From the NCBI RefSeq assembly GCF_000374825.1, contig NZ_KB895380.1, positions 1-64,000 of the forward strand: DNA of 64,000 nucleotides, in the 5' to 3' direction. Below, piece after piece: positions 1-64,000 of this stretch (positions are counted from its first letter, which is position 1; the number at the start of each line of letters is the position of its first letter). The position numbers and the translations under genes are program-made. Source of the stretch: Paenibacillus sanguinis 2301083 = DSM 16941. GTDB taxonomy: Bacteria > Bacillota > Bacilli > Paenibacillales > Paenibacillaceae. The notes beneath the pieces were generated by a model. That model did not search any database. It worked only from the letters and a program-made list of their open reading frames with translations, and was not told the DNA's origin.

Positions 1-270
1 CCTCCCCAGATAAGAACGCCATCTTTCCGCCCGTGCCTGCCCAAGTCTACGGCTACAGCCCTTGGCAGCTTTGGATTTCGTCATGTATTGGTGACTCATC
101 CGACTGCGACCGCCTCCAATTGGATTCGTGTACCTCAGGCCGTGCTTTTGCCTCCGGCTTCCTTCAGATTCCACCTCACGGTGGACACCCTTGCCCTTGG
201 CTAACGGTAGGCGCTTGCCAGCCCCCGCTCGGGACTTTCACCCTAGAGATGACGCCCATGCTGGGCGTAC
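1..270 (-). mobile_element. Group IIC intron, 5' part (domain I), continues beyond window start
   Basis: Read on the minus strand, the sequence begins GTACGCCCAGCATGGGCG and continues with CTAGGGTGAAAGTCCC, AAGGGTGTCC, GGAATCTGAAGGAAGC and GTTCTTATCTGGGGAGG. These blocks, in this order, match what I know of the 5' half of the Oceanobacillus iheyensis group IIC intron, and the first bases fit the GUGYG 5' splice-site consensus with one change (GTACG). The 5' splice site is therefore at 271/270. The insertion point directly follows a rho-independent terminator, which is the known site preference of class C introns. The reverse transcriptase/maturase and 3' end would lie to the left of the window. 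Short plus-strand reading frames here are antisense to this RNA and are not genes. Confidence 0.9.
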
Positions 271-275
271 AATCA

Positions 276-308
276 AAAACGGCCCTCCGCATAGGAGAGG
301 CCGTTTTT
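276..308 (-). terminator. Terminator of galU and insertion target of the intron
   Basis: An inverted repeat (AAAACGGCC ... GGCCGTTTT) with a T-run on the minus strand lies 16 bases past the galU stop codon. The intron begins five bases beyond the T-run. Both flanks of the stem are A/T runs, so it could act in both directions. Confidence 0.85.
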
Positions 309-323
309 TAAAATTAAAGTGTA

Positions 324-1199
324 TTATTTGACCACAGGCTTCAAAATATCCGTCATATAACGAATGAGTTCATCCCGCAGCTCTGGATTTTCTAAAGCAT
401 AGTGAATCGTTGTTTTGATGAAGCCCAGTTTCTCCCCAACATCATGACGTTCCCCGTCAAAATGATAGGCCAGTACCCGCTCCATTTCGCCAAGTGTTGA
501 AATCGCATCCGTCAACTGGATTTCTCCATTCACCCCAACTCGTTGCTGTTCTAATATATCAAAGATAGCCGGAGTTAAAATGTATCTGCCCATAATGGCC
601 AGGTTGGAGGGAGCGGTTCCTATCTCGGGCTTTTCAATTAGTTGATTAGCCAGATATACCCGTTCCTGTATAGCCGTAGGATCGACAATTCCGTAACGAG
701 ATACTTCACTGCTCTCAACTGGCTGTACACCAACGATAGAAGCCTGATGTTCATCATAAACCTGAATCATCTGTTTTAAGCAGGGAACCTCGGATTCAAC
801 AATATCATCGCCAAGTAACACCGCGAACGGTTCATAGCCAATAAATTTACGGGCGCACCAAATCGCATGACCCAAGCCCTTGGGTTCCTTCTGCCGAATA
901 TAATGAATGTCGGCCATATCTGAGGATTTGCGCACCTCTTTGAGAAGCTGAAATTTCCCCTTCTCATGCAAATTGTGTTCCAATTCAAACGAGGTATCAA
1001 AATGATCCTCAATCGCCCGCTTACCTTTACCCGTGACGATAATAATATCCTCGATCCCGGAAGCCACAGCTTCCTCTACTATATATTGGATAGTGGGCTT
1101 GTCCACGATTGGCAGCATTTCCTTGGGCATGGCTTTGGTCGCTGGCAGGAAGCGCGTACCCAGCCCTGCTGCCGGGATAATGGCCTTGCGAATTTTCAT
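324..1199 (-). CDS. galU: UTP--glucose-1-phosphate uridylyltransferase
   Basis: Makes UDP-glucose from UTP and glucose-1-phosphate in the cytoplasm, feeding wall, teichoic-acid and exopolysaccharide synthesis. The 291-residue length is usual for bacterial GalU. The N-terminal nucleotide-binding signature [20 protein letters not shown] (residues 10-29) is intact, followed by the VDKPTIQY segment, and [12 protein letters not shown] (residues 108-119) and LLGDDIVES (128-136) match the family core. Start chosen at 1199, with AGGAG seven bases upstream. It is a monocistronic-looking gene ended by the terminator at 276-308. The nearby exopolysaccharide operon and epimerase could draw on its product. 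Confidence 0.96.
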
Positions 1200-1282
1200 A
1201 CAACGATCTCCTCATTTCAGGATTGTCCAATGGCTGCTGTCATTATATCACATCCCCCTGGGCGCCTGTAATTATGATATGT

Positions 1283-1318
1283 GAAAAAGCGGACCGGAGA
1301 GAAACTCCGAATCCGCTA
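1283..1318 (-). terminator. Terminator after the SLH phosphatase gene
   Basis: Minus-strand hairpin AGCGGATTCGGAG / CTCCGGTCCGCT followed by five T residues, 31 bases beyond the stop codon at 1350. Confidence 0.8.
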
Positions 1319-1349
1319 CAGCTTATTTTATGCGTAATAAATAGGCCAA

Positions 1350-3845
1350 CTATTGAACAGTCACATGCGCCATGATCCGATCCTGTTCATAAGTGAGCTT
1401 AACGTTATACCCCTCAGCAGTGACAGCATCAAACTCACCTTGAACAGCCTTGGCTGTCGCCACCACCATATCCCGGGAGCCTTCCAGCTTATCGTTAGAA
1501 AAGTCCAGCTTCAGTGTTCCGCCGTTAACTTGCAGTGTGCCGCCGATTTTCAACGTACTATCGGCGTTGACTACAAGCGTGCCAGCTTCCACGCGAACAT
1601 CGCCTGTGCCAAACGCAGTCGCAGATTTAGCCTCCAGCGTTCCTGCTTCCAGCACGGTTCCGCCGCTGTAGCTGTTATCTCCGGTCAAGGTCAGTGTTCC
1701 GTTGCCCTTCTTCGTCAGCCCGCCGCTGCCGGAAATATCATTTCTCCACCAGTCCTGCGCATTGAAGCGCCCTTTGGAAGCGTCCATATCTACCGTTACA
1801 TGGTCCCGGAACGCCCCGTAGCCATCTGCTGCCGTTACCAGGTCGATTCGGCCCCAACCGCCGGACTCGTCCAGCACAGGGTAACCTGAGTCAATGGAGG
1901 TAGTATATAATACCTCTCTGCGCTGCTCATCGGTCAAATACGGCTGGCGGGTCTCCAACAGTGCTTCTGCGCCTTCAGGAACGACAGGCTCCAGCCCCTT
2001 TGTTCCTGTTTGTGGCAGGCCGTAAGTCAGCTTCGCCCGATAGAAGGCTTTGTTGGCGTCATGATCTTCCCATTTTTTCTCATCATATGCGCTCTTGAAG
2101 GTATAATCCTCGGTGACCGTATGCGCATATTCATACAGGCTCATTCCATGTTCCTGAGCCAATTTGCCAAAGACCTCGCCTGCATTCGCATAGGCCTTCT
2201 CCAGCACTTCCTTGTTCTCTGGCTTGTTCAGCGCATAGGCCGTCATCGCGGTCGCCTGGATTCTCGCGCCAATCACATCCAGCGGTGAATGCATTCCGGT
2301 GACGATGCGGTTTTCTCCCATTTGGGCTGCTCTGGTCAAAAATTCAGCATATCGTTCCGGCGTCGCGTAAGCAAAGGCAAATGTAGTCAGGTATGCCGCA
2401 CTAGTATGTCCACTTGGATAGGCTCCGTCCTTCCCCCGACCGTCTTCAGCAATTCTTCTTACATAGCGTAAAGCAGGAATTACCTCAACCTTGGTCTCAT
2501 ATTGCTGATAATGCTTCTCTCCCGTTGACTTTTTCCCTCCAGAGGCCAAGGGCTCCTCTGTCTTCTCCCCTTCACCCAGGGTTTCCCATACCGCTACTCC
2601 CTGTTCGTTAACAACCTCTACAACCTCGCCCTTGGAATTCATTCTCCAAGGTCTTGGAGAAGAGAAGAAATATTTAGAAGGATTGGAGGAGGCCGGTGTC
2701 TTAAAGCGAATCAAATCGACCAAGCCAACCATATCCGCAAGCTCCGAATTAGCCCAATCCTTGCCCAACCCTTGACTTTCATCCTCCACCGTCTCTTCGG
2801 TCAATACAATATTCATTTCATCAATGCTGCGTTCCACACTTGTCATTGGCTTGATAATATCCACATAGGTATTAGCCAGGGGACCAAAGGCATCCATCAT
2901 ACTATAGATTTTATCTCTCTGATCATCATAGTAGGCGGCAAGAGCCTCTTCATCGGTGCGATTTTGCGTAACATCCTCCACATATTTAATATTGGCCACC
3001 CATGCCGCTTGATTTCTGATCTCTTCCTTGGCATAGGTCTTCTTATCGGCAACTTTGGCCTTGGCATCATTTTTATAGCCATCAAAATAAGGAGTTGGTC
3101 CATCTCCATATTTGGCAACCTTGCCATTCGCCCCTTCCTTGGTTAACGCCGTTCCATCTCTCCAATCCGCCTGATTCATCGACCATATCTGATCAAAACC
3201 GTCTAGAATTTGAACAAACGGATTAGTGGCAGCGATATTCTTCAAAGTATCGTCATCCGCGTTCGCTCCATGCCGAATAGCCGATAAAGACCCTTGACCT
3301 TCAACCATCCCATTCGCATCCACCGCATGAACTAATGCAACAACAGCCTCGGCGCGAGTCATAGACTGCAAAGGCTTGAAGCTGCCATCCTTATAGCCTG
3401 CAAGCAAATTTTTTGCTACAACTGCACCTACAGCCCCCTTGCTCGACGCTGCGATGGAACCAGCATCCGTAAACACATCGGCGGCTCCCTCATTCTCTTC
3501 CAGGTTCATCATACCGGCGATGATCCGGGCTGCCTCCTGACGTGTTAAAGGCGCCTGTGGCTTATTCGTCTGATCCGCATAACCATTCGTATTGCCAAAA
3601 GCGCGATTCACCAAGCTCATGAACTCCGCTCTCGTAATAACCTTGTCCGGTCTGAAGGAATGATCCGAATATCCGCGCACCCATCCCTCATTCATCCAGG
3701 CCTGTATCTTGGCCTCTGCCCAGTGTCCCTTAATATCAGAGAATGAAACCTCCCGATCGACTGCCAAGGTTTGACCCGCAAAAGTTGGACTGGCCATAGA
3801 TAACAACAAAAGAGCTGCCAGTGATTTTTTCCATGATATTCTCAT
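1350..3845 (-). CDS. SLH-domain surface protein with PAP2 acid phosphatase domain and beta-strand repeat
   Basis: Predicted secreted, wall-anchored phosphatase of 831 residues. A signal peptide (residues 1-23, SPTFA cleavage) is followed by one clear SLH module (about 35-85: FSDIKGHWAEAKIQAWMNEG, GYSDHSFRPDKVITRAEF) and two weaker ones to about 175. The middle resembles class A/PAP2 phosphatases, with PSGHTSAAY near 478 and GENRIVTGMHSPLDVIGAR near 512-530 carrying the expected arginine and histidines. The C-terminus (about 700-790) has a GNGTLTLTGDNSYSGGT motif typical of autotransporter-associated beta-strand repeats, unusual in a Gram-positive protein. Substrate is unknown; the SLH modules imply attachment to the cell wall polymer. 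Start at 3845 has a GGGGAG 15 bases upstream, rather far. Confidence 0.85.
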   Translation of the reverse strand: MRISWKKSLAALLLLSMASPTFAGQTLAVDREVSFSDIKGHWAEAKIQAWMNEGWVRGYSDHSFRPDKVITRAEFMSLVNRAFGNTNGYADQTNKPQAPLTRQEAARIIAGMMNLEENEGAADVFTDAGSIAASSKGAVGAVVAKNLLAGYKDGSFKPLQSMTRAEAVVALVHAVDANGMVEGQGSLSAIRHGANADDDTLKNIAATNPFVQILDGFDQIWSMNQADWRDGTALTKEGANGKVAKYGDGPTPYFDGYKNDAKAKVADKKTYAKEEIRNQAAWVANIKYVEDVTQNRTDEEALAAYYDDQRDKIYSMMDAFGPLANTYVDIIKPMTSVERSIDEMNIVLTEETVEDESQGLGKDWANSELADMVGLVDLIRFKTPASSNPSKYFFSSPRPWRMNSKGEVVEVVNEQGVAVWETLGEGEKTEEPLASGGKKSTGEKHYQQYETKVEVIPALRYVRRIAEDGRGKDGAYPSGHTSAAYLTTFAFAYATPERYAEFLTRAAQMGENRIVTGMHSPLDVIGARIQATAMTAYALNKPENKEVLEKAYANAGEVFGKLAQEHGMSLYEYAHTVTEDYTFKSAYDEKKWEDHDANKAFYRAKLTYGLPQTGTKGLEPVVPEGAEALLETRQPYLTDEQRREVLYTTSIDSGYPVLDESGGWGRIDLVTAADGYGAFRDHVTVDMDASKGRFNAQDWWRNDISGSGGLTKKGNGTLTLTGDNSYSGGTVLEAGTLEAKSATAFGTGDVRVEAGTLVVNADSTLKIGGTLQVNGGTLKLDFSNDKLEGSRDMVVATAKAVQGEFDAVTAEGYNVKLTYEQDRIMAHVTVQ

Positions 3846-3916
3846 AACTGCAACAACACGCTCCCCTTCTCACAAATAGTTTACGGCGTTACTTTAGCAT
3901 CCGGGGGCGTCTGGCA

Positions 3917-3945
3917 GCTATAGAACAAATTCCGCTTTATATCAA
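3917..3945 (-). promoter_or_regulatory. Sigma-A-type promoter for the SLH phosphatase
   Basis: On the minus strand TTGATA (3945-3940), a 17-base spacer and TATAGC (3922-3917), about 70 bases upstream of the start codon. The -10 box is imperfect. The rest of the 308-base gap (3846-4153) holds only the promoter and ribosome binding site of the divergent gene. Confidence 0.5.
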
Positions 3946-4106
3946 ATTCGTACGTTCTGTCCCTTGATCTACAGAGAAAATCTGACGAATAATACATTCG
4001 TAAAATGGAGTGTAGATGTTTGTAAAAAAACATTAACATGAGGTAAATTTTTATTCGGTAGTTTGTTAAATTTTGATCAAGCTGATTTGGCGTCACAGCG
4101 CTATTG

Positions 4107-4112
4107 TATAAT
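4107..4112 (+). promoter_or_regulatory. -10 box of the AraC-type sensor gene
   Basis: Perfect TATAAT 42 bases before the start codon at 4154. No good -35 box lies at 16-18 bases upstream (GATTTG at 17), so an activator may be needed. AAGGAGG precedes the start by seven bases. Confidence 0.5.
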
Positions 4113-4153
4113 GATGAAGTCATCTGGAAGCCAACAAAGAAGGAGGATACAAG

Positions 4154-6415
4154 ATGCAGACGCCCTTCCAGTCAGTAAAATTCAGGATGGTTTTCTCCTA
4201 TCTCACTATCGTTCTTGTCATTGCGCTTCTGTTCGGTTCGGTCCTCTATCTCTTCTTTTCTCATCAGTACAGGAAAGAACTTCGTATCAACAAGCAAGTC
4301 ATGTTAAAGGGCACCGTCAATTATATGGAGAGCTCCGTCATCGAGCGAGTTAATCAGATCTATCTGTCTCTGGCCTTGGGTGGCCCTGTCAATATCGATA
4401 TAAATAGCTTGAAAGGAAATCACAGCAAAATCCTGGATATCCAGCAGATGCTTAATCATCAGGTGCAGAGTCATGCTGATTTGATTCAGGCTATTCATGT
4501 ATACGACGCGGAAAATCACTTCATGATTTCTTCGGTGTATGGGCTGCTGCTCTACGAGAATATGCCAGCAACAACGGATTATAGGGCTGATTGGATTACT
4601 GCCATGAAAGAGACAAAGGATAGCTCCTTATGGATGCCAACACGCCTGGTGCCTCAGGATGCTTATACAAGACTGTCTGAACAAAGCATGCTGAATCCGT
4701 TAATCACCTATGTTCACAGCTATCCGTTCCAATCCTCAGGACAAGAAGGTAAAGTCTTGATTGCTATTGATATCAAGGAATCGGCGATCAGTCAGATCAT
4801 GAAGGATATGCTGCCAACAGACTATGAGGGCACATTTATTGTAGACCAGGATGGAACCATCCTGTCTGCTGCCGACAAGTCTTTGCTGGGGACTCCCTTG
4901 AAGAAGAATTTCGCACGATCAGAAAAAAGCCATGTTATTTCCAAAGAGCCATTCATGGGGAACAACTGGACCATATACACCAAGACGCCTAACAAGAGCT
5001 TTTATACTAAAATAGATAACTTGAAGACCGCTTCACTCCTTCTTTGCTTGTTGGCTGTCCTGGTCGGCATTGCCATGTCATCCATCTTCACCGCCGCCAG
5101 CTACAGTCCTCTAAGACGCATTCTAAATAATATCAAGAGCCGGACCAACAGCCAGGACAGTTTACGGCAAAATGAATACCGATTCATTGATTCCGCGATC
5201 GACAACCTGTCCAATAAAGTCAATAGTCTGGAGGAGACCCTGCAAGCCAATCATAAGATTATCAAGCATAACATTATTCTTAATATGTTAAATAACCGGT
5301 TTACAGCCGAGGAACTAACAGAGCAGCTCCAGTCCATTCATGTCTCGACAGCTTATGTCCGCTTCCGTTGCATCGTGATCGACCCTGTCAGTGAGAAATG
5401 GAAGGAGCTGCAGCCCCGGCAGCTGCAGCACACGTTGTACAGCATGATTGACCAGTTGGAGACCGCAGAATTCGGTGGAACCCGGCTGCTTGCCGAAGAA
5501 TTGCAGGATCACAAAATAGCGGTCGTTATCTGCACCAACCAACCCGAAGAGCCGCTTACCCATCAGATTGCAAGCTTCATTCTTTCCGAGGTGAAAAGCA
5601 GGTTCGGTCTTGAATTTGTCTTAGCGTTAGGGAGCTGGGTAGCGCAACCGCTGGAGATACACACCAGCTATCGTGAAGCCAGCAGTTTGATTCAATACAG
5701 CTACTTTCTATCTGATCCTTCGGTCATTCAAGACCTCAAGCTGCTAGGCAGAGAAACCAGCCATCTGGAAATGCCGGACTCCTACCTTACGAACTATGAG
5801 AAGAAGCTGCAAGCCCGAGATTTAGCGGGGACGGTTCAGGCCATTCAGGAGATTGTACAAACGTTGAAGGAGGATATGTATTCTGCAGAATATAGCCGCA
5901 TCATTTTGTTGAAGATGGTGTCCATCTACGCTGACTGTATCAATCAAGTGCGCCTGCAGCCTGCCGAGACAAGCTCTATGAATTTATATAAGCAGTACAT
6001 GTCGTTCTATCATATTGACCGATATGCGGAATGGATGATTCAGCAGGTAACCGAATTTATCCGGCAGATGGAGAAGCGAAGCGAGGCCAGAAACATCGAC
6101 ACCATCTCCGCCGTCAAGGCCTATGTGCAAGAGCATCTATCGGAAGATCTCACCCTGGAGCATGTATCGGAGCAAGTATTTATCAGTCCGAAGTATCTCA
6201 GTAAAATGTTCAAGGAAGAAACCGGCATCGCCTACTCCGAATATGTTACGAATCAGCGGATGGAGCGAGCGCGTGAGCTGATGTTGCACCGGGAATTTAC
6301 CGTTGAGCAAATCGCCAATACGGTCGGCTATCGCACCCCTGCCTATTTCATTAAACGATTCAAGGAAATCCACGGCTGCACACCCAAGCATTTTATGCGC
6401 AGCCTGATGAATTAA
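4154..6415 (+). CDS. Membrane-bound AraC-family regulator with extracellular sensor domain
   Basis: One-piece sensor and transcription factor of 753 residues. Membrane helices lie at about 12-35 and 291-316. The roughly 255-residue loop between them is extracellular and resembles Cache-type ligand sensors (FIVDQDGTILSAADKSLLG near 228-246). A cytoplasmic linker leads to a C-terminal double helix-turn-helix AraC domain (about 650-750), with ISPKYLSKMFKEETG in the first motif and VGYRTPAYFIKRFKEIHG in the second. Such proteins in Paenibacillus normally control an adjacent carbohydrate ABC transporter; here the neighbour is the solute-binding lipoprotein at 6484, 68 bases downstream in the same direction. 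Start supported by AAGGAGG seven bases upstream. Confidence 0.88.
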   Translation: MQTPFQSVKFRMVFSYLTIVLVIALLFGSVLYLFFSHQYRKELRINKQVMLKGTVNYMESSVIERVNQIYLSLALGGPVNIDINSLKGNHSKILDIQQMLNHQVQSHADLIQAIHVYDAENHFMISSVYGLLLYENMPATTDYRADWITAMKETKDSSLWMPTRLVPQDAYTRLSEQSMLNPLITYVHSYPFQSSGQEGKVLIAIDIKESAISQIMKDMLPTDYEGTFIVDQDGTILSAADKSLLGTPLKKNFARSEKSHVISKEPFMGNNWTIYTKTPNKSFYTKIDNLKTASLLLCLLAVLVGIAMSSIFTAASYSPLRRILNNIKSRTNSQDSLRQNEYRFIDSAIDNLSNKVNSLEETLQANHKIIKHNIILNMLNNRFTAEELTEQLQSIHVSTAYVRFRCIVIDPVSEKWKELQPRQLQHTLYSMIDQLETAEFGGTRLLAEELQDHKIAVVICTNQPEEPLTHQIASFILSEVKSRFGLEFVLALGSWVAQPLEIHTSYREASSLIQYSYFLSDPSVIQDLKLLGRETSHLEMPDSYLTNYEKKLQARDLAGTVQAIQEIVQTLKEDMYSAEYSRIILLKMVSIYADCINQVRLQPAETSSMNLYKQYMSFYHIDRYAEWMIQQVTEFIRQMEKRSEARNIDTISAVKAYVQEHLSEDLTLEHVSEQVFISPKYLSKMFKEETGIAYSEYVTNQRMERARELMLHREFTVEQIANTVGYRTPAYFIKRFKEIHGCTPKHFMRSLMN

Positions 6416-6435
6416 TAAGCTTACTGACCTCTCCC

Positions 6436-6460
6436 TGCTATGATGGAGCAGGTTTTATCA
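6436..6460 (+). terminator. Weak hairpin between regulator and lipoprotein genes
   Basis: CCTGCT/AGCAGG stem of six pairs followed by TTTTATC. It may give partial termination, so the lipoprotein could be expressed below or apart from the regulator. Confidence 0.35.
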
Positions 6461-6483
6461 TTCAACATAAGGAGGTAGCCGCC

Positions 6484-8124
6484 ATGAACCTTAAACTAAC
6501 AAGAATCCTGCTCCTGCTGATCACGGCGCTGCCTCTGATTGCATTTACTGGCGGGTGTTCCGTTTCAGAGCAGGCAGGAGATCAAGTCCAGCCCCGAAAC
6601 CCCGCCGCCAGCTCCGGGAAGACTGCAGCCGAGCCGCCACGCTATACGATTTCATGGACGATGCATCAAAATGTGCCGGTTCCTGAGAATGCCGAGATGC
6701 TGACTTATGTTGAGCATTTATTTAATGTCGACCTGGACGTTTGGAATCTGCAGAACAACCGCTATGAGGAATTGCTGGACTTGAAGCTGGCCCAGGGCCA
6801 AATCCCAGACCTGTTCCGAATCAGGCAGCCCCAGGATTTGCTTAAATATCAAATGCAAGGGGTATTGGCAGAAATTCCAGTGCAGCTGCTTAAGCAGCAC
6901 GCGCCTGACATTGTAGAGCGAATCCGTGAGTTTAATCCACGTTATCTGGATTACGGACAAATCGACGGCAGCTTGTATGGCATTCCGGTCATTAATTCCA
7001 CCAATGTGTATCGAGTTCCTGTCGTTTATCGAGAGGACTGGCTAAAACAGCTCGATCTGGAGGTTCCGGAGACATTAGATGAGCTGGAGAACGTATTATA
7101 CGCCTTTGCTAAAAAGGATCCCGATGGCAATGGGAAGCAGGATACGTATGGTTTGTCCAAGGAAGGCATGAACGTCGTGTTTGGCGCTTTTGGACAAGCT
7201 GTTTTTACGGAGCAGTTGTATTTTAATCGCAAAAATGATCAGCTTGTGATCGGTGCTGTAGAGCCTGAGATGAAGGAGGCGCTAGCTTACTTGCAAAAGT
7301 GGTACAGGGACGGGATCATTGACCCTGAGTTTATCACAGGGGAAAATAAAGGCGGCTATAAGCATTTATCGCATGCCTTCATCAATGGCAAAATCGGGAT
7401 GACCTCGATGGGCAACTATTACCATTGGATTCAAGAGGGAGACTACCAGGTTCTTAATGAATACGGTCAAGAGGTCCCGATTGAAGCCTCGTTTAACGTA
7501 GCTGAGCTTCTAAAGAAGAACCCGGCTGCCGATATTGTATTTGGCTCTCCAGTAATTGGCCCTGAGGGGCATAGCGGTTCAAAGGCTTACAATTTGCTGA
7601 TGAGCTTCATGGCTATCGGAGCAAATGCTGTGAACGAGCCAGGAAAGCTGGAGCAGATTCTTGAGATACTGAATGATGTCAGTGCCAATCCCGACCCCGT
7701 GGAACAGATCAAAATGGAATATGGTCTCCCGGGAAAGCACTGGGACTGGAGCGATGCAGACTCAAGGGAGTTCCACCTGCTATCTCCCTATAAAAGTATG
7801 GATAACTACACCAACCTGATCGGCTCCCGTATCGGTATGGAGGTTCCAGGCTCGGGTCTGGATCGGCGGGAGAAGTGGGCTGCCTCCATGGGCCTGGAGG
7901 AGCATGGTATTTATAATCTTCTGGAAGTGGCCACTCCTTCCCTGATTCAATACTCATCCGAATTGATCCGTATGAGAGATAAGGCGTACATTTCCATCAT
8001 CACCGGCGATCAGCCTGTCGAATACTTTGATACCTTTGTGAATGAGTTTATGGAGGCAGGCGGAAGACAGATCCTGCATGAAGCTAATGAGTGGTACAAG
8101 CCCCTGAGCACCGCCTCCCGGTAA
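6484..8124 (+). CDS. Extracellular solute-binding lipoprotein (YtcQ/LplA type)
   Basis: Substrate-binding component of a carbohydrate ABC importer, 546 residues. A signal peptide of about 24 residues ends in a lipobox (TGGCS), so the mature protein should be a membrane-tethered lipoprotein. DPDGNGKQDTYGLS (near 203-216) is the Asp-rich loop seen in many members of this family, and the C-terminal EYFDTFVNEFMEAGG segment is also typical. No permease or ATPase genes follow, so the binding protein must use components encoded elsewhere, or may serve the sensor at 4154. Substrate cannot be read from sequence. AAGGAGG lies eight bases before the start. Confidence 0.85.
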   Translation: MNLKLTRILLLLITALPLIAFTGGCSVSEQAGDQVQPRNPAASSGKTAAEPPRYTISWTMHQNVPVPENAEMLTYVEHLFNVDLDVWNLQNNRYEELLDLKLAQGQIPDLFRIRQPQDLLKYQMQGVLAEIPVQLLKQHAPDIVERIREFNPRYLDYGQIDGSLYGIPVINSTNVYRVPVVYREDWLKQLDLEVPETLDELENVLYAFAKKDPDGNGKQDTYGLSKEGMNVVFGAFGQAVFTEQLYFNRKNDQLVIGAVEPEMKEALAYLQKWYRDGIIDPEFITGENKGGYKHLSHAFINGKIGMTSMGNYYHWIQEGDYQVLNEYGQEVPIEASFNVAELLKKNPAADIVFGSPVIGPEGHSGSKAYNLLMSFMAIGANAVNEPGKLEQILEILNDVSANPDPVEQIKMEYGLPGKHWDWSDADSREFHLLSPYKSMDNYTNLIGSRIGMEVPGSGLDRREKWAASMGLEEHGIYNLLEVATPSLIQYSSELIRMRDKAYISIITGDQPVEYFDTFVNEFMEAGGRQILHEANEWYKPLSTASR

Positions 8125-8182
8125 ATCTCTGCATTGACAGATTGCCAGCTATACGGCTGGCTATTCATTGTAATCGCAAGAA

Positions 8183-8213
8183 GGGTGGACCCGGAATAGC
8201 TCCGAATCCACCC
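8183..8213. terminator. Hairpin between convergent genes
   Basis: GGGTGGA-cc-CGGA / TCCG-aa-TCCACCC, with only weak T content on either side. It lies between two genes ending toward each other and may serve both. Confidence 0.45.
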
Positions 8214-8262
8214 ATAAATCTGACCTGACTTTATCTATTTCGTTTTCCGTTATTTCGAACCA

Positions 8263-8466
8263 TTAATGACTACGCCATTTCCCTGACACTCTTGTCCACC
8301 AAGGCTGCTCTTCTTCCAGAAACAGTGGCGGACGATCCAGATCCGGGGCAGGCAATCGATGCTCATTGCCAAATTCGATCTTGCGATACTCGTGCTCACC
8401 GTCCAGACCTAATCGGCCATGAATCCGGGTTACAGCTGATTGCATTTCGAGGAATCCTTCAAACAT
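8263..8466 (-). CDS. Small hypothetical protein
   Basis: A 67-residue highly charged protein that I do not recognise. The start at 8466 has a perfect AGGAGG nine bases upstream; a GTG at 8475 would abut that site and is unlikely. The product contains many Glu, Arg and Pro residues (LPAPDLDRPPLFLEEEQPWW) and has no signal peptide or membrane segment. A possible -10 box lies 190 bases upstream. The good ribosome binding site and protein-like composition argue for a real gene; the function is unknown. Confidence 0.5.
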   Translation of the reverse strand: MFEGFLEMQSAVTRIHGRLGLDGEHEYRKIEFGNEHRLPAPDLDRPPLFLEEEQPWWTRVSGKWRSH

Positions 8467-8652
8467 CACGATCACCCTCCTGGGAATGTCGAGCGATACT
8501 CTCAGACTGCCTCTTGCAACATTTTTAATGGATGACCCTAACTTACTTGCCTCATGGCTGGATGTTCAAGCAGCACCTCATCACACGGTTCTACCTTCAC
8601 CAGCCATTTATGCAATCTGCCAGGATCGCTCTTTAATTTTGTTTACGTTTAC

Positions 8653-8681
8653 ATTATATCATATTGGAATGGTTTGATGCA
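8653..8681 (-). promoter_or_regulatory. Possible promoter of the small hypothetical gene
   Basis: Minus-strand TATAAT (8658-8653) with a poor -35 hexamer (TGCATC) at 17 bases. The rest of 8476-9119 holds no gene I can support; it contains the hairpin at 8805-8834 and the inverted-repeat element at 8878-9052. Confidence 0.3.
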
Positions 8682-8804
8682 GCCTGGAGGCTTGATTTGG
8701 CGCCTTTTCATGCCATCTTCACAAACCCTCCACATGTTGTCCTCATTGGAAAAACGAGTGTCTTTGCCAGGTGCATCTTTTGTGCCTGCGTCACGAAAAA
8801 GAGT

Positions 8805-8834
8805 CTTTATGGGCCGGCATTTTCGGCCATAAAG
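8805..8834. repeat. Intergenic hairpin
   Basis: CTTTATGG-g-CCG / CGG-CCATAAAG with a seven-base loop. On the minus strand TTTTT appears a few bases beyond the stem, so it might be a displaced terminator of the gene ending at 9120. Confidence 0.4.
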
Positions 8835-8877
8835 AAGGCTCAAAACGAAAATCAATGCTTGTCATGTGGACGATGAG

Positions 8878-9052
8878 GCGCTGCGGGTTCGTAGGGTTCT
8901 TCCGATCGCTATTGTTCATGGATTTTCCTGATTCAATAAATTCTTATAAGGTTGAAATCCACTCGCAAAGGCGACCAAGCGTAGGCTTTCGATGTAGCTT
9001 TCTTTCAGAAAGCTTTAAGTTTCTCCAGAATCCCTACGACCCTCCGCTCTGT
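8878..9052. repeat. Inverted-repeat element (about 175 bases)
   Basis: The left arm (GCGGGTTCGTAGGGTTCTT, 8883-8901) and the right arm (AGAATCCCTACGACCCTCCG, 9029-9048) are imperfect reverse complements enclosing about 125 bases. There is no coding potential. It has the form of a non-autonomous or structured repeat unrelated to the GTTCAAAAAGTC family. Confidence 0.4.
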
Positions 9053-9119
9053 ACATCCCTGTTGGCAAGCACTGATTTTTAGATTGAGCCATAAAGACTC
9101 TATCATTATGCATACCTAT

Positions 9120-11798
9120 CTATTTCACCAGTTGTCCACGGGTAACGCCTAGCTGATTAGTTGCTTTCAATGTTTTCCACACCTGGGTGCCGCTAATTTC
9201 ACCACGTAACGCCCGGTTGTACAAATCAATAACCTCATGCACCTGCTCCGGTGTTTCTTCCAGGAACTCTACCCGGTAACGAGAAACACCCAGCTCCAGA
9301 AAATGACTCAAATATTCCGCACCCGATTGCTCAATCGCATTGTACACCGTATTACGGCAGCCTTCATCCACACGGACCGGGTGGGACATACCGATACGAT
9401 CCTGCAACGAAGCCCGCTGCTCCTCGCACGGACGACCGCAGTTTGTGTAATTCGTCCCTTCGCTGAGAAAGGTACAATACACACAATGCTCGGTGTGGAA
9501 CATCGGCAAGTGCTGATGGATGACAATTTCCATCTCACCCGTCGGGCTAACCTCCAGCAGGTCTATCATCTGCTGAATATTAAGATCATAGGATGGCGTT
9601 ACGAGGTCACAGCCGGCTTCCAGGAACAGCTCCGCTGCCTTGTGATTGGCGATATTAAGCGAAAAATCGCCGATCAATTGCGGGTGCTGCGCAGACGGAT
9701 TCTCCTGCCGATGACGCAGATAATAATAAAGCGCCCCAGTGTTGCGCACCAGTACCGCGTCTGGCGCAAGACGCAGGATATTGTTGTGGTAGCCGTTCTC
9801 GCCCGGCATATGGATGCGCGGCGTAGCCAGCGCAATACGCTTGCCCGCGGCCCGAACGGCCTCCACTGCTGCCGGGAACTGCTTGATAAACTCGAAGTCG
9901 GCGTAGACCCAGGATACGCCGGCTTCCAGCGCAGCCTGCACCTGCGGCAGGCTGCGGCACAGCGCGGTGAGCTCTGCTTCACCGCGCGAACGCGGCGCGC
10001 GGCGCGTGCCTGCGGCAGCGCTGGCGCCAGCCGGCGGAGCAGCTACGCGCGCTCCGCCCTGACCAGCGTCGGCTTCGCCAGACGCTGCGTGCCCCTCGGC
10101 GCGGAGAGCTCCCGCGCCGGGCCCAAAGCCCCCGTCCAGCACGGGGGCTTGCTCCAGCGCTGCCCCGCCCGTGGCGGGGGCAGCAGCCCCGGCCGCCCGC
10201 GTCCACACGGGCGGCTTCGGCCGCTCGGCAGCGAGCAGCTCCACCGCGCGCCGGCGGATGCCGTTCAGCTCTCGCATCGGCAGGATCACGTCGCCATGCA
10301 GCTCCGCATCCAGCTTCTCGAGCTGGAACACCGTGCCGCCCAGACGCCCTAACTGCTCTTCGAGCAGGGCAGCGTCCATCGGCCGTTTTTGCGCGATCTC
10401 GAGCTCCAGCTCCGAGTCCACACGCACCGTCGTCCCCTTCTGCATATCGGTCCAGAAGGTGGAGAGCAGCCCCCCGGCATGGCCTACGGCCCGCACATGC
10501 ACCGGGAACACCCGGTACGGCTTCTCCGTTTCATAGGTCTGACGCAGCCGCTTGTCCAGCGCCGGATCGCTCGTTTTCCAGATGCGATCACCTACATGCA
10601 CACGGCGTAAATCCACATCATTCCGGCCCGGCACAATATCGATGATCCAGCCCTCCCCGGCTTCGCCCTCCTGCTTCACCCCTTGGCGACGCCAGTCGTA
10701 CACACGCCCGCCTTCTTCCTTTTTCGTCGGGTCCCCGGCATCAAACACAATCCCGTCCCCCCGCTTCAGCGGAGCCTCAAGCTTGCAGACCACACCATCG
10801 CGCAGCACCTTCTCCACCCGTCCAAGATAAACACCACGACTTTTCGGAAATGTGCCCTCGACCAGCTGCTTGTTGTTCGTCCCTTCCAGGAAGCCATGCG
10901 TAAACCCACGCGAGAAGCTCTGCTGCAGCTCACGAATCTCTTCCTTTGAAGGCCGCGCATCATCACCATCAAAATACAGATCAATCGCTTTACGATACTT
11001 GCTCACCACGTTGGCCACATACTCCGGACTTTTCATCCGACCTTCGATTTTAAAAGAAGTCACGCCCGCTTCAATCAGCTCCGGCATAATATCGATGGCG
11101 GCCAGGTCCTTAGGGGACAACAGATAAGCCACATCGCCCATCGGCTTCTGCTCGCCATCCACGATCAGATCATAAGGCAAGCGGCAAGCCTGCGCGCACT
11201 CGCCACGATTGGCCGAGCGACCGCCCCACATCTCCGAGGTCAGGCACTGACCCGAGTACGAAACGCACAGCGCCCCATGCACAAAAACCTCCATCGGCAG
11301 CTTCGCCTGCTCCCCGATCACCTGAATCTGCTTCAAATTATTTTCCCGGCCCAGCACCACACGCTCCATATTCCAAGGCTTGACGAACTCAACCGCCTCC
11401 GGCGATGTAATCGTCATTTGCGTTGACCCATGAATCGGGAAGTCCGGCGACAGCTCGCGGATCAGCTTGACCAAACCCAAATCCTGTACAATGACCGCAT
11501 CCACACCGCTATCGATACACACCTCGATCAATTCCTGAGCATCGCGCAGCTCATCCTCAAAGACAAGAATGTTAAACGTCAGGAAGCCCTTGACCCCATA
11601 GCTATGCAAAAAAGCCATGATTTCAGACAGCTCATCCATCCGAAAATTGTTTGCTCTGGCACGGGCATTAAACTTCTCCACTCCAAAAAATATCGCGTCC
11701 GCTCCATTTGCCACCGCGGCCCGCATGCAGTCCCAATCGCCAGCCGGTGCCAACAGCTCTACGTCCTGTCTGGTTAATCCTGTATTACGGCTACTCAT
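9120..11798 (-). CDS. U32 peptidase-family protein (RlhA/TrhP-like), long form
   Basis: An 892-residue member of peptidase family U32. Characterised relatives (E. coli RlhA and TrhP) are RNA hydroxylation enzymes rather than proteases, so an RNA-modifying role is more likely. The N-terminal catalytic-type domain starts ELLAPAGDWDCMRAAVANGA and carries the family signature MEVFVHGALCVSYSGQC (near 169-185) plus further cysteines in GECAQACRLPYDL. A second half (about 615-890) has the cluster HCVYCTF...NCGRPCEEQR, which could bind iron-sulphur. Between them, residues about 528-599 form an Ala/Gly/Pro-rich linker encoded by strikingly GC-rich DNA. It may be a fusion of what are two genes (YrrN/YrrO) in Bacillus. 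Confidence 0.85.
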   Translation of the reverse strand: MSSRNTGLTRQDVELLAPAGDWDCMRAAVANGADAIFFGVEKFNARARANNFRMDELSEIMAFLHSYGVKGFLTFNILVFEDELRDAQELIEVCIDSGVDAVIVQDLGLVKLIRELSPDFPIHGSTQMTITSPEAVEFVKPWNMERVVLGRENNLKQIQVIGEQAKLPMEVFVHGALCVSYSGQCLTSEMWGGRSANRGECAQACRLPYDLIVDGEQKPMGDVAYLLSPKDLAAIDIMPELIEAGVTSFKIEGRMKSPEYVANVVSKYRKAIDLYFDGDDARPSKEEIRELQQSFSRGFTHGFLEGTNNKQLVEGTFPKSRGVYLGRVEKVLRDGVVCKLEAPLKRGDGIVFDAGDPTKKEEGGRVYDWRRQGVKQEGEAGEGWIIDIVPGRNDVDLRRVHVGDRIWKTSDPALDKRLRQTYETEKPYRVFPVHVRAVGHAGGLLSTFWTDMQKGTTVRVDSELELEIAQKRPMDAALLEEQLGRLGGTVFQLEKLDAELHGDVILPMRELNGIRRRAVELLAAERPKPPVWTRAAGAAAPATGGAALEQAPVLDGGFGPGAGALRAEGHAASGEADAGQGGARVAAPPAGASAAAGTRRAPRSRGEAELTALCRSLPQVQAALEAGVSWVYADFEFIKQFPAAVEAVRAAGKRIALATPRIHMPGENGYHNNILRLAPDAVLVRNTGALYYYLRHRQENPSAQHPQLIGDFSLNIANHKAAELFLEAGCDLVTPSYDLNIQQMIDLLEVSPTGEMEIVIHQHLPMFHTEHCVYCTFLSEGTNYTNCGRPCEEQRASLQDRIGMSHPVRVDEGCRNTVYNAIEQSGAEYLSHFLELGVSRYRVEFLEETPEQVHEVIDLYNRALRGEISGTQVWKTLKATNQLGVTRGQLVK

Positions 11799-11937
11799 AT
11801 ATATCCTCCCAAGCTGGCTTTGACCAGCGTTTCATCTTTCATAAAGCTTCAAAATTAAATCATTCATTAACTTATTTATTCTAGCAGACATTGCGGACGT
11901 ACTCTAGCTTTTCCAGCCATTCACCATAAAAATACTT

Positions 11938-12226
11938 AAAGAGGTTGTTCAAAAAGTCGTCTTCATAGGACGTAGTTGTTTAAGGAGTAAATTCGACATC
12001 GAAGCTTGAATTCAGCCGGGCCTAGTATATTGCTTCTGCAGTATGTGTCTTTCTTGCAGAAACATTTGAGTTGCTCACGTCCCCCTGCTTCCGAAGTCGT
12101 TTTCTGCGAAAACGTGCAGCTCCGCTACTGACGTCCCTGACTTCATCGAGGCTCAAGCGTTTTGAAAAGACGCACATCGAAAAGCATAAACTTTGGTCCT
12201 GTGAACCCGACTTTTTGAACTCTCAT
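11938..12226 (-). mobile_element. MITE-like element, long form, copy 1
   Basis: About 289 bases bounded by GAGGTTGTTCAAAAAGTCG on the left and CGACTTTTTGAAC on the right (imperfect terminal inverted repeats), with TTAA-like bases outside each end. Inside are the shared core (CATCGAAGCTTGAATTCAGC) and a hairpin around TTCTTGCAGAAAC. No reading frame looks like a protein. It is in opposite orientation to the copies at 18457-19096. Confidence 0.75.
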
Positions 12227-12260
12227 TTAAATCCACCAAGAAACATGCGCATTACACGCG

Positions 12261-12300
12261 AAAAAGCCCCTGGGAGCGATTGTTAATGGCTCCCAGGGGC
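12261..12300 (-). terminator. Terminator of the stalk/giant secreted protein operon
   Basis: A perfect 12-pair stem (GCCCCTGGGAGC / GCTCCCAGGGGC) with TTTTT on the minus strand. The rest of 11799-12465 holds only the MITE-like copy and no gene I can see. Confidence 0.85.
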
Positions 12301-12465
12301 AATACACGGATCTTTTTGTTCTAGCTTCTATAACTTTTCTAACTTATGAACATTGAACTTCCAGCCCGGCTACACCGCAGACATTAGACATTCAGCGCAG
12401 TGAAGAAGTTTCACCTCCGTTATGCAGCAATATCGCCGCATCCGGGCCTCCAGCCTCTGGTGCGC

Positions 12466-15400
12466 TCAATGCGTCACCATAGACCGGAAATCATCCCTGC
12501 TGGACAAGTCTGCATGATAAAACGCGACATCCCCATCCTGCAAACTGAAGTTCCGCCCATACGGGTCCAGCACCTGCCGAGCAAATCCCTCCATGTCATG
12601 CCATTGATTCATCAAAGGCCCATGAATATATTGCAGATAGGGCCGGTCAAGCTCCCCGTTTCGCACCGTTTCCACATTAAAGTTCACTACAATATAGCCA
12701 TTTTTCAAAAAGATTTCCGCCCGATCCGTCAACCCTCCATGCGTACGTCCATACTCTGCTACATTCGTTCCAGTCGGTACGGCAAACAATTCTGCCGGCA
12801 GGCTGTATTCTCCATACCATTTCTGAACGGCTGCATTGGCCCGCGCCAGGTCTACCGTTGCCGGAATTTCCGACTTTGGCCCAATCAGCGTCCGTACGCC
12901 CTCGGGCAACCGCAGCAGACTCAAGCTTCCTACCGCTGTCTCCCGAATGGCTTGCCGCTTCATAAAGTTCTGCACGAACTGGCTCCGCCCGATCCCAGCC
13001 ACCTGACTAAACGTATACTCATGATCATACTTATACAGCGCTGTGTCTCTCAGTTCTTCCTCCGGTACATTTCGCAGCCGCTCATTCAAAATCACGTACC
13101 GTTTCACCTGATCTGATGGAGAACCAATCCGCACATAACTCCGGCTCCCGGTGTGATAATACAAATCCACCGCTTGTCTCGCTCCACTGTCCCCGTCGAC
13201 AAAATGAAAGCTTGGAGTTATCACAATTTGATCCTCCAAATCAAACATATTCCCCTTCGTCTTCAGATCAAATTTGAAATGATAACCGGTTTTGATGACA
13301 GCATTTTTATAGAGCGGATGGCTGCCCGGGCGGATTGGCAAGGTGTACCGCTCTTCGTTCCCCCGTAGCGCCCCATCGATTCCATTTAAACCTACCCAAT
13401 ACGAGACTCCTGTAGGCGTACTGCTACCATTCTCTGTCCGGAATACGCGCTCCCAATTATAGTCGGCGATGTCGGTAATCCGGAAATCATAAACCCGTCC
13501 GATCGCATCCACGGGCACGGTATCATAGGCGATATGATGCTTCAAATTCAAGTTGGCATTCTTCTGGTGAGATGCGCCCGAAGGAGCATTATGCGCAATC
13601 GTCCGGAACTCCACATCGTAAAAGCCTTCGTCTACCCAAACCGGAAGGAAAAACTTGAACGACTCCTTGGCCTTATCTACTTCAATCCAGGTGTTTTTCG
13701 GATAGAAGGTAGATTTTGTGCTGTCGTACACGTCAAATGGAAAGCGCACCTGCTTGCTGCCAATATATTTCAGATAGTTGCGGTTACCGTAACCCAGGTA
13801 ATTCGTATGCTGTCCGCTGTTTGGCATCTCTACCGTAAACGAACGATCCAGGATAATCGCGGAGCGCCCTGCCACTGGCTTGGTCTTCTGATTATGCGCC
13901 TTGTCGTTTGAAACGCTCGGATAGATCACCACTGGCGTATGCACCGTTACCGAATTGATTCCGTAGATGGGAAAGCTTTTATCACTGTCTTCATCCGTAC
14001 TCCCGTCCAGGATGGTGTAATAAATCGTTCCGCTGCTCGGTTGATCCGCTTTATTCATTTTACTGACCGGGATCAAATGGTTAGCGCTGTACAATACATT
14101 TTTATCAATAAGACCCGCTCCCGGAATTTGCCCGGGCGTAGATGGTTGCTCCACCCAGTCATCCTTCATAATCGTCTGGCCGGCAAATTCCAGAAAATCA
14201 TTCCGCACCAGCAGCTTGGGAGCCTGTCTACTGGCTGCCTCCTGCATTTCCCTTTGCTCATCCCGATTGTTCTCAATATCCGGACGTTCATTTCCTCCAT
14301 CCACACTTTTCTTCCTCAACTCAATGGTCTTGATGGGAGGGATGTCCATATGGGTAGAGTGAGAGGCTAACGCAAACTCCGGCGGATCATAACCTTGGGG
14401 CAAAATGGAGATTCCACCGCCCTCAAAGGCATAGTTCAGCAAGGCTGCCCGGGCTATACCATATACCTGGAAATCCTCTACCGACCAGTAAGCATAAGGT
14501 TTTGTTACCTCAACCTCATCCTTCCATGTGATCTCCTCCGATTTATACCTATAACCGACGCCAAATACATATTCTGTCCAATACAGCAAAAAGTCTCTTT
14601 TTACGGGCACCGTAAAGGTACATGTTCCCACCATCTTTGTATATTCATAGTTATATAAATATTGTTTAGTCTTTACATTGCCGTATAGACTCTCCGAGGT
14701 AGGAATGCCATCCAGTACGTTGAATTTCTCTCTGCCCCGTGCATCCGCTCGAATCACCGCACTAACATTAGGATCAAAATCCTCGCCCACCATAGACTGC
14801 TCTGGCCTAGGATTTGTACATTTTACATCCGGCTGCTCTTCCCCATCCTTTTCTTCGTAGTAGAAATTAACATAGTACGTTGAAAAATCACCGTTGTATG
14901 TAAATCCTGGGGGATCACCTGTGGATTCGCTAGGCCCACCAGTCGGCACCTGATCAATCCGCTTTTGATACCCCTTGTACAGATAGTTTGAAGGTTCCGT
15001 TCTATGCGTATAGGCGTAAGACTGGCCTTTCACCAGTTTTTCCGTTCGATTCTTAAAGCCATCCACCCCATTCAGGGACTTTCCTGTTGTGGTGAAATAC
15101 TTAATGATTGCCTGGCCTTCCTCGGGTTCCAGTTCAATCGTCAGCATGGAAGGAAAGTAGTAGCGGTAGCCAATAACGCCGCCCCCCAGGCCACCACCGC
15201 CTTCTTCTGTTATATCCATTCCCGCATTTCCTGGATTTTTGGTCGTTAAAGTCCCTTTGACCTGAACTGTAAAAGAGACGGAACTTCCGTTATTTTTCAG
15301 AGTTAGAACTCCTGATCGGATAGAATTAAAATTATCACTCATGAAATATTCCATGTCAGCCCATTTCATTGAGTTGTACCGCGATGTATTCCATATATTT

Positions 15401-15714
15401 AAACCATTATCCCAATCGCCAGGATCTCTGAATCTAGTTACTTGCACACTCTTTATCTTTCGTCCAGGAAAATCAAAGGAATAAGGGAACGTTATATTTA
15501 CTGACCCTCCTGGGCTACCATCACCTGTCCAGGTTACTCCGTCCGATCTACGCCAAATATCTGAACTAAATAATGCAACAAAATAATATCTATTAGGGTT
15601 ATTCTTATCTTGAGTAGTTGGTAATGTGCCGGCCGCTTCCACCCTTGGAGGAAGTGCGAAGATACTTACTACTACTAGAACAGCCAAAATGATCATTGAA
15701 ATCCGCTTTAGCAT
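12466..15714 (-). CDS. Large secreted protein of unknown function
   Basis: A 1082-residue exported protein. The start at 15714 is chosen because GAGGAGAG lies five bases upstream; the frame stays open for 11 more codons. A signal peptide (residues 1-28, ending RVEA) is clear. There are no further membrane segments or sortase motif. The body is rich in aromatic and charged residues with many short beta-type stretches; it resembles the large extracellular proteins annotated as DUF5704/Athe_2463 in Paenibacillus, but this is from memory and tentative. It follows the stalk-domain gene by 13 bases and ends at a strong terminator, so the two are co-transcribed and probably act together outside the cell. 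Confidence 0.7.
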   Translation of the reverse strand: MLKRISMIILAVLVVVSIFALPPRVEAAGTLPTTQDKNNPNRYYFVALFSSDIWRRSDGVTWTGDGSPGGSVNITFPYSFDFPGRKIKSVQVTRFRDPGDWDNGLNIWNTSRYNSMKWADMEYFMSDNFNSIRSGVLTLKNNGSSVSFTVQVKGTLTTKNPGNAGMDITEEGGGGLGGGVIGYRYYFPSMLTIELEPEEGQAIIKYFTTTGKSLNGVDGFKNRTEKLVKGQSYAYTHRTEPSNYLYKGYQKRIDQVPTGGPSESTGDPPGFTYNGDFSTYYVNFYYEEKDGEEQPDVKCTNPRPEQSMVGEDFDPNVSAVIRADARGREKFNVLDGIPTSESLYGNVKTKQYLYNYEYTKMVGTCTFTVPVKRDFLLYWTEYVFGVGYRYKSEEITWKDEVEVTKPYAYWSVEDFQVYGIARAALLNYAFEGGGISILPQGYDPPEFALASHSTHMDIPPIKTIELRKKSVDGGNERPDIENNRDEQREMQEAASRQAPKLLVRNDFLEFAGQTIMKDDWVEQPSTPGQIPGAGLIDKNVLYSANHLIPVSKMNKADQPSSGTIYYTILDGSTDEDSDKSFPIYGINSVTVHTPVVIYPSVSNDKAHNQKTKPVAGRSAIILDRSFTVEMPNSGQHTNYLGYGNRNYLKYIGSKQVRFPFDVYDSTKSTFYPKNTWIEVDKAKESFKFFLPVWVDEGFYDVEFRTIAHNAPSGASHQKNANLNLKHHIAYDTVPVDAIGRVYDFRITDIADYNWERVFRTENGSSTPTGVSYWVGLNGIDGALRGNEERYTLPIRPGSHPLYKNAVIKTGYHFKFDLKTKGNMFDLEDQIVITPSFHFVDGDSGARQAVDLYYHTGSRSYVRIGSPSDQVKRYVILNERLRNVPEEELRDTALYKYDHEYTFSQVAGIGRSQFVQNFMKRQAIRETAVGSLSLLRLPEGVRTLIGPKSEIPATVDLARANAAVQKWYGEYSLPAELFAVPTGTNVAEYGRTHGGLTDRAEIFLKNGYIVVNFNVETVRNGELDRPYLQYIHGPLMNQWHDMEGFARQVLDPYGRNFSLQDGDVAFYHADLSSRDDFRSMVTH

Positions 15715-15727
15715 TGGAACTCTCCTC

Positions 15728-16660
15728 TTATTTAAACGGATTCTCAATGACCGTTAAAGCATTAGAAGACATAGCTACCACAATATATTCAACCTGTGCT
15801 AGTTTGAAATTTTTAAAATTCGGGTCGATATCTACATCATGGCCACTTCTGACCGCATAGGTCAAAGTACGAGTTTTATCTGTATTAGTTACTGAAAGAC
15901 TTGTTCTAGGATTTCTCGATCTTGCATCAAATTGAGAACCAAGAAAAACTAAATTAGGACTACCATCTGAAGCATGTATTTTCAATCCTTCGATGCTTCC
16001 CTGTTTGACTGGCCATATGTCATAAATCACCCGATCCCCAATCTTTAGGGGGAGCTGATCCGCTTTAATCACGTTGACAGTAGTGTACTTTGTTCCCTCA
16101 ACACTTGTTAAAACCCAGGTATGATCACCAATCAACTTAGTGAATTCACTAATAGGTACATTCTTCACCCCTGCCTCTTCCGGGCTCGGAATTTCCTTCT
16201 TTCCTACCCAAACCCAATTTGCGGCCTGGTCCCATTCCACGGTTTCCCCCAGGTTTTCGCTAACAAAACGCAGTGGCACATAGGTACGCCCTTTGACCGC
16301 CTTGGCTACCGTGTCCATCGTCACCGCGCGCCCGTCTACCGTGGCCTGCTTGCTACCGATGGCGAGCACGATTGATTTGTTGTCCTTGGTATAGGTCACC
16401 TTTTTCCCAGACCTGTCATACTCCACATTAGCTCCAAGTGCTTCGCCAATTCCCCGAAGAGGCACCTGTATACGGCCATTTTCCGATACTGGATCACCAC
16501 CCTGAAACTTCACCTTACGTCCATCCACAAGTACAGCCAGTTTAGGACTGCCCACGATGGCTTCTTTTGCACCCGCTGTCTGGAGGTATTGTACTTGCGG
16601 AGCTGCTCCTAACCCCATTCCCAACGCACCACATAGCATTAAAATGACCAGCTTTTTCAT
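15728..16660 (-). CDS. Copper-amine-oxidase-like stalk domain protein
   Basis: A 310-residue exported protein. The signal peptide (MKKLVILMLCGALGMGLGAA) is followed by a stalk domain (about 40-150) of two repeats: GRIQVPLRGIGEALGANVEY and GRTYVPLRFVSENLGETVEW. The remainder (about 165-310) is unassigned. Stalk domains are common in secreted Paenibacillus proteins and are thought to mediate surface attachment; they are not enzymes. The start at 16660 has GGGAG eight bases upstream; in-frame ATG/GTG codons 6-15 bases earlier are possible. First gene of a two-gene operon with the giant secreted protein. Confidence 0.8.
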   Translation of the reverse strand: MKKLVILMLCGALGMGLGAAPQVQYLQTAGAKEAIVGSPKLAVLVDGRKVKFQGGDPVSENGRIQVPLRGIGEALGANVEYDRSGKKVTYTKDNKSIVLAIGSKQATVDGRAVTMDTVAKAVKGRTYVPLRFVSENLGETVEWDQAANWVWVGKKEIPSPEEAGVKNVPISEFTKLIGDHTWVLTSVEGTKYTTVNVIKADQLPLKIGDRVIYDIWPVKQGSIEGLKIHASDGSPNLVFLGSQFDARSRNPRTSLSVTNTDKTRTLTYAVRSGHDVDIDPNFKNFKLAQVEYIVVAMSSNALTVIENPFK

Positions 16661-16797
16661 CCCCATCACTCCCACACATTTTGCTGATTTCCTTCACGTC
16701 CTTAACGGATCCAACTCCTCAGATATTCGCCATCCTCTTTCCTTCACCCTCCTTTCTTCTCTCTAATTTGTGAAATTAACCCATTTTAATGCGGCAA

Positions 16798-16841
16798 AAA
16801 AGCACACCTCACCATCTATTACGATGCAAGGTGTGCTTCAC
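16798..16841 (-). terminator. Terminator of the FAD oxidoreductase gene
   Basis: AAGCACACCT / AGGTGTGCTT stem with a TTTTTT run on the minus strand, about 140 bases after the stop at 16982. The other bases of 16661-16981 contain no gene. Confidence 0.85.
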
Positions 16842-16981
16842 CAGTTACTAGTATAAGTGAATTTCTTCCATTTGGGAAGGACCTTTCACTCTGGCAATGG
16901 CTTACCGACTATATGTGGGGCAGAATGTTGAACCTGCCCTTGGGCCTGCTCCTTATGCTTTGCCCCTCGATTTCACCACAG

Positions 16982-18430
16982 TTATGAGATACGACTCGCC
17001 CCAGCCCTTTCCAGCATTCCCCGAGCGATCCAGACCCCGGCGGCCCCGGCTTGAGCCAAGCCCCGGGTGATGCCGGCACCATCGCCACCGCAGAAAAGGC
17101 CGCTGATTTCCGTTTCCAGCGATTCGCTTAGCTTGGGGCGAGCTGAATAAAATTTGGCCTCTACACCGTAAAACAAAGTGTGCTCCGAGGCAATCCCCGG
17201 TGTGACTTTCTCCAGCGCCTCGACCATTTCAATCAGGCTTTTCATCGTGTTATAAGGAAGGACAAGCCCCAAATCTCCCGGCACCGCCTCCTTCAGTGTT
17301 GGCTCCAGGAACCCTTCCGAAATTCGACCTGCGGTTGAACGACGGCCTCGCAAAATATCCCCGTATCGTTGCACGATCACTCCGCCATTAGACAAATCAT
17401 TGGCCCGCTGGCAAATCTCACGTGCATATTCATTGGGCTTATCAAATGGGTCCGTGAATTTATGGGATACCAGCAAAGCGAAATTTGTATTATGGGACCC
17501 CAGCTCCGGATTTTTAAAAGAATGCCCGTTTGCCGCCATAACACCGCTATGATTTTCCACAACCACATGTCCCGACGGATTACTGCAAAATGTGCGCACC
17601 CGCGTGCCAACCGAGGTGTTATAGATAAATTTCCCCTCATACAAATGCTCGTTAATTTCCCGCATCACCACATCGGATGTCTCTACGCGCACCCCAACGT
17701 CCACCTGGTTATTCATCATCTTTAGCCGACGCTTCTTCAAAATTTCCGTCAGCCATGCCGAGCCGTCCCGGCCGGGAGCAACCATTACCCAATTCGCCTC
17801 ATGCGTGTCACCATTTTGCAGCGTAATCCCCTGCACCACATGGTTCTTATCCTGTTTAACCGTGATCAGGTCGGCTACTTCCGCCTTGAATAGCATATCG
17901 ATGCGAGTCTGCAGATATTCGTAAATGGATTTCAAAATCTCCAGATTTTGCTCCGTTCCCAAGTGACGCACCTGCGCACGCAACAGCTTCAAGCCCGCTG
18001 CATATCCCCGCTTTTCAATATCCTGCACCTCTTCGGTCAGCGGATCCGTAATCGCATGAGTAGCGCCATGCTCCAAATTAATCGAATCCACGTACTTGAT
18101 CAAATCAAGCACCCGGGATGGAGCAATATAATCACTTAGCCAACCGCCAAACTCCGTAGTGATATTAAATTTACCATCACTATAAGCCCCCGCACCACCG
18201 AATCCGGCAGTAATGGAGCACGCAGGCAGGCACCCCGCATATTCCTTACGTCCGGCAGCAGGCGGACAAAGCGTAATCTTATCCTCTAAAATCGGACATC
18301 TCCGGCGGTAAATATCATGCCCTTTGTCCACCAACAGTACCTTCCAATGCGGAGCCTTACGAGTTAACTCATAACAGGCAAATATGCCAGCAGGACCCGC
18401 TCCTACCACGATCACATCATATTTACTCAT
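16982..18430 (-). CDS. NAD(P)/FAD-dependent oxidoreductase (COG2509-like)
   Basis: Cytoplasmic flavoprotein of 482 residues. The dinucleotide-binding motif VVGAGPAGIFACYEL (residues 7-21) binds FAD. CPPAAGRKEYAGCLPACSI and TAGFGGAGAYSDGKFN (about 55-90) are hallmarks of the uncharacterised FAD dehydrogenase group COG2509, and the C-terminal GLFCGGDGAGITRGLAQAG closes the FAD site. Start chosen at 18430, where GGAGGT lies five bases upstream; the open frame extends 13 codons further. Upstream lie three tandem MITE-like copies and then a guanine-class riboswitch with its terminator and promoter, so the gene is probably controlled by purines. The substrate is unknown; purine control suggests a link to nucleotide metabolism. 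Confidence 0.85.
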   Translation of the reverse strand: MSKYDVIVVGAGPAGIFACYELTRKAPHWKVLLVDKGHDIYRRRCPILEDKITLCPPAAGRKEYAGCLPACSITAGFGGAGAYSDGKFNITTEFGGWLSDYIAPSRVLDLIKYVDSINLEHGATHAITDPLTEEVQDIEKRGYAAGLKLLRAQVRHLGTEQNLEILKSIYEYLQTRIDMLFKAEVADLITVKQDKNHVVQGITLQNGDTHEANWVMVAPGRDGSAWLTEILKKRRLKMMNNQVDVGVRVETSDVVMREINEHLYEGKFIYNTSVGTRVRTFCSNPSGHVVVENHSGVMAANGHSFKNPELGSHNTNFALLVSHKFTDPFDKPNEYAREICQRANDLSNGGVIVQRYGDILRGRRSTAGRISEGFLEPTLKEAVPGDLGLVLPYNTMKSLIEMVEALEKVTPGIASEHTLFYGVEAKFYSARPKLSESLETEISGLFCGGDGAGITRGLAQAGAAGVWIARGMLERAGASRIS

Positions 18431-18456
18431 CTGTACCTCCAGAAATGAATAGTATA

Positions 18457-18728
18457 AGTGAGCCTTCAAAAAATCAGGTTTTCAGCATCAAAGCTTATGC
18501 TTGCGATGTGCGTTTTTTTCAAAAGGATGAAACTAGGGACGTAAGTAAGGAAGCTTTTCGTTTTCGCAGAAAATGACTTCGGAGCATGGAGTACGTGAGC
18601 AACTCCAATGTTTCTGCAAGAAACATACTGCGTAAGCTATGCTAGCCCCGGCTGAATTCAAGATTCGATGTCGATCTACACCTCGAACAGCTTCGTCCTG
18701 GGATCACAACTTTTTGAACTACTTCTTT
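18457..18728 (+). mobile_element. MITE-like element, long form, copy 2
   Basis: About 272 bases with degenerate left end (CTTCAAAAAATCAGG) and right end CAACTTTTTGAACTACTTC. It shares the long internal segment with the copy at 11938-12226 (for example TTTCGCAGAAAATGACTTCG), read in the opposite direction. Its left edge lies about 27 bases from the start codon at 18430. Confidence 0.72.
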
Positions 18729-18912
18729 AAGTGCATGTTCAAAAAGTCGGGTTCTCAGGACCGAGAAGGTTGAATGAAGCTAGGGACTGAGTAGCGGAGC
18801 GTAGACAGATCTACGTGAGCAACGCAAGGCCCGGCTGAATTCAAGATTCGATGTCGAATCTACTCCTTGAACAGCTTCGTCCTGGGAAGACGGATTTTTG
18901 AACTACTTCTTT
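18729..18912 (+). mobile_element. MITE-like element, short form, copy 3
   Basis: One 184-base unit from TTAAGTGCATGTTCAAAAAG to the next TTAAG. Left end AAGTGCATGTTCAAAAAGTC, right end GATTTTTGAACTACTTCTT. It has small hairpins (GTAGACAGATCTAC; GATTCGATGTCGAATC) and the core GGCCCGGCTGAATTCAAG. Confidence 0.8.
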
Positions 18913-19096
18913 AAGTGCATGTTCAAAAAGTCGGGTTCTCAGGACCGAGAAGGTTGGATGAAGCTAGGGACTGAGTAGCGGAGCGTAGACAGATCTACGT
19001 GAGCAACGCAAGGCCCGGCTGAATTCAAGATTCGACGTCGAGTCCACTCCCTGTACTGCTTCGTCCTGGGAAGACGACTTTTTGAACTACCTCTAA
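18913..19096 (+). mobile_element. MITE-like element, short form, copy 4 (tandem of copy 3)
   Basis: Nearly identical to copy 3 at a period of 184 bases. The right end CGACTTTTTGAACTACCTCT joins directly the poly-T of the riboswitch terminator at 19095-19103. Copies 2, 3 and 4 are joined head to tail. Confidence 0.8.
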
Positions 19097-19154
19097 AAAA
19101 AAATTCCCGGCTATTCATAGGTATGCCAAAGCACCCTATTCGTAGCCAGGAATT
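19095..19154 (-). terminator. Riboswitch expression-platform terminator
   Basis: Minus-strand stem ATTCCTGGCTACGAATAGG ... CCTATGAATAGCCGGGAAT with a run of nine T. The 5' arm uses the P3/J3-1/P1 strand of the aptamer (TACGAA), so ligand-stabilised P1 and the terminator arm interact as in purine-switch off-regulation. Confidence 0.85.
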
Positions 19155-19206
19155 TGTGGTTCCTTGTAGAGACCCTCAATCCATATTATCGAGGTTATAC
19201 GAACGT
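19139..19206 (-). ncRNA. Purine riboswitch, guanine type
   Basis: On the minus strand P1 (TTCGTA / TACGAA) encloses ATAACCTCGATAATATGG, P2 closing GAGGGTCTCTAC, and P3 AAGGAACC...TTCC with the conserved loops (GATAATATGG, CACAAAT). This matches the purine aptamer layout closely. The specificity base in J3/1 is C (GGCTACGA), which in xpt-type switches pairs with guanine or hypoxanthine; adenine switches have U. Gene control target: the FAD oxidoreductase at 16982-18430, about 670 bases downstream beyond the MITE-like copies. Confidence 0.92.
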
Positions 19207-19239
19207 TAGCTATCTCATGTATCTCCCTGAAACAACCAT

Positions 19240-19268
19240 AGTATATTGAAAAAAATAGACCAAGTCAA
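19240..19268 (-). promoter_or_regulatory. Sigma-A promoter driving the purine riboswitch
   Basis: TTGACT (19268-19263), 17-base spacer, TATACT (19245-19240) on the minus strand, about 35 bases before the aptamer. The remaining bases to 19476 are AT-rich and hold a TATAAT-like box for the plus-strand gene at 19477 without a clear -35. Confidence 0.8.
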
Positions 19269-19476
19269 GTTTAAAAACCAATTAATATTCGTATTTAAAT
19301 TAAAAATACAATTACATTCATTATTAAATCCATATAAACCACAAATAAACACGAACATTAATATAATTAATTACTTATTTTGTTGACTTTCCCTAATTAG
19401 CTTTCTCTAGCCAGCCTATTATATAATAAGCTTATGCTTTATCACTTTAATATTTAACAAGGAGTAGATGTAGAGA

Positions 19477-20784
19477 ATGGACAGTGACAGGCTTTTGGTA
19501 TTGTACTTGGTTTTGGTCGTAATCCTCATTGCGCTCACCGCATTTTTCGTGGCCGTAGAGTTTGCGATAGTACGCGTCCGGGGGAGCCGGGTTGATCAGT
19601 TAATTGCGGAAGGGCATAAGGGGGCGCCCGCCGTGAAACTGGTAACCTCGAATCTCGATGGTTATTTGTCAGCATGTCAGCTTGGGATCACGATCACCGC
19701 GCTGGGACTTGGCTGGCTAGGGGAACCTACCGTAGAGAAAATACTTCATCCGGTGTTTCAAAGCCTTGAATTACCTGAAGCAGTCAGCAGTGGGCTTTCT
19801 TTTATTATCGCATTTGTAGTCATTACTTATTTACACGTGGTTGTCGGGGAACTGGCCCCAAAAACGATGGCCATTCGCAAATCCGAGGAGATCGCCTTGC
19901 TTACGGCCAGACCTTTGATCTTGTTCACCAAGATCATGCGCCCGTTTATCTGGACCTTGAATGGCTCGGCCAACCAGCTTGTACGCCTGATCGGCATCAA
20001 GCCCGCCTCCGAGCATGAAGATGCTCACTCGGAGGAAGAATTGCAAATCATCATTAACGAAAGCTTTGAAAGCGGCAAAATCAACCAGAACGAATACGGA
20101 TATGTAAATCGTGTTTTTGCGTTTGATAACTTGCTGGCTAAGGAAATTATGGTTCCGCGTACCGACATGGTGTGCTTATATACGGATAAGACGCGGCAAG
20201 AGAATCTGGATATCATCAAGGAACAGCAATACACACGTTTTCCCGTGGTGGAAGGCAGCAAGGATAATATTATTGGCGTCATTAATACCAAGCAATTTTT
20301 CTTATCCTATGACAGTAATCCCGACCTGGAGCTTGCTTCCTTGCTACAGCCGGCCATGACGGTGTCGGAGGTTACTCCAATCAACGAATTGCTTAAAAAA
20401 ATGCAGGCTGAAGGCACTCACATTGCTATTCTGATTGATGAGTACGGCGGGACAGCCGGACTAGTCACACTGGAGGATATCCTTGAGGAGCTGGTCGGAG
20501 AGATCCGGGATGAGTTCGACAAGGAAGAAGAAGATCCACTCGTACAACTAAATGAGCATCATGTGGTTGCCTTGGGAACCGTAACCGTTAATCAGATTAA
20601 CGAAGTGCTGCTGACAGGGCTCAGCACCGAGGAAGTGGATACCATCGGCGGCTGGCTCTATGGCATGAATCCGGCGATGGACGTGGGCGAAACGCTGGAG
20701 CATGAAGACCTGACCTTCAAGCTGCTGGAGAAAGAGCCTCACCGTTTCAGAAAGCTTGAGATTATGAAGCAAGGATCGGCCTAA
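19477..20784 (+). CDS. CNNM/HlyC-CorC family membrane protein with CBS domains
   Basis: A 435-residue inner-membrane protein of the hemolysin-like family (YrkA/YhdP/YugS type). Members are linked to magnesium or other cation export or sensing; 'hemolysin' is a historic name. The DUF21/CNNM membrane domain covers about 1-190, with helices at 5-30, 65-85 and 105-125. A CBS pair follows (about 205-335: MVPRTDMVCLYTDKTRQENL; GTHIAILIDEYGGTAGLVTL), then a C-terminal transporter-associated domain (about 350-430). AAGGAG is 12 bases upstream of the chosen start. It is divergent from the riboswitch promoter and ends at a strong terminator. Confidence 0.92.
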   Translation: MDSDRLLVLYLVLVVILIALTAFFVAVEFAIVRVRGSRVDQLIAEGHKGAPAVKLVTSNLDGYLSACQLGITITALGLGWLGEPTVEKILHPVFQSLELPEAVSSGLSFIIAFVVITYLHVVVGELAPKTMAIRKSEEIALLTARPLILFTKIMRPFIWTLNGSANQLVRLIGIKPASEHEDAHSEEELQIIINESFESGKINQNEYGYVNRVFAFDNLLAKEIMVPRTDMVCLYTDKTRQENLDIIKEQQYTRFPVVEGSKDNIIGVINTKQFFLSYDSNPDLELASLLQPAMTVSEVTPINELLKKMQAEGTHIAILIDEYGGTAGLVTLEDILEELVGEIRDEFDKEEEDPLVQLNEHHVVALGTVTVNQINEVLLTGLSTEEVDTIGGWLYGMNPAMDVGETLEHEDLTFKLLEKEPHRFRKLEIMKQGSA

Positions 20785-20817
20785 CAACCCGTTCCGTTCT
20801 ATAGATGATAGACTTGT

Positions 20818-20866
20818 AAAAAAGCGAGCTTGCCAAGCACTTTCCTCTGGCAAGCTCGCTTTATAT
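20818..20866. terminator. Bidirectional terminator
   Basis: AAAGCGAGCTTGCCA / TGGCAAGCTCGCTTT, a perfect 15-pair stem with T-rich ends on both strands. It lies between genes ending at 20784 (+) and 20937 (-). Confidence 0.85.
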
Positions 20867-20932
20867 TAGTATAAGTACGAGTTCAGACGAAAGCACATGC
20901 CAGGCCCGGCTGAATTCAAGATTCGATGTCGA
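20867..20932 (+). mobile_element. Truncated MITE-like copy 5
   Basis: Holds the TAGTATAAGT edge and the core GCCCGGCTGAATTCAAG plus ATTCGATGTCG, but lacks the right inverted repeat. It ends four bases from the stop codon of the gene at 20937. Confidence 0.65.
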
Positions 20933-20936
20933 AAAA

Positions 20937-22544
20937 TTACGGCAATAGATTGCGGTGCAGCTCTGCCACTTCCTCTTCGTTGATTGGCTTATCGCCATAA
21001 CGAGCCGGATAATAAAGCTTAAGCAATCGCTGAATAACCGAATCTCCTGGGGCTTGTTCCAAGCCCCAGGGCCCACTTTGGGAGCTTGCATTTCCTTTCC
21101 ATCTGCGTCCTGACGCTTTCCGCAGCTCTGGCTGCCGTGCTTGCTCACAGCGTATATCCTCTGCTGTTTCCCTTGGGGTCAGTTCAGCCTTTAAGCTATA
21201 CCCCCGATCCCGCTCTTTGCGTAAGAACTGACGGTATAAGTAACGTACCTGCTTGCGGCTATCCTTCATCTCTTCCCATCGTTCCGGCGCTGCTGCCCTG
21301 ACGCCGAATAAACGTGAAGCTGCCTGACGCCAGCCTTGCAGCGTATCCTCCCAGCTAAAAATGTTCTTCTCTTCGTCCCGATATACCTCCTGAGAGGGAA
21401 GTGGCGACTCCCGGCGCAACAAGGATAATAACCTGGCGATGCTTTTACGCCAGAGGGTTCCACCATGACGGTACAGCCAATATATAGCCCCGCCAATCAG
21501 CAATGCGATCACCAAACCGCCAAAAACATAAAAAAGGATGTTTAGCAGCTCTGCCAGCATACCAGGCTCACTGACCTCTTCAGGAAGTGGTGGCCGAGCA
21601 GGCATCGCAGGCGGCTCTTCCGGCAGGATAGGTTCAGGGGCTGGCGAGCGCGTCAGCCATTGTATCAGCCCGCGAAGCAGCTCCCATAACACGCCTCCGA
21701 TCCAGCGCCCAACTCCAGCCGCAAGCAAAAGCGAAGCTGCTATTATAGCCGCCATGAACAGCCGGTTATGCCGTTTCAAGCCAGCAGGCAACCGTTCATG
21801 TGAGCCGGTCGAATCCAGATTATAACGTAAATGCTGATGATTCGTTACGAAGAGTACGGCTGCTACGCAAGCAGCCCCGGCCCAAGTCAACAGTGGAACA
21901 GTGTCGCTAAGCAGAGGGACTTTGGGAAACACAATTCCGGCGATAAAATAGTTCGCAATTGCCGCCCAGTACAAGCGATATTGTCCCTCGCGCGCCGCAG
22001 CGGTTAACCCCTGCATGGTACACACAACGGCAGCACCAAGGAAGGCCGCTGCCTGAACCATCAATAATACCCGGGCAGGCCCGGCCGTAATATCGCTGCC
22101 TGGGAATCCCAGACGAGGCAGCCAGATCAACGGCAATGATGCATACCCCGCCCCCAGGCATACAGCCATAACCCCTCGCTGCCATAACCTGCGCATACGC
22201 AAGCTCAGCAAAGCTCCAATCAGCGACAAGAGCGGCAATCCTCCTAGCCAAATAAAGGATTGCCCTTCCGGCCACGCATAAACAACGAACAAAATCCAAA
22301 TGGGGAGAAGCAAAGTGTGCTCCATAAGGCAGGACAGCCATAATCGCAAGGAATTCCGCAGGGAGGAAACGCGCTTTTGATTCGTATCATTCTCTGCGGC
22401 ATTCCACTTCAGTGAGGCGCTATCTACAGCTTCCCGTTCACTTCCCTGTACGAATGAATCTCCAGCATCTGCTTGAAGCTCTGACCCGTGGCTCCCCTTC
22501 TTCTGATCGAGTGGCACCTTTTCCCCTCCCCGTCTATTAAGCAT
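20937..22544 (-). CDS. Membrane protein with C-terminal DUF4129-like domain
   Basis: About 535 residues. The N-terminal half carries some seven to eight hydrophobic helices (from WLSCLMEHTLLLPIWILFVV onward), then a Pro-rich extracytoplasmic segment (PAPEPILPEEPPAMPARPPL), another membrane helix (FYVFGGLVIALLIGGAIYWL) and a cytoplasmic tail. The tail matches DUF4129: YRQFLRKERDRGYSLKAELT, then TPRETAEDI, and near the end LYYPARYGDKPI. DUF4129 proteins usually lie beside MoxR ATPase and DUF58 genes; here those are 30 kb away at 51409-53489. Start uncertain: ATG at 22544 follows a GAGG-type site, but a GTG at 22559 is possible. Function unknown, probably envelope-related. Confidence 0.7.
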   Translation of the reverse strand: MLNRRGGEKVPLDQKKGSHGSELQADAGDSFVQGSEREAVDSASLKWNAAENDTNQKRVSSLRNSLRLWLSCLMEHTLLLPIWILFVVYAWPEGQSFIWLGGLPLLSLIGALLSLRMRRLWQRGVMAVCLGAGYASLPLIWLPRLGFPGSDITAGPARVLLMVQAAAFLGAAVVCTMQGLTAAAREGQYRLYWAAIANYFIAGIVFPKVPLLSDTVPLLTWAGAACVAAVLFVTNHQHLRYNLDSTGSHERLPAGLKRHNRLFMAAIIAASLLLAAGVGRWIGGVLWELLRGLIQWLTRSPAPEPILPEEPPAMPARPPLPEEVSEPGMLAELLNILFYVFGGLVIALLIGGAIYWLYRHGGTLWRKSIARLLSLLRRESPLPSQEVYRDEEKNIFSWEDTLQGWRQAASRLFGVRAAAPERWEEMKDSRKQVRYLYRQFLRKERDRGYSLKAELTPRETAEDIRCEQARQPELRKASGRRWKGNASSQSGPWGLEQAPGDSVIQRLLKLYYPARYGDKPINEEEVAELHRNLLP

Positions 22545-22632
22545 CCCGCCCTCATTCACATTGTGCGTATGTACATAAACTTACTGTTTCGATCATACCA
22601 TATCGTCCGGTCAAGCATGTATGCAACGTAAA

Positions 22633-22668
22633 AAAATCCCCTGCTCCTTTATGGACACAGAGGATTAT
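22633..22668 (-). terminator. Terminator of the epimerase gene
   Basis: Minus-strand AATCC-t-CTG / CAG-g-GGATT with a seven-T run, about 65 bases past the stop at 22731. Confidence 0.6.
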
Positions 22669-22730
22669 AATTATAGAATTCGCTCGCTATTCCAACTCAT
22701 ATTCACTCTCCGGACTAACTCGCCTCGCCT

Positions 22731-23714
22731 TTAAATCACTGAAATAGATGCTTCACTATAACCCAACCGTTCTACTAGCAGAGGATTCTGGCGGGCTTCC
22801 ATCTCGAACTCTACCATCTCCCGCAGGCCCTCGTACAATGTATATTGTGGCTCCCACCACAACACATCACGTGCCTTGCCATTATCCAGTACACTATGTC
22901 CGATATCTCCCGCCGAAGCTGAATGGAACTGCGGCTGCAGCTGACGCCCGGAGAGTTCCTTCAGCAGCTCCACCACTTCCAATAGCGAGGTCCCCTTGCC
23001 GCTGCCAATATTCATGACGTGATTCTGATTCGTCCGCAGCGCAAGTACCGTTGCATCCGCAATATCCTTAACATAAATAAAATCACGAGTCTGGCTGCCA
23101 TCCCCAAAAATATCCAGGGGCAATCCGGCCAGCATCCGCTCGACAAAGACCGTGAGCACGCCGTCCTCCCCGGTCCGGCGTTTCCGAATGCCATAGACAT
23201 TGGCATATCTCAGGATTGTATAGCCCAGCCCGTAACGTTCGCCAAACGCCTTTATGTATCTCTCCCCCACCCGTTTGGACATCCCGTAAAAGGACAACGG
23301 CTCCGTTCCATGCGACTCCTCGATGGGAAGTTGCAAGGGATTGCCGTATACAGCAGCCGAGGAAGCAAACACAAGCTTTTGCACCCCGTAGCGGACACAT
23401 TGCTCCAGCACATTCACCGTTCCCAAAATATTCGTCTGCGCATCCCCAAGCGGACGATTTAAGGAATGCCGAACACTGGTCTGTGCGGCCAAATGAATGA
23501 CCCCATCCGGCCGCTCCTGTGCAAAAACATCCTCCAGTTCTTTAGACGCCACATCCACAGCATAATAGGCCACTGCCTGATCCGCTTCCAGGCTATGCCT
23601 TCCTCCATGCCGGACTCCATTATCTGCGACAACTACCTGCTCACCTTGCTCCCTCAACCGCTTTGCCGTCTCACTACCAATGAATCCCGCTCCCCCTGTT
23701 ACCAACACCTTCAT
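22731..23714 (-). CDS. NAD-dependent nucleotide-sugar epimerase/dehydratase (GalE-like)
   Basis: A 327-residue short-chain dehydrogenase of the extended type. The NAD-binding motif is VTGGAGFIGSETA (residues 4-16), the catalytic triad is seen as ASSAAVYG (Ser) and YGMSKRVGE (Tyr-x-x-x-Lys), and the substrate region NVYGIRKRRTGEDGVLTVFV is typical of UDP-glucose 4-epimerases. It would interconvert UDP-sugars in the cytoplasm for cell-surface glycan synthesis; the exact sugar cannot be assigned. Start at 23714 chosen for alignment with the NAD motif; an SD-like GGGAGAG lies about 10 bases upstream. No gal genes adjoin, so a galactose catabolic role is not supported. Confidence 0.85.
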   Translation of the reverse strand: MKVLVTGGAGFIGSETAKRLREQGEQVVVADNGVRHGGRHSLEADQAVAYYAVDVASKELEDVFAQERPDGVIHLAAQTSVRHSLNRPLGDAQTNILGTVNVLEQCVRYGVQKLVFASSAAVYGNPLQLPIEESHGTEPLSFYGMSKRVGERYIKAFGERYGLGYTILRYANVYGIRKRRTGEDGVLTVFVERMLAGLPLDIFGDGSQTRDFIYVKDIADATVLALRTNQNHVMNIGSGKGTSLLEVVELLKELSGRQLQPQFHSASAGDIGHSVLDNGKARDVLWWEPQYTLYEGLREMVEFEMEARQNPLLVERLGYSEASISVI

Positions 23715-23846
23715 TCTTCCGACTCTCCCATTCCCCAATATAATGGCATTATGACGTTAACTGCCGCTTCAACACCGTATGTAGGCTTGGGACGAAATAG
23801 ACTAGTTGGACAATGACAAGCATTAAAAATTCAAATTTTTCGGCTA

Positions 23847-23875
23847 TTGATTTTGAGAATGATTATCATTATTAT
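23847..23875 (+). promoter_or_regulatory. Promoter with embedded Fur box, for the LysR gene
   Basis: TTGATT (23847-23852), 17-base spacer, TATTAT (23870-23875). The spacer and -10 carry GAGAATGATTATCATTATT (23856-23874), 16 of 19 positions matching the classical Fur box GATAATGATAATCATTATC. Binding there would block RNA polymerase, so the regulator is expected to be made when iron is scarce. Confidence 0.75.
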
Positions 23876-23929
23876 GGGATTAAGGATATCTTGTGATAAA
23901 TGTCACAGCGACGCGAGGTGAACAACACA

Positions 23930-24844
23930 ATGAAATTACTAGACAGGCTGGAGACCTTGCTGACACTCGCTGAATGCAATTCCTTCACCGAGACCGCCAA
24001 GCGTCTTTATTGCACACAACCGACAATCACCAAGCATGTTCAGCAGCTCGAGGCCTACTTTGGCGCCACTCTGCTCATTCGGGATGGCAATGGCATTCGC
24101 TGGACTGCTGCTGGCGAAATTGCACTGAATTACAGCCGGAAAACTATTCATCTGCTAATGGAGGCACAGGAGAAGGTACGCCATTCCGTGCTGCAGCATA
24201 ATCAGATTTGTTCCATATACACCAGCCAATATATAGCTTCCTGCCATTTGCCGGAAATATTAAATGCCTATCACCGCAAATTCCCCAATCAGTTACTGGA
24301 AATTCATGCACTGAATTATGCCGATCTTCGTCAGGCCCTGCTCGCGGGCCAAGCCAGATTTGCCCTGATGCCCCTTTACGAAGAGGATGAGCAATTACAG
24401 GAGCACTTCACCTCCAGACAGCTGTTTGAGGAACAGCTTGTTCTTGTCATGCCTGCTGATCATCCCTGGGCATCCCGCAAGCGAGTTGCGATGCGCGAGC
24501 TGAACAGGCAAACCTTGCTGCTCTCGCAGAGCAAATATATGAATCAGCTAATTTCACAATATCTGCAACGCTATAATGCACGGGTACAATTTTTACAGAT
24601 GAGCAATTTTCAGATTATAGCTCAGGCGGTTAAGGCCCATCTTGGGTTGTCTTTCCTTCCTGCGCCTGTTGTGACCGAATGGCTGGCTCGCGGCGAGCTG
24701 GCTGCCGTGCCGCTTTCCTCACTGTCGCTTACCCGTTCCAACGGGCTGCTCATACCACTGAAGAGCCGGCTTACCGAGCCCGAGCAAGACTTCATACGTG
24801 AGACCGCAAGCTACTTCAAGAGCCGGTTTCCGAAAATCGTGTAA
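23930..24844 (+). CDS. LysR-family transcriptional regulator
   Basis: A 304-residue regulator. The N-terminal winged helix-turn-helix (about 1-60) is typical: SFTETAKRLYCTQPTITKHV followed by QLEAYFGATLLIRDGNGIRWT. The rest is a periplasmic-binding-protein-like effector domain (about 90-295). Start at 23930 has GAGGTG nine bases upstream. The gene converges on the ABC operon ending at 24864, only 19 bases away, and both units have Fur boxes, so it probably controls that operon in response to its substrate or to iron supply. No shared terminator is visible between them, so read-through antisense is possible. Confidence 0.88.
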   Translation: MKLLDRLETLLTLAECNSFTETAKRLYCTQPTITKHVQQLEAYFGATLLIRDGNGIRWTAAGEIALNYSRKTIHLLMEAQEKVRHSVLQHNQICSIYTSQYIASCHLPEILNAYHRKFPNQLLEIHALNYADLRQALLAGQARFALMPLYEEDEQLQEHFTSRQLFEEQLVLVMPADHPWASRKRVAMRELNRQTLLLSQSKYMNQLISQYLQRYNARVQFLQMSNFQIIAQAVKAHLGLSFLPAPVVTEWLARGELAAVPLSSLSLTRSNGLLIPLKSRLTEPEQDFIRETASYFKSRFPKIV

Positions 24845-24863
24845 ATGTGCTGATTTCCAGGCT

Positions 24864-25628
24864 CTAGGCAAAAAAGCTCGCTTCAAGCAATTTTCTGGTG
24901 TAGGCCTGCTGCGGGTTTCGCAGCACCTGATGAACCGTGCCCGTTTCGATAATTTGCCCTTGCTTCATTACCACAATGCGATCTGCAAAGCCATCCAGCA
25001 CATCCAGTCTGTGGGTAATATAAAGCATCGACATCCCTGTCTGAATCCGCAGCGCCAGCAGCAATTGCATAATGCCCTTCTCCGTCTGCGTATCCAGCGC
25101 CGAGGTAATCTCATCGGCAATCAACAGCTGCGGCTTGGTGCACAAGGCTCGAGCAATCGCCACCCGCTGCTTTTGCCCTCCGGAGCACTCATTGGGACGC
25201 CGCTCAAGCAGCGCTTCCGGCAGGCCGGTCTGACGCAGCAGGCTTGCCGCCTGTTGCCAGGCCTGCTTTTTGGGCACGCCAGCAAGCCGCAACGGCTCCG
25301 CTACGATCTCCTTGATCCTCCAGTAAGGGTTTAATGAACGATCGGGATTTTGGAACACCATCTGAATGCTTTTATGATGCTGCCTGGATGCCCTGGATGT
25401 TGTGGAAGTCACGAGCGCGCTCCCAACCTCCGGCGACCAGAGAATTTCACCTTCTGTTGGCTGCTGAAGACCGCTCACAAGCTCAGCCAGAGTTGATTTT
25501 CCAGAGCCGCTTTCACCAACAAGCGCTACAATTTCCTGATCGGCCACCTTCATATTCACTCGGCTCAACGCCTCGAATGAGGATTCTCGCTTGCCATAGC
25601 GCTTGGTTATCCGCTTTATCTCCAACAT
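24864..25628 (-). CDS. Dpp/Nik-type ABC transporter ATP-binding protein (second ATPase)
   Basis: A 254-residue ATPase of the oligopeptide/nickel importer class. Walker A is GESGSGKST (residues 38-46), the signature is CSGGQKQRVAIARAL, and Walker B is LLIADEITSALD, where Ile replaces the more common Pro after Asp-Glu. It would pair with the ATPase domain fused to the permease at 25641-27197. Gap to the upstream gene is 12 bases. Last gene of a seven-gene operon; its end is 19 bases from the end of the LysR gene. Confidence 0.9.
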   Translation of the reverse strand: MLEIKRITKRYGKRESSFEALSRVNMKVADQEIVALVGESGSGKSTLAELVSGLQQPTEGEILWSPEVGSALVTSTTSRASRQHHKSIQMVFQNPDRSLNPYWRIKEIVAEPLRLAGVPKKQAWQQAASLLRQTGLPEALLERRPNECSGGQKQRVAIARALCTKPQLLIADEITSALDTQTEKGIMQLLLALRIQTGMSMLYITHRLDVLDGFADRIVVMKQGQIIETGTVHQVLRNPQQAYTRKLLEASFFA

Positions 25629-25640
25629 AGCGTTTTCCCC

Positions 25641-27197
25641 CTATTTTATTCCTTGCTCCCCCTGCTGGAATTCCGATAGTCTCCCATCCTCCAGCCACAA
25701 TATACGGTCCGCTGCATGAGCAGCCAGCTTCCAATCATGCGTTATAAGCAGCAAAATCATTTGGTGCTCCCGAACCTTACGCAGCAGCAGCTCTGCCGTC
25801 TCGCGCCCGACAATCGGGTCCAACGCGGCGGTTGGCTCGTCCGCAATCAGCAGTGACGGCTGGTTCAGCAGGGCTAGCGCAATAGCAACCCGGCTCAGCA
25901 TTCCGCCGCTCAGTTCATGCGGATATCGCTCCAACACTTCGTCACCAAGCTGTACCTCCTGCAATGCCTTCTCCGCTTGTCTTCGCCGCTCCTCCTTCGG
26001 CGTTTTGTGATTCAGCACCTCATCAAATTGCTTGCCGATCTTCAGCAACGGATTCATGCTGGCCCGCGGGTCCTGTGGAACCCATGCCGCATCCCGCCAG
26101 CGCCTTAGCTCAGACGGCCCATCATCCCCCAGGTAGATGATCTCCCCTGTGAAGGCATCTCGCGGAAGCAAGCCATAGAGCGCCCTCGCCAGCGTCGTCT
26201 TGCCCGATCCGGACTCGCCAACAAGCGCAGTCACCGAGCCGCTTGCCAGGATAAAGCTGCTTGGCTGCACTATTACCGCGCCTCCCAGCTGAACCTTAAG
26301 CCGTCTGGCAACGAGTCCACGAGCAGTGTCGGCGGCAGCCCCGGTTCCATTGTCCCATCCTTCCTCCATTTCCGCTTGGTCCGGCTCCCTTTGCTGCACA
26401 ATTGGCTTAAGCCGTCCATGAATCCCTTCCGCGAGCAAGGCAAGCGAGGTTGTAGCAACCAGCAACGCAATCATGGGCGGCAGTACCGTCCAGCTCCACA
26501 CATTCGTCAGCCACGTCTCATTGGCCTGAAAGGCCTCCTGCAGCATTTTCCCCCAGGATGCCCGGTTCGGATCGCCGATGCCGAGAAAGGATAGACTGGC
26601 TTCACTCAGTATCGCCATGCGGAAGGAAAGAATGAACTTGGCCGCCAGCAACGGCTTCAGAAACGGCAACAGATGCTTGAGGAATATATATCCGGCCCCC
26701 GCGTTATAGAGATATGCCGCCTTGACGAATTCCCTCTCCTTAAGCGACAGCACGGAGGCTCGAATCAGCCGCATATATCCCGGCCAGGTAAGGAGTCCCA
26801 ACGCTGCAATCAGTTGCAGCGTGCCCCCGCCAGTGAAGGAGGTCACAATCAGAATCAACAGCAGCGAGGGCAACACCAGCAGCAAATTCGCCAGGCCATT
26901 CAACAGTGGATCAATCCGTCGCCAGTACCCGGCTGCCAGCCCTAGCAGGGCACTCAATACCGTGCTGAGAAGGCTGACAGCAAAGCCAACCAGCAGTGAG
27001 GTGCGCGCGCCATGAACCAGACCGCTGAACATGTCCTGTCCCAGCGAGTTGGTGCCCAGCCAATGGGCCGCCGACGGCGGAGCGAGACGATCGCCAACGC
27101 TGGCAAACGGCGAATAAGGCGTTAACAGCGGCCCAAGCAGCGCCAGGGCCAGAAGCAGCAGAAGCATACTGAGTCCAGCAAGACCTGTTTTCCTCAT
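25641..27197 (-). CDS. Fused ABC permease and ATP-binding protein (DppC-DppD type)
   Basis: A 518-residue fusion. Residues 1-270 are a DppC/NikC-like permease with about six membrane helices and the loop SEASLSFLGIG that contacts the ATPase. An EPDQAEMEEGWDNG linker leads to a full ATPase (about 290-518) with Walker A GESGSGKTTLA, signature LSGGMLSRVAIAL (Met replaces Gln) and Walker B LLIADEPTAALD. In most systems these are two genes; fusion is uncommon. Start ATG overlaps the previous stop by four bases, indicating translational coupling. It forms the importer with the permease at 27194, the ATPase at 24864 and the binding protein at 28179. Confidence 0.9.
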   Translation of the reverse strand: MRKTGLAGLSMLLLLLALALLGPLLTPYSPFASVGDRLAPPSAAHWLGTNSLGQDMFSGLVHGARTSLLVGFAVSLLSTVLSALLGLAAGYWRRIDPLLNGLANLLLVLPSLLLILIVTSFTGGGTLQLIAALGLLTWPGYMRLIRASVLSLKEREFVKAAYLYNAGAGYIFLKHLLPFLKPLLAAKFILSFRMAILSEASLSFLGIGDPNRASWGKMLQEAFQANETWLTNVWSWTVLPPMIALLVATTSLALLAEGIHGRLKPIVQQREPDQAEMEEGWDNGTGAAADTARGLVARRLKVQLGGAVIVQPSSFILASGSVTALVGESGSGKTTLARALYGLLPRDAFTGEIIYLGDDGPSELRRWRDAAWVPQDPRASMNPLLKIGKQFDEVLNHKTPKEERRRQAEKALQEVQLGDEVLERYPHELSGGMLSRVAIALALLNQPSLLIADEPTAALDPIVGRETAELLLRKVREHQMILLLITHDWKLAAHAADRILWLEDGRLSEFQQGEQGIK

Positions 27198-28192
27198 ACG
27201 ACAACCTCCCTGGAGCCCGAAACACGAATACGCGGATCCAGCAACGGATAGATCAGATCAGCCAGCAAATTCAATAGCAGGACAAAAATCGTCATGATCA
27301 AGAACAAACCGTGCAGCAACGGATAATCACGAGCAAGAATAGCTTCCTGCAGCAGCTTGCCTATCCCGGGATAGGCAAAGACCGTTTCCACCAGCACCGA
27401 GCCGGCCAGCAAACCGCCGATCCGCAGAAAAATCATAGTCACGATCGGCAGCAGCGCATTGCCAGCCACATGGCGCAGCAAGACAGTGCGTGCAGACAGT
27501 CCCTTGGCCTCGGCAAATTCAATGAAGGGCTCGCGCCGAACCCGGATCGCCTCATTGCGCATCAGCAGATACAGGCTGGCCAATTGTACCAGCGTTAGCG
27601 CGGCCGCCGGCAAAGCGGCATGATGCAGCACATCCAGCCAGCGCTCCCATACGCTGTCCGGCCTCAGAAAGCTGGTCTCCGCTCCGCCAAGCGGAAATAT
27701 CGGCCAGTAAACAGCCAGCAGAATCAGCAGCGCCATACCTAACAAAAACTCGGGCAAAGCGCCCATCCCTAGCAGACCCAGGTACAGCATGCGGTCTGAC
27801 CTTCCCGGGTATCGCCAAGCCGATAACAGGCCAAGCAGCAAGCCCAGAGCGATGGATAGCAGTGTCGCGATGCCAACAAGCAGCAACGTCCACGGCAAGC
27901 GAACCAGAATCACATCGAATACCGGCTGCTTATACGTAATTGACAAGCCGAAGTCGAAGGTGAACACACCCGTCCAGTAGGAGACAAATTGTTCCCAAAG
28001 CGAATCCTCAAGCCGGTAGTAGGATTGTAGCGCTGCCTTTTGCGCCTCGGTCAGGAAGATGCTCCCTTCTGCTCCGCCACTGCTTAAATAGTCAATCGGC
28101 CCCCCCGGCAGGAGCCGGGGAAGCCAAAAGTTGAGCAGCAGAACGATCAATAGCACAATGGCATAAACAGACGTCTGCCTAATGATTTTCAT
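27194..28192 (-). CDS. Dpp/Nik-type ABC permease (DppB-like)
   Basis: A 332-residue inner-membrane permease. It starts MKIIRQTSVYAIVLLIVLLL and shows the family features LPGGPIDYLSSGG near the N-terminus, a substrate-conducting core, and the EAA-like segment EFAEAKGLSARTVLLRHVAG. The end LLDPRIRVSG is also typical. The start at 28192 overlaps the binding-protein gene by 14 bases; the frame is open for 55 codons further upstream, but these lie wholly within that gene and are not protein-like. Transports peptides, nickel or metallophores in this family; the substrate is not determined by sequence. Confidence 0.9.
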   Translation of the reverse strand: MKIIRQTSVYAIVLLIVLLLNFWLPRLLPGGPIDYLSSGGAEGSIFLTEAQKAALQSYYRLEDSLWEQFVSYWTGVFTFDFGLSITYKQPVFDVILVRLPWTLLLVGIATLLSIALGLLLGLLSAWRYPGRSDRMLYLGLLGMGALPEFLLGMALLILLAVYWPIFPLGGAETSFLRPDSVWERWLDVLHHAALPAAALTLVQLASLYLLMRNEAIRVRREPFIEFAEAKGLSARTVLLRHVAGNALLPIVTMIFLRIGGLLAGSVLVETVFAYPGIGKLLQEAILARDYPLLHGLFLIMTIFVLLLNLLADLIYPLLDPRIRVSGSREVVV

Positions 28193-29819
28193 CGATAAAG
28201 GCTGCCTTGTTATCCCAGAGCGGAATGCCATCGCCAATGCCGCCTGAAGTGTTGAACCAGCCGGCAAAAACCTGCGGCTGATACAAATAGTAGAATGGAC
28301 GGTGATAGAGCACCAGTGTCGGCAATTCATCCGCAAGCACATCCTGCATTTGATCAATGATCAGCTTGCGAGCTGTCGGGTCCAGCTCTTCCTTCTGGCT
28401 CACTGCAAGCTGCTGGAAGTTTTGCTCGTCAAACACCTTGCCGCGCGCCGCATAGGCATTGCTGGCTTCACCCAGAAACCACAGGCGCAGGAAGTCCGGA
28501 TCACCGCTCAGCCCAATATGTCCCGTAATCGCCATATCGTATTGATTTTCCCCCATAGCCGCTGTGAAGGCGGCGCCATCCACCTGCTTGATCGTCAGCT
28601 CGATCCCGATCTTCTTCAAATCCTCCTGTACAAACTGAGCCTCCTTGGAGGTCGAGGATACCATCACACTCAGTCTGAGCTTGTCGCGAATGCCCTTGCT
28701 ATTCTTGACGTAGCCAAGCTCATCCAGCAGCTTCTCCGCTTCTTCCGGTTGATAATCGTACGATTTCACCTTCGTATTGAACCAATCGGAATCCGGTGGA
28801 ATGATGCCAGCGCTGCCGACCATCGGCTCCGCACCCGTAATCTTCTGCGCCATATCTGCGCGGTTAATCGCATAAGCAATAGCTTGACGCAGCTTCTTGT
28901 CCTTTAATTGCTCATGCTGCAAGTTGAAAGTAATCCGCAGCGCACTGCCGGTGGGATCACTCTGGATCACATCCAGGCCAGCCTGGGTCAGCTGCTCCAC
29001 ATCACCATAGCTCGTCGTCATCGTCGCATCGATTTCACCGTTTTGCAGCGCCAATATCTTGTTGGACGGATTAAGGTACTGGATTTCCTTCACTTTGACG
29101 TAACCTTTGAAGTAATTCTCATTAGCAACGAAAGCATACTGCCCAGACTTCTCATCGAATTCCTCCAGCACGTAAGGACCGGTGCCCACCAGCGCCGCAG
29201 GATCACGATATTCCACCGGATTGTCCACCGTTTCCCATACATGCTTGGGAATAATCGGCACAATGCCTACCAGGTCACTGAGAAATGGTGCATATTTCCC
29301 CTTCAGTCTAAACGTTACCTGCAAATCCCCGGAAGCCGTCACAGACTCAATCTGCGAAATATCCCCCGTCCACATAAATGGATGCTCTTTATAATAATCA
29401 AAGCTGAACACAACGTCCGCTGCAGTCAATAGCTGACCATCATGCCACTTCACTTCCGGCTCCAACTCAAAGGTATAGCTCAGGCCATCCTCTGATATTT
29501 TCCAGCTCTTGGCGAGCCATGGAATAACACCCGTGCTGTCCTTCCAGGTCAACGTATCGAACAGGAAGGAATTTCTCAGAAATCCTCCTGGTCCCGAGGC
29601 GCTGAAGGCAAAAGGAGATGGATAACCGGCTCCGGCCCAGGCCAGACGCAGCAGCGGTACATCCGCAGATGCCGGGCTGTCTTCAGCAACTGCGGGTGGC
29701 GATGATGTCTTATCCGCCTCCGGCGGAGAAGTGCTGCTGGCACCGGACGAACAGCCGGCGATTAGAAGAACAGCAGCAAGTATGGCAAGCAAGCCGCTTT
29801 TAGATAAAGAAAATCGCAT
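28179..29819 (-). CDS. Solute-binding lipoprotein, family 5 (Dpp/Opp/Nik type)
   Basis: A 546-residue extracellular binding protein. Signal peptide with lipobox LLIAGCSSG (residues 18-26), then a Ser/Pro/Ala linker to about 55. Family 5 hallmarks include FDTLTWKDSTGVIPWLAKSW, SYTFELEPEVKWHDGQLLTA and ADVVFSFDYY, all intact. The family binds oligopeptides, nickel, heme or metal-metallophore complexes. Because the operon promoter carries a Fur box, a metal-related ligand is a better guess than peptide, but the sequence does not prove it. GGGAG lies 12 bases before the start; 56 bases separate it from the upstream gene. Confidence 0.9.
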   Translation of the reverse strand: MRFSLSKSGLLAILAAVLLIAGCSSGASSTSPPEADKTSSPPAVAEDSPASADVPLLRLAWAGAGYPSPFAFSASGPGGFLRNSFLFDTLTWKDSTGVIPWLAKSWKISEDGLSYTFELEPEVKWHDGQLLTAADVVFSFDYYKEHPFMWTGDISQIESVTASGDLQVTFRLKGKYAPFLSDLVGIVPIIPKHVWETVDNPVEYRDPAALVGTGPYVLEEFDEKSGQYAFVANENYFKGYVKVKEIQYLNPSNKILALQNGEIDATMTTSYGDVEQLTQAGLDVIQSDPTGSALRITFNLQHEQLKDKKLRQAIAYAINRADMAQKITGAEPMVGSAGIIPPDSDWFNTKVKSYDYQPEEAEKLLDELGYVKNSKGIRDKLRLSVMVSSTSKEAQFVQEDLKKIGIELTIKQVDGAAFTAAMGENQYDMAITGHIGLSGDPDFLRLWFLGEASNAYAARGKVFDEQNFQQLAVSQKEELDPTARKLIIDQMQDVLADELPTLVLYHRPFYYLYQPQVFAGWFNTSGGIGDGIPLWDNKAAFIDENH

Positions 29820-29875
29820 ATATTAAACACACTCCCGATTGATAATGTACAAAATAGTAAACCAGCCTTTGACTT

Positions 29876-30481
29876 CTACCATTCTCCATGGGCGAGCCAA
29901 GGAAAAAAACCATTTAAGAAACGTTCCGTGGCAGGCATGAAATACGAGCCATAGTGATACTCCGGGTCAAGCGTCATCATAATCAGCGTCCCCGGTGTCG
30001 AAGACTTGTCCACATAGAAGATGGCCCCTTCCCCCTCTGCCTCAATAATGATCCGCGCCTCTGCCGGGGGATGAAAAAAACCATGATGATGCCAGGTCGC
30101 ATCCTCCAACGTCACATACTGAAATAGACCAAACTCCGGAGCTGTCAGCACAAGTCCACTCTTTGGCTCCGGCTCAAGCCACCACCAGAAATTCGTTGGA
30201 CGAAACTCCCAGCCATGGCCAGGAAGCAGCGGGGTAGGCTGCGCCCCCCATGCTACAACCGTCCCGCCCCGCTTCAGAAAAGCATCAATCGCCGCCTTAT
30301 TGCAAGCCATCAATCCGGTATGAAGCTGGGAAGGGACAAGCAATACCTCTATTTCATCCAGAGCAGCATCGTTCATCTCGGGCAAATAGATTATCTTCTC
30401 CAGCCAACGTCGGTATCGGGGCTGATTGAAGGTTCGGTGCTGATGGGCATTACCGCCGTAAATCACGGCTATTCGTCTCAT
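29876..30481 (-). CDS. GATase1-like protein of unknown function (second paralogue)
   Basis: A 201-residue cytoplasmic protein. It begins RRIAVIYGGN, has a beta-alpha pattern, and a central IEVLLVPSQLHTG followed by RGGTVVAWGAQ as in class I glutamine amidotransferase-like or ThuA-like folds. No catalytic Cys-His-Glu triad can be seen. It shares order and motifs (LPG-x-G, HPPAEARI, TPGTLI) with its upstream neighbour, so the two look like an ancient duplication. The start ATG at 30481 overlaps the preceding stop (ATGA). It lies between an FmdE-like gene and a Dpp-type importer under a Fur-box promoter. I do not recognise a described function. Confidence 0.65.
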   Translation of the reverse strand: MRRIAVIYGGNAHQHRTFNQPRYRRWLEKIIYLPEMNDAALDEIEVLLVPSQLHTGLMACNKAAIDAFLKRGGTVVAWGAQPTPLLPGHGWEFRPTNFWWWLEPEPKSGLVLTAPEFGLFQYVTLEDATWHHHGFFHPPAEARIIIEAEGEGAIFYVDKSSTPGTLIMMTLDPEYHYGSYFMPATERFLNGFFPWLAHGEW

Positions 30482-31143
30482 TCCTGCTGTCCCCTCTCGT
30501 CTATTCGGACACATTCATCCGCGAGCCAGTGCAGGAGCTGCTCCCTCACTTTGTCCATCGGTTCCCCTTGACCCCAAAGGGCGCCTCCTGCATGCACCAG
30601 CAGAGTACCGTTCGTGCTTCGCCGATCAATATAAGTTACCGGAGCATCGCCGGGCAAAGTAATCAGCACCTCTGCTTCGGAGGGAGCCGGATGATACCCT
30701 CTGGCAAAAAAGCCTGCCACTCCCTTGCGGTATGTTAACTCTTCAGCGCTAACCGTTGAAAAAATCGGATGAGGCGTTGTTCCCATCAGCTTAATTTTAA
30801 AATCCTTCACCCCGCCCCTCTCTAGCGGCACGAACAAACCGGCCCCCGGCAGCCAGGGAAGACACTGATGTCCGCAAAAGACAACCACGTTGCCGCCCTG
30901 CAAATAATTCCAGATGACGTCCTTGTGCCGATAAAGGAACTCCTGGTCTGCCATATGGTCAATGAACATGCAGCGGTAGCCGTCCAGCTGCCGATCCGCT
31001 AATTCATAAATGTCCACCACATCGCCCTCCGGCAGGCGATTGGCCAGAGGATCCACTTCATCTTTGGTCCAACTGCTGAAGTAGGTGCCCGACGCTATCA
31101 GCGCTATACGCAGCGGCCCCGGTAAATCACAGGCTGCCTTCAT
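30478..31143 (-). CDS. GATase1-like protein of unknown function (first paralogue)
   Basis: A 221-residue cytoplasmic protein with no signal peptide. LRIALIASGTYFSSW at the N-terminus, a CMFIDHMADQEFL strand and GGNVVVFCGHQCLPWLPGAG (about 83-102) fit a glutamine-amidotransferase-like alpha/beta fold. CGHQ could be a nucleophile region, but a full triad is not evident. It resembles its downstream neighbour (GYHPAPSEAEVLI versus FHPPAEARIII; STNGTLLV versus STPGTLIM). Spacing to the upstream gene is three bases, so they are translated together. Possible roles include maturation of a metal-binding compound or ligand handling for the importer; this is inference only. Confidence 0.6.
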   Translation of the reverse strand: MKAACDLPGPLRIALIASGTYFSSWTKDEVDPLANRLPEGDVVDIYELADRQLDGYRCMFIDHMADQEFLYRHKDVIWNYLQGGNVVVFCGHQCLPWLPGAGLFVPLERGGVKDFKIKLMGTTPHPIFSTVSAEELTYRKGVAGFFARGYHPAPSEAEVLITLPGDAPVTYIDRRSTNGTLLVHAGGALWGQGEPMDKVREQLLHWLADECVRIDERGQQE

Positions 31144-31146
31144 AAG

Positions 31147-31671
31147 CTATACCAACCTCCTCACGATCAGCAGTTCCGACGCCGGCAACGCCAGCGCTCT
31201 CTCCGATAGCTCAAGCCTCAAGTCAGCGAATGCCTCGTCATCCTTCACCGTCATCCTGCCGTCGCGCCCTTGCTTCATATAATCAAAAAAGGCTTTCGGC
31301 AAAAAGTCCGGCCGCAGGATGAGCTGAACAGCCCGGCCGTTGTCACCGGTAACCGTAAAGGCATAGCTCTGCTCCCGATAGGGATCGTACTGTCCTTCCG
31401 GCTCCGAGGTATCAATCATATAAGCCCCTCTTGTATAGGCCCGGGTCACATATTCAAAGGCATCCCGAAAGCCCGGACCAGCGTGTCCTGAACGAATAGA
31501 AAAAGAACGGCGTTGCGGCACCTCTCCGGGATAAAGCTCGGCAAAGGCCGTCTGCTGCATGCGAAATCCTACCGCAAGCGCCATCAGTGCCCCGCCGCCA
31601 TGATATTTGCAAAGATCCTCATAGGTGAGAATCAGTATCTCTTGACCTTCTTTCACACTAATCGATGTCAT
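31147..31671 (-). CDS. FmdE-like protein, first gene of the Fur-box operon
   Basis: A 174-residue cytoplasmic protein. Residues 18-45 (EDLCKYHGGGALMALAVGFR) recall the N-terminal part of FmdE-family proteins, which have a His-Gly-His-Cys-Pro-Gly metal-binding motif; here it reads YHGGGAL, so the usual second His and Cys are missing. A further conserved-looking segment is SIRSGHAGPGFRDAFEYVTR (57-76). The assignment is therefore weak. The gene opens the operon: AGGGG lies eight bases upstream and the Fur-box promoter ends about 60 bases before the start. A metal-handling or small-molecule role in iron limitation is suggested by context. Confidence 0.55.
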   Translation of the reverse strand: MTSISVKEGQEILILTYEDLCKYHGGGALMALAVGFRMQQTAFAELYPGEVPQRRSFSIRSGHAGPGFRDAFEYVTRAYTRGAYMIDTSEPEGQYDPYREQSYAFTVTGDNGRAVQLILRPDFLPKAFFDYMKQGRDGRMTVKDDEAFADLRLELSERALALPASELLIVRRLV

Positions 31672-31733
31672 ACTGTCACGCCCCTGTTGATATCAGATTG
31701 ACGCTATTCGCTTTTTTTGATCACGTCCCTACT

Positions 31734-31770
31734 ATCCTATGTCCATTGAGAATAATTATCAATATCATTT
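31734..31770 (-). promoter_or_regulatory. Promoter with Fur box, for the ABC/FmdE-like operon
   Basis: On the minus strand TTGATA (31762-31757), 17 bases, TAGGAT (31739-31734). GATATTGATAATTATTCTC (31766-31748) overlaps the -35 box and matches the 19-base Fur consensus at 16 positions. The rest of 31672-31958 holds the ribosome binding site and leader but no other gene. Confidence 0.75.
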
Positions 31771-31958
31771 ACAGCAAGCGATTGTCCTCTACCTCTTGCT
31801 GCGCAAGGGCTAAGCGCTAGCTATTCCATTTTAGAATAGGTCAGAACTATGAAGTCTATGAAGTCACACCCCGAATACAAACGACCTGGCGATCATATAA
31901 TGCTACGAAATAGCAACTTGGCTATATCCCCTTTTCCTGGATGGAGACGAATGAACCT

Positions 31959-33056
31959 ATGAAAATGAAAACCTGCAAAAAGATGATCATTCCTGCCCTT
32001 GCCCTGCTCACCGTAGCAGGAGGACTGCTTTGGGCCGGGTTAAAATACGAGCCGTCACGGCATTTTCGGAATGTTGAAATTCCTGTGCTGGCCACTCCGC
32101 AGCCTATGAAGCTGCCCAGCGTTTCCGGACAGGGGCAGGACAAGCTAGCCCCTTCCCCCGCTTCCGCTTCTCAAGCACCTTCAACTAAAGCCAACCGCAG
32201 CACCGTAACTGTAGAGGGCGTAGAGGAGAACAATTACAGCTCACCGGGGGCAGATTCACAAGCTGCACAAAGAAGCTTTAATCTGCTGCTGCTCGCTACG
32301 GATGCCAGAGCAGAGGAAGCCTCGCGTACCGATGTCTTGATTCTTGTCCATGTCAATTCAGACCATAACCGGATTCAACTCATCTCCATCCCCCGGGATA
32401 CTCGGGTGCATTTGCCCCATGTGGGCTGGACCAAAATCAATCATGCTCACGCCTTGGCGGAAAGCAAAGGCCAAAGCAGCCATGCCGGAAGCAAATCAGC
32501 CATCCAGGCGGTAAGCGACCTCTGCCGTTGTACGATTAACTACTATGTCAAAACCAACTTTGAAGGCTTTGAGCATTTCGTCAATACGATCGGCGGTGTA
32601 GATATGAACCTGGAGGCTCCCGTTAAGCTAACCTACTACCACAAGACTTTGCCGAAGGGACAGCAGCATTGGGACGGAACGACCACCCTCCAGTTCGTAC
32701 GCGAACGTAAATCGCTGGAGGATGGAGATCATGCCCGGCAGCAAAACCAGGTCCGGGTGCTTAAGGCCATAGCCAAAAAAATACTCGCGCCCGATAACCT
32801 GCGTCAGCTCCCCACGCTTCTAACACTGGTGAAGGAGGACATTCTCGACACCAACCTTACCGATGCCGACATCCTGAGCCTGGGTTGGCTGGCCAGTCAG
32901 CTCGATACCGAAGAGATAGATTATGTGCAATTTCCCGGCCGCAGCGGCAGAGCCTATGACCCGCTTGTCCAAGCGGAGCTATACTACTGGATTCCCGATA
33001 TGGAGGCCTGGGAGAAGCTAGCTCCGAAAGCCCTGGGAGCCAATTCATATGAGTAA
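31959..33056 (+). CDS. LCP (LytR-CpsA-Psr) family protein
   Basis: A 365-residue cell-surface enzyme with one N-terminal membrane anchor (about 8-27). LCP proteins transfer undecaprenyl-linked glycopolymers onto peptidoglycan. The LCP domain (about 108-330) shows the conserved residues: LLLATDARAEEASRTDVLIL, ISIPRDTRVHLP, TKINHAHALAES, and further NTIGGVDMNLEAP and QFVRERKSLEDGDHARQQNQ. Its neighbours are a beta-helix protein (8-base overlap) and, facing it, an exopolysaccharide operon, so it may attach that polymer to the wall. Start uncertain: 31941 lacks a ribosome binding site; 31959 has a GGAG 13 bases upstream. Confidence 0.88.
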   Translation: MKMKTCKKMIIPALALLTVAGGLLWAGLKYEPSRHFRNVEIPVLATPQPMKLPSVSGQGQDKLAPSPASASQAPSTKANRSTVTVEGVEENNYSSPGADSQAAQRSFNLLLLATDARAEEASRTDVLILVHVNSDHNRIQLISIPRDTRVHLPHVGWTKINHAHALAESKGQSSHAGSKSAIQAVSDLCRCTINYYVKTNFEGFEHFVNTIGGVDMNLEAPVKLTYYHKTLPKGQQHWDGTTTLQFVRERKSLEDGDHARQQNQVRVLKAIAKKILAPDNLRQLPTLLTLVKEDILDTNLTDADILSLGWLASQLDTEEIDYVQFPGRSGRAYDPLVQAELYYWIPDMEAWEKLAPKALGANSYE

Positions 33057-34293
33057 ATTCACGGCCCCGCGTCGAATCTTCCGCTGGGTATTCACTCTGA
33101 CGATTGGCTCAGGCTTGCTGCTGTTAGCCGCTTCTCTCCTGTTCGGCCCTCCCGTCTACAACGTCAAAGAAGCCGGCGCCAAGGGCGACGGCATTACCAA
33201 TGACACTCGCATTTTTCTGCGAGTATTAGAGCAAGCCGCTGCCAGCGGGCGCGGCGCAACGATCATCGTACCCCCGGGCACTTACCTGCTCGCGGTCAAC
33301 GAACCTCTTCCCCTCGCGAGCGGTGTCACGCTGCGGGGGAAAGGGCAACCCGTCCTTTTATTCCGGGAGCTGGCAGGGGCCACTCATGGCTTCGAGGGCA
33401 TTTCCATCCATGGGCGGGGTATACGGATGGAGGGTGTCACCGTGGATGGCGGAAACCGTCTGAACAGGGGGGTAGGCATTCATGCCGGTTCCTCCGACGT
33501 ACAAATCACGAACAGCCACATCCGACAGCTCAGCCAGCCTGCTAACTCACTGGACCCCCTCCATTCCACCGTCGTTGCCGGAGTGATGATTTACGGGAAT
33601 ACTTCCGATATCGTTATCCAGAACTGTGAGGTTACGAGAATCGCAGCACGCTCGGGAACCCCTGTAGCCCGAGGAATCATGGTCTGGAACGAGCCGGGAC
33701 AGACGATAGCCCGCCGCGTACACATCCTGAACAACCAGATTACGCATATCACGCCTAAAGAGGATGCCGATGCCATTTTTTTCGACAAGCCCCCGGCTTC
33801 CTCCCCTTTATCCCGTTCCGTTATCGCCGGGAATGTTATTTACCATGCCGCCAAACGGGGCATCAAAATCGCCACCCCCGGAGTGGAGGTGCGAGGCAAC
33901 CGCATTCACAATATGTATCAGGGCAACAACCGCTATGTCACTTCGCAGAAAGAACCCTTGCCTCAGGATATGTATGCCGCCATTTCCATCTATGCGGATG
34001 CAGTGACGGTTACGGACAACCTCATCACTGGAACAGGCAGCTATTATAATGCAATTGAAGCGGATATCGGCGTTAGCAGCGGATACTTGCGTAGCGTCGT
34101 TATCACAGATAACACCATTTACCGTGGTGAAAGCCCCAGGCCGGTACATAATACGAGCGGCATTTGGCTTGGCGCCGTGAGAGAATTTCGCGTAACGGGC
34201 AACCGGATCAGCGGAACAGAAATAGCCGTACGGCTATCTGAGGAAGCACGTACAGCTATTCGTACCGGGGGAGGATACCTCTCTCAACCATAA
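33049..34293 (+). CDS. Right-handed parallel beta-helix protein (pectate-lyase-3-like)
   Basis: A 414-residue exported protein with an N-terminal membrane segment (about 12-35), either a signal anchor or uncleaved signal peptide. The segment FNVKEAGAKGDGITNDT-like (here YNVKEAGAKGDGITNDTR, about 41-58) and the GATIIVPPGTYLL motif start the pectate-lyase-3 beta-helix, whose coils follow to about 400 (GVTLRGKGQPV, NVIYHAAKRGIKIATPG, DNTIYRGESPRP). Such proteins bind or cleave polysaccharides. It overlaps the LCP gene by eight bases, so it is co-translated; together with the facing exopolysaccharide operon it may process or hold that polymer. Catalytic residues cannot be assigned. Confidence 0.82.
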   Translation: MSKFTAPRRIFRWVFTLTIGSGLLLLAASLLFGPPVYNVKEAGAKGDGITNDTRIFLRVLEQAAASGRGATIIVPPGTYLLAVNEPLPLASGVTLRGKGQPVLLFRELAGATHGFEGISIHGRGIRMEGVTVDGGNRLNRGVGIHAGSSDVQITNSHIRQLSQPANSLDPLHSTVVAGVMIYGNTSDIVIQNCEVTRIAARSGTPVARGIMVWNEPGQTIARRVHILNNQITHITPKEDADAIFFDKPPASSPLSRSVIAGNVIYHAAKRGIKIATPGVEVRGNRIHNMYQGNNRYVTSQKEPLPQDMYAAISIYADAVTVTDNLITGTGSYYNAIEADIGVSSGYLRSVVITDNTIYRGESPRPVHNTSGIWLGAVREFRVTGNRISGTEIAVRLSEEARTAIRTGGGYLSQP

Positions 34294-34356
34294 GGGCTAT
34301 TAACTGCGTGAAACCATCGTGCCATTTTGCTTTCGTGCTATTGTGCTGACAAGCTT

Positions 34357-35817
34357 CTACGCTTCAAGAGCCTGAGCCTCCGCAGCCACTTCCGCTCCAG
34401 CAACGCTCGGGAGGCTTTCTGCACTAGGGTTTCCTCCCCTTACTTCAATCTGGTTAGTCGTCTCTACCCCTGCGGCCTGTTGCCGCTGGAGCATAACCCG
34501 GACGGTTTGGAACAAGATTTTGATATCGAGCAGCAACGAATATTGCTTAATATACATTAAATCATAACGCAGCTTGTCGGACGGCGTGGTCGCATAACCA
34601 GCCATAACTTGAGCGTAACCCGTCAGCCCCGGCTTAACCCTGAACCGATAGGCATAATGCGGCAGTTCCTCCTTGAAGCGGGAGATGAAGAAAGCCCGCT
34701 CCGGCCGGGGTCCTACCAGGCTCATCTGCCCAAGCAGCACATTGAACAACTGTGGCAGCTCATCCAGACGAGTAGCGCGGATGAACTGCCCCAGCGGCGT
34801 AATTCGCGCATCCCCGCGCCCTGCCAGTACGGGCCCGGTGTCATCCTCGGCCCCCTCCACCATGCTGCGGAATTTGAACAGTTGGAACGACTGTTCCTTG
34901 AAGCCAACCCGCTCCTGAACATATAGCGCTTTGCCACGCGACGATAGTGGAATCACTAGGAACAGGGCCAGCAGCACAGGAGAGGCCAGCAGCAATAACA
35001 GGCTGGATGCCACCAGATCTAATAGACGCTTGCCACATCGCTCAGGCAACGATAACCTTGGCGGCAACAGCGAATATACCAATAGATCATCAAGCTGCTG
35101 AGGCTCCGCATCGGCCATATACAGCTCATAGAAATCAGGAATGATCACCACCTCCATATTTCGCTCGCCCGCCGCTGCCGACCACTTCTCCTTCTTCTGT
35201 ACGGACAATCCCGGCCCGAGCAGCAAGGCCTCCATGCCGCTCCATTCCTCCTCTTGAAGCGCCCCCCGAAGCTCGTCCTCCCGAACAATCCGTTCAATCT
35301 GGAACCAAGGCTCGCCCTTACGCAGTAGACTGCTTAGTGCCGAGTCTCCAAAGCCGCAGGAGGCCCCGCTGATCACAGCGATCGTTCTTTTGCGGCCAAA
35401 CCCTTGACGCTGGATGAGGAACACCAGCAGGCGCAGGCTGAACGACAAACCCAACTGAATCGCAAAGCCCGCCAATAAAGCGTAAGGGGACATCACCATG
35501 CCTCCCATAAGGTAGCTCAGCACAATGAACTCCGCACCAATAAACAGATGGGCCAGCAGCAAATTCCACAGCATTTGCGATGGCTTCCTGCGCCCTGCCA
35601 GATCATACAAGTTGTAAAAATAATACGTCGTCACCGTAAAAAGAATCATCCAGACCATCTCCCAGGCAAATCCATACCCTGAGCTATTCCCGGCCCATAG
35701 CAACCTTTCGCTTGGGGTGAATATCAGCTTTGCCAACCCATAGCTATCGTAGATGAGCAGTCCGTCAAGCAACAACAATACAAGCTTGGCTTGTTTATTA
35801 CGAAATAATCTGATCAT
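34357..35817 (-). CDS. Polyprenyl-phosphate sugar phosphotransferase (EPS initiating enzyme)
   Basis: Starts the exopolysaccharide repeat unit by moving a sugar-1-phosphate from a UDP-sugar to undecaprenyl phosphate at the membrane. 486 residues: four to five N-terminal helices (about 10-130), a nucleotide-binding-like middle ([17 protein letters not shown]), and a bacterial sugar transferase domain (about 275-460). The domain holds [55 protein letters not shown] and [10 protein letters not shown]. The start at 35817, with GGAGG upstream, overlaps the preceding gene by 20 bases. Last gene of the EPS operon; it converges with the beta-helix gene and I see no clear terminator in the 63-base gap. 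Confidence 0.92.
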
Positions 35818-37021
35818 ACCGTTCCTCCTCTCCTTGATGATCTTCCCCCTGAACAAATGTCTGCCGCCTATCCGACGGGCCGAGCAGTCCAGCATAAATA
35901 GCGGCAAGCTCTTCGCGTATCTCGCCAAGATCATATAGCGCCGCCAGCTTGCGGCTGTACTCCCCCATCCGCCACCGCCGCGAAGCATCGTGATGCAACC
36001 GGGTCAACGCCGCCGCCGTAGCAGACACATCACCAACTGGAACCAGGTACCCGTTCCGTCCGGGAGCTACCAGATCGCGACTGCCTCGCACATCGGTCGC
36101 CACCAGCGGCTTGCCAGCCGCCATCCCTTCCAGCAGCGCCTTCGGCAATCCCTCGCGCTGCGATAGTAAGGCCACTACATCTGCCGCATGCAGCAGCCGG
36201 GGAATATCGCGGCGGAAGCCAAGCAAGCGGACCTCCCGTGTCAAGCCATATTCGGCGGCCAGCTTGCGGTAGGAAGCTTCACAGCGGCCCGTGCCCGCCA
36301 GCAGCAATACAGCGGGAATTCCGCGGCGGCGAAGCTCGCGAACCGCGGCCAGCAATTGGCCCTGATTTTTGTTGCCATTCAGCTCAGCCGTGCACAAAAT
36401 GACAAAGTCCTCCGGGGCCAGATCAAGCTCCGCGCGATAGCGACAGATTTCATCCGCCTGCGGGGAAGCATATCGTTCCATCTCCACGCCCACGCCAGAG
36501 ATATAGGCCACATGGCCCCGAACCGGAAAAGACCGCGCCCGCTGCTCATCCTCCTGATTGATCGTGATCAGCACATCAGTCAACCGGGCCAAGCCTCGCT
36601 CCAGCGGGTAGAACAACCAGTTGCGCCAGGGAGCCCCGCGATAGAAATGGAACCCGTGAGCGGTATATACCAGCCGGGTTCTTTTGACCTCCCCGGGTCT
36701 GAACAAGCCGGCCAGCCAAACCGCCAGGCGCACAATCACCGCGGCATTGGGAGTATGTACATGGACGAATTCATATTGCTCCTGACGCAGAGAGCGGATC
36801 AGTACCCCTAGCGCCTGCCAGTTGCCGGGGGCTAGCGGATGGCGGCTAAAAGGAAGGTCCCGGCAGTCAAATTCAGCCGCTTTCACTTCCTCACGGCAAT
36901 GATCCGGAGCCGCGTAAGCGTGGACTTCAACTCCATCCCGGCGCAAATCCGCCATGAAGGGGAGATGGAACGCCGCCAGATGGGAGTAGACGGTGGCGAT
37001 ATACGCTGCTTTTCGTTTCAT
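35798..37021 (-). CDS. Glycosyltransferase family 4 protein (EPS cluster)
   Basis: A 407-residue cytoplasmic or peripheral GT-B enzyme. N-terminal domain from MKRKAAYIATVYSHLAAFHL; C-terminal nucleotide-binding domain with LLAGTGRCEASYRKLAAEYG and the E-x7-E type motif in REGLPKALLEGMAAGKPLVA. TDVRGSRDLVAPGRNGYLVP closes the donor site. It adds a sugar to the lipid-linked repeat unit; donor and acceptor cannot be told. Overlaps the next gene by 20 bases and the previous one by four (ATGA). Confidence 0.9.
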   Translation of the reverse strand: MKRKAAYIATVYSHLAAFHLPFMADLRRDGVEVHAYAAPDHCREEVKAAEFDCRDLPFSRHPLAPGNWQALGVLIRSLRQEQYEFVHVHTPNAAVIVRLAVWLAGLFRPGEVKRTRLVYTAHGFHFYRGAPWRNWLFYPLERGLARLTDVLITINQEDEQRARSFPVRGHVAYISGVGVEMERYASPQADEICRYRAELDLAPEDFVILCTAELNGNKNQGQLLAAVRELRRRGIPAVLLLAGTGRCEASYRKLAAEYGLTREVRLLGFRRDIPRLLHAADVVALLSQREGLPKALLEGMAAGKPLVATDVRGSRDLVAPGRNGYLVPVGDVSATAAALTRLHHDASRRWRMGEYSRKLAALYDLGEIREELAAIYAGLLGPSDRRQTFVQGEDHQGEEERYDQIIS

Positions 37022-38199
37022 CCTTCGGAACCCTCCCTTTTGCTGTAGAACGTCGCATTTTCCTCAGCCATTTTGCAGCCAGAGAGCTGTTCGTATAGAG
37101 CAAACCATCGCCCGGCTGCACGTGACATGGCATAATGAGCCTCCACATGCTCTCGGCCACATTGTCCCAATGCCCGCCGCTTCTCTGCGGGCAGTGCCAT
37201 CACCCGCTCCAGCGCTTCCGCCAGCCCTCTCTCTTCCAGAGGCGGCACGACGTAGCCGTTCTTGCCGTCCAGCACCACCTCGGCATTGCCGCCCACCGCC
37301 GTAGCCACGATGGGCAGCCTGGCCGCGCAAGCCTCCAGCAGCACAATCGGCAACCCCTCCCAGCGGGAGGACATCACGTAGCCATCGGCAGCCGCCATCA
37401 GCCGGGGGATATCCTGGCGAATTCCCAGTAAGGCTACGCTATCCGCCAGCCCCAAAGCGGCCGCCTCCTGCTCCACCCGCTCCCGCTCCGGGCCTATTCC
37501 GGCAATCCATAATCGACTTGCCGGGAAGCCCTTGCTCCTGGCAGCAGCAAAGGCGCGCAGCATCAGCGGATAATCCTTTGCCGGGACCAGACGGCCCACC
37601 GCCAGCCAGACGAAGGTGTCACGCCCTGCCTGCTCCCCGGCTCCCAGCTCGGCGCGTATCGCCTTCCGCTCCCATGGCTCTACACCGGAGAATCGGCCAA
37701 GATCAATGCCGTTCTCCATCAGGCGGATTTTGCGGGCTGGAGCTATTTGCCGAGCTGTATAGGTCCGCACGGCTTCGCGGCTGACATTGGTCAGTACATC
37801 ACAGAGCGGGTCGGTGAGCCGGTACAGCCATTCCCGTACTTGTCCCCCCTCACGGATATTGTGGGCCGTGCAGATTAATACCGGCATATGTACAAACAGG
37901 CGAGTTACTCGGGCAAGAAGGTTGGCATGTACCAGATGACTATGCACCACATCAGGCCGTTCAGCGCGAATCAGGCGAGCCAGCCGAAGGATGGCGCGGG
38001 GATCAGGAACCCCCCTGGGCATCCCCAGGCTGTAAACCTCTACGCCCAATTCCCCAAGCTCCTGTAAATACGCCGTTGGTGGAATCATCGTCACCAGCCT
38101 TACGCGGCAATGTCTGGCCCGTAACTCCCGACAAAGCTCCAGCACCTGATTCTCTGCGCCGGCATGGTCGAACCCGGTAATGACAAACAAGATATTCAT
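37018..38199 (-). CDS. Glycosyltransferase family 4 protein (EPS cluster)
   Basis: A 393-residue GT-B enzyme. The N-terminus (MNILFVITGFDHAGAENQVL) has the Gly-rich acceptor motif; LWIAGIGPERERVEQEAAAL, SRWEGLPIVLLEACAARLPI and TAVGGNAEVVLDGKNGYVVP form the donor-binding domain. The start has GGAGAGAGGGG 12 bases upstream. The preceding polymerase frame runs on through its first 197 bases. It is coupled to the next transferase by an ATGA overlap. Specific sugar unknown. Confidence 0.9.
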   Translation of the reverse strand: MNILFVITGFDHAGAENQVLELCRELRARHCRVRLVTMIPPTAYLQELGELGVEVYSLGMPRGVPDPRAILRLARLIRAERPDVVHSHLVHANLLARVTRLFVHMPVLICTAHNIREGGQVREWLYRLTDPLCDVLTNVSREAVRTYTARQIAPARKIRLMENGIDLGRFSGVEPWERKAIRAELGAGEQAGRDTFVWLAVGRLVPAKDYPLMLRAFAAARSKGFPASRLWIAGIGPERERVEQEAAALGLADSVALLGIRQDIPRLMAAADGYVMSSRWEGLPIVLLEACAARLPIVATAVGGNAEVVLDGKNGYVVPPLEERGLAEALERVMALPAEKRRALGQCGREHVEAHYAMSRAAGRWFALYEQLSGCKMAEENATFYSKREGSEG

Positions 38200-39451
38200 G
38201 GCTTGCAGCCCCTCTCTCCTTGCGCCTTGCCGGAAGCAACATCAGTGCGGCAAAGGCGATCATCACGTACTCAAAGTTATAACCGAAGTCCCCGCTTGCC
38301 ATGGCATAAGCGATTGCCTGCACCAGCAAAATAGCCAGCACAGGAGCTTGTCGCAGAGCAGCAAGCCCTGAGAAGAGAACGGCGAGCGTCCATAGGGCCA
38401 AGCCCAGAAAGCCCCCCTCCGCCGCGATCTCCAGTGCCAGATTATGCGGGAAGTCCCGTGCTAACGGCGGGGTTACACTGCCAAGGCCCGCCCCTAAGAA
38501 CGGCGAATCCTCCAGCTTTTCCATGGCTTTGGCTTGCAAATCCATCCGTCCAATGTAATTATCGTCGCCTTGCAACTGATTGCGATCGAACAGCACCAGG
38601 AATCGGCTGCTCTCCACCCAATCTGCCAACGGCTCCGCATAAAGCGTAGCCGTCCCTCCTGCCGCAAGCAGCAGGAACAACAGCGGGACAGTCCACTTGG
38701 ACAGATGTCCCAACCTCTTCTCTCGATATTTGCGAATCAGTGAATAACCAAGGAAAAGGGCATGTGCTATCAGGAAAGCGACCAAAGGGCCGCGGGACTC
38801 TGTAGCCAGAGCCGAGGCCACTGCCGCGCCCAACGTCAACAGTCTTAATGGGAGCGGAGCTTTCCCGGCCCACAGGCAAACCGTTGCCGTAATCAACGAA
38901 GCTCGGGCGTTGAAGATGGGGTTGCTCCCCGGCAAGGTAAGCCGTCCCGGATACTCCGCGGAATATACGCCAAGCAGCAAATGCGCCAAGGCGTAGGCCA
39001 GACCCGTCCAGACAACCACACTCCATGAGAACCGGCGATGTTTCAAATACAAAATGTACATGTAAATGGCAGGAACAATACCGCGAGCCAGCAGCAGAAA
39101 CTCCTTCATTAGCCCATCTGAATCCACAGGCGCCCACAGCAGCGTAACCAGCATGTAGGCAAGGAACACCCCCCACAGCCAGACACCCTGATTCGCAAAC
39201 ATCTCCCGCAGCAATTCCGGATGAAGCAGCAAGGCTATGACAACGGGCAGAAGCGGAACGGCAAGCAATAACAGCAGGGAAGGTCCCGGAAGCACCAGCT
39301 TGCTGAAATAGCCAAACAGATCGAAGTATAGGCAAAAAGAAAATATCCAGGCGCTATCCACCTTCATATTCAAGGTCAACAAGCACTGCAGGAGAAATAC
39401 GATGATCGCTCCCCCCAGCAGTGCTAGCCACAGCAAGCTGATATCCGGCAT
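38003..39451 (-). CDS. Wzy/O-antigen-ligase-like polymerase (EPS cluster)
   Basis: An integral membrane protein that would polymerise repeat units outside the membrane. 482 residues in the open frame. About ten to eleven hydrophobic helices, with the O-antigen ligase core about 225-345 (ESRGPLVAFLIAHALFLGYS; GRMDLQAKAMEKLEDSPFLG; AGLGSVTPPLARDFPHNLAL). The start overlaps the upstream stop (TAATG). The last 65 residues (from HEYLVCHYR) are read through the beginning of the next gene in another frame and look non-native; see findings. A stop in the neighbouring frame forms the usual ATGA junction, so the true end may be near 38188. Confidence 0.8.
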   Translation of the reverse strand: MPDISLLWLALLGGAIIVFLLQCLLTLNMKVDSAWIFSFCLYFDLFGYFSKLVLPGPSLLLLLAVPLLPVVIALLLHPELLREMFANQGVWLWGVFLAYMLVTLLWAPVDSDGLMKEFLLLARGIVPAIYMYILYLKHRRFSWSVVVWTGLAYALAHLLLGVYSAEYPGRLTLPGSNPIFNARASLITATVCLWAGKAPLPLRLLTLGAAVASALATESRGPLVAFLIAHALFLGYSLIRKYREKRLGHLSKWTVPLLFLLLAAGGTATLYAEPLADWVESSRFLVLFDRNQLQGDDNYIGRMDLQAKAMEKLEDSPFLGAGLGSVTPPLARDFPHNLALEIAAEGGFLGLALWTLAVLFSGLAALRQAPVLAILLVQAIAYAMASGDFGYNFEYVMIAFAALMLLPARRKERGAASHEYLVCHYRVRPCRRRESGAGALSGVTGQTLPRKAGDDDSTNGVFTGAWGIGRRGLQPGDAQGGS

Positions 39452-40839
39452 TATCCCTTCCCTCTTTCCCAGGTATCCACACCTGTAGGTTCCCCCTGCC
39501 GGGGCCTTTGTTCCATCCAGCCCTTCCAGGTGATACATACGGGCAGCTTCGGCCTCCACTCCTGAAGGGTGCGCTCCATATAAGCCACTCTGGCCGCCTC
39601 CTTGACCGTGGTATCCAAATGCTGCACAAGCGCCCGGGGCACACGTCGCCCCTTCCACCTGGCGGCGAACTGCTCGATCTCCTCTAGGTGATGAACAGCA
39701 CTGCCTGGCTTATTGGGCAGCTCCAGTATAAACGGCACGGATAGGGGGAAATCCGTCTCCTTATAGGCAGCAATAACCGGCAAGCCATTCGCCAGATATT
39801 CTCTCACCTTGAGTGGTGAGGCCTCTTCCATGCCTTTTCGATACAGGGCTAACGTACCGATGGCCAGATCGGCCTGGTCCAGCAGCGGTTGATACTCCAA
39901 GCGGGTGAGTATCCCGTGGAAGAACAGATTTACAGGCACTTCAGGCCCATCATCAGCGAGCAAAGTGCTGCCTGCCCCTCGTTTTGGCAGACGTTTATTT
40001 GTCAACTGCTCCAGCTCGTCCTGTTCAGGTCCGATGATATCAAACCGCCAGTTAGGTTTAGCTCTTGCCCACCCGGCAATCTCGTCCAGTCCTTGCCAGG
40101 GCTGACCGGGCGAGCCTATAAACACCAGCCGCATGGAACCAGCCACACCGGCTGCCTCCCCCGTATCATTTTTCTCCTTTAGCCCAGCCAGCCCAGCCAA
40201 CCCCGTCCCCATATCGTCTGCACTTACTCCCTCTTGCCTTTGCGCGGACACCTCTGGATGAACGCTTTGATTATTTGATCCAGCGGGCAGCGGGGGGAAT
40301 TCTGCCAGCCCGATGCCATTGCCAATAACAATTGCTCTCCTCGCATAACACCGGAATACCTTGGCCTTCGCCAACTCGCGACTGACGAAGACAAGGCCGC
40401 CGGCTGCCCGCAGCACCCAGCCACGCGTCAGCCGATGATAGGTATAGCGCAGCCAGCCCCTGCCCCGCCGCTCCAGTGCCAGTTCAGCCACATCGTTGGT
40501 GTTAATCTCCAGCACAGAGGGGAACGCTCTCAGCAAGGAGGGCAGCTTGGCATAATACAGATCAAAGCGATGATATATAATGTCCGGCTGCCAGGAACAA
40601 AGCCGTTCTGCCAGCGCCTTGAACCGGGCCATTCTCCCCCAGCGTCCTGAATACATCTCACACACCACGGAAATACCAGCGGTGTCTGCTACGTTCCATA
40701 ATTTTGCCGTTTTTCGGCTGAACAGGAACAGGGACACCTCATGCCCCAGCGCCCGCCAGGCTGAAGCCTGGGCCACCACTTTCTTGAATACCCCACTCTC
40801 CGGCCCTTCGTTCCAATGAATCAGGTAGGCGATCCTCAT
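39451..40839 (-). CDS. Glycosyltransferase, GT4-like (EPS cluster)
   Basis: A 462-residue GT-B enzyme, more divergent than the other two. N-terminal domain MRIAYLIHWNEGPESGVFKK with the usual Gly-Val-Phe donor/acceptor region; C-terminal KGMEEASPLKVREYLANGLP and VIAAYKETDFPLSVPF carry the E-x7-E type motif. A Gly/Asn/Gln-rich insertion (about 195-235) separates the two domains. It follows the deacetylase gene by two bases and overlaps the polymerase start, so it is fully coupled. Donor unknown. Confidence 0.82.
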   Translation of the reverse strand: MRIAYLIHWNEGPESGVFKKVVAQASAWRALGHEVSLFLFSRKTAKLWNVADTAGISVVCEMYSGRWGRMARFKALAERLCSWQPDIIYHRFDLYYAKLPSLLRAFPSVLEINTNDVAELALERRGRGWLRYTYHRLTRGWVLRAAGGLVFVSRELAKAKVFRCYARRAIVIGNGIGLAEFPPLPAGSNNQSVHPEVSAQRQEGVSADDMGTGLAGLAGLKEKNDTGEAAGVAGSMRLVFIGSPGQPWQGLDEIAGWARAKPNWRFDIIGPEQDELEQLTNKRLPKRGAGSTLLADDGPEVPVNLFFHGILTRLEYQPLLDQADLAIGTLALYRKGMEEASPLKVREYLANGLPVIAAYKETDFPLSVPFILELPNKPGSAVHHLEEIEQFAARWKGRRVPRALVQHLDTTVKEAARVAYMERTLQEWRPKLPVCITWKGWMEQRPRQGEPTGVDTWERGKG

Positions 40840-40841
40840 CC

Positions 40842-42296
40842 CTATCCCTCCTTACCGAAATCCGGCTTCAGCAGCTCTAGCAGCAATTTGCGATATAAAG
40901 CCCGGTGAGAGCTTTTCAGGAGTTGGCTATTATGCCATAGCAACGTGAATTCACCGTTATATTTCCGGCACTGCCTGTACAAGCGGCACAGTGCTTCATA
41001 GGCCTGGCCCGGTGTCAGTCCCATGTACTCCGGGTGCAGCAACGTCTGGTCCATCGCAATGAGCGGCCGCTCCCGCAGCGCCAGCTCGCGGCGGGTTTTC
41101 AAATTAAACACCGGATATTCGTAGCACACCCCTGCACGGAATCCGGCATGCTCGGCGTAACCCAGAGTGCTGTCGTAAGCCAGACCGGCATCCTCCCAGA
41201 ACTGCCAGGTCTCCGGGGCCCGCCAGCGCAAATAATGCTGCCTTCCTCCCCAGCTTGAGGAATGAATTCCATGAGCTGCGGCAACCTCCTGCAGCCTTTC
41301 AAATTGCTTGCGAATCAGCGCCGGATTCAGAAAGGTCCGATACCCGGGGTGAAGTCCGATTTCGTGCCCCCGTGCATGAATATCCCGCAGCAGTTGTCCT
41401 ACAGCCGGGTCATTCACCGCGTAGTTGCCATCAAGGCCCGAAGGAGAGTACCTGTCCCTGGCAATAAAATAAAACGCACTTCGTAAACCGGCCTGCTCAC
41501 TCAGATCCATCAGCCATGTGAACGTATTGTATGGGTCCTGGTCCAAGCGGTCAGGACGGAGCAGCATAGCAGCCTTATGTCGCGCAGCTTCCGTATCCTT
41601 ACGGCGAATCAAGTCCATGGCCACCTCCCGGAGCATGCTGATCCGGCTGCGACCATATACATAAAAGGGGAAATCGACATCATGAGTGAGACGAACGGAA
41701 GGCTCTCGTCTCTTGCGCACCAGTCCTGGCTCTAACCGGGTCAGCAGCTTCCACATGCATTCCACATAGGCGTTCACAATAGGCAGGTGTAGGAACGACT
41801 CCCGCCAGGCCAGAGAGTTGCTGGCCGGGAATCGCCCGTGACGGTCGAATTTTCTCTCCCCCTGGACCACCTCCTCATACCTGGTCAGCATAAACAGGCT
41901 GCTGCCGAACACGTCCAGTCCCAGGTAAAGATCATTAGCCTGCCACTCCATATAGCGACCCGAAGCCCCCTTTCGGCCATAAATCACAGGTAATTTTTCA
42001 CCCTCGGCTACAAAATCGCCGCCTGGCGGCACAAAACGATCCAACGGCAGCACCGGTAACGAAGCTGGCTTAAGCCAATGCTCCTGCGGGATGCTAAGCA
42101 GCACATCCGGCATACGTAATCCTCGGCGCGGCCCTGCTGCGGAAGACCCAGCCTGATCCAGAACAAGGAGGACTTCATTTTTCCGGTCTCTTTCGTATAC
42201 GATTCGGTAATCAAGACCAAGGAATTCGCCCAGCAACACCCGGCAAATATATTCTCTTTCCGCGCTCCGCGCAGGAGGCGCATGTACAATCAGCAT
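40842..42296 (-). CDS. Polysaccharide deacetylase-like protein (EPS cluster)
   Basis: A 484-residue protein. The C-terminal two-thirds resemble carbohydrate esterase family 4, with RLTHDVDFPFYVYG (Asp-x-Asp in the first motif), GHEIGLHPGYRTF (metal-ligand histidines) and DSTLGYAEHAGFRAG (third motif). The N-terminal 150 residues resemble domains annotated DUF7033 in similar EPS loci. It would remove acetyl groups from sugars of the polymer or its precursor. No signal peptide is seen, so it may act in the cytoplasm or be exported by an unknown route. Overlaps the flippase gene by seven bases. Confidence 0.82.
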   Translation of the reverse strand: MLIVHAPPARSAEREYICRVLLGEFLGLDYRIVYERDRKNEVLLVLDQAGSSAAGPRRGLRMPDVLLSIPQEHWLKPASLPVLPLDRFVPPGGDFVAEGEKLPVIYGRKGASGRYMEWQANDLYLGLDVFGSSLFMLTRYEEVVQGERKFDRHGRFPASNSLAWRESFLHLPIVNAYVECMWKLLTRLEPGLVRKRREPSVRLTHDVDFPFYVYGRSRISMLREVAMDLIRRKDTEAARHKAAMLLRPDRLDQDPYNTFTWLMDLSEQAGLRSAFYFIARDRYSPSGLDGNYAVNDPAVGQLLRDIHARGHEIGLHPGYRTFLNPALIRKQFERLQEVAAAHGIHSSSWGGRQHYLRWRAPETWQFWEDAGLAYDSTLGYAEHAGFRAGVCYEYPVFNLKTRRELALRERPLIAMDQTLLHPEYMGLTPGQAYEALCRLYRQCRKYNGEFTLLWHNSQLLKSSHRALYRKLLLELLKPDFGKEG

Positions 42297-43720
42297 TCGT
42301 TATCCCGCTCCTTGCTGGGTAGTGATTCTCCTTCCGCCATTTCTTCGTCCGCCTTCACCTTGTATTTGCGTACAGAGTGCCAGGATAATCCCAAATGCAG
42401 GGCATATCCCAGCGTAGAAGCAGCGCTGAACCATCCGATCGCGTGATCAGCGGATTGATTCGTTCGCCAGGCCAGGTAAAGCGAGCCCAAAATAAGCAAT
42501 GTACGGATAATTTCACGGTATAAGTGCAAGTCCTGCCTCTCCATCACATCGATGGTCGAGCCAACCGAGTTGGCCACAAACTGGCTTAGGTACATGACCG
42601 AGAGCAGGCGGATAAAGCTGCCCGACCTGGCCCACTCCTCACCGAACAGGAAAGCAAACAGATAAGGTCCCACCGCGACAATCAGCAAAATAGCAAGCAG
42701 GCCAAACAGGAAGACATTTCGAACCGTCTTTCGGAATAAGGGGTACAGCCGACTGGGATTATGGATCATATGATCCGCTGATTCTGCCAGATACACGCTG
42801 CGTACCGAAGTCATAATCAATGTCATGGGCGAACCGAGGATGCGCTGGCATAAGGCAAACCATCCCGCAACCTGCGGCCCGTAAAACGAAGCCAGCAAAA
42901 TCGTTGGCACGTACAGGCCAATACTGTTCAGCAGCCCCGCCGACATCGATAAGATAGGAAAGCGCCGATAGCGGTAGGCCGTCTCCTTCAAATCTGTCCA
43001 ATCCGAGGCGATGTCCTGGCGTTTAACATCTCTCCTCCATAATCGCCACTGCGGCAGCAATCCGCCAAAACGGCCTACAATGTCGCCGATAATCAAGCCC
43101 AGCGGGCCCAGTTGAAACAAGCTCAGTCCAATTTGGGAGGAAATCTGGCTCAGACTCTGTGTATATTTCGTTCGCGCCAGTTGCTTGAAATATTTTTTGC
43201 GAATGGACCAGAAGTTCAGAATTTGATAAAATCCGGCTCCAAACAGACTTACGATGAAAAACATGTAATAGTGGGTCAGATAAGACTCATGCAGCCAGGA
43301 GGACAACGGTTCCTCCAGAATATGAATGCCGATCCCGCTGGCAATGCTGACCCCGATACAGATGCGCAGAGACAAGGACAAGACGCTGGAGGCCGTTTGA
43401 TCATCTTCCGGCAGGGTGATGGCGTTCTCGTAGGAGAAGGAAATGACCATGAGCAGAATGCCAATGATGGAGAGGTACATGGAGTAGGTGCCGTACTCGG
43501 TCGGGGAATATAGTCTGGTCAAAATCGGCAAGGTGGCCAGTACGATAATTTGGCTAATAATCGTTCCTCCGGCCAGCACGAAAACATTGCGCAGAAATCC
43601 ATTATTTCTGAGCTTGTGCCAGAGAACAGGCAGGTTCGCGGAGCGCAGCAGCTCGCGGAGCTGTCCGGTACGGCTGTGCATGAAGCGGAGGATGAGGCTT
43701 ATGGAAGCTTTCTTCGGCAT
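42290..43720 (-). CDS. Oligosaccharide flippase (Wzx-type, EPS cluster)
   Basis: A 476-residue membrane protein of the MOP superfamily that flips the lipid-linked repeat unit across the membrane. The region NVFVLAGGTIISQIIVLATL and PILTRLYSPTEYGTYSMYLS (about 45-84) is the typical start of the family; about 12-14 helices follow. The extra N-terminal 40 residues are basic. Overlaps the deacetylase gene by seven bases; 43 bases separate it from the aminotransferase. Confidence 0.9.
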   Translation of the reverse strand: MPKKASISLILRFMHSRTGQLRELLRSANLPVLWHKLRNNGFLRNVFVLAGGTIISQIIVLATLPILTRLYSPTEYGTYSMYLSIIGILLMVISFSYENAITLPEDDQTASSVLSLSLRICIGVSIASGIGIHILEEPLSSWLHESYLTHYYMFFIVSLFGAGFYQILNFWSIRKKYFKQLARTKYTQSLSQISSQIGLSLFQLGPLGLIIGDIVGRFGGLLPQWRLWRRDVKRQDIASDWTDLKETAYRYRRFPILSMSAGLLNSIGLYVPTILLASFYGPQVAGWFALCQRILGSPMTLIMTSVRSVYLAESADHMIHNPSRLYPLFRKTVRNVFLFGLLAILLIVAVGPYLFAFLFGEEWARSGSFIRLLSVMYLSQFVANSVGSTIDVMERQDLHLYREIIRTLLILGSLYLAWRTNQSADHAIGWFSAASTLGYALHLGLSWHSVRKYKVKADEEMAEGESLPSKERDNEC

Positions 43721-43763
43721 ATTTCACATCCTCGTCCCTTTTGAAAAGTCGGTTGACATAGGT

Positions 43764-44879
43764 TCAAGTGCACAGCACATTGCGAATTTGCTGCGCAACC
43801 AAGCTTTGTACAGCTTCGTCCATCTGCGGCCAGATCGGAAGAGACAGCACCTCTTGTGCTAAAAGCTCGGCCAACGGCACAACAGGCTTGCTGTCAGCAT
43901 AAACCGGCAACCTGTGCAGCGGCAGCGGATAGTAGACCATCGTGCTGATGCCCGCAGCGGCTAGCGCGGCTTGCAGCTCATCCCGACGTCCATGAAGTAC
44001 CCGTACCGTATATTGATGGAATACCTGCTGTGCTGAAGATGGTACCGCTCCCGGCAGCATGAGACCGGCAATATCCCCAAGCAGTTCGTCATAACGGGCT
44101 GCGGCCCGGCGGCGTTCTTCATTTTGCACATCAATCCGGGGCAGCTTCACTCGCAGAATGGCCGCCTGCAACTCGTCCAGTCGCGAATTGAAGCCTATGG
44201 CTTCGTTATAATACTTGCGCTTCGAGCCATGGGTCCGCAGCATCGCTGCCGCCTCGGCCAGCTTCGGATCATCTGTGGTCAGGAGTCCGCCGTCTCCGTA
44301 TGCGCCCAGGTTCTTGGATGGAAAAAAGGAGTAGCAGCCGATATGGCCGATCGTGCCTGCCTTCTTGCCATTGACCTCGGCCCCAAAGGCTTGCGCGGTA
44401 TCCTCAATGATGATCAGACCGTGTTGATCAGCCAGGCTCATCAACCTGTCCATGTCAAGCGGCCGACCAAACAAATGCACCGGAATCACCCCCTTGGTCT
44501 GCGGAGTCAGCACTGCTTCCACGGCGTCCAGGTCCAGGTTATACGTCAGTGGATCGACATCGGCAAAGACCGGAACCGCCCCGACGCGGCTGATCGCCTC
44601 GGCTGTGGCGAAGAAAGTGAACGGAGTGGTAATGACTTCATCTCCCGGGCCAATTCCAGCCGCAAGCAAGGCAATTACCAGGGCGTCTGTCCCCGAATTC
44701 AATGTAATCGCATGTTGGGTCCCCAGGTAGGCGGCAAGCTCGGCTTCCAGCTGCTTTACCTGAGCCCCCATGATGAAGGTGCCTCCATCCAGCACGTCCT
44801 CCATTGCTCGCAGAAGCCGGGGCTTCAATTCAGCTATCTCCTGGCGTAAATCCAGTAAAGGGATTCGCGTCATTTTCAT
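43764..44879 (-). CDS. DegT/DnrJ-type PLP aminotransferase, WbpE-like
   Basis: A 371-residue sugar aminotransferase. The substrate in the WbpE pathway is UDP-3-keto-GlcNAcA, giving the 3-amino sugar. DTAQAFGAEVNGKKAGTIGH and CYSFFPSKNLGAYGDGGLLT carry the PLP lysine (SFFPSKNLG) and cofactor-binding residues. It starts on the base after the acetyltransferase stop (overlap of one base). Together with the WbpA-, WbpB- and WbpD-like genes it completes a UDP-GlcNAc3NAcA route. The product could instead be a related 3-amino sugar. Confidence 0.88.
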   Translation of the reverse strand: MKMTRIPLLDLRQEIAELKPRLLRAMEDVLDGGTFIMGAQVKQLEAELAAYLGTQHAITLNSGTDALVIALLAAGIGPGDEVITTPFTFFATAEAISRVGAVPVFADVDPLTYNLDLDAVEAVLTPQTKGVIPVHLFGRPLDMDRLMSLADQHGLIIIEDTAQAFGAEVNGKKAGTIGHIGCYSFFPSKNLGAYGDGGLLTTDDPKLAEAAAMLRTHGSKRKYYNEAIGFNSRLDELQAAILRVKLPRIDVQNEERRRAAARYDELLGDIAGLMLPGAVPSSAQQVFHQYTVRVLHGRRDELQAALAAAGISTMVYYPLPLHRLPVYADSKPVVPLAELLAQEVLSLPIWPQMDEAVQSLVAQQIRNVLCT

Positions 44880-45466
44880 TAGGCTTCATCCTCCCCTTTG
44901 ATGGTTACGGCATCCCGCTGCAGGCCGTATTCCCGTCCGCAGTCACCGCATTTTGCATCCCCGCCGCTAAATCCCAGCCTGGTCCCGCAGCGACAAGCCC
45001 AGCCGATCCGTCGTCCGGGTACCCCTGCAATGAGCGCGTAAGGCTGAACATCCCGGGTCACGACGGAGCCGGCCGCGATCATTGCCCACTCACCAACGGT
45101 CACGCCACATACCACCGTGGCATTGGCCCCGATGGAAGCGCCTCGTTTTACCCGTGTCGCCAAATAGTCTTCGCTGCTTGCCCGCGGAAATGCTGACCGC
45201 GGTGTCCTGACATTTGTAAATACAATGCTTGGCCCGCAAAATACGTCATCCTCCAGGGTCACTCCCTGATATACGGACACATTGTTTTGAATCTTCACAC
45301 CGTTGCCGATCCGCACATGGTCAGCTACATATACGTTTTGCCCCAGGCTGCACCTTGCTCCGATAACCGATGTCGCAGAGACATGGGAAAAATGCCAGAC
45401 CCTTGTTCCTTCCCCAAGCTGAGCACCCGGGTCAACGATGGCCGTCTCGTGTATATATCCGTTCAT
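44879..45466 (-). CDS. Hexapeptide N-acetyltransferase, WbpD-like
   Basis: A 195-residue left-handed beta-helix acetyltransferase; WbpD acetylates the 3-amino group of the UDP-sugar. The repeats are clear from YIHETAIVDPGAQLGEGTRV through VRIGNGVKIQNNVSVYQGV and VFCGPSIVFTNVRTPRSAFP. Residues 160-185 add four cysteines (CRCG...CGDCG), a likely zinc ribbon not needed in every relative. It lies between the WbpA-like and WbpE-like genes. Confidence 0.85.
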   Translation of the reverse strand: MNGYIHETAIVDPGAQLGEGTRVWHFSHVSATSVIGARCSLGQNVYVADHVRIGNGVKIQNNVSVYQGVTLEDDVFCGPSIVFTNVRTPRSAFPRASSEDYLATRVKRGASIGANATVVCGVTVGEWAMIAAGSVVTRDVQPYALIAGVPGRRIGWACRCGTRLGFSGGDAKCGDCGREYGLQRDAVTIKGEDEA

Positions 45467-45521
45467 TTCGTCTACCTCCGTCTGAATTTTGTCTAGGCAA
45501 CTTATTCATCGCACTTCTCTT

Positions 45522-46877
45522 CTAGAGCAAATAATAACGTTCCGGCTTGCCCATATCCTTCATCGCATTGCGGGTGTCCAGCAAGCTGCGGCTAGTTCGC
45601 GCAATTAACTCATAGTCGAAACCGGTATGATCGGTCGTAATTACAACGACATCCGCTTCGGAGAGACGATGTTCTGTAACTGCCTCGCAGGCGTACCGGA
45701 TTCCCCGATGCTTGAACTCCGGAATATGGGTATCGCTGACTCGCACCATGGCTCCCTGCTCTTCCAGCAGCGTAATCATTTTCAATACCGGAGATTCCCG
45801 ATAATCATCGATATCCTTCTTATAGGCCACGCCCAGCAGATGCACGACAGAGCCCCGCAGCGCCTTAGCTTCACCATTTAAAATATGTGCGATCTTCTGC
45901 ACAACGAATTCCGGCATGCCGTTGTTAATTTCACCCGCCAGTTCAATCAGACGTGTATGATAGCCATATTCCCGTGCCTTCCAGGTCAGATAAAAGGGAT
46001 CGACCGGGATGCAATGCCCGCCTAGCCCCGGACCGGGATAGAAGGCCATAAACCCGTAGGGCTTGGATTTTGCCGCTTCGATAACCTCCCACACATTGAT
46101 GCCCATCCGGCTGCACAGAATGGCCATTTCATTGGCCAGTGCAATATTGATGTGCCGGAATGTATTCTCATAAATTTTCTCCATCTCCGCCACAGCCGGG
46201 CTGGACACCACATGTACCTCCCCGTTCAGCACCTGACGATACAACGTCCTGGCGACAAGAGAACAGGCCTCCGTGACCCCGCCAATGACCTTCGGAGTAT
46301 TTTTGGTGTTGTAGGTTTTGTTGCCTGGGTCCACTCTTTCCGGCGAATAGGCCAGGAAGAAGTCCACCCCGCAGCGCAGGCCGGTGTTCTCCAATATAGG
46401 CCGTATCAGTTCCTCTGTTGTACCAGGATAGGTCGTGCTTTCCAGCACCACCAACATGCCCGGATGCAGGAAGCGGGCCACTTCCCTGGCAGAGCTCTCC
46501 ACATAGCTGGTGTCCGGCTGCTGATAGATATCAAGCGGGGTAGGCACACAGATAGCCACCGCATCTACCTCGCTTAAGAAACGATAATCGGCGGTGGCCC
46601 GCAGTCTCCCTTCCTCTATGATGCTGCGTAAATCCTCATCCACTACATCGCCAATATAGTTGTGGCCGCGATTAAGCAGCTCGATCTTGCGGCTTTGAAT
46701 ATCAAAGCCGATAACCTGATATCCCGCCTTGGCTTTCTCAACCGCCAGGGGCAAACCCACGTAACCCAGGCCAATGACCCCAATAACCGCTGTTTTATCC
46801 TCCAGCCTGCGCAGCAGCACAGCCTGCTCGCTGCCGTTAGCCTCCTGATTTATAAGCCCGGCTCTTGTTCCTGCCAT
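45522..46877 (-). CDS. Nucleotide-sugar dehydrogenase, WbpA-like
   Basis: A 451-residue UDP-sugar dehydrogenase oxidising C6 to a carboxylate with NAD; WbpA makes UDP-GlcNAcA. NAD motif GVIGLGYVGLPLAVEKAKAG (33-52), and the catalytic cysteine in GPGLGGHCIPVDPFYL (about 285-300). KDIDDYRESPVLKMITLLEE marks the UDP-binding domain. The start has GGGGAG seven bases upstream; the MITE-like fragment at 46893-46940 ends right beside this site. Product is likely UDP-GlcNAcA, or UDP-glucuronate if specificity differs. Confidence 0.9.
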   Translation of the reverse strand: MAGTRAGLINQEANGSEQAVLLRRLEDKTAVIGVIGLGYVGLPLAVEKAKAGYQVIGFDIQSRKIELLNRGHNYIGDVVDEDLRSIIEEGRLRATADYRFLSEVDAVAICVPTPLDIYQQPDTSYVESSAREVARFLHPGMLVVLESTTYPGTTEELIRPILENTGLRCGVDFFLAYSPERVDPGNKTYNTKNTPKVIGGVTEACSLVARTLYRQVLNGEVHVVSSPAVAEMEKIYENTFRHINIALANEMAILCSRMGINVWEVIEAAKSKPYGFMAFYPGPGLGGHCIPVDPFYLTWKAREYGYHTRLIELAGEINNGMPEFVVQKIAHILNGEAKALRGSVVHLLGVAYKKDIDDYRESPVLKMITLLEEQGAMVRVSDTHIPEFKHRGIRYACEAVTEHRLSEADVVVITTDHTGFDYELIARTSRSLLDTRNAMKDMGKPERYYLL

Positions 46878-46892
46878 CCTATATCTCCCCTT

Positions 46893-46940
46893 TTAGAGGT
46901 TGTTCAAAAAATGTCTTCCCAGGACGAAGCTGTTCCAGGA
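46893..46940 (-). mobile_element. Truncated MITE-like copy 6
   Basis: AGAGGTTGTTCAAAAAATG followed by CTTCCCAGGACGAAGCTGTT is the right end of the family (inverted). It fills the gap between the stop of the WbpB-like gene (46948) and the ribosome binding site of the WbpA-like gene (46885). Confidence 0.75.
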
Positions 46941-46947
46941 TCACCAC

Positions 46948-47967
46948 TCACCCCAACGATCCTGCCAGCTCGTCGCTGCTCCCGCCGGTCATGTCCAAAG
47001 CCAGCTTGACCGCCCGGATTCCGTCCTCCAGTGTAATTTCCGGGTCTCGTCCGTCCTCTATCGCTTGTACGAAATCAGCGATGATGCACTGATGCCCGGG
47101 GATGCCAAACGGGTCAGCTTCGACCCTGCGAATTAAGGCCTCCGTCTCTTCCTGGGACATGGAGGCACATACCCAATGCTTGATCCAATTGGCCGTCTTG
47201 CCGCCAATGACCGCATATCCGTCCTCGCCAAAGACCGATATCGTCTCCTCCAGATTGTGGCCGTACACCGTTGTTGCTGCTTCGATTACACCTAGTGCCC
47301 CGCTCTCCAGCCTTAGTGCGGCAATGGCGACATCCTCCGCTTCAATAGGCTTCAGGCGCGTAGCCACCAATGATTTGACCTCTTCCACCGGTCCAAACAA
47401 CCATTGCAGCAAATCCAGACCGTGGATGGCCTGATTTAGCAGCACACCGCCGTCCATCTCCCTTGTTCCCCGCCAGACAGCCTGGTTATAGTACTCATCG
47501 CTGCGGTTCCAGCGAACGGTCACATTAATATGGCTTAGCTTGCCAAAGCGCTGTTGCTCCAGCGCTGCCTTCAACTCGCGGATAGCTGGACGGTATCGAT
47601 TCGGATGAACGACGGTGGCCCGCAGACCGCTTTGGTCCAAGGCCTGACGCAGCAGATTGGCCTCGGCCAAGTCCAGTGTTACTGGCTTCTCCAGCACCAG
47701 ATGCTTGCCTGCACGAATGGCCTCCAGCGCCAGCGGCACATGCAAGCCGCTTGGGGCACAAATACAGACGGCCTCCACCTGCCGCTCCTGCTCCAGCAGT
47801 GTACTGAAATCCGCATACAGCGAGACAGAATCTGCCCCACGCCAGGCTGCCAGCCTGGCCGGATCGGGATCACATAACGCTGCAAGCCTGGCGCCCTCTG
47901 TACGTTCAATGGCCTCCATATGCTTGGCCGCGATATGACCGCAGCCAACAATCGCGAAATGAATCAT
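46948..47967 (-). CDS. Gfo/Idh/MocA oxidoreductase, WbpB-like
   Basis: A 339-residue NAD-dependent dehydrogenase. WbpB oxidises C3 of UDP-GlcNAcA. The NAD motif is FAIVGCGHIAAKHMEAIERT (4-23), CAPSGLHVPLALEAIRAGKH lies near 72-91, and LEKPVTLDLAEANLL includes the catalytic-site lysine region. DGGVLLNQAIHGLDLLQWLF (about 174-193) holds the family His. The WbpA/WbpD/WbpE neighbours support the sugar pathway. Its start overlaps the Wzz-like gene stop by four bases. Confidence 0.85.
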   Translation of the reverse strand: MIHFAIVGCGHIAAKHMEAIERTEGARLAALCDPDPARLAAWRGADSVSLYADFSTLLEQERQVEAVCICAPSGLHVPLALEAIRAGKHLVLEKPVTLDLAEANLLRQALDQSGLRATVVHPNRYRPAIRELKAALEQQRFGKLSHINVTVRWNRSDEYYNQAVWRGTREMDGGVLLNQAIHGLDLLQWLFGPVEEVKSLVATRLKPIEAEDVAIAALRLESGALGVIEAATTVYGHNLEETISVFGEDGYAVIGGKTANWIKHWVCASMSQEETEALIRRVEADPFGIPGHQCIIADFVQAIEDGRDPEITLEDGIRAVKLALDMTGGSSDELAGSLG

Positions 47968-48644
47968 GATGCTGAACCTCCCTTTTGATTCTGTTCAATG
48001 CGAAGCAATATTCCTTCAAGCTCCTCATCATCGTGCGGCAAGTGCCGCTGGGACTTCTTTCGTGCCGCTCTTCGCTCCATGCTGAGCGTTACGCTTAATG
48101 CGGCAAACAGCCCGGCAAAAGCAGCGAAAGCAATATTAAGCTCTTTGCGTGGACTTACAGGTATCGAAGTCTCTTCCAGGCTGGCGCTGTCCAGTATCGA
48201 CACATTGGCACTAGTAACGATTTCCCGCGATTTGGATATAAATGTTTCGGCAAAGGCGTTGGCAATGGTCACCGCTTCCTTGGCATCGTGACTGGTATAA
48301 GACAGCATAATGACCAGTGTGCCGGGGTCTGTTCGGACCTTGATGTTCTTTAATAATTGCAGGACGGTATCAGAGACGCCCACCTGCCTTCTCACCTGCA
48401 TCGCAATAGATCGACTCTGAATAGCGTCTTCATAGGTCTTGGTCAGCATCTGGCTGGCCAGGAACTCGTTGTATGTGCTGGATTCAGGGTTGGAGGTTAT
48501 ATTAGCAACCAAGCTGACATTGGCCCGGTAAGCAGGAGGCATCACCTCATTCACCAGCACCGCCAAGCCAATACAGCCTGTTACAACAAGCCAGAAAGCT
48601 AGCGGATGGCCTCTGACCGACCGCCATAAAAAATCCATATCCAC
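47964..48644 (-). CDS. Wzz/CapA-type chain-length determinant protein
   Basis: A 226-residue membrane protein that sets polymer length or acts as adaptor of a tyrosine kinase. Two membrane segments flank an extracellular domain: about 15-33 (AFWLVVTGCIGLAVLVNEV) and 173-190 (NIAFAAFAGLFAALSVTLSM), the latter after the conserved SIPVSPRKEL. No partner tyrosine kinase or phosphatase gene lies in the window. GTG start at 48644 is favoured by GAGGTG eight bases upstream. Begins the core of the EPS operon after the structured RNA at 48676-48766. Confidence 0.88.
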   Translation of the reverse strand: MDMDFLWRSVRGHPLAFWLVVTGCIGLAVLVNEVMPPAYRANVSLVANITSNPESSTYNEFLASQMLTKTYEDAIQSRSIAMQVRRQVGVSDTVLQLLKNIKVRTDPGTLVIMLSYTSHDAKEAVTIANAFAETFISKSREIVTSANVSILDSASLEETSIPVSPRKELNIAFAAFAGLFAALSVTLSMERRAARKKSQRHLPHDDEELEGILLRIEQNQKGGSAS

Positions 48645-48675
48645 GCCTTATTCACCTCATTCATTTGTATCCTTC

Positions 48676-48766
48676 ATCTCAAGGCCCGTTCGTCCTTGGG
48701 CCTATCCTTGTCAGGAAGCATAGTACCTTCGGCAGCTACCCGCACCTGTCACTATGGCAGCATGGC
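48676..48766 (-). ncRNA. Structured leader RNA, possible EAR-like element
   Basis: In the 177-base gap between deacetylase and Wzz-like genes, the minus strand holds CATAGT...ACTATG pairing, a GAAG/CTTC hairpin, and AGGCCC...GGGCCTT closing a small loop, with GGGTAGCTGCCGAAGG between them. The position matches the EAR antitermination RNA of Bacillales exopolysaccharide operons, but I compared only from memory, so the name is tentative. Confidence 0.45.
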
Positions 48767-48821
48767 TCTCATCTTGTTGGCTTGCCCGTAAATGGTTGGT
48801 TTTCTCATAAATGCTTGTCAA

Positions 48822-49811
48822 TCAATCTCCGCTTCTCTCCAATATAAGGTCGGCCAATTCCTCCATGTTCAAGCTGGTCATCCCGTATTGCGCAGACAGT
48901 TGCGAATAATGCCGCATCAGCGCTTCCAGCGACTTAAGCCCCGATCCCACGGCATTGTAGGGATGCAGCCAGAGATGGTACACCTCACCTTGCTGTGCCG
49001 CGTGTATCATGCTCTGCTTGATCCTCCTCAGCCGCAGCGGCTCAAGCCAGCGCAACAGACCAGGTGGCGTACGGAAGAAAAAACTGGCTGGCAAGTTAAC
49101 CGGAATGGTAGCGTCAAGATTTTCAAAGTTATAGGTATGGTGTCCGGTCAGGTTGAAATAGCTGTCCGCCAGGCGAAGCGCTCTGTGCCAAAGCGAGTCG
49201 CTCGTTGAATACCCTTGCTGGTATAGAGGGTGTTCAGGATTGCCACGGTAGCTGAGGAAGCCATACTCCCCCAGTTCGTCCATATAACTGGGTTGCCACT
49301 GATTGCGTGGCAGCACCAGGCTGCGGAGGGTAATCCCCTGCTGCCAGGCCGCTTGCTGTGCCGCCCGCAAATCACTATAAAATTGCTCCGTCGTCTGCCC
49401 AGGCTCCCGGCAGTAGTAATGGGAGAAGGTGTGCGAACCGATGGCTTGCCCCGGAGTGGCGCAGATTTGCCTGATCAGCGAGGCCGCATAGCTGTAGGGC
49501 GCTGCCTGTTCTCCTTCTCCGATGAATCTCTCATCCATATCCTCATAGGGTGACAAACGGTGGTCCGTATAGGTCGGGCGAAGCCGGGGCAGACTGGTCG
49601 ACAGTTCTGCATAGTTGTTAAAGAACAACAACCCCACCGTAGCCCAGGTTGCATGAACTCCCGCCTGCCGAAACAAATCTAGTATGCGAGGAATCGTCTC
49701 CCTTTCTCGCAACCACTTCGCTTGGTATTCCTCCAGGCTATACAGATCGCGAAGCCCCCAATACAATTCGAAATCCAGCGAGATGACAAGGGTTCCCTTC
49801 ATTTCCGGCAT
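48822..49811 (-). CDS. NodB-type polysaccharide deacetylase
   Basis: A 329-residue carbohydrate esterase family 4 protein. ISLDFELYWGLRDLYSLEEY carries the first catalytic motif (Asp-x-Glu rather than Asp-Asp), and IGSHTFSHYYC the metal-binding histidines (SHTFSH). ATWATVGLLFFNN lies between. No signal peptide is evident. The start at 49811 has AAGGA eight bases upstream; the open frame extends 13 codons further. It lies 177 bases before the EPS core; the structured RNA in between may regulate read-through. Probably deacetylates an EPS sugar. Confidence 0.82.
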   Translation of the reverse strand: MPEMKGTLVISLDFELYWGLRDLYSLEEYQAKWLRERETIPRILDLFRQAGVHATWATVGLLFFNNYAELSTSLPRLRPTYTDHRLSPYEDMDERFIGEGEQAAPYSYAASLIRQICATPGQAIGSHTFSHYYCREPGQTTEQFYSDLRAAQQAAWQQGITLRSLVLPRNQWQPSYMDELGEYGFLSYRGNPEHPLYQQGYSTSDSLWHRALRLADSYFNLTGHHTYNFENLDATIPVNLPASFFFRTPPGLLRWLEPLRLRRIKQSMIHAAQQGEVYHLWLHPYNAVGSGLKSLEALMRHYSQLSAQYGMTSLNMEELADLILERSGD

Positions 49812-49944
49812 ATCTTTTTTCCTTTCGTCAACGGTTCTATCGTCTACCAAAACTTTTGCTATTATTGTGTTTATATTCGCGGCCTGTCCGGTTTAGACCG
49901 CGCAACGTTGATTTTCATCAGATTCTCAGTTCAACCCAAAATAA

Positions 49945-49990
49945 AAGTGCGGCGAATAAACGACCGTTAGGCTGTTTTTTCACCGCACTT
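49945..49990 (-). repeat. Hairpin upstream of the EPS operon
   Basis: AAGTGCGG and CCGCACTT arms with a 28-base loop; the minus strand continues TTAT. It could be a weak terminator protecting the operon from read-through, or part of its leader. The remaining bases of 49812-50428 hold only the palindromic repeats and the start region of the next gene. Confidence 0.4.
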
Positions 49991-50029
49991 CTGAACTCCA
50001 TAGTAATGGTACGTTACGCCCTTTCTCAA

Positions 50030-50222
50030 CAGTCTGAAATCCTCCCACTAATTTTGCGCAATAAAGCTGCATTTAAGTGCTTAACTGGAAAAAATCCCAT
50101 AAATCCTCATTCTAAGACCATTTCTGGCGATGTAGGCCAAATTATATGGAGGAATTCCAGAAAATTGCTTAGAATCGCCGAAAAAGCCAATATTAGCTGG
50201 AGGATTTCCCGTTCAAGTTAAA
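50030..50222. repeat. Cluster of imperfect palindromic repeats
   Basis: Several degenerate copies of a TTAGCTGGAGGAATTCCAGCTAA-like palindrome: ATTATATGGAGGAATTCCAG (50140-50160), ATTAGCTGGAGGATTTCCCG (50192-50212) and weaker ones. The same motif recurs at 57907-58085. Confidence 0.5.
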
Positions 50223-50428
50223 TCATCGATTCTACCATTTCCGCGCGCCCCCCAGCTTTGTTGCGTCAATCAATTTCATCTCCCCCTTTATCAGGATAAG
50301 CGAGACTATTGTTCTCTTAGTATAGTCAATGAACAAATCCCAAGAGAAGCGGTACTTATACTATTTAATTATTGGCGGCTGCGCACATATTCAGGAGGAC
50401 AAGATCATAGATTGGCAATAACGTCTTG

Positions 50429-51388
50429 ATGGAGGGAGCGAATTCAATAACGATGGATACATGGGAACTATGGGGAAAATGGGCTGAATTTCATGCTGGG
50501 AAATGGGGTTGCCGTGCAGAAGTGGCCGAGTGGAATGCCCCTAACTCGGCGGCCAACGGAAGGGGCATGTTATTTTACGATAAAAAGGGACGACTCTATC
50601 TGCCGCCCCTGAACCCATATCACCCCTTTGCCTTCCACTCCACACCAACGGACAAGCGGTTCAAGCTGGATCGGCAATGGCATGAGGTGGCAGGAGCTAT
50701 GCTCCCGGACATGCTGGCGGGGCAGCGGGGGGCCAGCTTTGTATTCCCCCCGGAAGTCACTGATATCCGGCCGTTTCTGTGGAACGGCTTCAAAGGCGAG
50801 GTTAAATACACGTACATCACCAAGCTGCCCTTCGACCTGAGCCAGACCAGTACAGAGATTCGGGCCAAAGCCAAAAAAGCCCAGGCTGCCGGCTATCGAA
50901 CTGCCATCACCGAGGACATGACGGAGGTGCATCAATGCCTGGAAGGCACCGAACTGCGCCAGGGCTTCAGCCATCAGCTCAGTCTGCAAGACCTTGAACG
51001 CGTGCAAAGTTTGCTGGGGAAACAGGCCTTTCGCGCGTATGTGTGCTATGCTCCTTCCGGGGAACCGGCAAGCGCAAGCGTTATTGTTTCGCTGGACGGC
51101 CAGCGTGCCTTCGGCTGGATCGCCGCCAGCAAAACAGAGCATCTGAATCGGGGGGTGGTCCAGCAATCGCAGAGCTTTGCCCTGCTGGATTTATCTGCCA
51201 GCGGTTTTGCCGAATTCGACTTTGCCGGAGCCAACATCCCATCTGTCGCTCAATCCAAGACGAACTGGGGGGCTGTCGTGACCCCTTATTATCTCGTCCG
51301 CCCGCCGGGCTACAAAGAAATTTTGCGAGCGGGAAGAGACTGGCTCCAATTTGTTCGTCGTAAAGCTCTTGCCCCAGGCAGCAAATAA
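50429..51388 (+). CDS. GNAT/FemAB-like acyltransferase
   Basis: A 319-residue cytoplasmic protein. KLPFDLSQTSTEIRAKAKKA and AFGWIAASKTEHLNRGVVQQ fit FemAB- or GNAT-type acyltransferases found beside EPS loci, with a final FDFAGANIPSVAQSKTNWGA like FemAB relatives. It may transfer an acyl or aminoacyl group onto the polymer. Start is uncertain: ATG at 50429 has no clear ribosome binding site, ATG at 50453 is 16 bases from GGAGGG, and a good AGGAGG (50393-50398) precedes an in-frame ATT at 50411. Convergent with the DUF58 gene, 20 bases apart. Confidence 0.65.
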   Translation: MEGANSITMDTWELWGKWAEFHAGKWGCRAEVAEWNAPNSAANGRGMLFYDKKGRLYLPPLNPYHPFAFHSTPTDKRFKLDRQWHEVAGAMLPDMLAGQRGASFVFPPEVTDIRPFLWNGFKGEVKYTYITKLPFDLSQTSTEIRAKAKKAQAAGYRTAITEDMTEVHQCLEGTELRQGFSHQLSLQDLERVQSLLGKQAFRAYVCYAPSGEPASASVIVSLDGQRAFGWIAASKTEHLNRGVVQQSQSFALLDLSASGFAEFDFAGANIPSVAQSKTNWGAVVTPYYLVRPPGYKEILRAGRDWLQFVRRKALAPGSK

Positions 51389-51408
51389 ACATCTTGCTTC
51401 CCGATGGC

Positions 51409-52509
51409 TCAAGCTTGTCTCAGTACCTGCTCGGATTCGGGGATCACCATCCATTCGACCCCATTGCCGTTCAGACGCAATTGGTCGGCAAGCTCGCGCA
51501 GCTTCTCGCCCTGATGACAGGAGATGATCAGATAGTCCATATCCGTGCCGCCCGCAGCCAGCTCCATCTCCAGCAGGCGAATCATCGAGGCCGTCTTGTC
51601 CAGAACGAGCCTGGCCATTGCTTCCAGCAGCAGGGTAAGCTGATCGGAAGACACCGCCGGGGCGATGCGCACAGGCTCACGTGGACCGTCGGCCAGACGT
51701 GCATTGCTTAGGAAGCCTGCAGCCAGGCCATTGCGCTGGGCGTATTCAGCAATTGTGGCCGCATAACGCAATCCAAGCTCGATGCGCTCGGGATCGGTAA
51801 CCGTTCTCCACATGGAGTCGCTCACTTCGAGATTCAGACAGATCATCAGCCGGTGGTCGGCCGTGTAGTCATGATGATGCACCTGCAATTCTCCAGTACG
51901 GGCCGTTGCATTCCAATTGATGCTGCCTAGCGAATCACCGGGGCGATACTGACGAATACCCGAAATGAGAAACGGGTCCTCGCCGATCCATCGCCGCACA
52001 GGTAGCTCCCCCAGCCAGCTATGATTGGGCAAAGGCAGCTTGGGCAAAGGTAAAATTTGCGGATAGACCAGCAGCTCCAGCTTCAGAGGGAATTGCTTAG
52101 ATTGCCTGCTGAGGCCCAGCGGGTCTCCTGTCGTCATCGTAGCCGTGTCCAGCCGGTATTGTCCCCGGCGAGAGCAGATAATCTCATGGCGGCGGGTAAT
52201 TTGCCGATAGGGGCGCAGGTAAAACAAGCTGCTATGATTCTGATAGATATCCCCGGCATGGATGGTCAAATTGCTCTGTCGACCAAAGGTCAGAGCCGCC
52301 GACATGCTCGATTCAAGCCGCAGCCAAGGCAGAGGCAAGAGCTTGGCATTGGCGATGACCTCCACCATCTCCACGGTATCCCCTTCAAAAACGGTCTGCT
52401 CGCTAAAGAAGCGATTGTAATGTATCCCCTTGAGCGCTCTGTAACGATACAAGAGCGCAACTACGCCAAAGATCAAGGCCACACTTACGATAAACCACGT
52501 AAGCTGCAT
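51409..52509 (-). CDS. DUF58-domain protein
   Basis: A 366-residue membrane-anchored protein. One helix (about 5-22) precedes the conserved DUF58 core with GIRQYRPGDSLGSINWNATA (about 187-206) and HHHDYTADHRLMICLNLEV. DUF58 proteins go with MoxR ATPases, and the role of the pair in envelope or metal-centre assembly is not settled. Eight bases follow the ATPase gene, so they form an operon. The usual third partner, a DUF4129 or transglutaminase protein, is not here. Confidence 0.9.
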   Translation of the reverse strand: MQLTWFIVSVALIFGVVALLYRYRALKGIHYNRFFSEQTVFEGDTVEMVEVIANAKLLPLPWLRLESSMSAALTFGRQSNLTIHAGDIYQNHSSLFYLRPYRQITRRHEIICSRRGQYRLDTATMTTGDPLGLSRQSKQFPLKLELLVYPQILPLPKLPLPNHSWLGELPVRRWIGEDPFLISGIRQYRPGDSLGSINWNATARTGELQVHHHDYTADHRLMICLNLEVSDSMWRTVTDPERIELGLRYAATIAEYAQRNGLAAGFLSNARLADGPREPVRIAPAVSSDQLTLLLEAMARLVLDKTASMIRLLEMELAAGGTDMDYLIISCHQGEKLRELADQLRLNGNGVEWMVIPESEQVLRQA

Positions 52510-52517
52510 GAGTCAGT

Positions 52518-53489
52518 TCACCTGCTCCCCTTTACCGGAGCCAGCGTCTCGGCTGGAACCGTCGTTGCTGCCAGCACCTGACGTACCGCTTCGCCCGCCG
52601 GATTGTCCGCAGGCGCCAGTCCGTGGCGCATCAACAGCCGGTGTGCCAGCACAGGCTCCGCCACCGCCTTGATATCATCGGGCGTCACGTAATCCCGTCC
52701 CTGAACCAGGGCATATCCCTGGGATGCGCGCAATAGCGCCATACTGGCCCGGGGGCTGGCTCCCAGCTTCACATCCGCATGCTTGCGCGTCGCCTCCGTG
52801 ATCGCGACGATATAAGCAAGCAAGTCGTCCTGCACCCGCAGGGAACGGGCATACGCCTGAGCTGCCGCCACTTCTTCTGCCGAAGCTGCCGCCTGCAGCC
52901 CTTGCAGCGGCTGATGCTCCCGGAAGCGCTGCAGAATGGCAACCCCTTCATCAGCCGTAGGATATCCCATCGATATGCGCATGAGGAACCGATCTAGCTG
53001 CGCCTCTGGCAAAGGGAAAGTTCCTTGCTGATCAATGGGATTTTGCGTAGCCATGACCAGAAATGGAGCCCTCAGGATATGGGTGTCCCCGTCAATCGTT
53101 ACCTGACGTTCCTCCATACATTCCAGCAGGCTGGATTGCGTTCGTGGAGTCGCCCGGTTAATCTCATCGGCCAGCAAAACATTTGTGAACAGCGGGCCCG
53201 GACGAAATTCAAATTCCCCCAGCTTCTGATTGTAGAAATGGATTCCGCTGAGGTCTGAAGGAAGCAGGTCGGGCGTGAACTGGATACGCTTGAACTCACC
53301 GCCCAGCGACTTCGCAAGCGCTTTCGCCAGCAGCGTCTTGCCAGTACCGGGCACATCCTCCAGCAGAACATGTCCATCCCCCAGCAACGCGGCCAACAGC
53401 AGATCCACCACCTCGCTCTTGCCCACTACCACCTCGCCGATATTGCGGCGAATTCGTCCAATTGCCTCTACTGCATCACGAAGTTCCAT
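52518..53489 (-). CDS. MoxR-family AAA+ ATPase
   Basis: A 323-residue chaperone-type ATPase. VLLEDVPGTGKTLLAKALAK is Walker A, VLLADEINRATPRTQSSLLE Walker B with the MoxR-specific sequence, and ATQNPIDQQGTFPLPEAQLD is sensor-1. It assembles or activates a partner, usually through DUF58 or VWA proteins. The start at 53489 has AAGGTGG eight bases upstream; two longer starts are open. A TAGAAT -10 box lies 32 bases before. First of a two-gene operon with DUF58. Confidence 0.92.
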   Translation of the reverse strand: MELRDAVEAIGRIRRNIGEVVVGKSEVVDLLLAALLGDGHVLLEDVPGTGKTLLAKALAKSLGGEFKRIQFTPDLLPSDLSGIHFYNQKLGEFEFRPGPLFTNVLLADEINRATPRTQSSLLECMEERQVTIDGDTHILRAPFLVMATQNPIDQQGTFPLPEAQLDRFLMRISMGYPTADEGVAILQRFREHQPLQGLQAAASAEEVAAAQAYARSLRVQDDLLAYIVAITEATRKHADVKLGASPRASMALLRASQGYALVQGRDYVTPDDIKAVAEPVLAHRLLMRHGLAPADNPAGEAVRQVLAATTVPAETLAPVKGSR

Positions 53490-53520
53490 CAGGTCAACCA
53501 CCTTCACTACCATTTTCTTT

Positions 53521-53526
53521 ATTCTA
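53521..53526 (-). promoter_or_regulatory. -10 box for the MoxR-DUF58 operon
   Basis: Minus-strand TAGAAT, 32 bases before the start codon; a TTTTGG hexamer lies at 16 bases as a weak -35. No terminator is visible between the AraC gene and this site. Confidence 0.4.
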
Positions 53527-53571
53527 TCATAAGGAGCCGTGTCCAAAAGCTATCTTTCGCTCACGAAGTGT

Positions 53572-54420
53572 CTATTGCTCCCCGCGGTTACGATAATTTC
53601 GTGGAGAGACGCCGGTAATCCGCTTGAATACACGCGAGAAATAAAACGTGTCTGTATACCCCAGCGTCTCTCCGATCTCCTTAACGCTCAGCTCTGTATT
53701 GAGCAGAATTCGCTTGGCTTCGGCCGCCTTCAGCCGATGCAGAAATTCATTTAACGGGTAGCCGGTATATTCATGAACAATGCGCCGCAGCGTGGAGACG
53801 GAGATATGATGCCGGGCCGCGATCTCCTCTGGCGGGGGATTGGTGAAGATGGAATTGGAAATATCCTCAATAACCTTAAGCGCAAATCGCCCCCGATTCC
53901 CCGCTTCCACCTGATCAGTCTGGGACATTAGTTCATAGAGCAGCGATTCCAGCAGCAGAGCAGACCGATCCAGATTGCTGGGTATCCCGCTATCAATCAG
54001 CATGAACATCAGCTCCATCCGGCTGACAATAGCATCATCCACCTCCGCCTTCTTGACCAGGGCAGGCTGCTGCAGCCAGCTATTCAGCCACTCCTCAATT
54101 CGCTCTCCCTCTACAGTGAAATAATATTCATCCCAAGTCCCTCCCTTATGAGGTCCGTAATGGAAGGTCTCCCCGGGGTAAAGGCAAAACCATGAGCCCG
54201 CCGTAACTTCCTGTTTCTCTCCGTCGCCCACCCGGTAATCACCGCTGCCGTCAGCAATCATGACAAACGCCCAGTAGCGAAAGCTCGCGGCTTCACGCCT
54301 TAAAGTTCTCCCGGGCAGATGTCCCGCATTAACCAAGGCCAGTGACGGAATTTTTCGCTTGCTGGCGTCCACCACCGGATTAAATAGGCGTATAGGCTGA
54401 GAGCTGATCATATAATCCAT
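53572..54420 (-). CDS. AraC-family regulator with N-terminal cupin-like domain
   Basis: A 282-residue cytoplasmic regulator. The N-terminal half (about 20-150) resembles AraC ligand-binding cupins (FCLYPGETFHYGPHKGG). The C-terminal double helix-turn-helix (about 185-280) reads ISVSTLRRIVHEYTGYPLNE and LGYTDTFYFSRVFKRITGVS. It is divergent from the oxidoreductase/isomerase operon at 54563, so it probably controls that. Start at 54420 has AGGGTG ten bases upstream. Confidence 0.88.
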   Translation of the reverse strand: MDYMISSQPIRLFNPVVDASKRKIPSLALVNAGHLPGRTLRREAASFRYWAFVMIADGSGDYRVGDGEKQEVTAGSWFCLYPGETFHYGPHKGGTWDEYYFTVEGERIEEWLNSWLQQPALVKKAEVDDAIVSRMELMFMLIDSGIPSNLDRSALLLESLLYELMSQTDQVEAGNRGRFALKVIEDISNSIFTNPPPEEIAARHHISVSTLRRIVHEYTGYPLNEFLHRLKAAEAKRILLNTELSVKEIGETLGYTDTFYFSRVFKRITGVSPRNYRNRGEQ

Positions 54421-54562
54421 GTATTTTATCACCCTGCACATTCTCCCTTTTATATGCCTATGTTAAATTAATGGTGTTTGAACAAATAAAGCATATCCGC
54501 ACAGAATATTTTTCTCATTGTAGCAAAATTGTGTGGACAACGAAAGGATGTCAGGACAGAAT

Positions 54563-55621
54563 ATGAGCGAACTGTATATCGGCGTAATCGGAGCCGGATC
54601 GATTTCCGAGGCTCATCTCGCAGCCTATCAAGCCAACTCTCAAGCACGCCTGCATGCGATTTGCGATTTGAACGAGGAACGGGCGCGGAAGCTCGCTGCC
54701 AAATATGAAATCCCCCATGTTTACACCCATTTTCATGATCTGCTTGCGAACTCCGAGATTCAGGCGATCAGTATCTGCACCTGGAATAACTTCCACGCGG
54801 CCATTAGCATCGCGGCGCTGGATGCCGGCAAGGATGTGCTTTGCGAGAAGCCACTGTGTATGACCGTGGAGGAAGCACTACAGGTACAACAAGCGGTGGA
54901 ACGTACGGGCCGCTGGTTTGAGGTCGGCTATGTGCGCCGCCATGCCTCCAGCATCAGCGTATTGAAGAAATATCTCGATGCTGGCGATCTTGGTAGCATC
55001 TACTATGCCAAGGCAAGCCTGATTCGGCGGCTGGGCAATCCCGGCGGCTGGTTTGCCGACAAGGCCCGCTCCGGCGGTGGACCCCTGATTGATATCGGCG
55101 TGCATGTGATCGATCTTTGCTGGTACTTAATGGGTCGGCCCAAGGTCATCTCCGTCAGTGGCAACACCTACGCCAAGCTCGGCAACCGGTCCAATATCGA
55201 AAATTATGCCTTCTATCAGGCGGCAGATTACGACGCTTCCTTTAATACGGTTGAAGATATGGCGAACGCGCTCATTCGGTTTGAAAATGGAGCTTCGCTG
55301 ATGGTAGACGTCAGCTTCTCGCTGCATGCCAAGCAGAATTCAGCGTTGATCAATATTTACGGAGACAAGGGCGGCGCAGAGATTGAGCCTGAATTGTCCA
55401 TTGTGACCGAACAGCATAATACGATAGTGAACATAAGTCCGCAAATTACCGCTCCAGCCTTTGATTTTGCCGAGAGCTTCCAGAACGAGATCAATCATTT
55501 TGTAGCAGGGTGCCTGGGTGAAGTCCCAGCTATTAGTCCCGTTGAGGACGGCGTAGAGATGATCAAAATATTGAATGCGGTTTATGAGTCTGCGGCCGAG
55601 GGCCGGGAAATCCGTTTCTAA
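54563..55621 (+). CDS. Gfo/Idh/MocA-family oxidoreductase
   Basis: A 352-residue NAD(P)-dependent sugar dehydrogenase. NAD motif IGVIGAGSISEAHLAAYQAN (6-25), catalytic-site segment EKPLCMTVEEALQVQQAVER, and GGGPLIDIGVHVIDLCWYLM with the family histidine. It likely oxidises a sugar or inositol to a keto form, the first step before the TIM-barrel isomerases. The start at 54563 follows AGGA seven bases upstream. Divergent AraC regulator shares the 142-base promoter gap. Confidence 0.88.
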   Translation: MSELYIGVIGAGSISEAHLAAYQANSQARLHAICDLNEERARKLAAKYEIPHVYTHFHDLLANSEIQAISICTWNNFHAAISIAALDAGKDVLCEKPLCMTVEEALQVQQAVERTGRWFEVGYVRRHASSISVLKKYLDAGDLGSIYYAKASLIRRLGNPGGWFADKARSGGGPLIDIGVHVIDLCWYLMGRPKVISVSGNTYAKLGNRSNIENYAFYQAADYDASFNTVEDMANALIRFENGASLMVDVSFSLHAKQNSALINIYGDKGGAEIEPELSIVTEQHNTIVNISPQITAPAFDFAESFQNEINHFVAGCLGEVPAISPVEDGVEMIKILNAVYESAAEGREIRF

Positions 55622-55649
55622 GAAACAGGAAAGAAAGGTGGCAGGAATC

Positions 55650-56525
55650 ATGGGATTGACCAATAAAATTGGTGTCATTGTAGATAGCTTTAACGTAGGG
55701 GTTAAGGAAGGCTTGCGCAAGGCCAAGGAGGTTGGAGCTGAAGGCGTACAAATCTATGCTGTATCCGGAGATATGGACCCCGCAGTTCTAACAGGAACAG
55801 CCCGCAAGGAATTGCGCTCCTATATCGAGGACCTGGGGCTGGAAATATCGGCGTTATGCGGCGACCTGGCTGGTCATGGCTTTCAGGATGCGGCGGCTAA
55901 TCCAGCGAAGATTGAGAAGTCCAAGCGCATTCTGGATTTGGCCGTGGAGCTAGGTACGAACATCGTAACTACGCATATCGGCATTGTGCCGGAGGATAGC
56001 AGCAGCCCGATTTATGCGGCAATGCAGCAGTCCTGCGAGGAGCTTGGTGTATATGCCAAAAGCCTGAATGCTTATTTCGCGATTGAGACCGGACCGGAGC
56101 CTGCTGCGCATTTGAAGAGCTTCCTCGATACACTTAGCACCAACGGCGTATCCGTTAACTTTGACCCGGCCAATATGATCATGGTTACCGGAGATGATCC
56201 GGTTCAAGGCGTGAAGATGCTTCGTGACTATATCGTCCACACGCATGTCAAGGACGGTATTCGTCATCGGCTGGTGGACCCACGCAATGTATACGGCTAT
56301 TTGGGTTATGAGGCCATGGATCATCAGAAGATTGCCGACATGGCTGCTTCCGGTGCAGACTTCGACGAGGTACCACTTGGTCAAGGCGGCGTGGACTTCC
56401 CGGCTTATTTCGCTGCCCTGCAAGAGATCGGCTATACCGGTTATCTCACAATTGAGCGCGAAGTAGGCGACCATCCGGAAGAGGACATCCGTCAGGCCGT
56501 TCAATTCGTTCGTTCCTTCCGCTAA
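55650..56525 (+). CDS. Sugar phosphate isomerase/epimerase (TIM barrel, IolE/IolI-like)
   Basis: A 291-residue AP-endonuclease-2-like TIM barrel. Starts MGLTNKIGVIVDSF with AAGGTGG nine bases upstream. Metal-site strands include TTHIGIVPED, FAIETGPEPA, NFDPANMIM, VHTHVKDG and TIEREVG (His, Glu, Asp, His, Glu). In operon with the oxidoreductase (28-base gap) and a second family member. Substrate likely a keto-sugar or inosose; cannot be set from sequence. Confidence 0.88.
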   Translation: MGLTNKIGVIVDSFNVGVKEGLRKAKEVGAEGVQIYAVSGDMDPAVLTGTARKELRSYIEDLGLEISALCGDLAGHGFQDAAANPAKIEKSKRILDLAVELGTNIVTTHIGIVPEDSSSPIYAAMQQSCEELGVYAKSLNAYFAIETGPEPAAHLKSFLDTLSTNGVSVNFDPANMIMVTGDDPVQGVKMLRDYIVHTHVKDGIRHRLVDPRNVYGYLGYEAMDHQKIADMAASGADFDEVPLGQGGVDFPAYFAALQEIGYTGYLTIEREVGDHPEEDIRQAVQFVRSFR

Positions 56526-56559
56526 CTATTACCTATTACTGTAGAGGAGTTGCTTGTCC

Positions 56560-57417
56560 ATGAAGCTGGGAATTAGCTCTTACAGCCTGTACCAAGCGAT
56601 GCGCAGCGGGATCCTGTCCATTCTGGATGCCATCGATTGGGTAGCCGATCTGGGGGCCGAGCATATCGAGATCGTACCACTCGACTTTAACTTTAATGAC
56701 AATCCGGAGCTGGTTGGCGCTATTAAGGAACGTGCGGCCAAGGTCGGCATCGACTTATCCAACTATGCCATCGGGGCCAACTTCATCACTGAATCTGCGG
56801 AAGCCTATAAAGCGGAAATTGAGCGGGTCAAGCGCGAGGTAGACCATGCTCATGCCTTGGGGGTCAAGCTGATGCGCCATGATGTAGCCTCCCGTCAGGA
56901 CACCTCTATTATCCGTTTTCAAGAGGACTTGCCCCGAATTGCGGATGCCTGTCGTCAAATTGCGGACTATGCTGCTGAGTACGGCATCACTACCAGTCTG
57001 GAGAACCACGGTTATTACGTGCAAGCCAGCGACCGGGTACAGGCTGTGGTGCATGCCGCCAATCGGCCCAACTACAAGACAACACTGGATGTGGGCAACT
57101 TTATCTGTGTAGATGAAAACCCTGTTATGGCTGTGAAGAACAATATCAGCTATGCTTCGATGGTGCATATCAAGGATTTCTATATTCGCCCGGAACACAT
57201 CAATCCCGGCGAAGGCTGGTTCCGCAGCGCGGGAGGCCAATATTTACGCGGGGCCATCGCGGGCCAAGGCGATTTGGACCTGTACGAGCTGCTGCGCATC
57301 GTGAAGCACTCCGGCTACGACGGCTACCTCTCCATTGAATATGAGGGGATGGAGGATTGTCGCCTCGGCACGCGGATTGCCTACGACAACGTTCGCCGTA
57401 TCTGGAATGAGGTTTAA
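56560..57417 (+). CDS. Sugar phosphate isomerase/epimerase (TIM barrel), second paralogue
   Basis: A 285-residue TIM-barrel isomerase. MKLGISSYSLYQAMRSGILS opens the barrel; metal ligands are seen in LENHGYYVQ, TLDVGNFICV, MVHIKDFYI and SIEYEGMED. GAGGAG lies ten bases before the start. Third gene of the operon, 34 bases after the other isomerase. The two proteins are only distantly similar, so they probably act at different steps. Confidence 0.88.
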   Translation: MKLGISSYSLYQAMRSGILSILDAIDWVADLGAEHIEIVPLDFNFNDNPELVGAIKERAAKVGIDLSNYAIGANFITESAEAYKAEIERVKREVDHAHALGVKLMRHDVASRQDTSIIRFQEDLPRIADACRQIADYAAEYGITTSLENHGYYVQASDRVQAVVHAANRPNYKTTLDVGNFICVDENPVMAVKNNISYASMVHIKDFYIRPEHINPGEGWFRSAGGQYLRGAIAGQGDLDLYELLRIVKHSGYDGYLSIEYEGMEDCRLGTRIAYDNVRRIWNEV

Positions 57418-57434
57418 ACAGTCTAGTTTAGAAG

Positions 57435-57504
57435 AGTCCGGTAAGGACAGTCCGGTAAGGACAGTCCGGTAAGGACGATCTGGTAAGGACGATCTGGTAA
57501 AGAA
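57435..57504. repeat. Tandem repeat block, five 14-base units
   Basis: AGTCCGGTAAGGAC three times, then GATCTGGTAAGGAC and GATCTGGTAAAGAA, directly after the isomerase operon. Non-coding. Confidence 0.9.
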
Positions 57505-57586
57505 GCGGTTAGTCCAGAATGCTCTGGCTCAATAAGGCCTACGGTCGCTCCTAAAGAATGAGCATACCGCTCACCCTATACAATCT

Positions 57587-57630
57587 AAAATCCCCCTGCC
57601 ACGGCGCTTGCTCCTGGCAGGGGGATTTAT
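57587..57630. terminator. Bidirectional terminator after the isomerase operon
   Basis: AATCCCCCTGCCA / TGGCAGGGGGATT, with A/T-rich flanks on both sides (T-run TTTATTTATT on the plus strand). Confidence 0.8.
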
Positions 57631-57658
57631 TTATTGGATGAATGTTTAACCCTGTTGA

Positions 57659-57700
57659 GGGGCTTCTGTAGTGGGGCTTCTGTAGTGGGGCTTCTGTAGT
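57659..57700. repeat. Tandem repeat block, three 14-base units
   Basis: GGGGCTTCTGTAGT three times in a row, followed by a broken fourth. Confidence 0.9.
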
Positions 57701-57737
57701 GAACAGTCCTGTCGTAAACACACACGCCAGTAGTTCA

Positions 57738-57912
57738 CATGATGAAGCCCTCACCAGGAACCTGATCAGAAGGCCTGACCATGAGGTTCTCATCACTAAG
57801 CACTACTTGAAGCATTCACCATGAAGTTCTCATCACGAAGCCCTCATCACGAAGCCCTCATCACGGAGCGCTCACCACGAAGCGCCCACCAGGAAGCCCT
57901 AGTCACGGATTA
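57738..57912. repeat. Degenerate 14-base tandem repeats
   Basis: Units such as CTCATCACGAAGCC (57829-57842, 57843-57856), CTCATCACGGAGCG, CTCACCACGAAGCG and CCCACCAGGAAGCC at a strict 14-base period, with older decayed units to the left. Confidence 0.8.
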
Positions 57913-58095
57913 ACGGGAATTCCTCATGCTAATTAGTCCATTTTCCCAAAAAACTAAGGATTAACTGGAAATTCTCCTGCTAATCTTACTGTTTTCACTG
58001 AAAAAGGTGGGTTTCCCAAATATTATATGGAGAATTTCCATCTAAACGCTAATATCCTCTAGTTTCCAGCAAATAACGGGACTTTTTCCCGCTAA
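57907..58095. repeat. Cluster of imperfect palindromic repeats
   Basis: ATTAACTGGAAATTCTCCTG, ATTATATGGAGAATTTCCAT and similar copies of the palindrome also found at 50030-50222. Confidence 0.5.
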
Positions 58096-58098
58096 GTT

Positions 58099-58215
58099 TC
58101 ATTTCGAGCTCATAAATAGCTAGTCAAACACAACCATCTTAACTTCGAGTCTATAACCAGCCACTTAATCGCAACCATCTTCATTTCGAGCCCATAACCA
58201 GCTACTTAATCGCAA
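58099..58215. repeat. Tandem repeat block, 41-base units
   Basis: TTCGAG recurs at 58103, 58144 and 58185 (41-base period) with the shared text ATAACCAGC...CTTAATCGCAACCATCTTC. Copies 2 and 3 are close; copy 1 is decayed. Confidence 0.85.
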
Positions 58216-58242
58216 CCATCCTCTTTACGAAACCCTTTGTTG

Positions 58243-58330
58243 TTCTTACGATATCAGCAGCCTGTCAGCTTGTGATATCAGCCTGTCAGCTTACGATATC
58301 AGCCTGTCAACTTGTGATATCAGCGGTTGT
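58243..58330. repeat. Tandem repeat block, 21-base units
   Basis: GATATCAGC-CTGTCAGCTT units starting at 58250, 58274, 58295 and 58316 (24, 21 and 21 bases apart). Between 57418 and 58431 I see only these repeats and the terminator, no gene. Confidence 0.85.
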
Positions 58331-58431
58331 TCTTAAAGTACCGGTTGGCATCCTTGCCATGCCAGTTTGTCATTCTTACGGTACCCGTTTGGCTGGCTCC
58401 TTACGATGACAATAGCCTTTGCACTTTCCGT

Positions 58432-61167
58432 TTAAGCTCGGCGAATGCCGACCGTTGTAATCTCACACGGAGCTACCGGCAGCGACAGACAACCAGCCGC
58501 GCTCTTGGATAACGGCGCAGCCGCTTCTTCAAGAATCGTCGTCTTATAGAAATGTTCATGCGGGATGTCCGTACCGAGCGTTAACTCAGCCGCTTCGTCG
58601 CTCATATTGTACCAACGCAGCAGCAGATCGCCTGTCTCTTGGTTCATTTTGAGGGAGGAGAAAGCCAGCTCCGCCCCTTCCCACTGGAACGGCTTGTATA
58701 CCGGTGCCAGCGGTCCTTCATGAACCCCGGTCTGGCAGACCGTCCAAGGAATCTGGAATTGGTAGGCCTCCGTATAAGCTCCAGACAAGATACCATCACC
58801 ACTATGCGGAATCAGCTCCATCCGAGCGGTGTAGGTATCCAGGCATTGCGCCTCCGGTGTCGGGAACAAGCCCCAGTCGCCAAGCTCGCCAACCGCGCGC
58901 AACAGCGTAATCGCAATCGTGTTGCGGCCATCGCGCAAAACTTCGTATTCGTTCAAGCCCAGATTGGCCACCGTCAGACCGGCTCCTTCTCCGCTTACGT
59001 CGACGAAGGCTTGCTGATGCTGGGTATTGCTCGGGTTCTCCCATTCCGGCGCAGGAACGATATCGCGCTCAGCCACTTCAAACATGGAGTCGACGCTTAA
59101 CGTTGAAGCTTCAATATCGGTCGGGAACAAGGCGCGTACACGGTGATCCTTGGCCGTATTGTTGATCGTCGTTTCGATCTGTACGCCCTTGCCTGCGGCT
59201 TCCAGAGAAATCACAGTCCGCAGTGCAAGTGTCGTCAGTTCATTGCTGCGGCCTGCCTTGCGGTGAGGGAAATAAACCAGCTCCCGTTGTTCCTCATCCA
59301 GCTTCTCATCCGCAGATACAGGAACATTCCAGGTATGATTGACCTCCAGCGATGCGCGGTAAGGCGTATCCTCCAGTACACGGATGTCCGCTGTCAGACC
59401 TTTGGTTGTCAGCGGAGCTGTCCCTTCCGGCTGGCGGTACATATACTCGTTGCCGATATCCCCGGTATCCTCGTAGATGCCCAGATCCCGGTAGGTTTTG
59501 CCATTAGCCTTGTCGGTTAGCGTAAACGATCCATCCTCAGCCAGTTCCACCTTCAGGCTCCCGTTCTCCAATACCTTGTCTCCGGTGAGCAACGAGGAAG
59601 GCTTGTCCGTTGTCTGCCCATCGCGGCGCACCCATGCGTAGGCGCTCAGGCCCAGCGCCGGGATATCCTGTGCCAGGAAGGTCAGCTTCACCTTACGGCA
59701 CATGTAAGGCTGGCGGAACTTATCATCCGGCAAGTCATAACCGAACAATAACCCCAAATCTTCAACAGTACAAGGCACCGTGTTGCCTTCGGTATCAACC
59801 AGTTCACGTCCAGACAAATCGACAGCCTTCATGCGGCTGCCTGTTTCTTCTACGCCAAGCCCTTCACGCAGATACAGACGGGCGGCATCCAGCTCCACCG
59901 TCACCGTTCCTGTACGTGTCCAGCCGGTTGTATTCATCGCGATCACAGGCAACGGCTCTTCCCCGTAAGCTGCGAATACCGAGGTATTCACAGCATCTGC
60001 TATAACTTGCTTGCTATCGTCGATCAGAGCTTCTGCTACATGGCGGCTCTTCTCAAAGCGCGTCACCATTTCGCGGTGAACCTCGTCCACGCTGCAGCCG
60101 CAAATGCTGTCGTGCGGATGATTTTGCATCAATGTCTTCCAAGCATAGGTGAACAAATGATGCGGGTAAGCCTTGCCCAGCAAATGCGCAACCGAAGCGA
60201 GCGGCTCGGCTACCTTCTCCAGCAAGGCTTGGCCTTCCTGATTCATTTGCTTCAAGTACACGCGAGCTGAAGCCGTGTTCACCAGTGTTCCCCAGCCATC
60301 ATTACGCTGGCTGCGCAGTTCGCCCTTCACCGTCGACAGCTCGCGGCCATCCAGCGCACGGTCCAGTTCATTCAGATAGTCCGGGAAGTTGGAATGAATA
60401 AACTTCGTATCCGGGTACAGCTTCTCTGCCGTACGGATTGCCTCAGGCAGATCCAGTTGCAGCGGCTGGTGATCACAGCCGTTCATGAACAGAAGCTCTC
60501 CCGTTGCCGCATACTTCTCCGCATCGGACAGCTTGCGATCCCAAAATGCCTTCGCTTCCGCCTCATCCACCGGAACTTCATTCCCGTTGGAATACCAGTT
60601 GGCGAACAGAATGCCAAGCACCTTGGAGCCGTCGGGACCCTCCCAGATCAGCTCGGAGAAGGAGGATTCATAATCCCCCTCGGAAACGGTGTTATTGAAC
60701 CCCGTGGGCTTCACGCCACGGCCGAAGAAGACATTGTTAATACCTGATTGCTTCATCAATTGCGGTGTTTGTCCCACCAGACCGAAGGTATCGGGGAAAT
60801 ATCCGATCTTAGCTGGCGTGCTGTACTTCTTCGCATCCTGATGACCAATTTGCATATTGCGAACATTGGCTTCTCCACTGGTCAGAAAGGCATCCTGCAG
60901 GATGTACCATGGACCGATCAGGATACGGCCTGCGCGAATATGCTGCTCCAGCCGTTCCTTGTTCTCCGGGCGAACTTGAAGATAGTCTTCCAGGATAATC
61001 GTTTGTCCGTCCAGGTAGAAGCTGCGGAACGCCGAGTCTCCATCCAGCTTATCCAGCAGCGCGTCCACCAGCTCAACGAGCCGGACATGATGCTTCTCAT
61101 AAGGCAAATACCATTCCCGGTCCCAGTGCGTATGGGAGATGATATGTGCGGTTCTTTGCTTGCTCAT
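58432..61167 (-). CDS. Alpha-mannosidase, GH38
   Basis: A 911-residue retaining alpha-mannosidase, cytoplasmic (no signal peptide). The catalytic domain starts HIISHTHWDREWYLPYEKHH with the zinc ligands His-x-His...Asp, and GYFPDTFGLVGQTPQLMKQS carries the likely nucleophile region. HDSICGCSVDEVHREMVTRF (about 350-369) adds another zinc His. Beta-domains follow to the end. It removes terminal alpha-mannose and would supply mannose to the cell together with the GH130 and GH125 enzymes upstream (gap 37 bases). Similar to MngB and other bacterial GH38. Confidence 0.93.
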   Translation of the reverse strand: MSKQRTAHIISHTHWDREWYLPYEKHHVRLVELVDALLDKLDGDSAFRSFYLDGQTIILEDYLQVRPENKERLEQHIRAGRILIGPWYILQDAFLTSGEANVRNMQIGHQDAKKYSTPAKIGYFPDTFGLVGQTPQLMKQSGINNVFFGRGVKPTGFNNTVSEGDYESSFSELIWEGPDGSKVLGILFANWYSNGNEVPVDEAEAKAFWDRKLSDAEKYAATGELLFMNGCDHQPLQLDLPEAIRTAEKLYPDTKFIHSNFPDYLNELDRALDGRELSTVKGELRSQRNDGWGTLVNTASARVYLKQMNQEGQALLEKVAEPLASVAHLLGKAYPHHLFTYAWKTLMQNHPHDSICGCSVDEVHREMVTRFEKSRHVAEALIDDSKQVIADAVNTSVFAAYGEEPLPVIAMNTTGWTRTGTVTVELDAARLYLREGLGVEETGSRMKAVDLSGRELVDTEGNTVPCTVEDLGLLFGYDLPDDKFRQPYMCRKVKLTFLAQDIPALGLSAYAWVRRDGQTTDKPSSLLTGDKVLENGSLKVELAEDGSFTLTDKANGKTYRDLGIYEDTGDIGNEYMYRQPEGTAPLTTKGLTADIRVLEDTPYRASLEVNHTWNVPVSADEKLDEEQRELVYFPHRKAGRSNELTTLALRTVISLEAAGKGVQIETTINNTAKDHRVRALFPTDIEASTLSVDSMFEVAERDIVPAPEWENPSNTQHQQAFVDVSGEGAGLTVANLGLNEYEVLRDGRNTIAITLLRAVGELGDWGLFPTPEAQCLDTYTARMELIPHSGDGILSGAYTEAYQFQIPWTVCQTGVHEGPLAPVYKPFQWEGAELAFSSLKMNQETGDLLLRWYNMSDEAAELTLGTDIPHEHFYKTTILEEAAAPLSKSAAGCLSLPVAPCEITTVGIRRA

Positions 61168-61204
61168 TTGCTGATCCTCGCTTTCTTAGCCGTCTAAGTT
61201 CGTC

Positions 61205-62203
61205 TTAAGCTTCGATTTCCAAAGGATACTCTTCCATGTAGCTCAGCAATTCGTCGACAGTTGTAAATGCCAATCCGGTCACAGTGTCGGCACAGCCGTA
61301 GTATATAGCGATACGGCCAGTATCGGCATCGGTCAAGGCCGCGCAAGGGAACGTTACGTTCGGTACATCGCCAACACATTCATACAGCGTTTCCGGGCCG
61401 AGAATATAGTTGCGGGAGCGAGCCTTCACGATCCATGGCTTGTCGATATCGAGCAGAGCGCAGCCCATGCGATACACAAAGCCGTTGCAGGTATTGATTA
61501 CGCCGTGGTAGATCAGCAGCCAGCCCTTGTCGGTTTCAATCGGAACCGGTCCTGGGCCGATTTTTTTGGATTGCCAAGCCGAAGCATCACCATTAATCGT
61601 ACCCATCACATAACGATGTTTGCCCCAGAAGGTCAAGTCCGGGCTAATGCTATAGAAGATATCGCCAAATGGCGTATGGCCTGTGTCACTCGGGCGGCTC
61701 ACCATAGCATAATAACCATCGATTTTGCGTGGGAACAACACACCGTTGCGGTTGTATGGCAAGAAGGCATTTTCCAGTTGATGGAATGTCTTGAAGTCGG
61801 TTGTCCAAGCGATCCCGATGGTTGGGCCATGATAGCCATTACACCAGGTAATATAATAGCGGTCATCAATCTTGATGACGCGTGGGTCGTAACGATATTC
61901 ACGCTTGGTGATTTCCTCGTCACCTTCAAATTGAATCGGCTCATGGTTGATGTTCCAGTTCACGCCGTCATCACTGAAGCCCGCGAAGATGTCCATGCTG
62001 ACCGAACGGGAATCACAGCGGAATACGCCGGCAAATCCACCTTCAAAAGGAACCACTGCGGAGTTAAATACACTGTTGGAGTTCGGAATAGCGTGACGCT
62101 CGATAATCGGATTTTGCGAGTAACGCCAAACTGGAGCATTCAAGCCTTCAGGCTTGTCTTGCCAAGGGATGTTTTTCAGAGCTTCACCGATAATTTTAGA
62201 CAT
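61205..62203 (-). CDS. GH130 beta-mannoside phosphorylase
   Basis: A 332-residue intracellular phosphorolytic enzyme acting on beta-linked mannose. [20 protein letters not shown] (about 105-124) and [20 protein letters not shown] are family motifs, with an Asp in each active-site turn. [19 protein letters not shown] carries further substrate residues. GH130 enzymes release mannose-1-phosphate from mannobiose, Man-Glc or Man-GlcNAc; which one applies cannot be told. Placed between GH125 and GH38, a role in high-mannose glycan or mannan use is likely. Confidence 0.9.
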
Positions 62204-62261
62204 AATTTTGTCTCCTTTTCTTTGTTAAGAGATTAGCTGATATAAAAATCTTGGATTGAAA

Positions 62262-63581
62262 TTACAAAATGCCTTCTTTCATCGCTCTGTATACCAATTG
62301 TGAGAACAGGCTGTTCGACCAAGCAAACCATTTGCGGGTAAAAATCGTCGGGTCATCGGCATGGAAGCCTTCGTGCATAAAGCCAGTTCCCGCGTCTGTG
62401 GATTCCAGCATCGCGATCATTTCCAGCTTCTCTTCCTTCGATTGCGCCGTGATGCCCTGCATCGACAACGCCATATGCCAAATGTAATCCTTTGGCGTAT
62501 GGGGACTGCCAATTCCTTTGGCCGCTTTTCCTTCAAAATAGAACGGGTTCTCCTTGCTCAGGGCAAAACGACGTGTATTTTGATAAATCGGATCGTCCGC
62601 GCCCACATAACCAAGGTATGGAATGGACATCAAGCCCGGTGTACCCGCGTCGTCCATCAGACAATAATTGCCGAAACCATCAGTCTCGTAAGCATAAATC
62701 GGCCCAAATTCCGGATGGCGATAGATCCCATACAGCTTGATGCCGTGATCGACTTCAAACTCCAGCTCCTTCAATTCCGCCAGGAAGTCCAGGTCGCGGA
62801 ATACCCATTCCGCAAATTCCTGCATTTGACGCAAGGTTACAACGGCGAACATATTGCCCGGAATGTTGTAATGGAAATCGCAAGCATCGTCACTGGAACG
62901 GAAGCCGGACCAAATCATGCCTGTATAGTTCACGGGCATACCCAGGCCGTTATTGCGCAAGGAATCCTCAGGAATGCCGTTGTTGCGGGTGAAGCGGTAA
63001 GGCGATTGTTCAAAGTGATGTTGCTCGGTCTTGAACAGGTCGTATATTTTACGCATCGCGGCTTTGAACCCGGCGTCAAAAATATCGGTTTGTTCAGTTT
63101 CTTTCCAATAGGTATATGCCAAACGAACCACAAAGCACAGGGAATCAATTTCAAATTTGCGCTCCCATACCCATGGAGACATTTCGGTCACGTCCGCCGT
63201 ATTCCAATGCCAGTCATTAGCGGACTCGTTAAACGCATTGGCATACGGGTCAATGTGAACGTATTGAATATGACGCTTGATCAAGCCGCTGATGATGCGC
63301 TGCAAATCGGCATCTTCCTTGGCAAACGGTACATATTGTATAACCTGTTCCACGGAATCTCGCAGCCATGAAGCTGGGATATCACCCGTAATGACAAAGG
63401 TTGTACCGTCATCCATCAGTTTGGTGGTTGTTTCAAGCGTGTTCGGGAAACAGTTCTTGAACAGCTCCAGCAGCTTCGGACGATGGGCCAGCTTGGTCTC
63501 TGCTTCAGCCAAAACGTCTTGAATCGCTTGCGGCAGCTCCAGCTTAGGCATAGGTATTTTAGGAAGTCTGAATTGTTCCAT
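62262..63581 (-). CDS. GH125 exo-alpha-1,6-mannosidase
   Basis: A 439-residue inverting, metal-independent alpha-mannosidase. TFVITGDIPASWLRDSVEQV, YANAFNESANDWHWNTADVT and GFMHEGFHADDPTIFTRKWF are distinctive for GH125. The start at 63581 has AAAGGAG 12 bases upstream. No signal peptide, so the oligosaccharide must be imported. First gene of the three-gene mannoside operon. No transporter for it is seen in the window. Confidence 0.92.
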   Translation of the reverse strand: MEQFRLPKIPMPKLELPQAIQDVLAEAETKLAHRPKLLELFKNCFPNTLETTTKLMDDGTTFVITGDIPASWLRDSVEQVIQYVPFAKEDADLQRIISGLIKRHIQYVHIDPYANAFNESANDWHWNTADVTEMSPWVWERKFEIDSLCFVVRLAYTYWKETEQTDIFDAGFKAAMRKIYDLFKTEQHHFEQSPYRFTRNNGIPEDSLRNNGLGMPVNYTGMIWSGFRSSDDACDFHYNIPGNMFAVVTLRQMQEFAEWVFRDLDFLAELKELEFEVDHGIKLYGIYRHPEFGPIYAYETDGFGNYCLMDDAGTPGLMSIPYLGYVGADDPIYQNTRRFALSKENPFYFEGKAAKGIGSPHTPKDYIWHMALSMQGITAQSKEEKLEMIAMLESTDAGTGFMHEGFHADDPTIFTRKWFAWSNSLFSQLVYRAMKEGIL

Positions 63582-63620
63582 GAGTGTTGGTTCTCTCCTT
63601 TATTAGGCGATGTCAGAAGT

Positions 63621-63778
63621 GTGGTGAACTATGAGGCCTGCGGCCGATCTGGGCTTCCACTCGCTGTTAAACCCGGATTTTTTGAAGCATTTGAACCTGA
63701 CAAGGTAAAAATCCGGGTTTAAAGGCGACCGCTTCGCTGCTCCAGCTCCATATCGGCTCTCCGGCAACGGTTCACCAC
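63621..63778. repeat. Inverted-repeat element upstream of the mannoside operon
   Basis: Outer ends GTGGTGAAC and GTTCACCAC, inner perfect 15-base arms TAAACCCGGATTTTT / AAAAATCCGGGTTTA (63668-63721). The arms between are partly complementary (CCGATCTGGGCT against AGCTCCATATCGG). About 158 bases, no coding potential; different from the GTTCAAAAAGTC family beside it. Confidence 0.65.
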
Positions 63779-63785
63779 AATTCTA

Positions 63786-63906
63786 AAAGTGTATGTTCAA
63801 AAAGTCGGGTTTTCAGGACCAAAGCATATGTGAATTCAAGATTCGATGTCGAATCCACTCCCTGAACAGCTTCGTCTTGGCAAGACGACTTTTTGAACAA
63901 CCTCTT
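63786..63906 (+). mobile_element. MITE-like element, very short form, copy 7
   Basis: About 120 bases: left AAAGTGTATGTTCAAAAAG, core TGAATTCAAGATTCGATGTC, right CGACTTTTTGAACAACCTC. An internal segment present in copies 3 and 4 is missing. AAAG-type bases flank both ends. Confidence 0.75.
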
Positions 63907-63918
63907 AAAGTTCGCAAG

Positions 63919-63964
63919 AATGTCTCCCGTTATCTGCTGCACATATTAACGGAAGACATTTTTT
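63919..63964 (+). terminator. Plus-strand terminator without a visible gene
   Basis: AATGTCTCCCGTTA / TTAACGGAAGACATT stem with TTTTTT on the plus strand. No plus-strand gene ends before it. The region 63582-64000 otherwise holds the two inverted-repeat elements. Confidence 0.6.
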
Positions 63965-64000
63965 GCAGGTCAGACTTTGCTCTCTGAGGACCGGATGATC

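Follow-up and report, generated by a model that had tools for sequence, protein, structure and literature searches.

A tandem array of MITE-like repeats with a predicted single-strand fold lies between a purine riboswitch and its gene in Paenibacillus sanguinis

Three head-to-tail copies of a short repeat lie at positions 18453 to 19093 of the stretch of Paenibacillus sanguinis DNA analyzed here (64,000 nucleotides, called the window throughout), flanked on one side by a purine riboswitch terminator and on the other by the start codon of a gene for an FAD-dependent oxidoreductase (Table 1). The repeat is MITE-like, its family is widespread and apparently undescribed, and its plus strand is predicted to adopt a branched single-strand fold that is shown below to covary, within the limits of our controls. 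We consider it probable that the array is a non-autonomous passenger in an insertion-tolerant linker between terminator and ribosome-binding site, with little change to the ON/OFF behavior of the switch, and that the fold serves the mobilization of the element.

Architecture of the array

The original prediction placed three MITE-like tandem copies between riboswitch and gene, starting at the poly-T of the terminator and ending about 27 bases before the start codon, and in all these respects it agrees with what we found. The right edge of the array adjoins the A-run at 19095 to 19103, which on the gene strand forms the T-run of the terminator, and 22 to 29 bases separate the left edge from the ATG at 18430, the figure varying with the inclusion of the flanking TATAAGT. 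No open reading frame of at least 80 amino acids is contained in the array; the FAD gene extends into copy A only through a listed alternative TTG start codon at 18469.

Table 1. Features of the riboswitch locus and further repeat copies in the window
Positions	Strand	Feature	Basis
11939..12228	-	Repeat copy, long subtype; empty site in P. senegalimassiliensis	Contig comparison
16982..18430	-	Gene of 482-aa FAD-dependent oxidoreductase	Pfam PF21688 FAD-depend_C
18436..18440	-	Shine-Dalgarno GGAGG	Sequence reading
18453..18459	+	Left flanking TATAAGT, probable target-site copy	Sequence reading
18460..18725	+	Repeat copy A, long subtype (additional modules inside)	About 81% identity to L145, L148, and L149 along the whole copy
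18726..18732	+	Spacer TTTAAGT between A and B	Sequence reading
18733..18909	+	Repeat copy B, short subtype	193.3 bits with model R1 (B itself in R1 training set)
18910..18916	+	Spacer TTTAAGT between B and C, resembling the flanking target consensus	Sequence reading
18917..19093	+	Repeat copy C, short subtype	194.0 bits with model R1 (C itself in R1 training set)
19101..19155	-	Intrinsic terminator	Predicted fold; 5' arm includes 3' strands of aptamer stems P3 and P1
19123..19222	-	Purine riboswitch aptamer, guanine type	Rfam RF00167, 66.6 bits, E 1.8e-9
19240..19268	-	Promoter-like site of riboswitch transcript, TTGACT-17-TATACT; predicted start about 19233	10/12 consensus matches
20886..20932	+	Core remnant of repeat copy; full-length in relative	Contig comparison
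63787..63906	+	Repeat copy, core deleted; site common to P. senegalimassiliensis	Contig comparison

Copy A matches the covariance model R1, built from an alignment of 43 copies, only weakly (E 3.2e-4), and it is 77.1% identical to copy B and 75.3% to copy C. Copies B and C are 94.6% identical, with 9 differences across 167 core positions, and 8 of these differences fall in the right 59 positions, so that the pair is a mosaic with 99.1% identity in the left 108 nt and 86.4% in the right 59 nt. The claim that these two copies are near-identical thus holds for their left parts and fails for their right parts. In their right parts, B is nearest to the copies L122 and L124 and C is nearest to L117 (94.9% in each case); compared from end to end, C is 95.2% identical to L117, located elsewhere, versus 94.6% to B. 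The units compared in four other arrays of the genome are 98.8, 98.2, 97.6, and 94.2% identical. Given the mosaic and the fact that C is as near to L117 as to B, the likeness of B and C is no proof of one recent duplication of a whole copy, and a simple recent duplication of the pair was partly rejected because the right 59 nt of each match copies elsewhere more closely than they match each other. Judging from their letters, the left parts look locally exchanged or duplicated, and the right parts look like the products of separate histories: unequal crossing-over or gene conversion may have homogenized the former, with the latter keeping their own ancestries.

A widespread repeat family with MITE features

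In the 4.8-Mb genome, the right and left end motifs of the repeat occur 120 and 67 times, respectively (up to 3 mismatches), compared with 0 occurrences of reversed control patterns. Model R1 yielded 87 matches, one site being matched on both strands, which leaves 86 places in 76 clusters. Eight of the clusters are tandem, and nine of ten spacers between the counted cores measure 17 to 18 nt, the other one 44 nt. Tandem copy number, including that of the window array, is taken from an assembly in which contigs C2, C8, C25, and C30 (genome G000) end inside repeat copies or arrays; such arrays may therefore break or shorten assemblies.

Beyond this genome, matches were present in 88 of 197 sampled genomes of the Paenibacillaceae, distributed over 12 of 19 genera, and were absent from the other 109 in a search that scored 14 candidates per genome under stricter filters. 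A DNA query recovered the repeat in 31 of 59 relatives. Tandem pairs of the same period recur in other species (e.g., in G237, G022, and G060), and copies are found in two Paenibacillus plasmid records. Carriage by phages was rejected as a candidate, phage records having given no repeat match.

The ends of the repeat are inverted: the right end of C corresponds to the inverted left end of B at 88% over 25 nt, the ends that face each other where two copies adjoin show 84% and 80% complementarity over 25 nt, and 93.6% of the cells in the resulting outer stem are paired across the 43 copies. Sizes range from about 177 bp for the short type to about 290 bp for the long type, plus shorter deleted forms. 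With these inverted ends, small size, and copy number, and with the target duplication described below, the repeat is MITE-like. Among the matches listed for this genome, inspection by eye found no pair of ends 0.7 to 3 kb apart that could mark a parent insertion sequence. When 77 clusters from this and other genomes were placed relative to genes with a simple open reading frame caller, one lay inside a reading frame; the flanking genes were codirectional in 29 and 25 clusters (either sense), divergent in 16, and convergent in 3, and 3 clusters had one neighbor out of sight. No clear strand bias relative to genes emerged among these 77.

The window contains no match of the repeat to an Rfam family at gathering score (Rfam 15), and at E values up to 1 the interval 18400 to 19500 returned for it only a chance-like hit to mir-9261 (26.6 bits against a threshold of 86). 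Among the open-license PMC papers listed by our literature searches, none dealt with the repeat, and the family, widespread as it is, is apparently undescribed.

Insertion and decay of individual copies

Evidence for mobility comes from the comparison of contig C5 of this genome with contig C11 of Paenibacillus senegalimassiliensis. The copy at 11939 to 12228 is flanked on both sides by TTTAA (possibly TTTAAGT with one change), which occurs once in the empty site of the relative. More generally, the strings shared by the two flanks were longer than in shuffled data (mean of 4.16 versus 3.36, reached by 0 of 500 shuffles) in a set of 74 end pairs that are not independent, because most elements were counted on both strands and tandem neighbors were included. 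The duplicated target is AT-rich and about 5 to 8 nt long, with a consensus that we read as TWTAAGT, and the spacer of the window array fits this consensus. We propose that elements of different subtypes were brought side by side when they inserted into, or recombined at, the TWTAAGT target copies at the borders of each element; insertion into a target copy beside an existing element would produce arrays of this kind and permit a mixture of subtypes. At least three tandem clusters (C3:116933, C5:18517, and C7:141453) mix copies of different length.

The same comparison reveals how copies decay. Six sites are shared between the two species (18456, 20886, 46894, and 63787 in the window, and contig positions 130849 and 133007), and at none of the six do both species hold a full-length copy; one or both bear internal or terminal deletions. 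This count covers one species pair and one contig, and it leaves out the right-end motifs at C5 280657 and 319143, which have no counterpart in the compared contig. Four elements are present on one side only, namely, 11939 here and 123794, 199084, and 286424 of the other contig, and the place matching 286424 holds a right-end-like motif. The lack of any shared copy that is intact in both species speaks against upkeep of individual copies at the level of the host.

A covarying fold in the plus strand

The fold of the repeat was assessed on an alignment, A1, that comprises the 43 copies: 21 of 32 units from this genome and 22 of a further 24 listed units, after removal of copy A, of near-duplicates, of truncated and insert-bearing units, and, from the 24, of the window's own two. 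On A1, the plus strand is predicted to close on itself through an outer stem in which the inverted ends pair; within it lie an inner stem, a stacked arm that contains an internal hairpin, and a hairpin on the 3' side. In this structure, 94.4% of 2,480 cells are paired, versus 91.4% in shuffled alignments. Cells in which both partners have changed number 73, against a mean of 24.1 in shuffles, 0 of 500 of which reached this value, and against 3 to 14 for slid structures; pairs with changes on both sides number 11, against a mean of 7.3, a count reached by 3 of 500 shuffles. These contrasts have to be read with the provisos that the structure was predicted on the same strand and alignment, which favors it, and that the shuffles ignore the relatedness of the copies. 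The internal hairpin alternates between several complementary versions, and pairs 58-89, 25-153, and 15-163 swap between different Watson-Crick pairs. At pairs with a Watson-Crick majority, G-U accounts for 75 cells and A-C for 30, an excess that points to the plus strand as the folding one, either as RNA or as single-stranded DNA. The consensus fold of the prediction tool itself has 41 pairs, of which 9 have both partners changed, and its covariation term is only -1.66 kcal/mol; the structure behind the 73 double-change cells is a separate script fold obtained with other settings. For the long subtype, 10 sequences gave 3 of 88 pairs changed on both sides, and the forward and reverse energies are alike (-111.2 and -109.4).

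Such a fold could mean that the repeat encodes an RNA that is useful to the host and that copies are kept for this reason. Covariation, the strand asymmetry, and the spread over 12 genera are what one would expect of such an RNA. However, none of the six shared sites is intact in both species, presence varies widely (109 of 197 genomes are without a match under the stricter filters), and no promoter of the repeat's own was seen above shuffles: promoter-like sites occur 1 time in 30 upstream of the left end and 9 times in 50 beyond the right end, against a baseline of 94 in 600 for shuffled sequences around the copies. We therefore regard a host-useful RNA as improbable. Selection seems instead to act on propagation rather than on use by the host, and, given that single copies decay, the conserved structure most likely serves the mobilization of the element itself.

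A tentative extension, to which we give a low chance, is that mobilization acts directly on the folded plus strand, as a branched RNA or as single-stranded DNA, somewhat as SINEs rely on an RNA fold. If this were true, it would explain why covariation occurs without conservation of single copies at the host level, and it would also explain the modular subtypes and the head-to-tail arrays that recur across this bacterial family.

The riboswitch and its linker in relatives

The aptamer scores 66.6 bits, above the curated threshold of 37 for RF00167, and aligns to that model without insertions. Its core, searched with an expression allowing up to 2 substitutions, precedes the same gene in every one of 80 loci examined, the best-scoring 80 among 289 relatives, which span Paenibacillus, Fontibacillus, Saccharibacillus, Cohnella, Brevibacillus, and one genome labeled Bacillus; Rfam confirmed the riboswitch in all 15 loci submitted. 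The discriminating base of the aptamer is C in the window and in all 80 relatives, which we take to indicate the guanine rather than the adenine type.

Part of the 5' arm of the predicted terminator consists of the 3' strands of stems P3 and P1, and a ligand-bound aptamer should therefore keep the terminator from forming. At least 7 of 10 P1-side positions are paired in the terminator fold in 71 of the 80 relatives, and four to six are in the other 9. With at least four such positions paired in every locus, ligand binding and termination are predicted to be mutually exclusive, and the switch is by prediction an ON switch. The combination of a guanine-type switch with this predicted ON architecture before a PF21688 gene is seen in 80 of 80 loci. 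As to the promoter of the transcript, shuffles of the region yield 2.2 sites on average in the same scan, so the 10/12 match of TTGACT-17-TATACT is by itself no evidence, and a TTGACT or TTGACT-like box followed by TATACT can be read 5' of the aptamer in L012 to L016.

Guanine-II riboswitches, which are ON switches and carry an insertion in J2-3, occur in Paenibacillus according to one report (PMC9295807). The window switch resembles them in its guanine-type C and in its predicted ON terminator architecture, but its aptamer is free of the insertion and its gene is an FAD oxidoreductase rather than a phosphoribosyltransferase.

The distance from aptamer core to ATG is 62 to 358 nt in the 80 loci. 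In 25 of 26 other loci of the genus, the linker from core to gene measures 70 to 139 nt, whereas the window, measured in the same way, has 704 nt (the end point of some of the genus distances is 6 nt short of the ATG); in the remaining locus, L194, the expression search found no riboswitch core.

Consequences for expression of the gene

Because the terminator precedes the array, the simplest reading is that the array is a passenger in a linker that tolerates insertions, and with the decision point likewise upstream, the array should not be transcribed in the OFF state. When no ligand is present, transcription would stop at 19095 to 19103 and the array would stay silent; when ligand is bound, the polymerase would read through about 640 nt of extra, strongly folded 5' untranslated region. 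The ON/OFF decision itself would change little. The suggestion in the original prediction that the array may abolish riboswitch control finds no support: aptamer, overlapping terminator, Shine-Dalgarno sequence, and gene are all intact, and the decision falls before the array is reached.

The original prediction had also raised the possibility that the array adds RNA structure, and here the folding calculations, all in silico, are in agreement. Since the array is antisense to the riboswitch transcript, the leader holds the complement of the repeat's folded strand; on the gene strand, it folds at -199 kcal/mol, compared with -175.5 kcal/mol for 20 shuffles (z of -3.5), which makes effects on elongation, translation, and mRNA stability plausible. 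A modest effect on translation or mRNA decay is thus possible. A stronger version would have the array alter expression through double-strand-like hairpins in the leader, with RNase III cuts or a change of stability or translation leading to lower or uncoupled output. This would fit the strong predicted gene-strand folding, the start codon that is predicted to be less open in the window (unpaired probability of 0.04) than in L011 to L015 (0.18 to 0.38), and the cleavage of Correia elements by RNase III at their inverted ends, as described in one paper (PMC10969869). It fits less well with a Shine-Dalgarno sequence that is predicted to be open (mean unpaired probability of 0.80 in the window and 0.81 in L011, against 0.37 to 0.63 in L012 to L015), with the occurrence of linkers as long as 358 nt in relatives, and with purifying selection on the gene, for which the comparison with L011 gives a dN of 0.023, a dS of 0.654, and a dN/dS of 0.036, though these values average over the whole time since the species split. 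We judge such an alteration of expression to be rather unlikely, though it deserves to be kept in view.

The array might, alternatively, supply a promoter and thereby let the gene escape from riboswitch control, as the original prediction had also allowed. What favors this is only the position of the array 3' of the terminator, where a transcription start would bypass it. A weak consensus scan found no gene-strand promoter-like site inside the array, and the sites around copies elsewhere (1 of 30 and 9 of 50) are not clearly above the shuffled 94 of 600, which makes escape by this route very improbable. A terminator scan listed no gene-strand terminator inside the array either, a null that is weak because the same scan missed the real riboswitch terminator, and it returned two weak plus-strand sites at the right ends of B and C. 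A passenger array in the linker stays the preferred reading.

Probable traces of the repeat at the same locus

Comparison of the leader in relatives, the check proposed along with the original prediction, found the array in none of the 80 related loci and in none of the 25 readable loci of the genus. At the orthologous place of P. senegalimassiliensis (L011), the nearest named relative found (95% protein identity), the gene strand reads T-run, AAAAAGAGGTAGT, ACTGATACT, and then the Shine-Dalgarno sequence, with no array. Nevertheless, AGAGGTAGT, the conserved right end of the repeat (9 nt), stands beside the T-run of L011 in the same position, so that the common ancestor probably already carried the element, or at least this end of it, at the site; a chance match of nine letters is less likely. 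On the grounds of position and nine matching letters, the element was probably at this site before the split from P. senegalimassiliensis, and it was then probably either largely lost in that species, or the window array grew on an older remnant. The claim that the array is recent is accordingly weakened: the array is absent from every relative examined, but the close likeness of B and C is confined to their left parts, C is as near to L117 (95.2%) as to B, A belongs to another subtype, and L011 retains an end-like remnant.

Other leaders hold further hints. That of Paenibacillus oralis (L018) keeps GACTTTTTGAACAACCTCTA, a repeat end in the opposite orientation, and is the only one of the 80 leaders with an end motif within one mismatch. 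The leader of Paenibacillus vini (L017) has a scar-like ATAAGTACCTCTATA. An excision scar was rejected as a general signature, given that the pattern WTAAGTACCTCTWTA from L017 had 0 exact matches in 39 genomes and fewer one-mismatch matches there than its control pattern; without enrichment, the scar in L017 is only a lead. Separately, the 358-nt linker of L029 (Paenibacillus sp. HW567, 3643 to 4000) holds an apparently different inverted-ended repeat and, as read from its letters, is a possible second case of an insert between this riboswitch and its gene.

Relation to known repeats and wider meaning

In its mode of working, the repeat appears nearest to repeats of the bcr1 type and to BOX and RUP repeats, a likeness drawn from descriptions of these elements. 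In two papers, bcr1 is a short intergenic repeat of mobile type in the Bacillus cereus group, with 11 to 130 copies and reported as confined to that group; bcr1 to bcr3 are termed MITE-like and are often located in untranslated regions, and a TTTAT motif is linked to mobility (PMC6542083, PMC3446304). Compared by description only, our repeat is likewise short, intergenic, of mobile type, and MITE-like, but it differs in its TWTAAGT target consensus, its recurrent tandem arrays, and its hosts, the Paenibacillaceae.

The BOX, RUP, and SPRITE elements of Streptococcus pneumoniae are described as interspersed repeats that are small and folded and show MITE features; BOX elements are built from modules, among them boxB units in tandem, and in one case a large BOX and two T-box riboswitches make up a composite RNA (PMC3049150). 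Our repeat shares the small folded form and the MITE features so described. It differs in that whole elements are repeated here and an inner module there, and in its hosts. Correia elements are also known as NEMIS. They and ERIC are repeats with inverted ends that lie within transcripts and alter RNA processing, according to one article (PMC10969869); our repeat likewise has inverted ends, and its hosts differ.

The locus provides a natural test of whether a riboswitch of the terminator type can put up with several hundred added nucleotides separating its decision point from its gene, and it reveals a repeat that is found across a family, has a covarying predicted single-strand fold, and has no Rfam match. 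If that fold is needed for mobilization, such repeats would be more than shortened insertion sequences.

Further features of the window

No tRNA gene was found in the window. A match to Group II intron D1-D4-3 (RF02001, 126 bits) lies at its edge, at 15 to 185 on the minus strand. At 58098 to 58220, a 41-nt repeat is present in three tandem copies, two of which are 71% and 83% identical to the reference copy.
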